From Herpetosiphonaceae bacterium (GTDB lineage Bacteria > Chloroflexota > Chloroflexia > Chloroflexales > Kallotenuaceae): a stretch of DNA of 42,025 bases. The position numbers and the translations under genes are program-made. The notes below the pieces were generated by a model. That model did no database searches and was not told the origin of the DNA. It saw nothing but the letters and a program-made list of their open reading frames with translations. Each line of letters begins with the position of its first letter. Within the stretch, counting starts at the first letter, position 1. Where the stretch lies: positions 1 to 42,025 of the forward strand of contig JACDGP010000040.1 of NCBI GenBank assembly GCA_013821605.1, given 5' to 3'. Positions 1 through 42,025 of this stretch are shown here, piece after piece.

Positions 1-54
1 CAGCGCGAGCAGCAGGGTCATCAGGACGACAGCAAAACGTACCCGTGGTTTCAT
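1..54 (-). CDS. N-terminus of an exported protein (partial)
   Basis: Only the first 18 codons lie in the window; the gene runs off the left edge. The peptide begins MKPRVRF and continues with a run of V, L, M, T and A. That is a charged n-region followed by a hydrophobic core, as in a signal peptide or N-terminal membrane anchor. The ATG is preceded by AGGAG at 5 bases, and a good sigma-70-type promoter lies 41 bases upstream (95-122). The mature function cannot be told from what is present. Confidence 0.7.
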   Translation of the reverse strand, partial: MKPRVRFAVVLMTLLLAL

Positions 55-94
55 GGGACTCCTAGTCGTGGAAGAAAAATGTTTCGTTTCTCCC

Positions 95-122
95 ATTATA
101 GTGGGCTTAAGCGATCCGTCAA
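95..122 (-). promoter_or_regulatory. Sigma-70-type promoter for the partial exported protein
   Basis: On the minus strand TTGACG (117-122) and TATAAT (95-100) are separated by 16 bases, close to the housekeeping consensus. It sits between the end of the glycosylase gene and the start codon at 54, so the exported protein is probably transcribed on its own. This is the only promoter in the window where both hexamers match well. Confidence 0.75.
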
Positions 123-176
123 TTTGCAAAGCGGATATAGCTTGCTGATAGGAAGATGAGAAAAGATGCTGAAGGA

Positions 177-1013
177 TTAATCTTCGATTACACTTGCAGT
201 GCTGCGGTGATTATAGGCGAGACACACGGGTCGTAGTGGGCAGCCAGAGCAAGGTGGGCAGTGGCCCGCACATTTCTCCGGCTGGGCGAAAGGGCGACGT
301 GGTGCGCTCCCAGTTTCACAGTGAGGGCGGCTGGCCAAACAATGATGAATGCAATGCTCGTTGATCAAGGCATGGTAATCCCAAAACAACATCGTCCGGC
401 TGTCCCCGAGATGGCGATAAGCGCTCAAATCGAGATCCGCAGGTAGCGCCGCTTCAATCGTCGCCCGTAACGTTTCGTAGGGCAGCGTTGCGCAGTTAGG
501 GATGAGATCGAGGCGCGCGAATAACCGCCGCAGATAGCCATCAACTACAAAGACGGGGTGGTGGCCCGCATACAACAGGATCACATCGGCCGTTTCTGGT
601 CCCACGCCGGCGAGTCCTAACAATTCTTGGCGCAGTGGCTGCGTTGGCTGGGCGAGCCAGCGGGTTGTATCGCCTGCTGCACAGTGAGACAGGTGCTGTG
701 CCAGCTGGATCAGCTTGGGCGCCTTTTGGCGTGGGTAAGCGATACCGGCTAGTAAGGGGCTGAGCAGCTCTGGCGTGGTTGTGGCTAGCGCGGCTGGATG
801 ATACAGCTGGTGGTCAAGCAAACGGATGATGGTGGCCTCGACACGCTCCCACTTCGATTGTTGAACCAAGAGTGCGCCGATAATGATCTCCCAATGACGA
901 TCCGGGCCAAAGATCGGCCACCAATGGGGCTCATGGCCATAGTGCCCATGTAAGGTATGGTAGAGCGCCATCAGGCGCGGTGTAAGGCTAGGTAGTCCAG
1001 ATAGCTGCTGCAC
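177..1013 (-). CDS. MagIII-like HhH-GPD DNA glycosylase (endonuclease III family)
   Basis: Base-excision repair glycosylase of the endonuclease III superfamily, 278 aa. The N-terminal WWPIFG and WEIIIGALLVQQSKW blocks resemble the 3-methyladenine glycosylase MagIII subfamily. The helix-hairpin-helix is at about 131-150 (LLGLAGVGPETADVILLYAG), followed by the catalytic Asp158 in VVDGYLRR. The position of the Endo III catalytic lysine is Glu140, which argues for a monofunctional glycosylase without lyase activity. Cys248, Cys255, Cys258 and Cys264 form C-x6-C-x2-C-x5-C, the spacing of the Endo III 4Fe-4S loop. The start is GTG, supported by AAAGGAG 5 bases upstream. The substrate (alkylated base) is inferred from family resemblance only. 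Confidence 0.85.
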   Translation of the reverse strand: MQQLSGLPSLTPRLMALYHTLHGHYGHEPHWWPIFGPDRHWEIIIGALLVQQSKWERVEATIIRLLDHQLYHPAALATTTPELLSPLLAGIAYPRQKAPKLIQLAQHLSHCAAGDTTRWLAQPTQPLRQELLGLAGVGPETADVILLYAGHHPVFVVDGYLRRLFARLDLIPNCATLPYETLRATIEAALPADLDLSAYRHLGDSRTMLFWDYHALINEHCIHHCLASRPHCETGSAPRRPFAQPEKCAGHCPPCSGCPLRPVCLAYNHRSTASVIED

Positions 1014-1027
1014 CCGTGCTCCTTTGA

Positions 1028-1051
1028 ACTGCTAGAGACTGTTCTAGCAGT
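1028..1051 (-). promoter_or_regulatory. 9-6-9 inverted repeat at the glycosylase promoter
   Basis: ACTGCTAGA (1028-1036) and TCTAGCAGT (1043-1051) are perfect inverted repeats around a 6-base spacer. The minus-strand -10 candidate TATACT occupies 1049-1054, so the repeat covers the end of the -10, the likely transcription start, and stops 3 bases before the AAAGGAG Shine-Dalgarno of the glycosylase. That placement suits a repressor operator. It could also fold in RNA if transcription starts further upstream. The regulator is unknown. Confidence 0.5.
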
Positions 1052-1155
1052 ATACCGGTCTGCCCCATGCTGTCTAGTCCAGTGCTGGTGGGAGCCAGGG
1101 CTGCTAGTCATGGTATGCTGTGCAGGCTTTCGCACACGTATGAGGATACCATCCT

Positions 1156-1566
1156 ATGCAGTACTGGTTACTCAAGACTGAACCGTCGACGTATAGCTGG
1201 GACGATCTGATGCGAGATGGCACAACCGTGTGGGATGGTGTACGCAATAATCAGGCGTTGATTCACTTGCGGGCGATGCAGCCAGATGACCGGGTGCTGA
1301 TCTATCATAGCGGCGATGAACGCGCGGTAGTGGGGCTGGCCGAAATTACGAGTGGTCCATATCCCGATCCGCAACTCGCTGATCCAAAGCATGTGGTTGT
1401 GGATGTACGGGCGGTACAGCCCGTCAAGCATATGGTGACGCTTGGTACAATCAAGGCTAGCGCACAGTTTGAGCAATTAGCTTTGGTACGGCAGCCCCGC
1501 TTATCGGTCATGCCGGTAACGGAGGCTCAATGGCAGCGCTTACTTGAACTGTGTGAGTTGACATAG
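1156..1566 (+). CDS. EVE-domain (PUA-like) protein
   Basis: A 136-aa protein made up of one EVE domain, a PUA-like fold. It shows the family landmarks: an N-terminal YWLLKTEP block (residues 3-10), WDGVRNNQA (26-34), and a strand with RVLIYHSG followed by VVGLAEI. EVE proteins are thought to bind modified nucleotides, such as modified cytosine or adenine in DNA or RNA. That is family knowledge and not shown here. The ATG has GAGGAT 9 bases upstream. The gene ends 30 bases before tyrS on the same strand, so the two may be co-transcribed. A TGG-TATGCT extended -10 candidate lies at 1111-1119. Confidence 0.88.
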   Translation: MQYWLLKTEPSTYSWDDLMRDGTTVWDGVRNNQALIHLRAMQPDDRVLIYHSGDERAVVGLAEITSGPYPDPQLADPKHVVVDVRAVQPVKHMVTLGTIKASAQFEQLALVRQPRLSVMPVTEAQWQRLLELCELT

Positions 1567-1596
1567 AAATATACAGGATGTTGAAAGGGAAGGTAC

Positions 1597-2766
1597 ATGG
1601 AGCTAGAGACGGTGCTGACGCGGGGTGTAGCAGAAATTATTGTCGAGCGTGAGTTGCGCGAAAAGTTAGCGGCTGGCAAGCCCTTGCGCTTGAAGCAGGG
1701 CTTCGATCCAAGCCGTAGCCAATTGACCATTGGGAATGCGGTTGGTTTGCGCAAGCTGCGGCAGTTCCAAGAATTGGGACATCAGGTAGTCTTGATCGTC
1801 GGGGACTGGACCGCGCAGATTGGCGATCCGTCCGGCAAGGACGAGACGCGACCCCGTCTTGATGCGTCAAAGGTTAAGGAGAATGCACAAACCTTTATGG
1901 AGCAGTTCTTTCGGATCGTTGACCGTGAGCGAACCGAGGTCCGCTGGCAATCCGAATGGTTTGGTGACTTTACGCTCGAAGATGCTTTTAATCTGGCGGG
2001 CCGCTTTACCTTAGCCCAAATGCTCGCCCATGAAACATTCCGCAAGCGCTACGAGGCGGGTGGGGCGTTAACCATGCTCGAACTCATGTATCCGATGCTC
2101 CAGGCCTATGACTCGGTAGCGATCAACGCTGACGTCGAGTTTGGCGGTATGGACCAAAAATTTAATATTCTGGCCGGGCGCGAATTAATGGCCTCGCTGG
2201 GGATGATGCCGCAACAAATTGTGTTGGTGCCGCTGATTCCCGGCACAGACGGTAGTCTTAAAATGGGCAAATCACTGGGTAATTCGATCGATATGCTGAT
2301 GCCCCCAGCGGAAATGTATGGCAAGGTCATGTCGATCGGCGATGCGGTCATGCCGGTGTATTTTGAAACTCTGACCGACGAGCCGGTGGACGAGGTTCGG
2401 GCGGCTTTGGGCAACGACGGCAACCCACGTGACCTGAAGATGCGACTTGCACGCTTGATCGTGAGCGAATTTTTGGGACCGGATGCGGCCCAGGAGGGCG
2501 AAGCAGCTTTTATTCGTGTCTTTCAGCAGCGCAATCTGCCCATGGAAATGCCGCAGTACGTTCTTAGCCGACCGATAGGCCTGATCGATCTGCTGGTCGG
2601 TTCCGGCCTGGCTTCCAGCAAGACCGATGCGCGACGCCAAATCGATGCCGGCGCGGTCCGTTTGGATGGCGAAAAGGTCGCAACGGCTGAAATAATCCTG
2701 GCTGGTGCGGGCCAGGTCTTGCAAGTCGGCAAGCGCCGCTTTGTGCGCCTCGTGTCGACAGCGTAA
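1597..2766 (+). CDS. tyrS: Tyrosyl-tRNA synthetase
   Basis: Class I synthetase charging tRNA-Tyr, 389 aa, bacterial type with a C-terminal S4 RNA-binding domain (about 325-388). The tyrosine pocket is intact: YPMLQAYD (165-172) and GGMDQKFN (183-190). The second ATP signature is KMGKS at 222-226, a normal variant of KMSKS. The first signature, normally HIGH, reads TIGN at 44-47 within DPSRSQLTIGNAVGL, so both histidines are replaced. AAGG lies 5 bases before the ATG. Flanking sequence matches TyrRS well enough that the identity is not in doubt. What is unusual is the HIGH site. Confidence 0.95.
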   Translation: MELETVLTRGVAEIIVERELREKLAAGKPLRLKQGFDPSRSQLTIGNAVGLRKLRQFQELGHQVVLIVGDWTAQIGDPSGKDETRPRLDASKVKENAQTFMEQFFRIVDRERTEVRWQSEWFGDFTLEDAFNLAGRFTLAQMLAHETFRKRYEAGGALTMLELMYPMLQAYDSVAINADVEFGGMDQKFNILAGRELMASLGMMPQQIVLVPLIPGTDGSLKMGKSLGNSIDMLMPPAEMYGKVMSIGDAVMPVYFETLTDEPVDEVRAALGNDGNPRDLKMRLARLIVSEFLGPDAAQEGEAAFIRVFQQRNLPMEMPQYVLSRPIGLIDLLVGSGLASSKTDARRQIDAGAVRLDGEKVATAEIILAGAGQVLQVGKRRFVRLVSTA

Positions 2767-2879
2767 CGTCTAGGCCGGTGCAACGGGTGATCCTAATAGC
2801 CCATACAACCCGCTGGATCTCCATAGCGTGCTGCCAGCAGTTCGAGCTCGTGTGTGATGTGAGAGATCATAAGCACCAT

Positions 2880-4085
2880 TCATCTTGCACGCCGCAACCA
2901 GTGTGGCCGTTGATAAACGACAAAGAGCCAGCCGGCTACGATCCAACCTATCCAGCCCAGGACCGACCAGCCAGAATGTGAGGCCCAAAGCCAAAACGCC
3001 ACGAGAGCCCGTGCGCTGCCCACGACAAAGCGGTCACGGAGCGGTATAGCAATCGAAGCCTCCCAATCGATATCTGCTATGCGTGTCAACCAATCCTGCT
3101 CGACACAGCCTTCGAGTGAAAAGATATGTACGGTGGGCGTATAGTGTACGGCGATCTGCAGATCACGGACAAATGCAGCCCATGTTATCTGATGTGCTTG
3201 TTCGCCCGTGACCGGGTCAAGCACGACCCCGCCGCCGGTCGAGCCAATCGCCAACCCATCGGCGTGGACACCATAACTGCGGACGAACGCACCATTAAGA
3301 TCATTGCCGAAGAGAGCGCGCGGTAAGATACTGGAATAACACATCAGGACCTCTTCGTCGACCGGCAAATCGATCACATCAAAGATACGCTGCAGCAGCG
3401 TGGTGCCGGCCCGCCGATCATCAACGATCAGTGGGATCTGGTACGCATAGACGGTGTAGCCATCATGGCGAATATTGGCGACCAAGTCAATGTAGGCGCT
3501 ATGCGCGGCAGGGAAGAGTGCATGGCGCTGTGAGCGCCATAATCGGCTGAAGAGCGCACTACGTGCGTGACGTACGGATTGGGGATCGGCAAGCGACGGC
3601 TCGATATCTAAGCCCACCCCGTCAAATTGCAGTCCGTAGTGGTGCACCCAAACGCGAAATTCGGCATATGCGGCCAGAGCATGCGGGTAATTTTGGAGGT
3701 TAAACCAGTAGCCTGCTGCTGCCGGTAGCAAGAGCCAGCCTACTACGCGCACGTGGTGGGCATTCAACAAGCGCACGACTCGTGCACGCTCCGGGCTCCA
3801 ATCGGACACTGCGAGGGCTACACCATAGCCGTGCTTGACCAGGCAAGGCAAGACCTCCGGCCGCGCAAAGAGCTCCGTCAAAGCGCGTGGCCCGAGCTCA
3901 CAGAAGAAAATCAGGTCAGGGTAGTGTAGCGGTCGGGCGTTCGTGATAGGCAGTTTCCTTACTGCAATGGGTGGCTCAATCATACCATGCTCAACCGGCG
4001 GCCCGGAACTATCGGGCAAGAGATCCGCCGTACGTATAATCTTATAGGGGCTACAAATGGCCTGTGTGGTTATAACATGCAACAT
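2880..4085 (-). CDS. GH18-like TIM-barrel protein with C-terminal membrane anchor
   Basis: A protein of about 401 aa without a close match that I recognise. In the middle the strand FDGVGLDIEP resembles the GH18 catalytic motif DxxDxDxE. Aspartate 1, aspartate 3 and the glutamate are kept, while the second aspartate is glycine. The preceding alternation of strands (LIFFCEL, YGVALAVSDW, VRVVGWLLLP) and helices fits a TIM barrel. The last 50 residues hold two hydrophobic segments (about ALVAFWLWAS and WSVLGWIGWIVAGWLFVV) and end in basic residues. No N-terminal signal peptide is visible, so topology is uncertain. I chose ATG 4085 over an in-frame GTG at 4094. ATG 3983 is also possible. A glycan-hydrolase role is inference. 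Confidence 0.55.
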   Translation of the reverse strand: MLHVITTQAICSPYKIIRTADLLPDSSGPPVEHGMIEPPIAVRKLPITNARPLHYPDLIFFCELGPRALTELFARPEVLPCLVKHGYGVALAVSDWSPERARVVRLLNAHHVRVVGWLLLPAAAGYWFNLQNYPHALAAYAEFRVWVHHYGLQFDGVGLDIEPSLADPQSVRHARSALFSRLWRSQRHALFPAAHSAYIDLVANIRHDGYTVYAYQIPLIVDDRRAGTTLLQRIFDVIDLPVDEEVLMCYSSILPRALFGNDLNGAFVRSYGVHADGLAIGSTGGGVVLDPVTGEQAHQITWAAFVRDLQIAVHYTPTVHIFSLEGCVEQDWLTRIADIDWEASIAIPLRDRFVVGSARALVAFWLWASHSGWSVLGWIGWIVAGWLFVVYQRPHWLRRAR

Positions 4086-4113
4086 TGGTTGCACCCGCTA
4101 GTCCCACGCGGTA

Positions 4114-4122
4114 TGCTATAGG
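4114..4122 (+). promoter_or_regulatory. Extended -10 promoter candidate for trxB
   Basis: TGC-TATAGG lies 26 bases before the trxB start codon. No convincing -35 is present at the normal distance, which fits an extended -10 promoter. The same stretch reads TATAGCATAC on the other strand, so it might also serve the divergent GH18-like gene. Confidence 0.4.
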
Positions 4123-4148
4123 GCAGCAAGCCATTGGAGAGAAGATCG

Positions 4149-5108
4149 ATGCACCATAAAGTAGTTATTATTGGGTCAGGCCCTGCTGGTCTGACCGCAG
4201 CGTTATATGCCGCACGGGCGAATCTAGCACCGGTGGTGATCCGCGGCTTACAGCCCGGTGGGTTGATTGCGACCACCGATGAAGTCGAAAATTACCCAGG
4301 CTTTCCTGATGCTGTGAACGGGTATGATTTAGCCGATAAAATGGACCGGCAGGCGGCGCGCTTCGGCACCATGTTTGTCGACGGCTTGATCCAGGACGTT
4401 GATTTGGGCGAGCGTCCCTTCCGACTCACGACTGATGGTGGTGAAACGTACACGGCTGATACGGTGATCGTGGCTACCGGTGCATCACATCGCAAGCTAG
4501 GCGTCCCCGGCGAAGACCGGCTCGCTAACCGTGGTGTCTCGTATTGTGCAGTTTGTGATGGCTTTTTCTTTAAAGAAAAGCGTATCGTGGTGGTCGGCGG
4601 CGGCAATAGTGCCGTAGAAGAAGGCTTGTTTCTGACCCGCTATGCGAGCGAGGTCTACCTTGTCCACCGGCGTGACTCGCTACGGGCCGATCCGATTATC
4701 CAGCAACGGGCCTTGAACAATCCCAAAATGAAGTTCATTTGGAACACCGTCGCTACTGAAGTGATCGGCGATGGTAAAGTTGAAGGCATTCGCCTCAAGA
4801 ATATTCAGAGTGGTGAGGAGGATGTGCTCCCAACAGCGGCTGTTTTTCCTTATATCGGTCACATTCCAAATACCGATATCTTTGCCGGCAAGCTCGATAT
4901 GGATGCAACTGGTTACATTTTGAGTGCCGGTCGTACGCGCACTTCTGTGCCGGGCGTCTTTGCCTGTGGCGATGTTGTCGATAATATCTACCGCCAGGCG
5001 ATCACCGCTGCCGGTTCCGGCTGTGAGGCGGCGATGGAAGCCTCCTGGTTCCTGGATGAGCATGAGGCTACGCCTACTGCCGTGCCGGAAGCACTTGGTC
5101 AGTGGTAA
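4149..5108 (+). CDS. trxB: Thioredoxin-disulfide reductase
   Basis: FAD- and NADPH-dependent reductase that recycles cytoplasmic thioredoxin, 319 aa, normal length. The FAD-binding GSGPAG is at 9-14, the redox disulfide CAVC at 133-136, the NADPH Rossmann motif GGGNSA at 150-155, and the NADPH-phosphate motif HRRDSLRA at 173-180. The C-terminal FAD contact GVFACGDV is present. ATG 4149 is chosen because GGAGA lies 8 bases upstream; an in-frame TTG at 4134 would swallow that ribosome site. The next gene starts 54 bases later behind its own promoter candidate. Confidence 0.96.
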   Translation: MHHKVVIIGSGPAGLTAALYAARANLAPVVIRGLQPGGLIATTDEVENYPGFPDAVNGYDLADKMDRQAARFGTMFVDGLIQDVDLGERPFRLTTDGGETYTADTVIVATGASHRKLGVPGEDRLANRGVSYCAVCDGFFFKEKRIVVVGGGNSAVEEGLFLTRYASEVYLVHRRDSLRADPIIQQRALNNPKMKFIWNTVATEVIGDGKVEGIRLKNIQSGEEDVLPTAAVFPYIGHIPNTDIFAGKLDMDATGYILSAGRTRTSVPGVFACGDVVDNIYRQAITAAGSGCEAAMEASWFLDEHEATPTAVPEALGQW

Positions 5109-5123
5109 TGATGTGCATCGGCA

Positions 5124-5132
5124 TGCTATAAT
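5124..5132 (+). promoter_or_regulatory. Extended -10 promoter of the partner-switching operon
   Basis: TGC-TATAAT, a perfect -10 with TGn extension, lies 30 bases before the STAS gene, whose ATG follows an AAGGAGG ribosome site. No clear -35 is seen. It would give the three signalling genes their own transcript separate from trxB. Confidence 0.6.
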
Positions 5133-5162
5133 CGATCTACCACGCCCATAAGGAGGAAGCTC

Positions 5163-5513
5163 ATGGAGATCACGCACCGGCGATTGAATCGTGTCGACAT
5201 CTTGGCCCTAAGCGGGAGAATGCAGGCCGTAGAGTCTGCTGAGTTGCAAGCACAATTCAATCGGTTATTTGGTGAAGGTCGCTATCGTATTCTGCTTGAT
5301 CTGACGAATCTCGAGTATATTAACAGTCCCAGCTTACGTGTCTTGATTGAAGCACGGAAGCGGGCTCGCGAATGGAAACTGAGCGAGTTTGATCGCGGTG
5401 ATGTCCGGATCGTCAACCTTCCACCGCGTATCAAAGAAGTATTCGATCTAACCGGCTTTACCTCACTGTTCCACATTTATGATGATATGGTTGACGCAGT
5501 TGGCAGCTTCTAA
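5163..5513 (+). CDS. STAS-domain anti-sigma factor antagonist (RsbV/SpoIIAA type)
   Basis: A 116-aa single-domain STAS protein. In partner switching the dephosphorylated form binds the anti-sigma kinase and frees its target; phosphorylation on a serine ends this. The expected strand-loop is LLDLTNLEYINSPSLRVLI, where Ser55 aligns with the phosphorylated serine of SpoIIAA (DSSG there, NSPS here). The C-terminal VFDLTGF helix start is typical. It has a strong AAGGAGG ribosome site and is the first gene of a tight operon, 23 bases ahead of a kinase-STAS fusion. No sigma factor gene is nearby, so the final target is unknown. Confidence 0.9.
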   Translation: MEITHRRLNRVDILALSGRMQAVESAELQAQFNRLFGEGRYRILLDLTNLEYINSPSLRVLIEARKRAREWKLSEFDRGDVRIVNLPPRIKEVFDLTGFTSLFHIYDDMVDAVGSF

Positions 5514-5536
5514 GCCGCACTTACTTCTACACCTAT

Positions 5537-6310
5537 ATGGCGCGTGATCGCCAACCGCCGGACTTAAGCCCTATGACTCAACAGTCGACGCTGGAAGTGC
5601 CGGCCCGCCTTGAGGCCTTGGCCTCCATCAGTAATTTCGTAGTGGATGCGGCTCGAGGAGCCGGTCTTGACGAACACGCGGTTTGGGAAGTGCAACTAGC
5701 CGTGGACGAGGCAGCGACCAACGCGATTGTGCATGCGTATCATGAGCATGAGCTCCATGGTACGTTATCGATCAGTATTGCACAGGAGGACGGTCAGTTT
5801 ATTGTCACCCTACGGGATCAAGGTGCGCCCTTCGATCCTTCGAGTGTGCCTGAGCCAGACCTCGTATCTCCTCTCGAGCAGCGCAAGACAGGTGGTTTGG
5901 GATTGTTCCTGATGCGCAAGCTGATGGATGACATTAACTTCGAGCGTGAGGCGAACGTTAATGTTTTGAAGATGGCCAAGCGCTTGCCACGGAGTGGCTT
6001 GCGTTATATTGCCCTGAACGGTCGTATCGACGCCTCTGCAGCACCGAACGTGCAGCATACGGTCCATCATGCTATGGCAAGCGGTGGCCGTTGGATCGTC
6101 GTTGATATGGCGCAGGTTACCTTTCTTTCCTCATCTGGTCTGCGGGCTTTGTTGATGCTGAACCGGGAGATTCAAAAAGATCGTGGTGATCTGCGACTGT
6201 GCTCATTGCAGCCACATGTTGCTGAAGTCTTTCACCTAACGGGCTTCGACCAAATCTTCCCGCTATATAGCTCGCGTCATGAGGCTGCTGCCTCGTTTCC
6301 ACAAGCATAA
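5537..6310 (+). CDS. Anti-sigma-type serine kinase fused to a STAS domain
   Basis: 257 aa with two domains normally found on separate proteins. Residues about 20-145 are a GHKL/HATPase domain of the RsbW/SpoIIAB type, with N-box AVDEAATNAIVHAY, G1 box LRDQGAPFDP and G2 box TGGLGLFLMRKLMD. Residues about 150-255 are a STAS domain with the phosphoacceptor loop FLSSSGLRALL. The kinase could phosphorylate its own STAS domain, the separate STAS protein encoded upstream, or both. The start may be ATG 5537 or ATG 5573; neither has a good ribosome site. The downstream phosphatase gene begins 32 bases before this one ends, so the products are probably made in coupled fashion. Confidence 0.88.
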   Translation: MARDRQPPDLSPMTQQSTLEVPARLEALASISNFVVDAARGAGLDEHAVWEVQLAVDEAATNAIVHAYHEHELHGTLSISIAQEDGQFIVTLRDQGAPFDPSSVPEPDLVSPLEQRKTGGLGLFLMRKLMDDINFEREANVNVLKMAKRLPRSGLRYIALNGRIDASAAPNVQHTVHHAMASGGRWIVVDMAQVTFLSSSGLRALLMLNREIQKDRGDLRLCSLQPHVAEVFHLTGFDQIFPLYSSRHEAAASFPQA

Positions 6311-8660
6311 TGCTGTGGGTGTAAAGGCTCCCTCGCGGTTACGTAGTCTCCTCCTACCGTTGCTCGGTGTATTGAATCTGCGACAGCGCCGTATTCAAGA
6401 GCTGTCATTACTTAACGAAGCAAGCCGTGCGATTATTCGTGCCGAGCTCGACGTCGACGCCTTGTGCGAACTAGTCTACCAACAAGCCTCTAAAGTGCTA
6501 GATACGTCTTGGTTTCATCTGGCACTTTTCGAGGAGCTGAATTACGAACTCAAAGTTCGGATTCAGAATGGTCAGCGCCTGCCCCCCGAAGTCTTCAACC
6601 TCAGCGAGAACGAAGGGCTAATGGGCTGGATGCGTCGTACCGGTCGAGCCTTACTCGTAGAAGATTTCGAGCGTGAGTTGCCTCATCTACCGGCGCAACC
6701 ACGCTATCACGCTGAACACCCTCCACGTTCAGGTATTTATGTTCCTCTGCTGGCCGGCGACACGGTCATCGGTACGATCTCAGTGCAATCGAGCCGTCCG
6801 CGTCACTTTAATGCCAATGATTTACGTTTTTTGTCGTTGATCGCTGATGGTGCTGCTTCGGCGATTGCCAAAGCGCGCGCCTATGATGCCCTCCGGACGC
6901 GCATCAGGCAGTTACAATTGATCGGTGAGGTTGGGCGTCAGGCCGCTACCTTTTTAGATCTTGACCAGTTGTTGCCGTCAGTGGTGCAACTGATACGCGA
7001 TAGCTTCGGGTATTTTGCAGTCCACCTCTTCATGGTGGACGATGAGCACCAGCAATTGCTGTTTCGGGCCTCAACCGCCACCGATTTACCATTCTGGCGC
7101 GGTCGTCACGAACGGCTCGACTATGGTGAAGGTGTGATCGGGGCTGTAGCGCGCACACGCGAACCGTTGCTGGTCAATGATGTACACCGCGAGCCGCGCT
7201 TTATCCTAGACTTAGCCGGCACCCAATCCGAGTTGGCGGTGCCTCTTACGGTTGGCGAGCGACTACTAGCCGTGCTGGATGTGCAAAGTGATCGACTCAA
7301 TGCTTTCGATGACAATGATCGCTTCGTGTTGCAGACGCTGGCTGCGCAGCTCGCAGTCGCGCTTGATGCAGCCAATGCGTATACTCAACAGCAACAAGAA
7401 GCCTGGACGCTGGCTGCGCTGCTAGAGACGGCCAAAAATATTGCGCGTGCGTCTGACTTGGATGGCTTATTGGCAACGATCGTACGCTTGCCGGCCGTAT
7501 TAGTTGGCTGTGATCGAGTCGCTGTATGGCGTTACGTCCACGACGATGATACCTTTGCGCCAGTTGCCGTGTGGGGCTGGCCAGCCGACGCGCGTGCTGC
7601 GCTGCTCAACCATCCGCTACCCGGCGCGGCTGCACCGTTGCTTGATGAAGTACGAAAATCTGGAGTACATCAGCAGATCGATAATCTAGCCATGGACCCC
7701 GAAATGCTGCCGGCGGTGGCTCGCTATTGCGGGGGCAGCCAGCTTCTCGCGCTACCTTTAGTGACGCGAGCCACAGTTCTGGGCATTTTGCTACTTGATG
7801 CAGATCCCGGCAGGCCGAACTGGTCAGAGAGCCAGATTACCATTGCGCTGGGCATTGCGAATCAGGCCGTCGGGGCGATGGAATCGATCTTACTGGCCCA
7901 AGCGGCCGCCCAACAGGCACGGCTCACTCAAGAGATCCGCGTCGCTCGGGAGATTCAAACAGATTTGCTGCCTGCCAGTACGCCACAGCTGGTGGGATGG
8001 GATATCGCTGCAGCTTGGCGCTCGGCACGCGAGGTGGGGGGTGACTTCTATGACTTCTGGGAGCTCACCGGTCCCCGGCTGGGCTTCGTGATTGCGGATG
8101 TATCGGACAAAGGCGTCCCAGCAGCCTTGTTTATGGCACTGTCGCGCTCACTCATGCGTGCTGCTGCCCTTGATGGCTCCGACCCCTGTTATGCAGTTGA
8201 GCGAGCAAACCGCTGGATTACCCGCGATTCGCAATCTGGCATGTTCGTCACCCTGTTTTATGGCTTACTCAACCCCTTGAGCGGCGAACTCGTGTATACC
8301 AATGCCGGCCATAATCCACCACTATGGGTCCAGACCGATGGAACGGTCACGCCACTCGCTACGGCGGACATCGCGCTCGGGGTTATTGAGCACCCGCAGT
8401 TCCATGAAGCAACCACCACTCTGGAGCCCGGCGATGTGTTGGTTTGCTATACCGATGGTGTAACCGAGGCCATCAACAGCACCGAGGTCGAATACAGTGT
8501 GGCCCGTTTGACCACGCTTATTCAACAACACCGTGCTGTAACTGCTCATGATATCGTAGAGGCAATTCTGGACGATCTCTTGGTGCATACTGGCAATCTA
8601 CCGGCCTTTGACGATGTGACATTGGTTGTAATCAAGCGTAACAGTATTCCTGCCTCGTAA
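6279..8660 (+). CDS. Triple-GAF SpoIIE-type serine phosphatase (RsbU-like)
   Basis: 793 aa. Three GAF sensor domains (about 40-200, 208-370 and 375-545) are followed by a short linker helix and a PP2C-like SpoIIE domain (about 567-790). Metal-binding blocks are intact: GGDFYDFW, IADVSDKGVPAAL, CYTDGVTEA and FDDVTLVV. The phosphatase should dephosphorylate the STAS partners encoded just upstream, opposing the HATPase kinase. No membrane segment is visible, so it senses a cytoplasmic signal, probably a small ligand bound by a GAF domain. The start overlaps the preceding gene by 32 bases. The GTG at 6318 is an alternative that would avoid the overlap. Confidence 0.92.
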   Translation: MRLLPRFHKHNAVGVKAPSRLRSLLLPLLGVLNLRQRRIQELSLLNEASRAIIRAELDVDALCELVYQQASKVLDTSWFHLALFEELNYELKVRIQNGQRLPPEVFNLSENEGLMGWMRRTGRALLVEDFERELPHLPAQPRYHAEHPPRSGIYVPLLAGDTVIGTISVQSSRPRHFNANDLRFLSLIADGAASAIAKARAYDALRTRIRQLQLIGEVGRQAATFLDLDQLLPSVVQLIRDSFGYFAVHLFMVDDEHQQLLFRASTATDLPFWRGRHERLDYGEGVIGAVARTREPLLVNDVHREPRFILDLAGTQSELAVPLTVGERLLAVLDVQSDRLNAFDDNDRFVLQTLAAQLAVALDAANAYTQQQQEAWTLAALLETAKNIARASDLDGLLATIVRLPAVLVGCDRVAVWRYVHDDDTFAPVAVWGWPADARAALLNHPLPGAAAPLLDEVRKSGVHQQIDNLAMDPEMLPAVARYCGGSQLLALPLVTRATVLGILLLDADPGRPNWSESQITIALGIANQAVGAMESILLAQAAAQQARLTQEIRVAREIQTDLLPASTPQLVGWDIAAAWRSAREVGGDFYDFWELTGPRLGFVIADVSDKGVPAALFMALSRSLMRAAALDGSDPCYAVERANRWITRDSQSGMFVTLFYGLLNPLSGELVYTNAGHNPPLWVQTDGTVTPLATADIALGVIEHPQFHEATTTLEPGDVLVCYTDGVTEAINSTEVEYSVARLTTLIQQHRAVTAHDIVEAILDDLLVHTGNLPAFDDVTLVVIKRNSIPAS

Positions 8661-8692
8661 CTGCCGGCGCGGCCTTCTGCCCGAGCAATGTG

Positions 8693-9214
8693 CTAGTCGT
8701 GACCGATGTAATAACCGGCCAAAAAGACGAGCGCCCCCCCCACCACAACTTGAATCAGTGACCGGCTGAGTGGTGTTTTGAAATAGCGAAAACGAATCAA
8801 AGCAATGACGATGAGTTCGATGGCAACGACGATATAAGCTGCGATCAATGATGTGTGTAGATCTGGCAACAAAAAGGGTAGTGTATGTAAAATGCCGCCG
8901 ACGAATGTGGCAAAGCCGGTGATCGCGCCGCGCACAATCGGATTCCCGCGCCCCGTGAGGGAGCCATCGTCGGATAATCCTTCGGCAAAGCCCATGCTGA
9001 TGCCCGCACCGACTGCGGCTGCCGAGCCGATGATAAAGGCGGAGTGCGGCTTGCCAGTGGTATAAGCGGCAGCAAAGATCGGCGCAAGCGTCGATACCGA
9101 GCCATCCATCAAACCGACTAACGCTGGCTGGATGAACTGTAGAAGAATGCGGTGCTCGTTCTGAGAATCACGTTGTGCCTCGGTGATATGGAACTCGGGT
9201 TCAGTTTCTGCCAT
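8693..9214 (-). CDS. VIT/CCC1-family metal transporter
   Basis: A 173-aa membrane protein of the VIT1/CCC1 family, which moves iron(II) or manganese(II). The first helix carries the family signature [17 protein letters not shown], followed by about four further hydrophobic segments and the helix-ending motif [13 protein letters not shown]. The family's usual role is metal export or sequestration; direction here is inferred. The ATG has GGGAG and AAAGG upstream. The promoter region contains a Fur-type 7-1-7 box at 9248-9262 overlapping an extended -10, supporting control by metal. It converges with the SpoIIE phosphatase gene with 32 bases between stops. Confidence 0.82.
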
Positions 9215-9247
9215 TACCTTTAGCTCCCTAGCCTGACTCGCGTAATA

Positions 9248-9262
9248 TGAGAATCATTCTCA
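9248..9262 (-). promoter_or_regulatory. Fur-family operator (7-1-7 box)
   Basis: TGAGAATCATTCTCA is a perfect 7-1-7 inverted repeat and differs from the Gram-positive Fur/PerR/Zur core TGATAATNATTATCA only at the fourth base of each arm. It lies immediately downstream of the minus-strand -10 (9266-9271), covering the expected transcription start of the VIT transporter gene. Which Fur paralogue binds cannot be told from sequence. Confidence 0.75.
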
Positions 9263-9265
9263 AAA

Positions 9266-9274
9266 AGTATAGCA
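9266..9274 (-). promoter_or_regulatory. Extended -10 promoter of the VIT transporter gene
   Basis: On the minus strand this reads TGC-TATACT. It lies 51 bases before the ATG at 9214, with the Fur-like box just downstream of it. No good -35 is visible. Confidence 0.55.
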
Positions 9275-9300
9275 TGAAATGAGGTAGTCGGCACGGCGTG

Positions 9301-9306
9301 TATAAT
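9301..9306 (+). promoter_or_regulatory. -10 element candidate for the epimerase gene
   Basis: TATAAT preceded by GTG lies 42 bases before the epimerase ATG at 9349. It diverges from the VIT promoter about 30 bases away, so a protein on the Fur-like box could affect both. No recognisable -35 was found. Confidence 0.4.
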
Positions 9307-9348
9307 TTCGAGCTTGAGTCATTTTTGCGCTAGCACATGAGGCTATAG

Positions 9349-10386
9349 ATGAAAGTTGCAATCACCGGCGGAGCCGGTTTTCTGGGCATTAATGTAGCCC
9401 GTTACCTGCATGCCAAACAGCATCAGGTCGTGTCGATCGACATTGCTCCTTTTACATATTCGGATATGCAGGATAAGGTCACAGCGATTACATGCGATAT
9501 TCGCGATGTAGGGGAGTTGGAACGGGCACTGCAAGGGGTTGACATGGTGGTCCATACCGCCGCAGCCCTACCACTGTACTCCGAAGAGGATATTTATACC
9601 ACCGATGTAGATGGGACCCGCAATGTACTGAGTGTGTCGCAGCACCAAGGCGTGCAGCGGGTCATTCATATTTCATCGACGGCGGTGTATGGGATTCCTG
9701 ATCATCATCCGTTGTATGAGACCGATCGCGTAGATGGCGTGGGACCATACGGTAAGGCCAAGATTATGGCCGAGCAGCTGTGCCTTGATTTTCGGACCAA
9801 GGGTCTGATTGTACCAATTATCCGCCCCAAATCGTTTGTTGGTCCTGAACGACTGGGGGTGTTTGCGCTCTTGTACGATTGGGCTTTAGATGGACGCCAC
9901 TTCCCTATGATCGGCAATGGCCGGAATCGCTATCAATTACTCGATGTTGAAGATTTATGTGACGCCATCTACCGCTGCCTGGTGTTGCCAATGGCAATCG
10001 TGAATGACACATTTAATATCGGTGCCAAAGAATTCTTGACGATGCGCGAGGATTATCAGGTGGTGTTGGATTATGCGGGGTATGGGCGCAAGATCAAAGG
10101 CTTTCCGGCCGCACCGGCGATTCTCGGTCTACGACTGCTTGAGCGGCTGGGTATCTCACCCTTGTATAAGTGGGTGTATGAGACCGCAAGCAAAGACTCG
10201 TTTGTCTCGATCGAAAAGGCAGAGCGCCGCCTCGGTTATATGCCGCGCTACTCGAACCGAGATGCGCTACTCCGCAACTTCAAATGGTATATTGAGAATC
10301 GGGATCATTTCGCAGGGCAAGGCGGTATCTCGCATCGCGTCCCCTGGAAGCAGGGCGCGCTGAGCTTCGTCAAACTCTTCTTCTAA
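9349..10386 (+). CDS. NAD-dependent epimerase/dehydratase (extended SDR)
   Basis: 345 aa, extended short-chain dehydrogenase/reductase. The NAD-binding Rossmann motif GGAGFLG is at 7-13, with Asp31 at the end of strand 2 favouring NAD. The catalytic set is Ser109/Ser110/Thr111 in HISSTAVYG and YGKAK with Tyr134 and Lys138. The family acts on nucleotide sugars or on sterol- and polyprenyl-like substrates; the substrate here is unknown. It stands alone, with a divergent transporter upstream and a convergent gene 11 bases downstream. The long C-terminal part (residues 230-345) has no GalE-specific feature that I can name. Confidence 0.85.
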   Translation: MKVAITGGAGFLGINVARYLHAKQHQVVSIDIAPFTYSDMQDKVTAITCDIRDVGELERALQGVDMVVHTAAALPLYSEEDIYTTDVDGTRNVLSVSQHQGVQRVIHISSTAVYGIPDHHPLYETDRVDGVGPYGKAKIMAEQLCLDFRTKGLIVPIIRPKSFVGPERLGVFALLYDWALDGRHFPMIGNGRNRYQLLDVEDLCDAIYRCLVLPMAIVNDTFNIGAKEFLTMREDYQVVLDYAGYGRKIKGFPAAPAILGLRLLERLGISPLYKWVYETASKDSFVSIEKAERRLGYMPRYSNRDALLRNFKWYIENRDHFAGQGGISHRVPWKQGALSFVKLFF

Positions 10387-10397
10387 CCTTCAGCAGA

Positions 10398-11732
10398 TCA
10401 GCGCGGCGCGTTGGGCGCATTCACGAGCCAGGTCGCCCGGCCAAACGGCTCGTGAAGCAACGAGATTCTTAGGCTGATCGCTGAAGGCCGCACACCTTGG
10501 GGCACGACCATCGTCACCTTGGCACGCTCGCCTGGCTGTACATACAGATTCGCGAAGGGCTGAGACAACCGCTCGTCGATCTTGTATTGCACCATCGCAT
10601 CCGAAATTGCAATGTTGACTGCGGTCAAGGGGACGTGCAGCATCAAAGTACGCCGGTTCTCAATGGTCCAGTTCAGCGTGATCTTGTCGTTGTTGTAATC
10701 GACCGTTTCCAGCCAGACCACGACATCGGCTTTCGAGTCGGCAGTATCGGTGTCTGGAATCCACGTTTGCTGCTCGCGTTCCCAGCTGCGACGTATGGCC
10801 TGATGTACGGAGGCAACGCCGTTGCTTATATCTTGGGCGAGACCGCCCGGCGGGATGACAGGTGGTGGTACAGCTGTCGTGGTCACAGCTGGCGGCAGCG
10901 TCCCATTAGAGTCGCTAGGCCGAAATGGCTGGAGCTTGAGCGCCAGAAACAGGGTTAGGCCGACGAACACTGTTAAAACGCCGCCGCCCGCCATCCAAGG
11001 CCGTGGTCGCCACGAGCGGAAGTGCACGGGGGCCGACTGCGGGGCCGGTTCGGATATTTCGACGGGCACGGGAGCCGGTGGGGGCAGTATGACATCCGTT
11101 GGTGTCGCCTCCCACGCCGGCATCACTCCAGCAAGGAGGTCATGCAGTTCTTGCCAAGGCGTGCAATGGAGCATCTTAGGAATACGCTCAAGTGCCGCAT
11201 CTGATAACTCCAAGCCATTACAGCGCTCGATCACCAAATAGGTTGGTAGCTCATCAAGGCCCTTGACTTGCACCTTCCAATCAAGCTCAACCTCCGATCC
11301 CGGCTCAAGTGTCGGTATCGTCACGATCACACGTTTCGCTAAACGAAAGTCAATGTCACCGGCTTTCTGTGCCGACACAATTTCGGCCCTGTGATCGATC
11401 AAAAAGTTTGTGAAGCTGTAAAAGTATGAGATGACCTGATTATACGGATTCTTGCGACCGGGGTTCAACTGCTTGGTCGAGCCCGCCTTGCTGACCACAG
11501 CCCAAGGCCCGTTGACCGAGCCGTAGACTTTGCCATCACAGTGCTTGAGTTCAAGGATAAAAATCGCATCGTGTTTCAGAATAACCAGATCAATGGTCCT
11601 GCCGCCGACGCTGAAATTGGCCAGCATGACATATAGCCCCTCCAGTCGCTCTAAACCGCTGGCAAGGGCAATGATGGCCTTTCTTTCGTTGGGATTTTCC
11701 GGTTTTTCGCCGATCCAGACCTGAACTGCCAT
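10398..11732 (-). CDS. NERD-domain membrane protein
   Basis: About 444 aa. The N-terminal NERD domain (about 5-115) is a restriction-endonuclease-like fold; the likely active-site residues are Asp48 in GGRTIDLVI and the E-x-K of ILELKHC (Glu61, Lys63). A proline-rich linker leads to one transmembrane helix (about 247-267, GGVLTVFVGLTLFLALKL). A second Pro/Thr-rich linker then leads to a C-terminal beta-rich domain of about 120 residues that I do not recognise (VVWLETVDYNND to VTMVVPQGV). The predicted topology puts the nuclease-like domain in the cytoplasm and the beta domain outside. I chose ATG 11732; an in-frame GTG at 11744 is possible. It follows uvrB divergently from nothing obvious, so its partner pathway is unknown. 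Confidence 0.78.
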   Translation of the reverse strand: MAVQVWIGEKPENPNERKAIIALASGLERLEGLYVMLANFSVGGRTIDLVILKHDAIFILELKHCDGKVYGSVNGPWAVVSKAGSTKQLNPGRKNPYNQVISYFYSFTNFLIDHRAEIVSAQKAGDIDFRLAKRVIVTIPTLEPGSEVELDWKVQVKGLDELPTYLVIERCNGLELSDAALERIPKMLHCTPWQELHDLLAGVMPAWEATPTDVILPPPAPVPVEISEPAPQSAPVHFRSWRPRPWMAGGGVLTVFVGLTLFLALKLQPFRPSDSNGTLPPAVTTTAVPPPVIPPGGLAQDISNGVASVHQAIRRSWEREQQTWIPDTDTADSKADVVVWLETVDYNNDKITLNWTIENRRTLMLHVPLTAVNIAISDAMVQYKIDERLSQPFANLYVQPGERAKVTMVVPQGVRPSAISLRISLLHEPFGRATWLVNAPNAPR

Positions 11733-11810
11733 ACCACGTACCACTTATCGCTAGTGCATAGTCACCAATGCGTGGCGCAGGAGCAATAACGCGGCCCTCA
11801 TAATGGTGTA

Positions 11811-13943
11811 TTATCTTCGCTTGCCCTTCGCAGCCGCTCGCGGCGCTTTTGCCGGTGGCTTGATGGCATAGATCGCATCTGCGACGTTGCTCGCTTTGGT
11901 GGCTTTGGCCTGCGCCTCGCTCCGGGGCCGGACGCTTTCGAGTAAAGCCTCAGTATCTTCGAGAGCAAGAGTTCGCCGTAATTCGAGCACTTGGTCGCGT
12001 AGCAATGCTGCTTTCTCGAACTCAAGGTTGGCAGCAGCCGTTTTCATCTGCTTCTCAACCTCTTTGATCATGCGCAGCAAATCGTCTTTCGGCATGGCCA
12101 CATTGCCATTTGCGCCGACAACGTAGGGGGTGGGTGTCTCGGCTACCTTTTTGATCTGATACGTCAGGTCGCGGACTTGCTTAACAATACCACGCGGCTC
12201 AATGCCATGCTGTCGATTATAAGCAATCTGTATGTCACGGCGTCGTTGTGTTTCCTTGATCGCGCGGTCCATGGAAGCCGTTACCGTGTCCGCATACATA
12301 ATAACAGTGCCGTCAATGTGGCGCGCAGCGCGCCCAATGGTCTGGATAAGTGCCGAGGTAGAACGGAGGTACCCTTCTTTGTCGGCTTCGAGGATCGCAA
12401 CCAGCGATACCTCGGGCAAATCTAGTCCCTCGCGCAACAGATTAATGCCAACGACCACATCATACACACCTAGCCGTAGGTCTCGCAGGATCTCGGTGCG
12501 CTCCAGCGTTTCGACATCGGCGTGTAGATATTGAGTTCGGACGCCCATTTCTTTCAGATAGTCGGCCAAATCCTCTGCCATGCGCTTGGTCAACGTTGTC
12601 ACGAGCGCACGTTCGCCCCGGCTCACGCGCTGGTTGATCTCACCTAAAAGATCATCGATCTGGCCAGCCGAGCGACGCACATGGATGACCGGATCGACTA
12701 GACCGGTTGGCCGAATAATCTGCTCAACGACCTGCTCGGAGTGCTCATATTCATAGTGGCTAGGTGTGGCCGAGACGAAGATCACCTGGTGAATATGCTT
12801 TTCCCATTCCTCGAAGTGTAAGGGCCGGTTATCCAGGGCTGATGGCAGACGGAAGCCATAATCGACCAGCGTGTTCTTGCGAGCGCGGTCGCCCTTGTAC
12901 ATGCCGCCAATCTGTGGCACCGAAATATGTGACTCATCGACAAACAACAGGAAGTCATCCGGAAAGTAATCGAGCAAGGTCCAAGGTGTCTGCCCTGCGA
13001 GCCGGCGATCCATGTGTCGCGAGTAGTTCTCGATCCCCGAACAGTAGCCCATCTCTGCCATCATTTCAAGGTCGTACATGGTACGTTGCTTAAGCCGTTG
13101 GACTTCAAGCAGTTTGCCCTCGGCTTCTAGCTCAGCGACTCGGCCGGTCAGCTCGGCCTGAATATCTTGGATCGCCAACTGCATCTTTTCCCCGGTTGTA
13201 ATAAAGTGCTTGGCCGGGAAGATATCCAGGGCATGCTTCGTGACCAATAGTTCGCCCGTTAGCGGGTCAACCTCGACCATGCGCTCGATTTCGTCGCCCC
13301 AGAACTCGATCCGATAAGCGGTTTCGGCATTGGCCGGAAAGACTTCGAGCGTGTCACCTCGTACTCGAAAGGTGCCGCGATGAAAGTCAATGTCATTGCG
13401 CTCGAATTGGAGGTCGATCAGTTGGCGCAGCAGCTTGTCGCGATGGCGGACCTCGCCAGTGCGGAGTGACAAACGGACCATCCCATAATCTTGCGGGGAG
13501 CCTAAGCCATAAATGGCCGAGACCGAGGCGACGATCAGGACATCGGAGCGCGATAATAAGGCCTGCGTTGCCTCATGCCGCAGCCGGTCGATTTCTTCGT
13601 TGATCGAAGCTTCTTTTTCGATATACAGATCTTTGGAAGGAACATAGGCTTCGGGTGTGTACTGGTCGTAGTACGACACGAAGTAAGCCACGGCATTATC
13701 GGGAAAGAACTCTTTGAACTCAGCGTAAAGCTGTGCGGCCAGTGTCTTGTTATGTGCCATCACCAGCGTGGGGCGTTGCAGTTGCTCTACCACTTTGGCG
13801 GCCACAAACGTTTTGCCGGTTGCCGTCGCGCCCAACAACGTCTGCATGCGAAGGCCATTTTGGGCCCCATGAATCAGATCCGCAATCGCTTTAGGTTGAT
13901 CGCCGGTCGGCTCGTATGGGGCATGTACTTTAAATGGTGGCAT
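11811..13943 (-). CDS. uvrB: Excinuclease ABC subunit B
   Basis: DNA-damage-verifying helicase subunit of UvrABC nucleotide excision repair, 710 aa. The Walker A motif is GATATGKT. The beta-hairpin region ([20 protein letters not shown]), the DESH box ([15 protein letters not shown]) and the helicase motif [18 protein letters not shown] are all present. The C-terminal UVR domain that contacts UvrC is seen in [18 protein letters not shown]. The start [17 protein letters not shown] (ATG 13943) aligns with known UvrB N-termini; a GTG 15 bases upstream is less likely. A Lys/Ala-rich tail of about 40 residues follows the UVR domain. The promoter carries a palindrome around its -10. Confidence 0.97.
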
Positions 13944-13985
13944 GGAGCTAGACCTCACCTATAAGCATGCTAAGAAGATGTACAA

Positions 13986-13998
13986 GGGTATTATACCC
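13986..13998 (-). promoter_or_regulatory. uvrB -10 element inside a palindrome
   Basis: The perfect 6-1-6 inverted repeat GGGTAT-T-ATACCC contains the minus-strand -10 TATAAT at 13990-13995, 46 bases before the uvrB ATG. A repressor at this site would block the promoter. It does not match a LexA box that I know. The match to the -10 itself makes part of the symmetry likely by chance. Confidence 0.45.
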
Positions 13999-14073
13999 CA
14001 CAACACTGCGCTCATCTAGTCATTTCAAGCCTATATTCGCTCGTTTGTGCTACATATGGTGTTGCTTGTGCAA

Positions 14074-14100
14074 TTTGGTACAATACCAGGTAGTACCAAA
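14074..14100 (+). promoter_or_regulatory. 8-11-8 inverted repeat over the SCO1 promoter
   Basis: TTTGGTAC (14074-14081) and GTACCAAA (14093-14100) are perfect inverted repeats separated by 11 bases. The left arm contains the extended -10 candidate TGG-TACAAT (14076-14084), so the repeat spans the -10 and the probable transcription start, 12 bases upstream of the first SCO1 ATG. This is a good operator candidate for the copper/redox operon. Confidence 0.5.
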
Positions 14101-14112
14101 GCTTAGGTCTAC

Positions 14113-14769
14113 ATGAGGTCAGCAATGCGCAGATTAATGGTGCTCTTAGGCCTGACAGCCGTCTTCCTGATGGGCTGCCGGCAAGGTGCAGGCTATACCT
14201 TTAAAGGAGGAGAGCTGTCACCATCGAAACATGCACCTGGCATATCACTTCCAGACCAGCATGGTCAGCCTTTCCGCCTCAGCGCGCAGGGTGGCAACGT
14301 GGTGATGTTGTATTTCGGCTATACGAATTGTCTAGACCTGTGCCCCATAACATTGAGTGATCTAAAAGGTGTGAGGCAGCAACTGGGCAAGGATGCTGAT
14401 CACCTGCGCGTGGTCATGGTCACGGTCGATCCGGCGCGCGACACGCCGCCCGTTCTGGGCCGCTACCTCGCAAATTTTGATCCGTCTTTCATTGGTTTGA
14501 CACCGCCCTCTCCCACCCTGGATGCGCTCAAGCGTGACTATAACATCCAGGCCGACTCGTCGCTGCCGGGTGGTAAGATGCCGACGAGCATGGCGATGGA
14601 TGCAACAGCAACGGCGGGTGCGAATACAGCTGGTACCAGCTATGCGGTTGGGCATACCTCGATTGTGTATGTGATCGACCGCAGTGGTCAACTGCGGCTG
14701 GCGTATCCTACCGGCTTCCCAGTCAAATCGATGGTCGATGATGTCGCCTACCTATTGCATAATCGGTAG
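14113..14769 (+). CDS. SCO1/SenC-family copper-binding lipoprotein
   Basis: 218 aa thioredoxin-fold protein of the SCO family, which delivers copper to cytochrome oxidase CuA or acts as an extracytoplasmic thiol reductase. A signal peptide ends in a lipobox (VFLMGC, Cys22), so it is probably a membrane-anchored lipoprotein. The copper ligands are Cys73 and Cys77 in TNCLDLCP and His181 in VGHTSIVYVID, all present. Compared with typical SCO proteins there is an Ala/Thr/Gly-rich insert before the histidine (about 155-177). ATG 14125 is an alternative start with GAGG at a good distance. It heads a three-gene operon with a cupredoxin-like protein and a TlpA-type protein. Confidence 0.93.
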   Translation: MRSAMRRLMVLLGLTAVFLMGCRQGAGYTFKGGELSPSKHAPGISLPDQHGQPFRLSAQGGNVVMLYFGYTNCLDLCPITLSDLKGVRQQLGKDADHLRVVMVTVDPARDTPPVLGRYLANFDPSFIGLTPPSPTLDALKRDYNIQADSSLPGGKMPTSMAMDATATAGANTAGTSYAVGHTSIVYVIDRSGQLRLAYPTGFPVKSMVDDVAYLLHNR

Positions 14770-14795
14770 GGTCATGCAACAGCGAACGGTGAACT

Positions 14796-15212
14796 ATGGA
14801 ACGTAATGCTGTTCTCAAAGTCTGCTTGGGTCTCTTCCTTGCGGTTGGGCTGCCGGTCGGCGGTGCTTTAGCGTATGGCTCGTGGCTTACCCAGCATAAC
14901 CAAGCAATCAAGGATCGTCGGGATGCCGATCATGCTCTTGCTTATACTATTCCGGCAGGTTCCAGCCAACGCTTTCGACCGATCCAGGATCAGGTTATTG
15001 CCTTGTCGCCGGTCATCACGCTCACCATCGGCCTGAGTGATACCCTCCGGATCCATAATGCCGATAGCGCGCCAGGCCGCGTCGGTCCCTTCAAAATTGA
15101 TGGTGGTATGACCTACCGCCAACAATTTCAGACTCCCGGACGTTTCCCCTTTGTTTGTACGATTAACCCTGCCAACTCCGTCACGGTCGTCGTTCTACCG
15201 CCAAAGCAATGA
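14796..15212 (+). CDS. Membrane-anchored cupredoxin-like protein
   Basis: 138 aa. The N-terminus (about 8-28, VCLGLFLAVGLPVGGALAYG) is a signal anchor. The remaining 85 residues look like a small beta-sandwich resembling cupredoxins: LSDTLRIHNADSAP corresponds to the DTVxxxNxD strand, and the final strands FPFVCTINPANSVTVVVLP correspond to the copper loop. Cys121 is kept, but the His and Met that follow the Cys in plastocyanin-type loops are missing, and only His87 is a possible further ligand. It may bind copper differently or not at all. It overlaps the next gene by 4 bases (ATGA), so translation is coupled. Confidence 0.6.
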   Translation: MERNAVLKVCLGLFLAVGLPVGGALAYGSWLTQHNQAIKDRRDADHALAYTIPAGSSQRFRPIQDQVIALSPVITLTIGLSDTLRIHNADSAPGRVGPFKIDGGMTYRQQFQTPGRFPFVCTINPANSVTVVVLPPKQ

Positions 15213-15730
15213 CACGTATGCTGCTCGTGCTGCTCGTGCTGCTCGCGGGCTGTAGTGTAACCAAACCGTTGCTGCTCGGCCCGCAGCCCTGGCCGGATAA
15301 GGTCATTGCGAGCCCAGAAGTCGGCCGGCGGGCCCCGAACTTTAAGCTGGCGACAACGAGTGGCGCGACAGTATCGCTTGATCAGCTGCATGGCAAGCCC
15401 GTTATCCTCAACTTCTTCGCGACCTGGTGTACCAGTTGCAAGCAAGAGATGCCACTGCTCCAACGCGCCAGCCAAGCGGTCCAGGTCGTGGGGGTCGATC
15501 TGCGGGACGAGCGCGCAGCAGTGGCGGCCTTTGCACAGCAGAATGATGCGCATTATCCGCTTCTGCTTGATACCGGTGGTGACGTGAACGAAAGCTACCG
15601 CGTTGGCAACCTGCCCATGACATATGTCATGGACGGCGACGGGACGATACGAACGGTCGTGATCGGTGCGGTCACAGAGCCGAAGCTACGCACCATCCTT
15701 GCACAGGTTGGCTTGCCGCCTTTGCCTTAA
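15209..15730 (+). CDS. TlpA/ResA-type thioredoxin-like lipoprotein
   Basis: 173 aa. A short signal peptide ends in the lipobox LLAGC (Cys15). The AhpC/TSA-Redoxin-type thioredoxin fold follows, with the redox motif WCTSC (Cys74, Cys77) and the cis-proline loop NLPMTYV. Such proteins keep the thiols of cytochrome c or of SCO/CuA sites reduced outside the membrane. Its position after SCO1 and the cupredoxin-like gene supports a role in oxidase copper-site assembly. The hydrophobic core of the signal peptide is encoded by three copies of a 9-base unit (15221-15247). Confidence 0.92.
   Translation: MTRMLLVLLVLLAGCSVTKPLLLGPQPWPDKVIASPEVGRRAPNFKLATTSGATVSLDQLHGKPVILNFFATWCTSCKQEMPLLQRASQAVQVVGVDLRDERAAVAAFAQQNDAHYPLLLDTGGDVNESYRVGNLPMTYVMDGDGTIRTVVIGAVTEPKLRTILAQVGLPPLP
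15221..15247 (+). repeat. Three tandem 9-base units in a signal-peptide coding region
   Basis: CTGCTCGTG occurs twice followed by CTGCTCGCG, encoding LLV-LLV-LLA directly before the lipobox GC. Each unit is three codons, so slippage would change signal-peptide length without a frameshift. Confidence 0.85.
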
Positions 15731-15746
15731 GCCCCGTAAAGCGTTG

Positions 15747-15778
15747 TGCTACACTCCTGCCATGCACAATGCTGTGCA
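15747..15778 (+). promoter_or_regulatory. Thiolase promoter with 6-4-6 operator candidate
   Basis: An extended -10 TGC-TACACT lies at 15747-15755. Eight bases further down is the inverted repeat TGCACA-atgc-TGTGCA (15763-15778), covering the likely transcription start. The thiolase start codon is at 15842, leaving a leader of about 80 bases. TetR/FadR-type fatty-acid regulators use short palindromes like this, but assignment to one is inference. Confidence 0.45.
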
Positions 15779-15841
15779 CGCTGCTGTTTACCAGTAAGCA
15801 TCGTCGCTCATGAGTAGTGATTGGTTTGGAGTTATAGGTAT

Positions 15842-17041
15842 ATGGCACAGCTAGACGAACGAGATGTGGTTATTGTTTCAACCGCGCGCACGCCGATTGG
15901 AAAGTTCGGTGGATCACTGGCCGGCTTTACTGCACCTGAGTTGGGTGGCTTCGCTATCCGGGCGGCGGTCGAGCGCGCCGGAATCGAGATCGCGCTGATC
16001 GACGAGACGATCATCGGCAATGTGATTAGCGCGGGGCTCGGCCAGGCTCCTGCGCGTCAGGCGGCACTCAAGGCCGGCCTACCGCCAACAGTCGGTGCTC
16101 TGACGATTAATAAAGTGTGTGGCTCGGGGCTGAAGGCAGTCATGCTGGCAGCGGGCATGATCCGAGCAGGCGATGCCGAGGTGGTGGTGGCGGGCGGTAT
16201 GGAGAATATGAGTGCCGCACCCTACCTGCTGCAACAGGCACGTTTTGGGTACCGGCTCGGGAACGCCGAGATGATCGACGCGGTGGTGCATGATGGGCTG
16301 TGGTGTGCGACGGAATGCCAGCATATGGGCCTATCAGCGGAGTGGATCGCCAAGGAATACGGCGTGAGCCGCGAGGCACAGGATGCCTGGGCTGCGCGTT
16401 CGCATCAGAAGGCGTTGGCAGCACAGAAGCGCGGGTCCTTCGCGGCGGAGATTGTGCCGGTCGAGTTGCCGGGCAAAAAAAGCCAGGCGACGCTGTTTAC
16501 GGCCGACGAGGCCATCAGGGCAGACACTAATCCTGAACAGCTCGCGGGCTTGCGTTTGGCCTTTAAGCCGGAAGGTGGAACGGTAACGGCGGGCAACGCG
16601 CCGGGCCTCACCGACGGGGCGGCTGCAGTGGTCATAATGAGTATGGCGAAGGCACGTGAGCTTGGCATGGCGCCGCTGGCTAGAATCATAGGTTACGCAC
16701 AGGCTGCTGTTAAGCCGTTGGAGTTGTTTACCGCACCCACCTTTGCGGTCCAGCGTTTGTTGGCCAAGACCGAAACCACCCTTGATGACTATGATCTGTT
16801 CGAGATCAACGAGGCGTTCGCGGCCCAGGTGCTGGCGAACGGACACAGCCTGCGCCTCGATTGGGACCGGCTGAATGTCAACGGTGGTGCAATCGCATTA
16901 GGCCATCCAATCGGGGCCTCGGGCACACGCGTGCTTGTCACCTTGATCCATGCCTTACGAGAACAAGGCGGAAGACGTGGGCTGGCCTCACTCTGCTTGG
17001 GGGGTGGCGAGGCCGTTGCGTTAAGTATTGAACTGGTTTGA
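15842..17041 (+). CDS. Acetyl-CoA C-acetyltransferase (thiolase)
   Basis: 399 aa, normal length for a biosynthetic or degradative thiolase joining or splitting acetoacetyl-CoA or longer 3-ketoacyl-CoA. The catalytic residues are all present: Cys93 in NKVCGSGLK, His355 in ALGHPIGASG, and Cys385 in SLCLGGGEAV. The NEAFA motif is seen in EINEAFAAQVL. I start at ATG 15842 (MAQLDERDVVIVSTARTPIG), since thiolases begin shortly before this block; an in-frame TTG at 15821 is not needed. No other fatty-acid gene is adjacent, so whether it serves beta-oxidation, ketone metabolism or mevalonate is open. Confidence 0.95.
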   Translation: MAQLDERDVVIVSTARTPIGKFGGSLAGFTAPELGGFAIRAAVERAGIEIALIDETIIGNVISAGLGQAPARQAALKAGLPPTVGALTINKVCGSGLKAVMLAAGMIRAGDAEVVVAGGMENMSAAPYLLQQARFGYRLGNAEMIDAVVHDGLWCATECQHMGLSAEWIAKEYGVSREAQDAWAARSHQKALAAQKRGSFAAEIVPVELPGKKSQATLFTADEAIRADTNPEQLAGLRLAFKPEGGTVTAGNAPGLTDGAAAVVIMSMAKARELGMAPLARIIGYAQAAVKPLELFTAPTFAVQRLLAKTETTLDDYDLFEINEAFAAQVLANGHSLRLDWDRLNVNGGAIALGHPIGASGTRVLVTLIHALREQGGRRGLASLCLGGGEAVALSIELV

Positions 17042-17102
17042 TCCCGATAGCAAGAGAACACCAAGCAGACCTGCCGCGTCCTCCTGCTTCCCAAGTGAAC
17101 TC

Positions 17103-18422
17103 TTAGCTCCCCTCAAGTGCACGGCGCACGCGTGGCAGCGCGGCCTCGATCTGTTGTGGTGAGGCAGCGCCAACCGACAACCGCATCCAGCCACTTTCAT
17201 CTTTGAGGCCAAACGCGCCGAAGGGGACCACGGCGAAACCGGCTCGCTCCAGCAGATAGCGGCGAATGTCTTCGTTGGAGCGTAAGGTCACACCGTTGAG
17301 CGTTTTGCCAATCAGTTCGAAGCGTGCCGACAAATAGATCGCCCCTTGCGGCGGGATAGCGTCAACCGGCAAGCCGGCATCTTGCATGGCCATGATGCCG
17401 TTGTACAGCGTGTCAAGGCGTTGCTGCACTCCCGGCAGCATGGTCTGGTGATACGCCTGGATCGCGGCGGGATCATCAAGGAGTTGAGCGCTACCAAGTT
17501 GTTCAGCCCGTGGTGCCCAAGCACCGAGGTGACCAACCAGATCGCGCATGCGCGCCGCAATATGTGGTGGTGCAACGGCCCAGCCGACGCGCACACCGGT
17601 GGCGGCGAAGGCTTTGGAGATACCGTCCACAAAAATTGTATAGGCTGCCATGGCCGGGTTGATCTCCGGCGGCGTGTAGTGGCGCGCCGTACCAAAGGTC
17701 AGCATCCAGTAGATATGGTCGTACAGCAAAAATAGGCTACGCTCGCCCGCTACGTCGCGCCGGCGGTTTTCGGCAAGGATCAGATCACAAATACGTTCTA
17801 GCTCCTCGCGACCGATCACCGTGCCGGTTGGGTTGAGGGGCGTGTTGAGTGCGATCAAGCGAGCCTGCTCCATGTGAGGCGCGAGTTGAGCTGCTGTCGG
17901 CAAGAAGCCATCCTCGGGATGGGTCGAGACTTCGATGGCATGCGCGCCCGTGAGGTGGGTGTAATGATTGTTGTTCCACGACGGCACCGGATACACAACA
18001 GTTTCGCCGGGATTTAACAGCGCGGCATATGTTGCATAGAGTGCTGGGCGCGCGCCACTAACAATTGTGACGCATTCGATGGGATAGTGCAGTCCCAGCA
18101 TCCGCTCGTACATTGCGACGACAGCACGGCGTAGCTCCGGCATCCCATCCGCAGGCGGATAGTTCGTTTGACCAGCTTGCAAAGCTTGAATAGTCGCATC
18201 GCGCAGTTTCACGGGAATAGGGAATTGTTGTGGATTGAAGTCGCCCACCGTTAAGTTGCATACGTCCTGTCCGGCCGCGACCAGTGCTCGAATCTCGCTC
18301 GCGATCTTTAATATCTCCGAGCCGGTTAAACCCAGCGCAGTGTCCGAAAGACTACGCGCCTCCGCATGCGGGTCGGTGGTAAAGTAGTGAGAGGTATCTA
18401 TGGGCGCAGGGGCAGTAGTCAT
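17103..18422 (-). CDS. Pyridoxal-phosphate aminotransferase class I/II
   Basis: 439 aa fold-type I aminotransferase, aspartate aminotransferase-like. The PLP Schiff-base lysine is Lys270 in FVDGISKAFAATGVRVGW. The motif NTPLNPTGTVI and the strand LFLLYDHIYW, with the PLP-pyridine aspartate, are as expected. The N-terminal LTVGDFNPQQFPIP resembles the LxxGxPxF region of the family. ATG 18422 is favoured because GGAG lies 9 bases upstream. An upstream ATG directly abutting that GGAG and a TTG at 18494 are less likely. The specific amino acid is unknown. It diverges from folK and converges with the thiolase gene. Confidence 0.9.
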   Translation of the reverse strand: MTTAPAPIDTSHYFTTDPHAEARSLSDTALGLTGSEILKIASEIRALVAAGQDVCNLTVGDFNPQQFPIPVKLRDATIQALQAGQTNYPPADGMPELRRAVVAMYERMLGLHYPIECVTIVSGARPALYATYAALLNPGETVVYPVPSWNNNHYTHLTGAHAIEVSTHPEDGFLPTAAQLAPHMEQARLIALNTPLNPTGTVIGREELERICDLILAENRRRDVAGERSLFLLYDHIYWMLTFGTARHYTPPEINPAMAAYTIFVDGISKAFAATGVRVGWAVAPPHIAARMRDLVGHLGAWAPRAEQLGSAQLLDDPAAIQAYHQTMLPGVQQRLDTLYNGIMAMQDAGLPVDAIPPQGAIYLSARFELIGKTLNGVTLRSNEDIRRYLLERAGFAVVPFGAFGLKDESGWMRLSVGAASPQQIEAALPRVRRALEGS

Positions 18423-18506
18423 GACAGTCATCTCCAAATATATGAACAACGTCGTAGAGTAGCTCGGAGGGTATAACGTGTCAAACGTCAGCAAGGTTTA
18501 TTCATA

Positions 18507-18998
18507 GTGGCCACGGTAACGCTGGGACTCGGCTCGAATCTTGGCGATCGCTTGCTCCAACTAAGCCGGGCGCGTGAAGCACTTGGTCAGACACTCGATC
18601 ATATCCGCTGCTCACCCATCTATGAAACTGCGCCCTGGGGTGTTAAGGAGCAGCCGCAGTTTCTAAATGCTGTGTGCCAGGGCATGACCAAGCTTGACCC
18701 GGCTAGCTTGCTCCGACTGCTTAAACAGATCGAGCAACGGCTTGGGCGTGTGGCATCTAGGCCCTGGGGTCCGCGTGCCATCGATCTTGATCTTTTATTC
18801 TATGACGATCGGTTACTCGATAGTCCTACGCTTACGGTGCCCCATCCACTGCTCCATGAGCGCGCTTTTGTGTTGGTACCTCTGGCCGATCTGGCTCCAA
18901 CGCTGGTCCATCCCCGCACTGGTACAACCATCGCCGAACTGCGATCTGGAGTGGACATAAGCGACGTAAAGCTTGCTCCGGTGCAATGGACCGCCTGA
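18507..18998 (+). CDS. folK: 6-hydroxymethyl-7,8-dihydropterin pyrophosphokinase
   Basis: 163 aa, normal HPPK length. It transfers pyrophosphate from ATP to hydroxymethyldihydropterin in folate synthesis. Family blocks: LGLGSNLGDR at the N-terminus, SPIYETAPWG, FLNAV, and GPRAIDLDLLFYDD containing the magnesium-binding aspartates, then VPHPLLHERAFVLVPLADL. The start codon is GTG, with only a weak AAGG upstream. No folB, folP or folE gene is adjacent in the window. A TATAAC -10 candidate lies at 18472-18477. Confidence 0.95.
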   Translation: MATVTLGLGSNLGDRLLQLSRAREALGQTLDHIRCSPIYETAPWGVKEQPQFLNAVCQGMTKLDPASLLRLLKQIEQRLGRVASRPWGPRAIDLDLLFYDDRLLDSPTLTVPHPLLHERAFVLVPLADLAPTLVHPRTGTTIAELRSGVDISDVKLAPVQWTA

Positions 18999-19009
18999 AG
19001 AACGCCCTG

Positions 19010-19018
19010 TGCTATAAT
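19010..19018 (+). promoter_or_regulatory. Extended -10 promoter of the phosphorelay genes
   Basis: TGC-TATAAT lies 61 bases before the hybrid kinase start and 11 bases after the folK stop. No good -35 is present. It is the same TGC-TATAAT as at 5124-5132. Confidence 0.6.
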
Positions 19019-19079
19019 TAAGTAGTTTGCCCGATCGGTTCGATGTTGATTACATTGTGCATACTGGCGCAGTGTAGGT

Positions 19080-22000
19080 ATGAGGATTATGGCTCGCACC
19101 CTCCCTGATGTTTTAAAATGGACGCCTGAGCATACGCGGCGCACCACCCGCTACTTGGCCGTCGCGGCGGTTGTCGTCGTAGCGTTGCTAGGTGGACTGT
19201 TTGTGCTTGATCGTCTGCGCGTTGCCAACCGCTCCAAAATGCTGGCCCTGGTGCAATACCAGCGCCAGGTTTCCCTGGCAGGCGAGTTGCTCCGTGATAT
19301 GGAAACGGGACAGCGCGGCTTCTTGCTGACGGGCCAAGATTCCTTTCTCGATCCGTACCGCCGCGCACAAGGCCAGTTGCCGGCTTTGTTTAACCAACTC
19401 CGCAGCCAAGCCAGCACAATTGGGCCGGATGGACCAGGACAGATCAGTGCCTTCGTTGAATCTGCTACGACCTGGGAGAATGCGGCAGCGAAGACGCTAG
19501 ACCTCCGTCGCCAGTCCGGTGCTACTCCGGATAGCAATCAGGAAGCGGTCGCGACCGGTAAAGCGCTCTTTGATGCACTCCGCACCCGGCAACAAGCGGT
19601 CGATGACTATGTCAGAGCGCAGCTCGACACTGTAAACCAGAGTTACAACACCATCTATCCTTGGGTGCTGATCCTGCTCACCCTTGTCACGGTCATGGTG
19701 GTGGGTACGGTCGCCTATTGCCAGTCGCTGGTACAACGCTTGGGACAATTGGCGGCCTTTCTCCAGGTCCGACAGGATCGCGTTCAAGCGTATAACCGTG
19801 TTGTGACGACGCTCAATGGGCCGACCGAGCTGCAACCGTTGCTCCAGGCAGCATTACCGACCATCTTAGAAACGGTTGGTGGCCAAGCCGGGGCGATCTA
19901 TATGCTTGAGCAGGGCGTGTTGCGTCCTGCCATGACGATGGGCTTTAATGCGGATGGACTGCCCGGCCTGCGCTTAGGTGAAGGACTTCCCGGGGTCGCA
20001 ATTCAACAAAACCGTTTGGTCGCCACGAATGACCTGCCCGCCGATACGCCTTATCAGATTAATGTAGGTATTGGTGTGGCACCCGCGCGCAACGTCGTTA
20101 GTCTCCCGCTGCGTTTTGGCAACCAATTATTGGGCGCCTTGACCGTCGCGAGTGTCGGCACAATCGGTGAAGAAGAAACACACCAATTACGCCTAGCAAC
20201 CTCGCAGCTGGCGACCGCGATCAGTAATGTGCGCTCGTTTGAGGATCTGGCGGAGCAACGCGAGGAGTTGCGGCAAAGCAATGCCGAGATCGCGCGGCGG
20301 CTGGAAGAAAACGAAACCCTGCAAGAGATGGGACGCGAGCTAGCTAATCAGCGCGATCTTCAGCCCTTGCTCCAGTTGATCTGCCGCGAAGCGCGTCACT
20401 TAATCCAGGCTGACTACACCGCTGTGGCAACCCAGGTTGATCGGGATGGAGCTACGAAGTGGGTGGCGACGGACGGGACGCGGACGTCGGCGGCGATGAC
20501 CACCATATTTCCGCCTGGCCAAGGCACGGCAGGACGGGTGATTGCTCAAAAGGGCCCGATCATTCAGGGCCCGCTGACTACGCCGGAACTGCGGGCAGAG
20601 TTTGCCGTGCATGCCGCCGAAGAGATGCAAGAATGCTTTGGCGTGCCCCTCTTCCACAAGGACCAGCCAGTTGGTGCCTTGATCGTGGCTTACCGGCGAC
20701 CACAAGCGATCAGCGACGAAATGATCGATCTGGCGACATCGTTGGCGGCCTATGGCTCGGTAGCGATTGACAATGCACGCTTGCTGGAAGAGTTGAGCGA
20801 CGAGCGCGATCTCGTGGCAGCACGGGCGCTGGAGCTCGAAGAAAAGAACCGCGAGGTCGAACGCGCCACGCGCCTGAAGTCGGAGTTCGTGGCCAATATG
20901 TCACACGAGCTCCGCACGCCGCTGAATTCGATCCTCGCGTTGTCACAAATCATGGGCGATGAACTGGACGGCACACTTAATGGGGAACAGCGCAAGCAGA
21001 TCGAGATTATTGAGCGTAATGGACAAAATCTGTTGCGCTTGATCAACGACATTCTTGACCTTAGCAAGATCGAGGCAGGTAAGCTCGATCTGCTGCCCTC
21101 GACCTTCACCCCGCAGGATTTGCTAGAAAACGTGCGTACGGTGGTGTGGCCGCTGGTCAGTGGGAAAGGGCTGCAACTCGTCCTTGATGTTGCGCCTGAA
21201 CTACCACGCCTCATGACCGATGAGAATAAGCTCAAGCAAGTATTATTGAACTTACTCAGTAACGCGGTTAAGTTTACCGAACAGGGGACTATCACCATCG
21301 CTGCACGTTCTGGACGCGAGATCGGTGGTGGGCAGCAAACACGTCATTCCCCGCAGTGGATTACCTTTGAGGTTAGTGATACTGGGATCGGGATCGCGCC
21401 CGAGAACTTGCCATCTATCTGGGAAGAATTTGAGCAAGTTGATGGCTCGCTATCACGGCGCTATGAAGGTACGGGGCTAGGCTTGACAATTGTGCGCCGG
21501 CTCGTCGGGCTGCTCGGTGGCGAAATCGTGGTCCGCAGTGTGCTGAATAATGGCTCAAACTTTATCTTCAGTATACCGGTGCAACTTGCAAAAGGCCCAC
21601 AGGTCATCGCGGTCGAAGACGTGTCGCAGACGGTAAACCCTGAATCGCGAACGGCTATGCGCTTGCGAGAGCACGGCAAACCGGTCGTACTGATCGTTGA
21701 CGATGATCCTGAAGTGATCTACATCCTGGAGAAATATCTGCGGGATGACGGTTACGGCATCGAAGTGGCGCATACGGGTGATGAGGCGATCAATAAGGCG
21801 CGCCAGCTGCATCCGTTTGCAATGACGTTGGATGTGATGCTACCCGGACGGGATGGCTGGGATGTCATCCAAACCTTGAAAGGTGATCCCCTGACCGCCG
21901 ATATTCCGATCATTATGCTGTCGATGCTCGATAATCGCCAGCTCGGCTATAGCCTAGGTGCCTCTGATTATTTAGTAAAGCCTGTCTCACGCAACGACCT

Positions 22001-22448
22001 GTTGCAACGTTTGGAGCGTTTGCGTAATGGCCATCCGTTGCAGTCCGTATTGGTGGTGGATGATGACCCAATTCAGCAACGCGTCATCAGTACAACGCTC
22101 CGCGATGCTGGGATGACGGTTGTTACCTGTCCGAACGGGATTGATGCGCTCCAATGGCTCCAGGATCATACTCCTGACCTGATTACGCTGGACTTGATGA
22201 TGCCGGGCATGGATGGATTTACGGTGCTGGAAGAAATCAAACATCGTGAGACATTACACGCGGTGCCGGTGTTGATCATTACTGCCAAAGAGATTACGCC
22301 CGAGGATCGGCGACGTTTGAACAGCCGGATCGCAGCAATTATTGAAAAAGGGCCGAGCGAGCGGAATGAATTACTGCGTGAAGTCCATGTACGCCTAGAA
22401 CATCACCGCGTCAAACTTGCACGATCTGTCGAGGTGCCAGATGAGTAA
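19080..22448 (+). CDS. CHASE3-GAF-GAF hybrid histidine kinase with two receivers
   Basis: 1122 aa. Order: transmembrane helix about 23-43; extracytoplasmic CHASE3-like domain about 46-190 (contains ETGQRGFLLTGQ); second helix about 196-218; two GAF domains (about 240-395 and 415-570); coiled coil; HisKA with His609 in NMSHELRTPLNS; HATPase about 715-840 with NLLSNAVKF and GTGLGLTIV; receiver 1 with Asp918 (TLDVMLPG); receiver 2 with Asp1038 (TLDLMMPG). It has a full autokinase and two phosphoacceptors but no HPt or DNA-binding domain. It overlaps the next receiver gene by 8 bases. ATG 19089 is an alternative start. The signal is unknown. Confidence 0.93.
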   Translation: MRIMARTLPDVLKWTPEHTRRTTRYLAVAAVVVVALLGGLFVLDRLRVANRSKMLALVQYQRQVSLAGELLRDMETGQRGFLLTGQDSFLDPYRRAQGQLPALFNQLRSQASTIGPDGPGQISAFVESATTWENAAAKTLDLRRQSGATPDSNQEAVATGKALFDALRTRQQAVDDYVRAQLDTVNQSYNTIYPWVLILLTLVTVMVVGTVAYCQSLVQRLGQLAAFLQVRQDRVQAYNRVVTTLNGPTELQPLLQAALPTILETVGGQAGAIYMLEQGVLRPAMTMGFNADGLPGLRLGEGLPGVAIQQNRLVATNDLPADTPYQINVGIGVAPARNVVSLPLRFGNQLLGALTVASVGTIGEEETHQLRLATSQLATAISNVRSFEDLAEQREELRQSNAEIARRLEENETLQEMGRELANQRDLQPLLQLICREARHLIQADYTAVATQVDRDGATKWVATDGTRTSAAMTTIFPPGQGTAGRVIAQKGPIIQGPLTTPELRAEFAVHAAEEMQECFGVPLFHKDQPVGALIVAYRRPQAISDEMIDLATSLAAYGSVAIDNARLLEELSDERDLVAARALELEEKNREVERATRLKSEFVANMSHELRTPLNSILALSQIMGDELDGTLNGEQRKQIEIIERNGQNLLRLINDILDLSKIEAGKLDLLPSTFTPQDLLENVRTVVWPLVSGKGLQLVLDVAPELPRLMTDENKLKQVLLNLLSNAVKFTEQGTITIAARSGREIGGGQQTRHSPQWITFEVSDTGIGIAPENLPSIWEEFEQVDGSLSRRYEGTGLGLTIVRRLVGLLGGEIVVRSVLNNGSNFIFSIPVQLAKGPQVIAVEDVSQTVNPESRTAMRLREHGKPVVLIVDDDPEVIYILEKYLRDDGYGIEVAHTGDEAINKARQLHPFAMTLDVMLPGRDGWDVIQTLKGDPLTADIPIIMLSMLDNRQLGYSLGASDYLVKPVSRNDLLQRLERLRNGHPLQSVLVVDDDPIQQRVISTTLRDAGMTVVTCPNGIDALQWLQDHTPDLITLDLMMPGMDGFTVLEEIKHRETLHAVPVLIITAKEITPEDRRRLNSRIAAIIEKGPSERNELLREVHVRLEHHRVKLARSVEVPDE

Positions 22449-22836
22449 ACCGATCCTGGTAGTGGAAGACAATCCCGACAATATGTATGTGCTTGATCAT
22501 CTGCTAACTCGCAAAGGTTACACAGTTATACAAGCGATCAACGGCCAAGAAGCATTGGAGCAGATCGAAGCGACCGATCCGGTATTGGTGCTGATGGATA
22601 TGCAAATGCCCGGGTTGAACGGCTATGCGACGGTCGAAGCCCTGCGCCGTCAAGTCCGCTTTGCCTACTTAACCGTCATTGCAGTCACGGCGAGCAGCAT
22701 GCCGGGTGACCGCGAGCGAGCTCTACAGGCTGGCTGCACGGATTATATCGCCAAGCCGATTAATCCGCGTGAGTTGCTCCAGATCATCGCGCAATACCTG
22801 GAAGGAGCAAGTAGTGACAACCATCCTGATCGTTGA
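22441..22836 (+). CDS. Stand-alone response regulator receiver (CheY/DivK-like)
   Basis: 131 aa, a single receiver domain with no output. Acidic pocket ILVVEDNPDN, phosphoacceptor Asp53 in LVLMDMQMPG, Thr in AVTASSMPG, and Lys in YIAKPINPREL are all present. The MDMQMPGLNGYATVE pattern is typical of DivK-like receivers that signal by protein contact. ATG 22441 overlaps the kinase stop and has GAGGTG upstream. The following gene begins 23 bases before this one ends. It probably carries phosphate between the two neighbouring kinases, or acts on a remote partner. Confidence 0.92.
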   Translation: MSKPILVVEDNPDNMYVLDHLLTRKGYTVIQAINGQEALEQIEATDPVLVLMDMQMPGLNGYATVEALRRQVRFAYLTVIAVTASSMPGDRERALQAGCTDYIAKPINPRELLQIIAQYLEGASSDNHPDR

Positions 22837-24442
22837 TGACCAGCCTGATAATTTGTATGTTCTGGAACGGCTGCTCAAAGGTCAAGGATACGCGGTCATC
22901 CAGGCGTCAACCGGCGAACATGCGCTTGAACTGGCGCGTAGTGGCACACCAGACTTGATGTTGCTAGACGTGATGATGCCGGGGATGGATGGCTTCGAGG
23001 TGGTCCGCCGCTTGCGCGATAATTTCCTGACCCGTGCATTACCGGTGGTGCTCCTTACGGCCAACGCTCCTGACCAGCGGCTCAAGATTCAGGGCTTAAA
23101 CCTCGGGGCCGACGAGTATTTGACCCAGCCCATTAATAACAGTGAGCTCCTGGCGCGGGTGCGCAGCCTGCTACGATCAAAGCAAGCCCAAGATGAGCTC
23201 CATATGGTGAATATGCGCTTGCAAGCGCTGCTGGATGTAGTCCAGGCCAGCAGTAGTACCCTTGACCTAGCGGAAGTTGGCGAACGCGTCATCCACGGGG
23301 CGTTGCGTGCGAGCAAGATGGATGCCGGTGGCATCTGGCTCTGTGAGGGGGCTGACCTTGTATCGTTAACGCAGATCGGCTACTCAGACGCCTTACTCGC
23401 CGCTCGCCAACGGATCACTCCCGAAACGGGGCGCTTTATGGTCCAGGTAATACAAACGTGCAAGCCAATCTTCGGTGCTTCAGCAACGTTATATGGGTCG
23501 GATGATCTGTATGCCAAGGAGATTGTGAGCCTGATTATGCTGCCGCTCATGCAGCGCGATGAGGCACTCGGCGTGCTCCAGCTCGGTGCGCATACCAGCC
23601 GCACCTTTAATCACGATGATATTCAATTTCTGCAAACGATCGGTAGTGCTGCGGCCTCGGCCGTGCAAAACGCGCGGCTGTTCGCGCAAAGTGTCCAAAG
23701 TCGAGAACAGCTTGAGGCCGCGAACCAGGAGAAAGATGAGTTCATCTCGATCGTGTCGCATGAGCTCAAAAATCCATTGGCCTCGATCAAAGGCTATGCC
23801 AGCTTGCTTCAGCGTCGTGCCCGTAAGGATGCCAATTTACAGCCGGCGGTCAAAGGCCTCGAAGTGATCGACCAGCAAGTAGTGCGTATGAGCTTGTTGC
23901 TGGACCAATTACGTGACGTTTCTAACATCGGCATTAACCGCTTTTCGATCGAAGCTCAGGTTTTAGATCTGGCGGGCTTGGTTGAGCGTGTAGCTGGTGA
24001 GCTGCAGGCGACCACACTCGATCATGAACTTATGCTGACCGTTCGTGACGCTCCCATGCTGGCAAATGTGGACGAGTTCCGCATCGGCCAGGTATTGGGC
24101 AATTTGATCGGCAACGCGATCAAATATAGTGCGGCGGGTACGACGGTCGAGATTAGGGTCGAACGTACCACGCCGGAGGAGGCGCCAATCAAGCTTGAGC
24201 CGGGTCTGTGGGCTTGTATTGATGTAACCGACCAGGGGATTGGCATTAGCCCGACCATCCAAGAGCGGCTGTTTGAACGCTTTTTTCGCGCCGATAATGC
24301 CAAGAGCAAGGCCAATGGCATGGGGTTGGGCCTGTTTATCGCTCGCGAAATCGTCCAGTTGCACGGTGGTCATATGTGGCTGCGGAGTGAAGAGGACAAA
24401 GGGAGTACCTTTAGTGTTGCCCTGCCGCTGGTTACGGAGTGA
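22814..24442 (+). CDS. Receiver-GAF-histidine kinase
   Basis: 542 aa. An N-terminal receiver domain (about 1-120, Asp52 in LMLLDVMMPGMDGF) is followed by a helix, a GAF domain (about 150-300), HisKA with His316 in IVSHELKNPLAS, and HATPase (about 410-540) with NLIGNAIKYS, DQGIGIS and GMGLGLFIAREIV. No membrane segment. With the receiver in front, the kinase is likely controlled by phosphorylation from an upstream kinase. The start is GTG 22814, chosen for AAGGAG 7 bases upstream; longer in-frame versions would read through the preceding gene in another frame. Third gene of the phosphorelay. Confidence 0.92.
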   Translation: MTTILIVDDQPDNLYVLERLLKGQGYAVIQASTGEHALELARSGTPDLMLLDVMMPGMDGFEVVRRLRDNFLTRALPVVLLTANAPDQRLKIQGLNLGADEYLTQPINNSELLARVRSLLRSKQAQDELHMVNMRLQALLDVVQASSSTLDLAEVGERVIHGALRASKMDAGGIWLCEGADLVSLTQIGYSDALLAARQRITPETGRFMVQVIQTCKPIFGASATLYGSDDLYAKEIVSLIMLPLMQRDEALGVLQLGAHTSRTFNHDDIQFLQTIGSAAASAVQNARLFAQSVQSREQLEAANQEKDEFISIVSHELKNPLASIKGYASLLQRRARKDANLQPAVKGLEVIDQQVVRMSLLLDQLRDVSNIGINRFSIEAQVLDLAGLVERVAGELQATTLDHELMLTVRDAPMLANVDEFRIGQVLGNLIGNAIKYSAAGTTVEIRVERTTPEEAPIKLEPGLWACIDVTDQGIGISPTIQERLFERFFRADNAKSKANGMGLGLFIAREIVQLHGGHMWLRSEEDKGSTFSVALPLVTE

Positions 24443-24446
24443 TACA

Positions 24447-25199
24447 ATGACGACTATCCGCATTGCCCATCTGTATCCCGATCAGATGAATATCTATGGT
24501 GACCGTGGCAATATCTTGACCCTCCAGCAACGTTGTCGCTGGCGTGGCATTGCTGCCGAGGTCGTTGCGGTACAGCCGCGGCAAAGCGTAGATTGGACGT
24601 CATTCGATCTTGCTTTTTTCGGCGGTGGCCAGGATAGTGGACAGGCCCTGATTGCCGAGGATTTTGTCGAGCGCCAGGCGGCCGGCATACGGGAGGCGGC
24701 CGAGGATGGGCTCGTACTGCTGGCGATTTGCGGTGGCTATCAACTGCTAGGTCACTATTTTCTGACGTATACCAATGAACAGCTCCCCGGAATCGGGTTG
24801 TTGGACGTACATACGGTCGGCGGCGATAAGCGTCTGATTGGCAACGTGGTCGTCCGCTGGAACAACGATGGCCACTTGGAAGCAAGCGCGCCGCATGAAT
24901 TGGTTGGCTTCGAAAATCATAGTGGTCGTACCTATCTTGGTCATGGCGTACGGCCATTAGGCCGTGTCGTGCGTGGCTTTGGCAACAACGGCGAAGATGG
25001 CACCGAGGGCGCGGTCTACCGCAACGTCTTTGGCTGTTATATGCACGGCTCACTTTTGCCGAAAAACCCCCATTTTGCCGATCACCTGCTGGCACTGGCC
25101 CTGCAACATCATAGCCAGAACAGGCTCAGCCTCCCCTCGCTTGACGACACGCTCGAACTCACCGCTCACCGGGTGATGGTCGAACGGCTCACCCACTAG
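24447..25199 (+). CDS. gatD: Lipid II isoglutaminyl synthase glutaminase subunit-like (GatD)
   Basis: 250 aa class I glutamine amidotransferase of the CobB/CobQ-like group. The nucleophile is Cys95 in LLAICGGYQLLGHYF and the catalytic His200 lies in VFGCYMHGSLLPKNP. Both positions and the total length agree with GatD, which supplies ammonia to MurT for amidation of D-glutamate in lipid II. The N-terminal IAHLYPDQMNIYGDRGN is typical of GatD. ATG 24447 has GGAG 7 bases upstream. MurT, normally adjacent, is not seen in this window; the next gene is a glycosyltransferase. If MurT is elsewhere in the genome the assignment holds; otherwise a different amidotransfer partner must exist. Confidence 0.83.
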   Translation: MTTIRIAHLYPDQMNIYGDRGNILTLQQRCRWRGIAAEVVAVQPRQSVDWTSFDLAFFGGGQDSGQALIAEDFVERQAAGIREAAEDGLVLLAICGGYQLLGHYFLTYTNEQLPGIGLLDVHTVGGDKRLIGNVVVRWNNDGHLEASAPHELVGFENHSGRTYLGHGVRPLGRVVRGFGNNGEDGTEGAVYRNVFGCYMHGSLLPKNPHFADHLLALALQHHSQNRLSLPSLDDTLELTAHRVMVERLTH

Positions 25200-25230
25200 T
25201 GCCGCACACAGAGCGCTCATAGGTCGGCCT

Positions 25231-26637
25231 ATGTACCGCATTGCCTACTGCTCACCGCTTAATCCGGTGGCCTCGGGTATTTCCGATTATAGTGAAGAGT
25301 TGCTGCCCTACCTGGGACAGTACGTCGAGATCGACCTGTTCGTTGATCGTGGCATGACACCAAGCAATGCCAATCTTCGGCGGGCGCTACCTGTGCTCCC
25401 GCTTGATATGTTGCCGGCGCGCCATGCCCGGCAACCATATGCCGCTGTGATCTACCACATGGGCAACAGCCCGGTCCATAGCGCAATCTATGCGATGCTG
25501 GGACGAGTGCCGGGGGTCGTCGTGCTCCATGACTGGGTGTTGCATCACTTCAAGCTCGGCTACCGGGCGGTACAGCACGATCTCGACGGGTACAAGGCCG
25601 AACTCCACGGGCGCTATGGTGCTGCCGGCCGGCGTGCTGCCGAGCGGATGCTGCGCGGTCAGCTCACCGATGCGGTCTTTGGGATGCCGCTCAATGAAGA
25701 TGTCCTCAACCGGGCACTGGGGCTGATCGGCCATAGCCACTTTCTAGTGGAACGGGCACGCGTGGTACGACCAGAGCTTCCAGTAGCGCTGGTACCGATG
25801 GGCGTGCCGCTGCCACCGGTGATCGAGCCCATAGCAGCGCGGACCATGTTGGGCCTTGGTTCTGGACCTATATGGGCTTCGTTCGGCCATATCAACCCAT
25901 ATAAACGGGTTGAGCCGGCCTTGCAAGCCTTTCGCCAATTACGTACAGTCTTCCCGCAGGCTCAGTATCTGCTGGTCGGCTCGGTTTCGCCCCATTATGA
26001 TCTTGACTCGATCATCAAGCAGCTGGGTCTCACCGATGCTGTTATGGTTACGGGCTATGTGCCGCCGCCAGTTTTTAATAGCTATGTAGCGGCAGCTGAG
26101 CTGTGTCTTAACTTGCGCTATCCCACGGCGGGCGAAACATCGGCCAGCTTATTACGGTTGCTCGCGGCCGGTCGCCCCACCTTAGTGTCGGCGACCGATG
26201 CGTTTCTGGAGCTGCCCGATGCTGTTTGTCCCAAAGTCGATCCTGATCGCTCTGAACAAGCGCTGATCTATCATTATGCACACCTCCTGCACACAACGCC
26301 TGCTTTAGCCGTGGCCCTGGGCGCTAACGCGCGGGCGTTTGTTGCTCGCGAACACACACTGCCCCGCGCTGCACAGGAATATGTACGCTTTCTGGCTCAG
26401 CTCTACGGCTGGGCACTGCCGGAGCCTAGCCGTCCTACACTCTGGGAGGTGTTACCTGAGCCGTTTTATGGTTCAACCACCACTAGTAGCAGGCCGGGAC
26501 CCATGTCGAGTAGCTCTGTCACGCTTGACCCCGCCCTAAGCAGCGTTGCGCAGGCGCTCACCGCGCTAGGAGTCACTACGGATGATGATCTGGCACTGGG
26601 CGACATCGCGGCGATCGTAACAGGGCTGTTAACCTAA
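25231..26637 (+). CDS. Glycosyltransferase, GT4-like (GT-B fold)
   Basis: 468 aa. The N-terminal half begins IAYCSPLNPVASGISDYSEEL, the start seen in GT4 enzymes that bind acceptor in the first Rossmann domain. The C-terminal half carries the donor-binding region, with SFGHINPYKRVEPAL, VMVTGYVPP and RYPTAGETSASLLRLLAAG, whose glutamate matches the ExxxxxxxE donor site. About 55 extra residues at the C-terminus (after WALPEPSRP) are Pro/Ser-rich and unassigned. The substrate is unknown; position next to a peptidoglycan-type amidotransferase suggests a cell-envelope glycan. The gene is 31 bases downstream of gatD. Confidence 0.87.
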   Translation: MYRIAYCSPLNPVASGISDYSEELLPYLGQYVEIDLFVDRGMTPSNANLRRALPVLPLDMLPARHARQPYAAVIYHMGNSPVHSAIYAMLGRVPGVVVLHDWVLHHFKLGYRAVQHDLDGYKAELHGRYGAAGRRAAERMLRGQLTDAVFGMPLNEDVLNRALGLIGHSHFLVERARVVRPELPVALVPMGVPLPPVIEPIAARTMLGLGSGPIWASFGHINPYKRVEPALQAFRQLRTVFPQAQYLLVGSVSPHYDLDSIIKQLGLTDAVMVTGYVPPPVFNSYVAAAELCLNLRYPTAGETSASLLRLLAAGRPTLVSATDAFLELPDAVCPKVDPDRSEQALIYHYAHLLHTTPALAVALGANARAFVAREHTLPRAAQEYVRFLAQLYGWALPEPSRPTLWEVLPEPFYGSTTTSSRPGPMSSSSVTLDPALSSVAQALTALGVTTDDDLALGDIAAIVTGLLT

Positions 26638-26661
26638 TCCGCCACCAGACTGATAATTCGG

Positions 26662-26670
26662 TGATACAAT
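26662..26670 (+). promoter_or_regulatory. Extended -10 promoter candidate for the secreted DPBB protein
   Basis: TGA-TACAAT lies 64 bases before the ATG at 26735. Together with the 97-base gap it suggests a new transcription start inside the long plus-strand run of genes. Confidence 0.4.
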
Positions 26671-26734
26671 GTGCTTTCTGTCGTGCCCGCCCATGGGTTG
26701 CAGGCACGCATTCGTTGATACCAGGAGGTAGCGT

Positions 26735-28240
26735 ATGCCCATGTGGGCAAAACGCAGCATTGGATTGCTGCTGATCTGGGCTGCGGTTGGTGTTATTCCA
26801 TCGCTAGCCCGCTCCCAAGATGCAATCCCAGAGACTGTCACCCTCACTGCAGACCTCGGCATCAAGCACCTTGCCAACGGCGCCGTGACCCTCGCTTCTT
26901 CCACTCCTCTTCCTCCTCGGCCATATACCATTTACACGCGCTATGGTCTTGCCGATAGTACTGTCATGTCCTCGGATACACCCATTACTGGCGTTGATGT
27001 TACTTGGACCAGCACGGTTCCGAGCGGTAGTGAGCTCATTGTCATGGTCCGTGGTCGTATGACAAATGGTCACTGGGGTACGTGGAATGATGACGTGGTC
27101 GCGGGGACGCCCATTGCTTTCGATATGCCGGTACAAGCCGTGCAAGCCCGAGCGATTCTGCTTGGCTCGTCGACTGCTGCTCCAGTGATCCGCAATCTTC
27201 ATCTACAGCCCACTACGGCCGGTTTAACAGCGATGAGCGTGTATCACAAAGCGGCGCAGGTTGCTCCAACTTACCGCCTGCGGGTCACGCGCGAAGGGCT
27301 CGTCGGCAGCCACACGGCCAATGGACACCGTATCCGGCCGAATGATGTTTATGTCTCACTGCCATCCTGGAGCTCACTATCAAGTCTGGGTGGCCATGAA
27401 TATGAGGTCCGGCTATCGGCGAATGGCAAGAGTATCGTCGCGCCGGTATGGGATGTGGGGCCATGGAACCATCATGATAACTTCTGGGATACCAAGCGTA
27501 AAACGTATTCCGACCTACCCGCAGGCTGGCCGGAAGATCACGCTGCCTATTACGAACACTATAATGGTCGCATGGCAGAAGAAGGCTGGGTTCGCTTTCC
27601 GACGGCGGTCGATATCGGCGACGGTGCCTATTGGGCGTTGGGTCTGGATGGCGAGCAGGCTGTCGTTAATGTGAGCTTTTTATGGCTAGGCGACGATCCA
27701 GGCCGCAATGCCAAACCATTGAACCGTGACCCGGCCCACCGCCCCACGCGTGCAGTTGCGACGGCAGAGGTATCCGCACCCGAGATTACACCGAGCGAAC
27801 AAGCTGCTAAGCCTCTTGAGCAGGTGGAAGTAGCAGCCGTTGCGGGTCCACAATTCGATGCCAATACCAGTGCTTGGCATACAGAAACCTGTCGTGATGC
27901 GGCACCCGCACGTTGGCTAGCAGGTTATCCATTGAGCGTGCGGTCGGCCTTATGGCGACCACAACTCGCAGGTGGCATGTACGATGTACTGGTGCATGTA
28001 CCATTGTGTGCCGGCTTACGACCGACGACGCAGGCAGCCAGTTACCTCGTTCATATTGCTGATGGCACCGAGCAAAGCGTGACGATCAATCAAGCAACCG
28101 CGCCCGACCAATGGGTTTCGCTCGGTCGCTTTCCGTTCGCAGCGGGCAGCGCTGACTTTGTTAAATTGACGGCGACGGCATCCCAAGCTGGGTATGCCGT
28201 CTGGTTCGACCGCATACGCTGGCAGCAGGTTGCAAACTGA
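26735..28240 (+). CDS. Secreted protein with DPBB-like and golvesin-like domains
   Basis: 501 aa. A signal peptide is evident (GLLLIWAAVGVIPSLARSQ). Residues about 30-155 form a beta-rich region of unknown type. About 165-315 resembles a double-psi beta-barrel (RlpA/expansin-like), with VAPVWDVGPWNHHDNFWD as the core motif. A Pro/Ala/Glu-rich linker follows, and the last 130 residues resemble the golvesin/Xly C-terminal carbohydrate-binding module (GGMYDVLVHVPLC and AGYAVWFDRIRW). Together these suggest a cell-wall- or polysaccharide-interacting exoprotein. The ATG has AGGAGG 6 bases upstream. Domain calls rest on motif resemblance and are moderately sure. Confidence 0.7.
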   Translation: MPMWAKRSIGLLLIWAAVGVIPSLARSQDAIPETVTLTADLGIKHLANGAVTLASSTPLPPRPYTIYTRYGLADSTVMSSDTPITGVDVTWTSTVPSGSELIVMVRGRMTNGHWGTWNDDVVAGTPIAFDMPVQAVQARAILLGSSTAAPVIRNLHLQPTTAGLTAMSVYHKAAQVAPTYRLRVTREGLVGSHTANGHRIRPNDVYVSLPSWSSLSSLGGHEYEVRLSANGKSIVAPVWDVGPWNHHDNFWDTKRKTYSDLPAGWPEDHAAYYEHYNGRMAEEGWVRFPTAVDIGDGAYWALGLDGEQAVVNVSFLWLGDDPGRNAKPLNRDPAHRPTRAVATAEVSAPEITPSEQAAKPLEQVEVAAVAGPQFDANTSAWHTETCRDAAPARWLAGYPLSVRSALWRPQLAGGMYDVLVHVPLCAGLRPTTQAASYLVHIADGTEQSVTINQATAPDQWVSLGRFPFAAGSADFVKLTATASQAGYAVWFDRIRWQQVAN

Positions 28241-28256
28241 GGAGAGCGTAGGGCAG

Positions 28257-29102
28257 GTGAGGAGCGAAGCTCAGCCTCTAGCTGCTCCTGCCAGGCTGCT
28301 CCAGCATAGCGGCACATTGTTGCTGGTTGTCGTCTCACTGATCGGTCTGGCTGCCTTTGGGTATCCTTTTCTCCTCAGCCGGGTACCACAACATGATCCG
28401 TTGGGCGCGCATGCGGCTGACGCACCGTTGATCGTCGGCTTGCTGGTGCCGCTGCTGCTTTTGCTGGTACTCGCCGAACTTGGTACACGACAGGCGAGTG
28501 CCAAGCTCATCGCCTTGCTCGGCGTGCTCACGGCGATGAATGCCGTGCTGCGGCTCCCGACCGGCCTTGGCGACTCACCTACGGTCTTTTTTCTGCCAAT
28601 TTTGCTCGGCTATGCCTACGGTGCCCAGTTTGGCTTCCTGGTAGGTGCGTTGAGCATCTTTGTGTCCGCATTTCTGATCCCGGCCGGCTTCGGGCCCTGG
28701 TTGCCCTTCCAGATGTTCGCGTTAGGCTGGTTGGGGATGGGCGCAGCGGCGTTGCGGCCCGTCCAGCGTCTGGGCCACTGGCCGGAGCGGATCATCCTCA
28801 CGCTGTATGGCTATGTCGGCTGCTTGCTCTTCGGTGTGTTGATCAACCTCTACTTCTGGCCGTTAACTGCTTCTGGTTCCGCGCTAGACTGGCAGCCGGG
28901 GTTAGGTTTGGTCGAAACTGTGGCTCGTTACCGGCTCTTCTATCTGGCTACGTCGCTCGCCTGGGATACGCTGCGGGGGTTGTTTACCGCTGGCTTAATC
29001 CTCGTGCTCGGTGCTCCGATCCTCCTAACGCTGCGCCGCTTTGGCGCACGCTGGAGCTGGCAGCCGATTGTCGCGATTGACAATGGTGCGCAGCCCAGCT
29101 AG
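28257..29102 (+). CDS. Multi-spanning membrane protein, ECF transporter S-component-like
   Basis: About 281 aa with six or so hydrophobic segments (for example TLLLVVVSLIGLAAFGYPFL, LIVGLLVPLLLLLVLAEL, FFLPILLGYAYGAQFGFLVG). The central part, GALSIFVSAFLIPAGFGPW followed by FQMFALGWLGMGAAAL, resembles the substrate-binding S subunits of energy-coupling-factor vitamin transporters. No ATPase or EcfT gene is adjacent, so it would depend on shared modules elsewhere. GTG 28257 is the likely start. An in-frame ATG at 28194 would overlap the previous gene by 47 bases and has no ribosome site. The substrate is unknown. Confidence 0.6.
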   Translation: MRSEAQPLAAPARLLQHSGTLLLVVVSLIGLAAFGYPFLLSRVPQHDPLGAHAADAPLIVGLLVPLLLLLVLAELGTRQASAKLIALLGVLTAMNAVLRLPTGLGDSPTVFFLPILLGYAYGAQFGFLVGALSIFVSAFLIPAGFGPWLPFQMFALGWLGMGAAALRPVQRLGHWPERIILTLYGYVGCLLFGVLINLYFWPLTASGSALDWQPGLGLVETVARYRLFYLATSLAWDTLRGLFTAGLILVLGAPILLTLRRFGARWSWQPIVAIDNGAQPS

Positions 29103-29143
29103 CATATGCTTATAGGACATATTCGCGATGGGGCAGATTATTT

Positions 29144-30010
29144 ATGTTGCTAGTCACGTATGAAGCCGCTGGCCAACAACGGCCTGGTGCAGTTGTGGAT
29201 CATGAAGTTGTGGATCTCGGTGGGGTTGCACATGATATGCTGGCGCTGATCGATCTGGGATCCGCTGGACTGGAACAAGCGCAGGCGGCGGTCCAAGCGC
29301 GGGCCAAGGTGCTGCCGCTGGCGGATGTCGTGCTCCAGGCACCGATTCCCCGACCACGTCAAAACATTGTATGCCTGGGTATGAACTATGCCGAACATGC
29401 CTACGAGTCGAATCGCTCCAAGGGCTTGCCACCCTCGCTGCCGCCACATCCGGTCTTCTTCACCAAGGCTACGACCACGGTCAACCGACCGGATGGCATC
29501 ATCCCACTTAACCACGGTTTGACCTCACAATTGGATTGGGAAGTGGAGCTAGCCTTCGTGATTGGGCGCACCGGCAAGGATATTCCCAAAGCCGAGGCCT
29601 TGAGCTACATTTTTGGCTATACGATCATTAACGACATATCGGCCCGCGATCTACAAAGCCAACATCAGCAGTTCTTCAAAGGTAAAAGTCTTGATGGCTC
29701 ATGCCCAATGGGACCGTGGATTGTGACCGCCGATGAGTTGCCGAATGCCAGCGACCTCGCTCTCAAGCTGCGGGTTAATGGCACCCTCATGCAAGATAGC
29801 CGCAGCAGCGATTTGATCTTCGATATTCCAACCTGTTTGGCAACCTTGTCACAGGGCCAGACGGTCCAGGCGGGCGACATCGTGTCGACCGGTACACCCA
29901 GTGGCGTGGGCATGGCTCATACGCCCCCAATATCGCTCCAAGCCGGTGATGTCGTTGAAGCCGAGATCGAACGGATCGGTGTGCTGCGGAATACAGTTGG
30001 GCAGCCGTGA
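29144..30010 (+). CDS. Fumarylacetoacetate hydrolase-family protein
   Basis: 288 aa. The FAH fold is recognisable from CLGMNYAEHAYES (His85), DWEVELAFVIG (metal ligands Glu133 and Glu135) and INDISARDLQ (Asp164), followed by GTPSGVGMAHTPP and LQAGDVVEAEIERIG. Members hydrolyse or decarboxylate acylpyruvates, oxaloacetate or 2-oxo-hept-3-ene-dioates with magnesium. The short N-terminal domain (1-70) is of the usual two-domain type. The substrate is not determinable. It overlaps yraN by 4 bases (GTGA). Confidence 0.9.
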   Translation: MLLVTYEAAGQQRPGAVVDHEVVDLGGVAHDMLALIDLGSAGLEQAQAAVQARAKVLPLADVVLQAPIPRPRQNIVCLGMNYAEHAYESNRSKGLPPSLPPHPVFFTKATTTVNRPDGIIPLNHGLTSQLDWEVELAFVIGRTGKDIPKAEALSYIFGYTIINDISARDLQSQHQQFFKGKSLDGSCPMGPWIVTADELPNASDLALKLRVNGTLMQDSRSSDLIFDIPTCLATLSQGQTVQAGDIVSTGTPSGVGMAHTPPISLQAGDVVEAEIERIGVLRNTVGQP

Positions 30011-30393
30011 AGGATGGCCGGCGGGCGACAGGGGCAGCGGGTGAGCAGGCCGCTGTGATCTTTCTCGAAGCGCGGGGCTATGGCATCCTCGCCCGTAACT
30101 GGCGCTGCGCCCGAGGAGAGTTGGATATCATTGCCCAGGATGGACGTGAGCTCGTCTTTATCGAAGTGCGGACCAAACGTGGCACAGCGTATGGCAGTGC
30201 CGAAGAGTCGATTACCGCAGTTAAGCGTAGGCGTTTGGTGAGGCTCGCGGGACTATATCTTGATCAATTACGTGAGGCTGGCACGCCATGGCAAGGACCG
30301 TGGCGCATTGATGTAGTCGGGGTCCAGATCGATGGCCGCGGGCAGATGGCGATCAATCATCTGCCGCATGCCCTGGAAGGAGCGTATTCATGA
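30007..30393 (+). CDS. UPF0102/YraN-family protein
   Basis: 128 aa, endonuclease-like fold of the YraN family. The conserved GEQAAVIFLEARGYGILARNWR start is typical, as is the PD-(D/E)xK-like core GELDIIAQDGRELVFIEVRTK (Asp40, Glu53, Lys57). In many bacteria the gene sits near rnhB or DNA-processing genes; its cellular role is not settled. The start is GTG, overlapping the preceding stop. It ends with a 4-base overlap into ridA. Confidence 0.93.
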   Translation: MKDGRRATGAAGEQAAVIFLEARGYGILARNWRCARGELDIIAQDGRELVFIEVRTKRGTAYGSAEESITAVKRRRLVRLAGLYLDQLREAGTPWQGPWRIDVVGVQIDGRGQMAINHLPHALEGAYS

Positions 30394-30782
30394 CGATGAA
30401 GTCGGCGGTTACGACCAATCAAGCCCCGGCTGCCATTGGGCCATATTCGCAAGGCATTAAAGCCAATGGACTGGTATGGGTTTCGGGCCAAATCCCGGTC
30501 GATCCTCAATCTGGGCAACTAGTGGCCGGTGGGATCGAAGAACAAACCCGGCGAGTGTTAGACAACGTGCGGGCCGTGCTCGAGGCGGCTGGCTCAAGCC
30601 TGGAACAGGTCGTGAAAACGACGATCTTTCTCAAAGATATGAACGATTTCCAAACGGTCAACGGTATCTATGCCCAGTATTTTGCCGGTGGTACGTTGCC
30701 GGCCCGGGCAACCGTCGAAGTTGCCCGGCTGCCGCGTGATTGCCGGGTCGAGATCGAGGCCGTGGCCCTGGTGAACGCGTAG
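30390..30782 (+). CDS. ridA: Reactive intermediate/imine deaminase RidA
   Basis: 130 aa, normal length for the YjgF/YER057c/UK114 family. It hydrolyses reactive enamine/imine intermediates released by PLP enzymes such as threonine dehydratase. Blocks: APAAIGPYSQGIKANGLVWV, SGQIPVDPQSG and GTLPARATVEVARLP with the substrate-binding arginine, followed by VEIEAVALV. The ATG overlaps the yraN stop (ATGA) and has AAGGAG at 8 bases within the yraN coding region. Confidence 0.96.
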   Translation: MTMKSAVTTNQAPAAIGPYSQGIKANGLVWVSGQIPVDPQSGQLVAGGIEEQTRRVLDNVRAVLEAAGSSLEQVVKTTIFLKDMNDFQTVNGIYAQYFAGGTLPARATVEVARLPRDCRVEIEAVALVNA

Positions 30783-30794
30783 CAGCAGGGCGAC

Positions 30795-31601
30795 ATGCAG
30801 CTGTGGCGTCTGCTCGCCTTTGGTGCGACGCTCGTCGGCGTGGTCTTAGGGGCCGCGTGGTGGAACGGACGTAGCGACGGGCGGACGCATCTGATCGTTC
30901 CGGCCGTGAGCGGCGATGTCGCGCTGTTGCGAACGGCGGATGGTCACACTTTGTTGTTAGACGGGGGCGCAGACGCCGCTGCCACGACCAGTTGGCTGGG
31001 CCACGAGCTGCCCTTTTATCAGCGGCGCTTCGATCTGGTTGTGCTCACGCGCGCCGATGATCAAACACTGCCGGGTCAACTGGCTGCTCTGCGGCGCTAT
31101 AGCGCTGGCCTGATCATCTACGTGCCTCCTACCCAGTCAACTCCCCCCTTTGAAGCTTGGCGTACCATAGCCGCAACTCAAGGTCGCCTGGGGCAGCTTC
31201 ACCCCGGTTTGCAGCTTCAGTTAGGCAGCACCAGTATCACTGTGCTTACAGTGCAAGATGGCCATGCCGCACTCCGTATCCAGGTCGGGCAAACCAACAT
31301 CTACGCGCTCGAAAGCATGGATGAGGTTGGACTGGAGCAGATCACGGCTCAGCTAGGTCATCCAGCCGATATCGTATTAATGGGCTGGCAGGTACGCCCG
31401 CCGGCCCTGCTGGTGCAACATGTGCAACCAGGTGCCGTGATCTACATGCCCGGCGGACATACCACATTACATCAGAGCTTTGCCGGCCGTTGGGATGAAA
31501 GAATGCCACTTAATCGCCTATTTGATCCTGCCATTCACGGCCGGATTGACTGGAGTACCGATGGCCGCCAGGGACACGTTGAAGTTGAACAACGCCCATA
31601 A
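30795..31601 (+). CDS. ComEC C-terminal-like beta-lactamase-fold protein lacking metal ligands
   Basis: 268 aa. One N-terminal membrane helix (about 5-23) is followed by a domain that aligns by eye with the metallo-beta-lactamase domain of the DNA-uptake protein ComEC: VSGDVALLRTADGHTLLLDGGAD and the LVVLT strand with PGQLAALRRY. The metal-binding H-x-H-x-D-H that should follow LVVLT reads RADDQT (86-91), and other ligand histidines are not evident. It is therefore probably catalytically dead or a binding protein. Later segments (ADIVLMGW, GAVIYMPGGHTTLHQSF) keep the fold. It sits between ridA and the toroid protein with gaps of 12 bases. Confidence 0.6.
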   Translation: MQLWRLLAFGATLVGVVLGAAWWNGRSDGRTHLIVPAVSGDVALLRTADGHTLLLDGGADAAATTSWLGHELPFYQRRFDLVVLTRADDQTLPGQLAALRRYSAGLIIYVPPTQSTPPFEAWRTIAATQGRLGQLHPGLQLQLGSTSITVLTVQDGHAALRIQVGQTNIYALESMDEVGLEQITAQLGHPADIVLMGWQVRPPALLVQHVQPGAVIYMPGGHTTLHQSFAGRWDERMPLNRLFDPAIHGRIDWSTDGRQGHVEVEQRP

Positions 31602-31613
31602 AGGATCAAAAAT

Positions 31614-32420
31614 ATGAACCTTGCGGCAGCTTGTGCATTTGTCGAGCGGGAAGGCACGCCGCTGGAGCGCGCCCGCCTCCACGCGCTTCTTTCACGACGC
31701 GCGGCACCTGCGGTCCCAGAGGAACTGGCAGCGGCCACGCATGCCGATGGTGGCTGGGCGTTGGACTGGGAGCCGGATCGTCCGTCCTCATTGCATGCGA
31801 CGGTACACGCGTTGGACGCCCTAGCCGATTTGGGGTTGCTTGAGACGCCGGCGGCGCAAGCTGGGCTGGATTTCATGTCCATGCATCAGAGCAGGCGCGG
31901 CATCTGGCGCGAGGCCGGTGAGTTAGCGACGTGGGAGCTACCGCTCTGGATGGACTCTACCAATCCGGCTGCCGATGTGTACACCACCGCACTTTGCGCC
32001 GGAGCTCTCGCGCAATACGGTGGCAACGAGCTGGTCGTCGACCGGGGTGTGAACTGGTTGCAAACGCAGCAGGGTCGTGCTGGATTATTGCCCGGCTGGA
32101 AGCTGCATAGCTCCTGGCTGGCCTTACCGGCCTTTGTCCAGGTGCTTGATGTCCAGACGCGTTCGACGCGCCGCTTGGTCGGTGGGCTGGGCGAAGCACT
32201 CGGCGCGGATTGGACCGGTGATATGCTCACAGGCTGTTTGTCTGCCTGCCTAGCGGCCGGCTATACGCTTCATACCACTTTGGTAGCACGCGCCTGGGAT
32301 CTCCTGCGTGCACAACAGGGTTCCGATGGCGGCTGGTCGGTGGCCGAGGACGAACGCCCGGCGGTGGCCTTGCAAGCGGTGGCGGTGGCTCTCCAAATCG
32401 AACTGGGACACGGGCGATGA
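31614..32420 (+). CDS. Alpha/alpha-toroid protein (prenyltransferase/squalene oxidase repeat-like)
   Basis: 268 aa, soluble, no signal peptide. Repeated helical hairpins carry QW-like motifs: HADGGWALDW (43-52), then WLQTQQGRAGLLPGW and LLRAQQGSDGGWSV. These resemble the terpenoid-cyclase/prenyltransferase alpha-alpha toroid. The cyclase DxDD motif is not seen, and the length is less than half that of a cyclase, so it is not a full squalene-hopene cyclase. Its function is unknown. AAAGGAT lies 6 bases before the ATG, and the gene overlaps panC by 4 bases. Confidence 0.75.
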   Translation: MNLAAACAFVEREGTPLERARLHALLSRRAAPAVPEELAAATHADGGWALDWEPDRPSSLHATVHALDALADLGLLETPAAQAGLDFMSMHQSRRGIWREAGELATWELPLWMDSTNPAADVYTTALCAGALAQYGGNELVVDRGVNWLQTQQGRAGLLPGWKLHSSWLALPAFVQVLDVQTRSTRRLVGGLGEALGADWTGDMLTGCLSACLAAGYTLHTTLVARAWDLLRAQQGSDGGWSVAEDERPAVALQAVAVALQIELGHGR

Positions 32421-33265
32421 AGGTTGTGGCAACGATCGCTGCAGTACGTGCGGCTCGCCCGGAGCTAGGGCGGTTGGGCCTTGTGCCAACGATGGGCTTT
32501 CTACACGCCGGTCACCTGGCTTTAGCTGCCCAGGCGCGTGCCGAGTGTGAGGCCGTAGCAGTCAGCATCTTTGTTAATCCCAGCCAATTTGGCCCGAACG
32601 AAGACCTGGCACGCTATCCACGCGATATGGAGCATGATCTTGCCTTGTTGGAAGCGGGCGGCGTCGATCTGGTATTCGTGCCTGCGGTTAATGAGATGTA
32701 TCCTGCCGGTTTTACTACCTGGGTCGATGTGGAGCAGCTTAGCGCACCGCTCGAAGGGGCGCACCGGCCCGGCCACTTCCGCGGCGTAGCGACCGTCGTA
32801 TGTAAGCTCCTAAACATCATGATGCCGGAGCGTGTGTATTTCGGTGCGAAGGATGCGCAGCAAACGGTAGTGGTGCGCCGGATGGTCAGTGATCTGGCGC
32901 TGCCCAGCGAGGTCGTGGTCGTACCGACGGTGCGCGAGACCGATGGCTTGGCACTGTCGAGCCGCAATATCTACCTTGATCCGGCACAGCGCCAGGCGGC
33001 AGGGATCCTATATCGTGCCCTTACCGCCGGCCGGCAAGCGTGGCTCGCCGGAGAATGCAATGCCCAGGCCCTACGGCAGTTGATGGTTGCTATGATCACA
33101 GCCGAGCCACTGGCACAGATCGATTATGTGAGTCTGGCCGAGCCAGAAACGCTGGTTGAACTGGATGCGGTCGCCGACCGCGCTCTGGCTTCGCTGGCGG
33201 TACGCTTTGGCACCACGCGCTTGATCGATAACCTCATCTGGGAGAGGCGTGCGGCTGCTTGGTAA
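32417..33265 (+). CDS. panC: Pantoate--beta-alanine ligase (pantothenate synthetase)
   Basis: 282 aa, typical length. ATP-dependent condensation of pantoate with beta-alanine, the last step to pantothenate. The nucleotidyltransferase motif LVPTMGFLHAGHL holds HAGH at 30-33. FVNPSQFGPNEDLARYPR, FRGVATVVCKLLNI, YFGAKDAQQ and LALSSRNIYL (KMSKS-equivalent loop) are intact. No panB or panD is adjacent. It overlaps the toroid gene by ATGA, so the two are translated in step. Confidence 0.97.
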   Translation: MKVVATIAAVRAARPELGRLGLVPTMGFLHAGHLALAAQARAECEAVAVSIFVNPSQFGPNEDLARYPRDMEHDLALLEAGGVDLVFVPAVNEMYPAGFTTWVDVEQLSAPLEGAHRPGHFRGVATVVCKLLNIMMPERVYFGAKDAQQTVVVRRMVSDLALPSEVVVVPTVRETDGLALSSRNIYLDPAQRQAAGILYRALTAGRQAWLAGECNAQALRQLMVAMITAEPLAQIDYVSLAEPETLVELDAVADRALASLAVRFGTTRLIDNLIWERRAAAW

Positions 33266-33283
33266 AGGCTAGACAAGCTAGGG

Positions 33284-33302
33284 CCTACGCAGCAGGCGTA
33301 GG
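33284..33302 (+). terminator. 7-bp hairpin downstream of panC
   Basis: CCTACGC and GCGTAGG form a perfect 7-base stem with a 5-base loop, starting 19 bases after the panC stop. No T-run follows, so it is not a classic intrinsic terminator. It may be a weak or Rho-assisted stop, an mRNA 3'-end protector, or a leader structure of the next gene. The rest of the 172-base gap shows nothing else clear. Confidence 0.4.
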
Positions 33303-33437
33303 ATCACGTCGATATCGAATAGGATACCCGTGAAACCGGGATCAGACAGCGCTGGCAGCTCGTCGGGTAGGGGCACCTCGAGTGATAACGTAGCCAGGAT
33401 TCTGGTAAAGAAACTACTCGGTACGACGAGAGAAAAT

Positions 33438-33884
33438 ATGGCTGACACGCAATTGTGGTGGGTACGCGAAGTTCATAACTTCGGTGGCTTTTTTGGGGGA
33501 GATACCGTGACCTTGACGGCAACTCCGGCTCCCGGCGGCCGGTGCGATGCTGTCAAGGAGACCACGCTGGTCATCGATGAAAAAGCATTAAGCAACGTCG
33601 ATGACCGGCACGCTATTGCGCCGGAGATACTGCTGGGGCTACAACTGGTCGGGGAGCGGGTCGAGCAGGCCGAATTGGTTGCGGCACGTGAATGGTCAGT
33701 GCTGCATACAGCACTGGGCGATCATCCACCGGCAGCACCTTTAGCCGGTCCTCAAATACGTGCCTACCACTGTTCTGGCTGTGGTCTATGGGTTGCAGGC
33801 ACGCCCTCAGCCGAAGCATGCCGCGTCTGTGGTACCGCTCTCGCTGATTTGCCTTTAGCGGTGATGCAGCTGGATGTTGGCTAG
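33438..33884 (+). CDS. Hypothetical protein with C-terminal zinc ribbon
   Basis: 148 aa, not recognised. Residues 1-100 are a mixed region beginning MADTQLWWVREVHNFGGFFG. The C-terminus has two CxxC pairs, Cys112/Cys115 and Cys128/Cys131 (YHCSGCGLW and CRVCGTAL), as in a small zinc ribbon. No signal peptide or membrane segment. I start at ATG 33438; an in-frame GTG at 33330 would add 36 low-complexity residues and is unlikely. It converges with rarA and shares the CTAG that holds both stop codons. Confidence 0.65.
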   Translation: MADTQLWWVREVHNFGGFFGGDTVTLTATPAPGGRCDAVKETTLVIDEKALSNVDDRHAIAPEILLGLQLVGERVEQAELVAAREWSVLHTALGDHPPAAPLAGPQIRAYHCSGCGLWVAGTPSAEACRVCGTALADLPLAVMQLDVG

Positions 33885-35263
33885 CTAGTCTCGTCAGGGA
33901 TAGTCTGCTCGTCGTCGGGATAGCGCCAGGCCAAGCGATCGCGGACGCGTACTTCGTAGCCATGGTCGGTTGGGAAGTAGTAGCGATGGCCCGCCAGGTT
34001 AGCCGGCAAGTGCTCCTGCAGGACCTGCGCCCCTGCGAAATCGTGCGCGTATTGGTAGCCGGCCCCATAACCGAGCCCCTCCATCAAGCCGGTCACGGCA
34101 TTGCGTAGATGGAGGGGAACTGGATCATTGCGGGTCGCCTGAACATCTTCACGTACCGCTCCATAGGCCCGGTAAACGGCGTTGCTTTTGGGCGCCTGGG
34201 CGAGGTACACCACTGCCTGCGCGAGCGCGAGATCGCCTTCGGGCATGCCCAAAAAATGTACGGCTTGCTGGGCAGCGATACACTGGGGCAGAGCCTGCGG
34301 ATCGGCCAGACCAATATCTTCGACCGCCATCCTGATCACCCGGCGGGCAACATACAAGCGGTCTTCGCCGCCTTCCAGCATCCGGCCTAGCCAATACAAG
34401 GCTCCATCCGGATCGCTGTCACGCACCGACTTGTGGAGCGCCGAGATCGCGTCATAGTGCAGTTCGCCAGATTTGTCATAAGGAATCGTGCGCCGCTGGT
34501 AGGCCTCAACAATTTCGGCGGTGCTGATGGTCCGGGTACCATCACTACTCAGTGGGGCCGCTAGGGCCGCGACTTCCAGCGCATTGAGAGCGGCGCGTGC
34601 ATCGCCGTTGGCGAGGTTAAGTAACAACTGCCGGGCCTCAAGCTCAAGCACGCCGTGGAGGCTGCCTAACCCGCGCTCGTCGTCGACCAGTGCCCGATCA
34701 ACCAGGACACCTAGGTCGTCATCACTCAAGGCGTTCAGTGTAACAACCCGGCAGCGTGACAGCAAGGCACCATTGACCTCGAACGATGGGTTCTCGGTAG
34801 TTGCGCCGATCAGCGTAAATGTGCCATCCTCAACATACGGCAGCAAGGCATCTTGTTGCCCTTTATTCAAGCGATGGATCTCATCCAGGAACAGCACGGT
34901 GCGTTGCTGCTCCATGTTCGCCCGCTCGCGGGCCTCCTTGGCCACGTTCCGCAACTCCGCGACGCCGGCACTGACCGCTGATAACTGCTCGAAGTGAGCC
35001 GCGCTTTGCTGCGCGAGCAGTCGCGCGAGCGTCGTTTTACCAGTTCCAGGCGGTCCCCATAAGATCAGCGAAAAGAGCCGGTCGTGTTCAAGCGCCCGCC
35101 GTAGCAGGCGACCAGGTCCCACCAGGTCGGCTTGACCAACATATTCAGCGATACTGCGCGGTCGCATGCGGGTCGCTAAAGGGGCGTTTTGCTCGGCAAA
35201 CGCATCACCGGCAGCAGAAAAAAGGGTACGACCCCCTTTGGCCTTGCTGCTTTCGCCCCTCAT
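33881..35263 (-). CDS. rarA: Replication-associated recombination protein A (AAA+ ATPase)
   Basis: 460 aa, RarA/MgsA/WRNIP1 family, acting at stalled replication forks. PLATRMRPRSIAEYVGQ is the family N-terminus. Walker A is GPPGTGKT at 70-77, Walker B VLFLDEIHR at 123-131, sensor 1 in LIGATTENPSFEVN, and the C-terminal MgsA region contains RRTIPYDKSGELHYDAISALHKSVRDSDPD and ALYWLGRMLEGGEDRLYVARR. All are well preserved. ATG 35263 has AGG upstream and lies 33 bases after the histidine kinase gene, suggesting co-transcription with it. Confidence 0.96.
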   Translation of the reverse strand: MRGESSKAKGGRTLFSAAGDAFAEQNAPLATRMRPRSIAEYVGQADLVGPGRLLRRALEHDRLFSLILWGPPGTGKTTLARLLAQQSAAHFEQLSAVSAGVAELRNVAKEARERANMEQQRTVLFLDEIHRLNKGQQDALLPYVEDGTFTLIGATTENPSFEVNGALLSRCRVVTLNALSDDDLGVLVDRALVDDERGLGSLHGVLELEARQLLLNLANGDARAALNALEVAALAAPLSSDGTRTISTAEIVEAYQRRTIPYDKSGELHYDAISALHKSVRDSDPDGALYWLGRMLEGGEDRLYVARRVIRMAVEDIGLADPQALPQCIAAQQAVHFLGMPEGDLALAQAVVYLAQAPKSNAVYRAYGAVREDVQATRNDPVPLHLRNAVTGLMEGLGYGAGYQYAHDFAGAQVLQEHLPANLAGHRYYFPTDHGYEVRVRDRLAWRYPDDEQTIPDETS

Positions 35264-35296
35264 CTACGACCTGCCTTGCTGTAGCATATCCATGCC

Positions 35297-37501
35297 CTAG
35301 CCTTGCTGCGGCCCGCTCACCGGTAGCTCAATGAAAAACGTGGCTCCTTGCCCGAGCGTACTTTGCACACGCAAGTGGCCGCCATGGCGTTGGACGATCT
35401 CCCGGCTCAGGTACAGCCCCAGCCCCAGACCACTGGTTGAGGTAACCGTTGCCGCGCGGAAATAGCGCTGGAAAATCAAGCTCTGGATCTCTTCGGGAAT
35501 GCCAGGACCTTGGTCGTGCACCGCAACCACGATGCAGCCATCCAAGCCCGTTGTGTAGTCATCGAAGGCACAGCTGTCAACGCTGGCCTCGACCGTGATA
35601 TGAGTGTTCGCCGGGCTATATCGCACGGCGTTGGCAATTAAGTTGGTCAAGACCTGCTGAATACGCAACGGGTCAGCGACCAGCAGCAGGCTCGCCGGAC
35701 CGAGCACTTCAAATTCGTGGCGGTTATCGCCTGCGCGCACACGTTCGACACTGGCATCAATCAGCGCCATGATGTCGATCGTTTGGAGTGCAAGTTGCAA
35801 TCGTCCGGCATCCAGACGCGATAAATCAAGCAAGTTATCGATCAACATGACCAGATGGTCAACCTGCCGTGACAACATCACGATGCCACGAATATCGCGT
35901 TCGGTCGCGTCCGGTCGCCCCATCTCGCGCTTCACCAACAAGTCGGTATAGCCCTTGATGGCTGCCAGTGGTGCACGGAGTTCGTGCGCACCTACGGCCA
36001 AAAATTCATCGCGCGCAGCATCATGTTGTTTATGCGCAGTCACATCCCGGAAGACGACGACCGCACCGTCGATCATGCCGTTTTCGGCCATTAATGGTGC
36101 ACCACTGGTGCTCAGTACTAGCTCGCGTCCATCGCTGGTACGCACAGCGACGTCGTAATCTTGGAAGACCTCGCCGTGCAGTCCCCGCCCCAGCGGCGTC
36201 ATCGCAGTTACGAGCTCATTGCCGAGCCCATCACGGAACCGGTAGCTTGCGGCGAGTGCTTCGAGCGACATGCCTGGGGCCACAACACCCTGTAACAGCG
36301 TGCTCGCCGCTTCGTTGGCGATCACGATTTCGCCCTCGGCATTGCAGATCAATACCCCTTCGACAATCGATGTGATCACTCCGGCGAGCCGCCGTCGTTC
36401 ACTAAAGCTGGCCGTAAAAAGTTGTGCATTAGCGATAGCAAAGCCGATTTGCGCCCCAATGGCCATCAGCGATGACCAATTGAGTTGCTGAAGCATCGGC
36501 ACCTGCCCGACCAACAAGAGCACGCCTACCACGGTGCCGCCTGCGAGCAAAGGCGATAGCGCTACTGCGTCGGCCAGTGGCTGGAAGAGGTCGTACCAGG
36601 GATGATCACGGTGCAACGACTGCACGAGCGGTTGTCCAAACCGTACGACTTCATCAAAGGGTGAGCCGGCGACCGATGCAGCCCCTAATGCCTCAACCAT
36701 CGCGGGATCGAATTGCTGGGAGACCTGGAGCTGCAGGGTGCCCGTCGCACCATCAACCAGTGCGATCGCACCCCGTTCGACCTCGAAGACACTTAGTACT
36801 ACCAGAAGTGCTTGATGCAACAGCTGACCGAGATCAGGTGAGCCACTAATCGCCGTGACAACGGCATCAAAGGCTTGGAGCCGCCGATTCTGAAGTTCCA
36901 GCTGAGCATAGAGCTGACTGTTGAGCAGCACACTCGCGATCTGATGGGCGAAGGTTTGGAAAACAGCGAGTGCTTCGTCGCGTAGCGGCGGCGTTCCGCT
37001 CGCATTAATCAGCTCGATCACGCCGATGCGTTGGTTCCCTGTCAGCAAAGGCACAGCAAGCAAGGCACATACCGGCATAAAGTGGTCGATATACTGCTCA
37101 AAGACCACACGGGTAGGCTCATTGACCGCCGCAATCGCCCGGTAAAAGGCTGCCACATCCTCGGTCATGACCGGCTCGCCTGTCAACAGTGCAGTGCCGA
37201 CCGTGCCTTCGCCAGATCGTACCGTCGCTTGGAGTAATGGCTCAATCATCTCTTGCGGCTGCCCGGAAGTGGCATGCACCGCCGTGACGTGCAGCCGATC
37301 ATCCGCCTCGTCGTACAGCCATAACAAGGCACAATCGACGCCCGGCACTGCCTCCTCGATCATGGCAACGATCATCTGCTTAAGGCGCTCCGGCTCACGC
37401 TCAGAGGCAATCTGCGCCGACAAATGAAACAGGATCTGGAGCAGCGATTGATCATCGGGTTCCAAGCTAGCGAACGGCAGCGTGTTGAGGGGCTGCTCCA
37501 C
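35297..37501 (-). CDS. GAF-GAF-PAS sensor histidine kinase
   Basis: 734 aa, no membrane segment. Two GAF domains (about 15-190 and 205-370), a PAS domain (about 375-480, containing VEGVLICNAEGEIVIANEAA), HisKA with His506 in AVGAHELRAPLAA, and HATPase (about 610-730) with NLIANAVRYS, DQGPGIP and GLGLGLYLSREIV. It is complete but lacks a receiver, so its response regulator is elsewhere. The start is GTG, one base overlapping the stop of the epimerase gene, with AAGGAG 8 bases upstream. The sensed signal is unknown. Confidence 0.93.
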   Translation of the reverse strand: MEQPLNTLPFASLEPDDQSLLQILFHLSAQIASEREPERLKQMIVAMIEEAVPGVDCALLWLYDEADDRLHVTAVHATSGQPQEMIEPLLQATVRSGEGTVGTALLTGEPVMTEDVAAFYRAIAAVNEPTRVVFEQYIDHFMPVCALLAVPLLTGNQRIGVIELINASGTPPLRDEALAVFQTFAHQIASVLLNSQLYAQLELQNRRLQAFDAVVTAISGSPDLGQLLHQALLVVLSVFEVERGAIALVDGATGTLQLQVSQQFDPAMVEALGAASVAGSPFDEVVRFGQPLVQSLHRDHPWYDLFQPLADAVALSPLLAGGTVVGVLLLVGQVPMLQQLNWSSLMAIGAQIGFAIANAQLFTASFSERRRLAGVITSIVEGVLICNAEGEIVIANEAASTLLQGVVAPGMSLEALAASYRFRDGLGNELVTAMTPLGRGLHGEVFQDYDVAVRTSDGRELVLSTSGAPLMAENGMIDGAVVVFRDVTAHKQHDAARDEFLAVGAHELRAPLAAIKGYTDLLVKREMGRPDATERDIRGIVMLSRQVDHLVMLIDNLLDLSRLDAGRLQLALQTIDIMALIDASVERVRAGDNRHEFEVLGPASLLLVADPLRIQQVLTNLIANAVRYSPANTHITVEASVDSCAFDDYTTGLDGCIVVAVHDQGPGIPEEIQSLIFQRYFRAATVTSTSGLGLGLYLSREIVQRHGGHLRVQSTLGQGATFFIELPVSGPQQG

Positions 37502-38448
37502 TACTGCGCTCCTTGCCAGCTACGCCACCAATCGACCGCACGCCGAATCCCTTGCTCAAGCGCCACCTGTGGATGATAGCCGAGCAGCTCCTCCGCCTTA
37601 CTCAGATTTGCAACATAATGTGTGACCTCGCCGGGTCGTTTCGCGGCCTCAACCTTGATCTCGGGCTCGATATCGAGCGCTTGACCAATATACTGGGCCA
37701 TAGCGACCAAACTACTGCCCTGACCGTAGGCGAGGTTAATGGTTTGATTGGTTACCGTTCCCGCCAGCAGACGCTCGATGCCCAGGACGATGCCATTAAC
37801 GCAATCATCAATGTAGGTAAAATCAAGGACCTTATCTTTGCCGAAGACCCGTACAGGTTGTCCATGACTGATCCGCCGGATAAACAATGGGATCACCCGC
37901 TCCATGCGTTCGATATCCGCATCATAGCGTCCATACACATTTGAGAAGCGAAATACCAGATACCGCACACCATAGCAGCGCGCATAGCTGTAGATTAGTG
38001 CCTCACCGCTAATTTTGGAAGCAGAGTACGGGCTTTCAGTGAATGAAAAGTCGGCCTGCGTTTCTTCGGTAAGATAGTGGTGAATATCGCCATACACCTC
38101 GCGCGATGAGGAGAAGATCAACGGCAGTTCGTTCTGGCGACAGAACTCCAACACGTTGAAGGTGAGCGTGATATTTTCGAGGGCGCGGTGTGGCTGCTCG
38201 ACCAGTTCATGGACTTTCGCATTCGCAGCTAGGTGGACGACCAGATCGCAGGCTGGATATTGCACCGCGCCAATACCTCCGGCAAAATCCCGGTAGGAGC
38301 CACTTAAATCTTGAAGCAGGTAGGGGAAGGCGTTGGTCCAGGAGTTAGCGCGTTTGTCGATCCCAAAGACACTATGACCATCCCGCAGCAACCGTAATGC
38401 CAAGTTGGTCCCGATTTGTCCGCTCGACCCAGTGACCAGTATCCGCAC
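37501..38448 (-). CDS. NAD-dependent nucleotide-sugar epimerase/dehydratase
   Basis: 315 aa, extended SDR. The NAD motif GSSGQIG (7-13), HLAANAKV, catalytic serine in FSSSREVYGD and YSASK for Tyr/Lys are present. The C-terminal part has FRFSNVYGR, VLDFTYIDDC and RPGEVTHYVANLSKAEELLGY, the pattern of UDP-glucose/UDP-glucuronate 4-epimerases and dTDP-glucose dehydratases. The exact sugar is not determinable. The start is GTG with a weak ribosome site; no in-frame ATG fits better. A TGG-TATACT promoter lies upstream. The kinase gene follows with a 1-base overlap. Confidence 0.9.
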   Translation of the reverse strand: MRILVTGSSGQIGTNLALRLLRDGHSVFGIDKRANSWTNAFPYLLQDLSGSYRDFAGGIGAVQYPACDLVVHLAANAKVHELVEQPHRALENITLTFNVLEFCRQNELPLIFSSSREVYGDIHHYLTEETQADFSFTESPYSASKISGEALIYSYARCYGVRYLVFRFSNVYGRYDADIERMERVIPLFIRRISHGQPVRVFGKDKVLDFTYIDDCVNGIVLGIERLLAGTVTNQTINLAYGQGSSLVAMAQYIGQALDIEPEIKVEAAKRPGEVTHYVANLSKAEELLGYHPQVALEQGIRRAVDWWRSWQGAQ

Positions 38449-38502
38449 GGTCCAACTCGTTTCACTGCGACACCGTGTGTGGGGGGTGTGCGAAGATACT
38501 TC

Positions 38503-38511
38503 AGTATACCA
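38503..38511 (-). promoter_or_regulatory. Extended -10 promoter of the epimerase-kinase-rarA unit
   Basis: On the minus strand this reads TGG-TATACT, 55 bases before the GTG at 38448. No good -35 is seen. The remainder of the 177-base gap to the fructokinase gene shows no other clear element. Confidence 0.5.
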
Positions 38512-38625
38512 TAATCGGAATCGAACGTCATGTATTCACGAATCTATAATCCAGCCGCGCTTCAGCTAATCCGTTCCAAAACGACGAACGGGATCTGGCA
38601 GGTAGTGCTCTTCTGGTACTCGGCC

Positions 38626-39510
38626 TTATGATCGGGCTACCTCTTGGGCCAGGGCAATTGCGCCGAGCATACCAGAGCGATCACCAAGCGCTGGCGGCAC
38701 AAGGTACGTTTCAATCGCATCAAGCAATGCCGGTACCTGGAGGTAGCCATTGAGCAATGCTTGCACCTCGCGTTGCAGGAGCGGAAAGAGCTGTGGTTGT
38801 TGCATCACGCCGCCACCCAAGATAATCCGCTGCGGCGAAAGGATGCAGATCAGGTTGACCAGTGCTAAGGCCAGGTAGTGTGCTTCGAGTGTCCAGGCCG
38901 GATGGTCGGGTGGCAGTGTTTCACCACGCTGTGCCCAGCGGCTTTCCAGAGCCGGCCCTGCGGCCAGCCCTTCCAGGCAATCGCCATGATATGGACACGC
39001 GCCAGGATACGGATCAACCGCACGGTCATGGGGAATACGCATGTGCCCAAGCTCGGAGTGCAGTAGGCCATGCAGCAGGCGTCCGTTGCCCATGACGCCT
39101 CCACCAATGCCCGTACCGATGGTCAAATAAAAAAAGGTATCGAGTTGCTGCGCTGCACCCCAACGCTGTTCCCCCAATGCAGCTGCGTTCACATCCGTAT
39201 CAAATGCCACCGGTACGCCCAGCGCGCGCTGCATGACTCCGCCTACATCGATATTGGTCCAGCCGGGCTTCGGTGTCGTGGTAACAAACCCCCAGGTTGG
39301 CGAATCCCGATGAACGTCGACCGGGCCGAACGAACCGATCCCGAGGGCGGCGATCTCCGGCTGCTGCCGGAAAAACGCCAGTGCCCGACCGAGCGTTTCC
39401 TCAGGTTGCGTTGTTGGAAAGGAGGTGCGTGCAACGACATCGTCAGGGCCGCTGCCGACGGCACACACCCATTTGGTACCGCCTGATTCAATACCCCCAT
39501 ACAGCGTCAT
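38626..39510 (-). CDS. ROK-family fructokinase-like sugar kinase
   Basis: 294 aa. The phosphate-binding loop is [15 protein letters not shown], with catalytic Asp106 in [12 protein letters not shown]. The structural zinc site comprises His156 in ELGHMRI and Cys172, His175 and Cys178 in [10 protein letters not shown]. The CPYHxxCLEG form is that of the ROK fructokinase group (YdhR/GmuE-like), so fructose is the likely but unproven substrate. ATG 39510 is chosen because AAAGGA then sits 6 bases upstream; an ATG two codons earlier abuts it. It lies 45 bases after an MFS transporter gene on the same strand, which may import the sugar. Confidence 0.9.
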
Positions 39511-39554
39511 GCTCATTCCTTTCTTGCGATGATGACAGCGCAACGTGCGGCCGG

Positions 39555-40796
39555 TCAGGATGTTACCTCAGTTTGGACATGCCTAGCATAGCTGCGCTGT
39601 GCTAGGCATGCTAGGCCGGCTGACGCGACGAAGCCTACGACGGCGAAGCTCATCCACGGCAACGTCGCGATGCCAGTCTGCTGGCCAAGACCATACAGCA
39701 GACCGCCACAATAGTTGCCCAACCCGCCCCCGATCGCCAATGCTAGTGAACTAATGCCAAAATACGAGCCGAGCGATGCCGGACGCGCGAGCGACGCAGT
39801 GATGGTTTGTTGGGTAGGCTGGACGATCAACCCGCCGAGCGAGAAAACAACGACACTCACAATCAGCCCAGCTAAACTATGTGCAAAGGCAACGCTGCCA
39901 ATGCCAATGCTCATCATAACCATACCAGCAGTGAGCAAGCTGAGTTGATCAAAACGCCGTCCAAACACCCGTACCAATGGATACTGCAGCGTAACGACCA
40001 TCACCGCATTAACGGCATAGATGATCCCGACGCTCGTGCTCGTTCCCGTTAGCTGCTCAGCCATCAGAGGGAGCGAAATGTTGATCTGCACCCACACAAA
40101 CCAATAGCCCGTCAACAACGCGACGAACCCGACAAAGGCCCGGTCACGGATGACCAGTCGCAGACCGTGTGTGAGCCGCTCGTTCCTGACCGAGACACGT
40201 ACAGCCGGCACCATCACCAGCGTCTGTATGAGGTTCACACTAAAGCAGGCCGCGCCAACGAGCGCCGCAAGTGAGAAGTTAACGCGCAGCAACGCGGTGC
40301 CAAGTAGCGGTCCCACAGCCATGCCGATTCCTCCAATGGCACCGCTCAGCGAATAAAAGCGTTGCCGTTCATCGGGCCGAGTCAGCGCGGCGATTGCAGC
40401 AGCGCGCGGCGACTCGAAAAGCGCGCCGCCTACCGCTGCCAAGACACACGCGCTGAAAAGCAGCGGGAGGGTCGTAGCCCATGCTAACAACACAAATCCA
40501 GCAATACGGATCGTTAGCCCGAGACATATCAACAGCTTTGCCCCAACCCGGTCCGCGAGCATGCCGCTGGCGACCGTCAAGCCTTGTTGCGTGAACTGGC
40601 GGGCACCGAGTACCAATCCGATCGATGCGGCGGCCCACCCTAGGCCGTCTACATAATGCACGCTGATCAACGGGACGACCATGAAGAAGCCGGTGTACAT
40701 ACAAAAGACGTCGATCAGCAGGGCGATCAGGCCGCGTCGGCGCGCACCTTCGCTGATGCCTTGGTTTATATCCATTGCCATCGTTTGTTCACGCAT
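39555..40796 (-). CDS. MFS transporter
   Basis: 413 aa, about 12 transmembrane helices. The first-loop MFS signature is seen as [17 protein letters not shown], and the helix-4/5 region has [29 protein letters not shown]. The substrate is unknown; the neighbouring fructokinase suggests a sugar, but many such drug exporters look alike. ATG 40796 is the longest start; ATG 40781 and ATG 40775 are also possible. The last 20 codons contain a long perfect hairpin (39578-39610). Confidence 0.87.
39578..39610 (-). repeat. 11-bp-arm hairpin inside the 3' end of the MFS gene
   Basis: CATGCCTAGCA (39578-39588) and TGCTAGGCATG (39600-39610) are perfect inverted repeats. The 11-base spacer contains a further AGC/GCT pair around TGC after one mismatched position, so the stem can reach about 14 pairs with a 3-base loop. 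It encodes the residues [11 protein letters not shown], 8 codons before the stop. No T-run follows in either direction. Confidence 0.8.
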
Positions 40797-40893
40797 GCGG
40801 GTCCACCGAATCCTCCGGAGGCCTAGCTGGATCTAGCATAGAATATTGTCCCATGCCGGTCAAAGCGTGGCGTAATCGACGTATCATACTCGT

Positions 40894-41490
40894 ATGAAGA
40901 AACCAGAAGATGCTATGCCTGCGGAGCAGCACCAACCAACAGCAGCTCCGGTTAACAAGCGCCGCTTACAAACCTTTACCGCCCTGCGCCATCGTGACTT
41001 CCGCCTGCTCTGGATCGGCCTGGTAATCTCCGCGCTGCGCACCTGGATGCAGATTATCGCACAGAGCCTGTTGGTCTTACGTCTTACGCATGGTTCAGCT
41101 TTCGCACTAGGCACGGTCTCGCTCGCCCAGGCCGTCGCCTTCTTTGTGTTTGCGCTTGTCGGCGGCAGTATCGCCGACCGCGTCGATAAGCGACGTCTGT
41201 TGCTGATCACCCAGAGCATCTCGGCTCTGCTGGCCCTGCTGCTCGCCATTTTGACCGTCACCGGCACGATCCAGGTATGGATGATCGTGATCCTCGCTTT
41301 TCTGTCAGGTACCGTGCTCTCGTTCGACCAGCCGACGCGTGCCGCCCTGATCCCTGCGTTGGTCCCGCGCAATGAGCTGATGAACGCGATCTCGTTGCAA
41401 TCGCTGGTCTTCAATGGCGCATCGGCCGTCGGTCCGGCGCTCGGTGGGTTAACCATTGGGCCAGCATATGCTACATCTATGGCAACATAA
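40894..41490 (+). pseudogene. Truncated MFS exporter (EntS-like), N-terminal half only
   Basis: The 198-aa product matches the N-terminal half of EntS/MFS_3-type exporters: LRHRDFRLLWIGLVIS, GGSIADRVDKRRLLL, then VLSFDQPTRAALIPALVP and NGASAVGPALGGLTIG. Family members have about 400 aa and continue with six more helices. Here the similarity stops at about residue 188, and a 10-residue tail (PAYATSMAT) leads to a TAA. Only 36 bases separate this from the next gene, so the C-terminal half is missing, not frameshifted. Promoter and start are intact, so a half-transporter may still be made. Confidence 0.8.
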
Positions 41491-41526
41491 GTCTCGACCG
41501 CACTGTTAATGATATGGAGCATAGGG

Positions 41527-42025
41527 ATGTTCAAGGCCTACATCACCGAACAATCTGAGGGACAACCACACACAACGTTGCAGGAGCTCGATCAACCACG
41601 CCTGCCTGCAGGCGATGTACTGGTCGCTATTGCCTATTCGAGCCTCAACTACAAAGATGGGCTGGCCCTGACCGGCAAGGGCAAAATCGCGCGCTCGTTT
41701 CCCATGATCGCTGGCATCGACCTCGCCGGCACCGTAGTGGAATCCAGCAACGCGGTCTACAACGTTGGTGACCAGGTCGTGTTGACCGGCTGGGGCATCG
41801 GTGAGCGGCATTGGGGTGGCTTTGCGCAATATGCCCGCGTCAAAGCGGAGTGGCTCATCCCGTTGCCGCCTGGTCTGAGTCTCCTCTATGCCATGGCGTT
41901 GGGAACGGCAGGCTTTACTGCGATGTTGGCCGTATTGGCGCTCGAAGCACATGGTCTTAAACCGGATGGGCGCGAAGTCTTAGTAACCGGTGCATCAGGC
42001 GGCGTGGGGAGCGTCGCGGTTGCCT
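41527..42025 (+). CDS. AcuI/YhdH-type quinone oxidoreductase (partial)
   Basis: First 166 codons of a medium-chain dehydrogenase/reductase; the gene runs off the right edge. The N-terminus MFKAYITEQSEG, the block AYSSLNYKDGLALTGKG and PMIAGIDLAGTVVESS match YhdH/AcuI acryloyl-CoA reductases, and LVTGASGGVGSVAV is the start of the NADPH Rossmann domain. AcuI reduces acryloyl-CoA to propionyl-CoA; function here is inferred. ATG 41527 has GGAG 8 bases upstream. Confidence 0.9.
   Translation, partial: MFKAYITEQSEGQPHTTLQELDQPRLPAGDVLVAIAYSSLNYKDGLALTGKGKIARSFPMIAGIDLAGTVVESSNAVYNVGDQVVLTGWGIGERHWGGFAQYARVKAEWLIPLPPGLSLLYAMALGTAGFTAMLAVLALEAHGLKPDGREVLVTGASGGVGSVAVA

Follow-up and report, generated by a model that had tools for sequence, protein, structure and literature searches.

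A kinase–STAS fusion encoded with a free STAS protein and a GAF-SpoIIE phosphatase: a putative partner-switching module in an order of Chloroflexota

Organisation of the locus

The window, i.e. the whole 42,025-nucleotide stretch of DNA under analysis, carries three consecutive genes on the forward strand. The first (5163–5513, +) follows an AAGGAGG ribosome-binding sequence (5150–5156, +), recognised by direct sequence reading, and encodes a 116-residue STAS protein of the anti-anti-sigma type (PF01740, 7e-13), denoted the free STAS protein in the following. The second (5573–6310, +) is one frame without a stop. Its 245-residue product gives matches to both the HATPase_c_2 and the STAS profile, and kinase and STAS domain are hence located on one polypeptide, as the initial annotation had proposed. 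For the start of this fusion gene, the ATG at 5573 agrees with the relatives better than the in-frame ATG upstream at 5537. The third gene (6279–8660, +) shares its first 32 bp with the end of the fusion gene and encodes a 793-residue phosphatase with three GAF matches and a SpoIIE/PPM catalytic domain (8073–8639, +; PF07228, 1.3e-50). The separate STAS protein and the triple-GAF SpoIIE phosphatase, previously described as adjoining the fusion, were both recovered at the same coordinates.

The phosphatase of most other families in the order (L056–L114) carries approximately 230 additional N-terminal residues with three to seven membrane-like segments before the GAF domains. This region is absent from the family of the window (the window and L055), in which the GAF domains are not preceded by a membrane segment and the phosphatase, judged by its sequence, looks soluble. 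Directly upstream of the three genes lies a thioredoxin reductase-like gene (4134–5108), found at that place only in the window's family (L026–L028, L055), perhaps an indication of a redox link. Further along the window, a gene on the reverse strand (10398–11744, −) encodes a protein whose N-terminal half, which we take to resemble a NERD nuclease-related domain, is followed by a membrane segment.

Domain architecture and predicted fold of the fusion protein

The kinase domain of the fusion protein (residues 9–136; 5597–5980, +) is of the HATPase_c_2, RsbW/SpoIIAB-like type (PF13581, 7.5e-32), and the STAS domain covers residues 144–238 (6002–6286, +; 7.4e-20). Both the fusion (76.4 bits) and the free STAS protein (58.5 bits) score above the TIGR00377 cut-off of 53.45 bits. 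The order of domains is kinase first and STAS last, and a profile search gave no HTH match in the protein. The N box (E46, N50), the D-x-G motif and the GGLG motif of the kinase are intact. In an alignment of 48 fusions, residues E46, N50, D82, G107, G108 and G110 are invariant and G84 is nearly so. The kinase falls below the curated equivalog cut-offs, with 64, 62.9 and 45.3 bits as compared to 145–155 for RsbW and 135 for SpoIIAB, and it was therefore not filed as an orthologue of either protein. It is the sole strong HATPase_c_2 kinase of this genome (112 bits, with the next match at 37 bits).

An AlphaFold2 model of the fusion, built on 48 sequences, has a mean pLDDT of 93 and a pTM of 0.71. 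Residues 1–140 of the model match SpoIIAB and RsbW (Z ~18, VIA-align), and residues 139–245 match solved STAS proteins (Z 13–16.6, VIA-align). A STAS fold of the C-terminal half, set beforehand as a test of the annotation, is thus found in the prediction. The same holds for the physical linkage of the two domains, as no stop or frameshift separates them in the window or in any other full-length genome of the order (71 including the window). An assembly or frame artefact is ruled out by the open frame in these 71 genomes.

The structural match of the fused STAS domain starts near residue 8 of SpoIIAA, so that the first strand typical of STAS domains is for the most part absent. The last strand of the kinase continues into the fused STAS domain after a short linker. 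From Lys136 of the kinase to Gly150 of the STAS domain, the linker comprises 13–16 residues in most fusions, part of which belongs to a STAS strand. Given this short connection, docking of the fused STAS domain onto the kinase in cis may be sterically impossible.

Distribution in the order

We surveyed 158 genomes of the class, 82 of which belong to the window's order. The full-length fusion is present in 71 of these 82 genomes, the window included. Among the 56 genomes with a completeness of 92% or more, it is found in 54; the other two comprise a partial match and one genome without the STAS half (G025). Named carriers include Chloroflexus, Roseiflexus, Oscillochloris, Chloroploca, Viridilinea, Kouleothrix and Herpetosiphon. 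The order of the three genes is kept in all 30 loci of the order that were checked: the free STAS gene is directly upstream of the fusion in 30/30, and the GAF-SpoIIE gene is found downstream wherever the contig reaches. Few full-length fusions were seen in the phylum sample outside the order; most of the matches there stop near residue 140. In G025 (L141, G025:C26) the kinase ends at 143 residues, the fused STAS domain and the phosphatase are absent, and the free STAS protein has the motif SSAGL; this state is a natural loss.

Beyond the three genes, no neighbour is kept across genera. The best neighbour family occurs in just 16 of 80 loci, for which reason a conserved fourth gene was rejected as the target of the system. 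A role in anti-phage defence was likewise discarded, as there was no PADLOC match.

Origin of the fused STAS domain

Operons with the gene order free STAS–kinase–GAF-SpoIIE and parts homologous to those of the window are found in Anaerolineales and Caldilineales (L121, L122, L125, L127, L129, L131–L133). They differ in that the kinase is stand-alone, with 135–150 residues, and in that the acceptor serine of the free STAS protein has Ala rather than Pro after it. The free STAS protein itself is present at nearly all of these stand-alone-kinase loci. The occurrence of the same operon with a kinase of its own in these relatives shows the fused STAS domain to be an addition to a working three-part switch, i.e. 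an extra domain joined to an existing set of free STAS protein, kinase and phosphatase. In the kinase tree, three switches between the fused and the stand-alone form are required, which may correspond to one gain and two losses. Together, the relatives with separate parts (Anaerolineales, among L120–L133) and the natural losses (G025, L098/L105) permit a direct test of covalent tethering.

Separate kinase and STAS genes are found side by side in several relatives (L119, L134; G168, G406, G462), and adjacent phosphatase, kinase and STAS genes were observed in spirochaetes and one planctomycete. One spirochaete locus (L118:294–3113) displays the opposite fusion choice, with the SpoIIE phosphatase fused to the kinase and the STAS protein separate. 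A recent duplication of the free STAS gene into the kinase gene is not supported, as fused and free STAS domains group separately in a quick tree with few columns, in which one divergent Anaerolineae protein is the exception.

Acceptor serines and conservation of the STAS domains

The acceptor position is occupied by Ser in 64/64 fused and 78/78 free STAS domains in the alignment. In the window, it corresponds to Ser187 of the fused domain (6131–6133, +; motif FLSSSGL) and to Ser55 of the free protein (5325–5327, +), which is followed by Pro (motif SP). We take this column to be that of RsbV Ser56 and SpoIIAA Ser58, the first Ser of DSSG. S58 of SpoIIAA is the phospho-acceptor position (PMC11418112, PMC13373217). 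A reading of the sequence INSPSL in which the free STAS protein would have no acceptor serine was rejected, as the alignment places the acceptor at the Ser before Pro. The invariance of the serine in both types of STAS domain argues for fused and free STAS alike as putative substrates of the kinase, and the earlier suggestion that the free STAS protein serves as a second partner is supported.

The two types differ in the residue after the acceptor. In the fused domain it is Ser or Thr in nearly all cases. Among free STAS proteins that share a locus with the fusion it is Pro in 53/60, as compared to 0/17 at fusion-less loci; these counts leave aside L111, where no open kinase frame was found yet tblastn gave a match to the whole fusion. 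Relatedness accounts for much of this pattern. Ala takes the place of Pro in two lineages without a downstream phosphatase, L098/L105 and G025, which provides a lead towards a link between Pro and the phosphatase. As L082 has no phosphatase beside its operon and yet retains Pro, a strict link is rejected and the connection is suggestive only.

Across 20 non-redundant loci, mean pairwise identity is 72% for the free STAS protein, 63% for the PP2C/PPM part, 56.5% for the kinase and 55% for the fused STAS domain, and in 99.5% of genome pairs the identity is higher for the free than for the fused STAS. We read the most conserved part as the one with most partners, so that the free STAS protein is the likely output of the system, albeit other causes could underlie its higher conservation.

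Sigma factors and possible targets

None of the 158 class genomes contains a SigB/F/G-type factor above the curated TIGR02980 cut-off of 234 bits; the best score in the class, ~148 bits, is at the level of the group 1/2 factors of the present genome. Since no more than one of 14 control genomes scored above this cut-off, divergent group-3 factors are possible in other genomes of the class. In this genome, sigma-70 region 3 was detected in five genes, all five of which also have region 1.2, which identifies them as group 1 or 2. The region 3 and region 1.2 profiles thereby reveal no group-3 sigma factor here, and many further region-2 sigma factors are present. The conserved neighbourhood contains no sigma factor either, and the initial remark that none lies nearby can be extended to the class at the cut-off given above. 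The target of the free STAS protein is probably something other than a SigB/F/G-type factor; a non-sigma target, a group 2 factor or an ECF factor are possible.

Comparison with known systems

In the usual description of partner switching, free proteins exchange with one another and a group-3 sigma factor is the final target. The order of Chloroflexus, Roseiflexus, Oscillochloris and Herpetosiphon has one operon with a tethered and a free STAS domain, and no recognisable SigB/F/G factor. The SpoIIAB–SpoIIAA–SpoIIE and RsbW–RsbV–RsbU systems of Bacillus share with the window the families of all three parts (kinase, STAS and PPM phosphatase) as well as the acceptor serine. They differ in that kinase and STAS are separate and in that their targets, sigma F and sigma B, belong to a class not found here.

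A covalent link between kinase and STAS is already known from two systems, in contrast to the earlier assertion that kinase and antagonist are separate. Rv1364c of M. tuberculosis combines a PAS sensor, a PP2C phosphatase, an RsbW kinase and a STAS domain on one chain, and phosphorylates and dephosphorylates its own STAS domain (PMC9138534, PMC7693655). It resembles the window in having the kinase followed by a C-terminal STAS domain on one polypeptide and a PPM phosphatase with a sensor domain in the system. The window differs by its free STAS protein in the operon and by the lack of any SigF-type factor found, and falls outside the single-chain type, as its phosphatase is encoded separately and has GAF rather than PAS domains. 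CapK, an HTH-STAS-GHKL kinase, phosphorylates the separate STAS repressor CapS (PMC13373217). Common to both are a GHKL kinase with a STAS domain of its own and a separate STAS protein as substrate (putative in the window) in which a serine is conserved. However, the STAS domain of CapK precedes the kinase and CapS has a DNA-binding domain, whereas in the window STAS is located behind the kinase, the free STAS protein lacks a DNA-binding domain, and the operon also contains a phosphatase.

Our literature search returned no paper on this Chloroflexota system. As far as the literature searched shows, the two-domain protein with the kinase followed by STAS, paired with a free STAS protein and a separate GAF phosphatase, is new, as is its near-universal presence in one order with the canonical target missing.

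Mechanistic considerations

The three proteins are tentatively described as a partner-switching module in which the tethered STAS domain would act as a local substrate and competitor and the free STAS protein as a diffusible output; we assign this reading a probability of about 45%. The kinase would phosphorylate the conserved serine of the STAS domains, and the GAF-SpoIIE protein would dephosphorylate them upon perception of a signal by its GAF domains. Unphosphorylated, the tethered STAS domain would occupy the STAS-binding face of the kinase, either within the same chain or across a dimer. Its phosphorylation would free the kinase to act on the free STAS protein, which would then convey the state of the switch to a target located elsewhere in the cell. 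The catalytic motifs kept in the 48 fusions count for a switch with an active kinase. In favour of the overall scheme we further count the unique position of the fusion among the HATPase_c_2 kinases of the genome, the precedent of CapK and CapS, and G025, in which the fused STAS domain and the phosphatase are both missing and free STAS and kinase remain. A more far-reaching version, in which the tethered domain would set a threshold, the kinase having to phosphorylate its own STAS before the free STAS, and in which the switch would act on a non-sigma target independently of sigma factors throughout the order, appears rather unlikely.

The alternative that survives best, possible though doubtful, is a fused STAS domain that serves as a structural or dimerisation element to position the free STAS protein, which alone would be phosphorylated. 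CapK likewise has a STAS domain beside the kinase and the separate CapS as its shown substrate (PMC13373217), and the short, fairly uniform linker together with the truncated first STAS strand suggests a fixed arrangement. However, a purely structural role would not need the acceptor serine that is invariant in 64/64 fused domains, and the order of domains is reversed relative to CapK.

Somewhat less probable is a system close to Rv1364c, with the fused STAS domain as the main, self-phosphorylated substrate, the kinase as an anti-sigma factor for a group 2 or ECF factor, and the free STAS protein as an auxiliary antagonist. Rv1364c does modify its own STAS domain (PMC9138534, PMC7693655), its RsbW domain is structurally similar to the fusion kinase (3ke6, Z 15.5), and the five group 1/2 and many further region-2 factors of this genome offer candidate targets. 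This is countered by the absence of SigB/F/G factors over the cut-off in the class and of sigma factors from the conserved neighbourhood, and by the fact that it is the free and not the fused STAS that is most conserved. A neutral fusion by read-through of two adjoining genes, with little functional change, is conceivable from the side-by-side kinase and STAS genes in relatives (L119, L134; G168, G406, G462) but highly improbable, given its retention in 54/56 near-complete genomes with an invariant acceptor serine and without a stop between the domains in any full-length orthologue of the order.

Additional kinase and STAS genes were noted in some genomes. Those denoted G006–G013 and G043–G050 have a second HATPase domain within proteins of ~490–615 residues, and in several of them (e.g. 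G008, G009, G013) a free STAS gene is found at a distance of ~2 kb, which probably represents another partner-switching system. In G000 (G000:C198, locus L144:3692–4060, −), a second free STAS paralogue with the motif INSAGL is an orphan without adjoining kinase or phosphatase and is possibly another partner for the single kinase.
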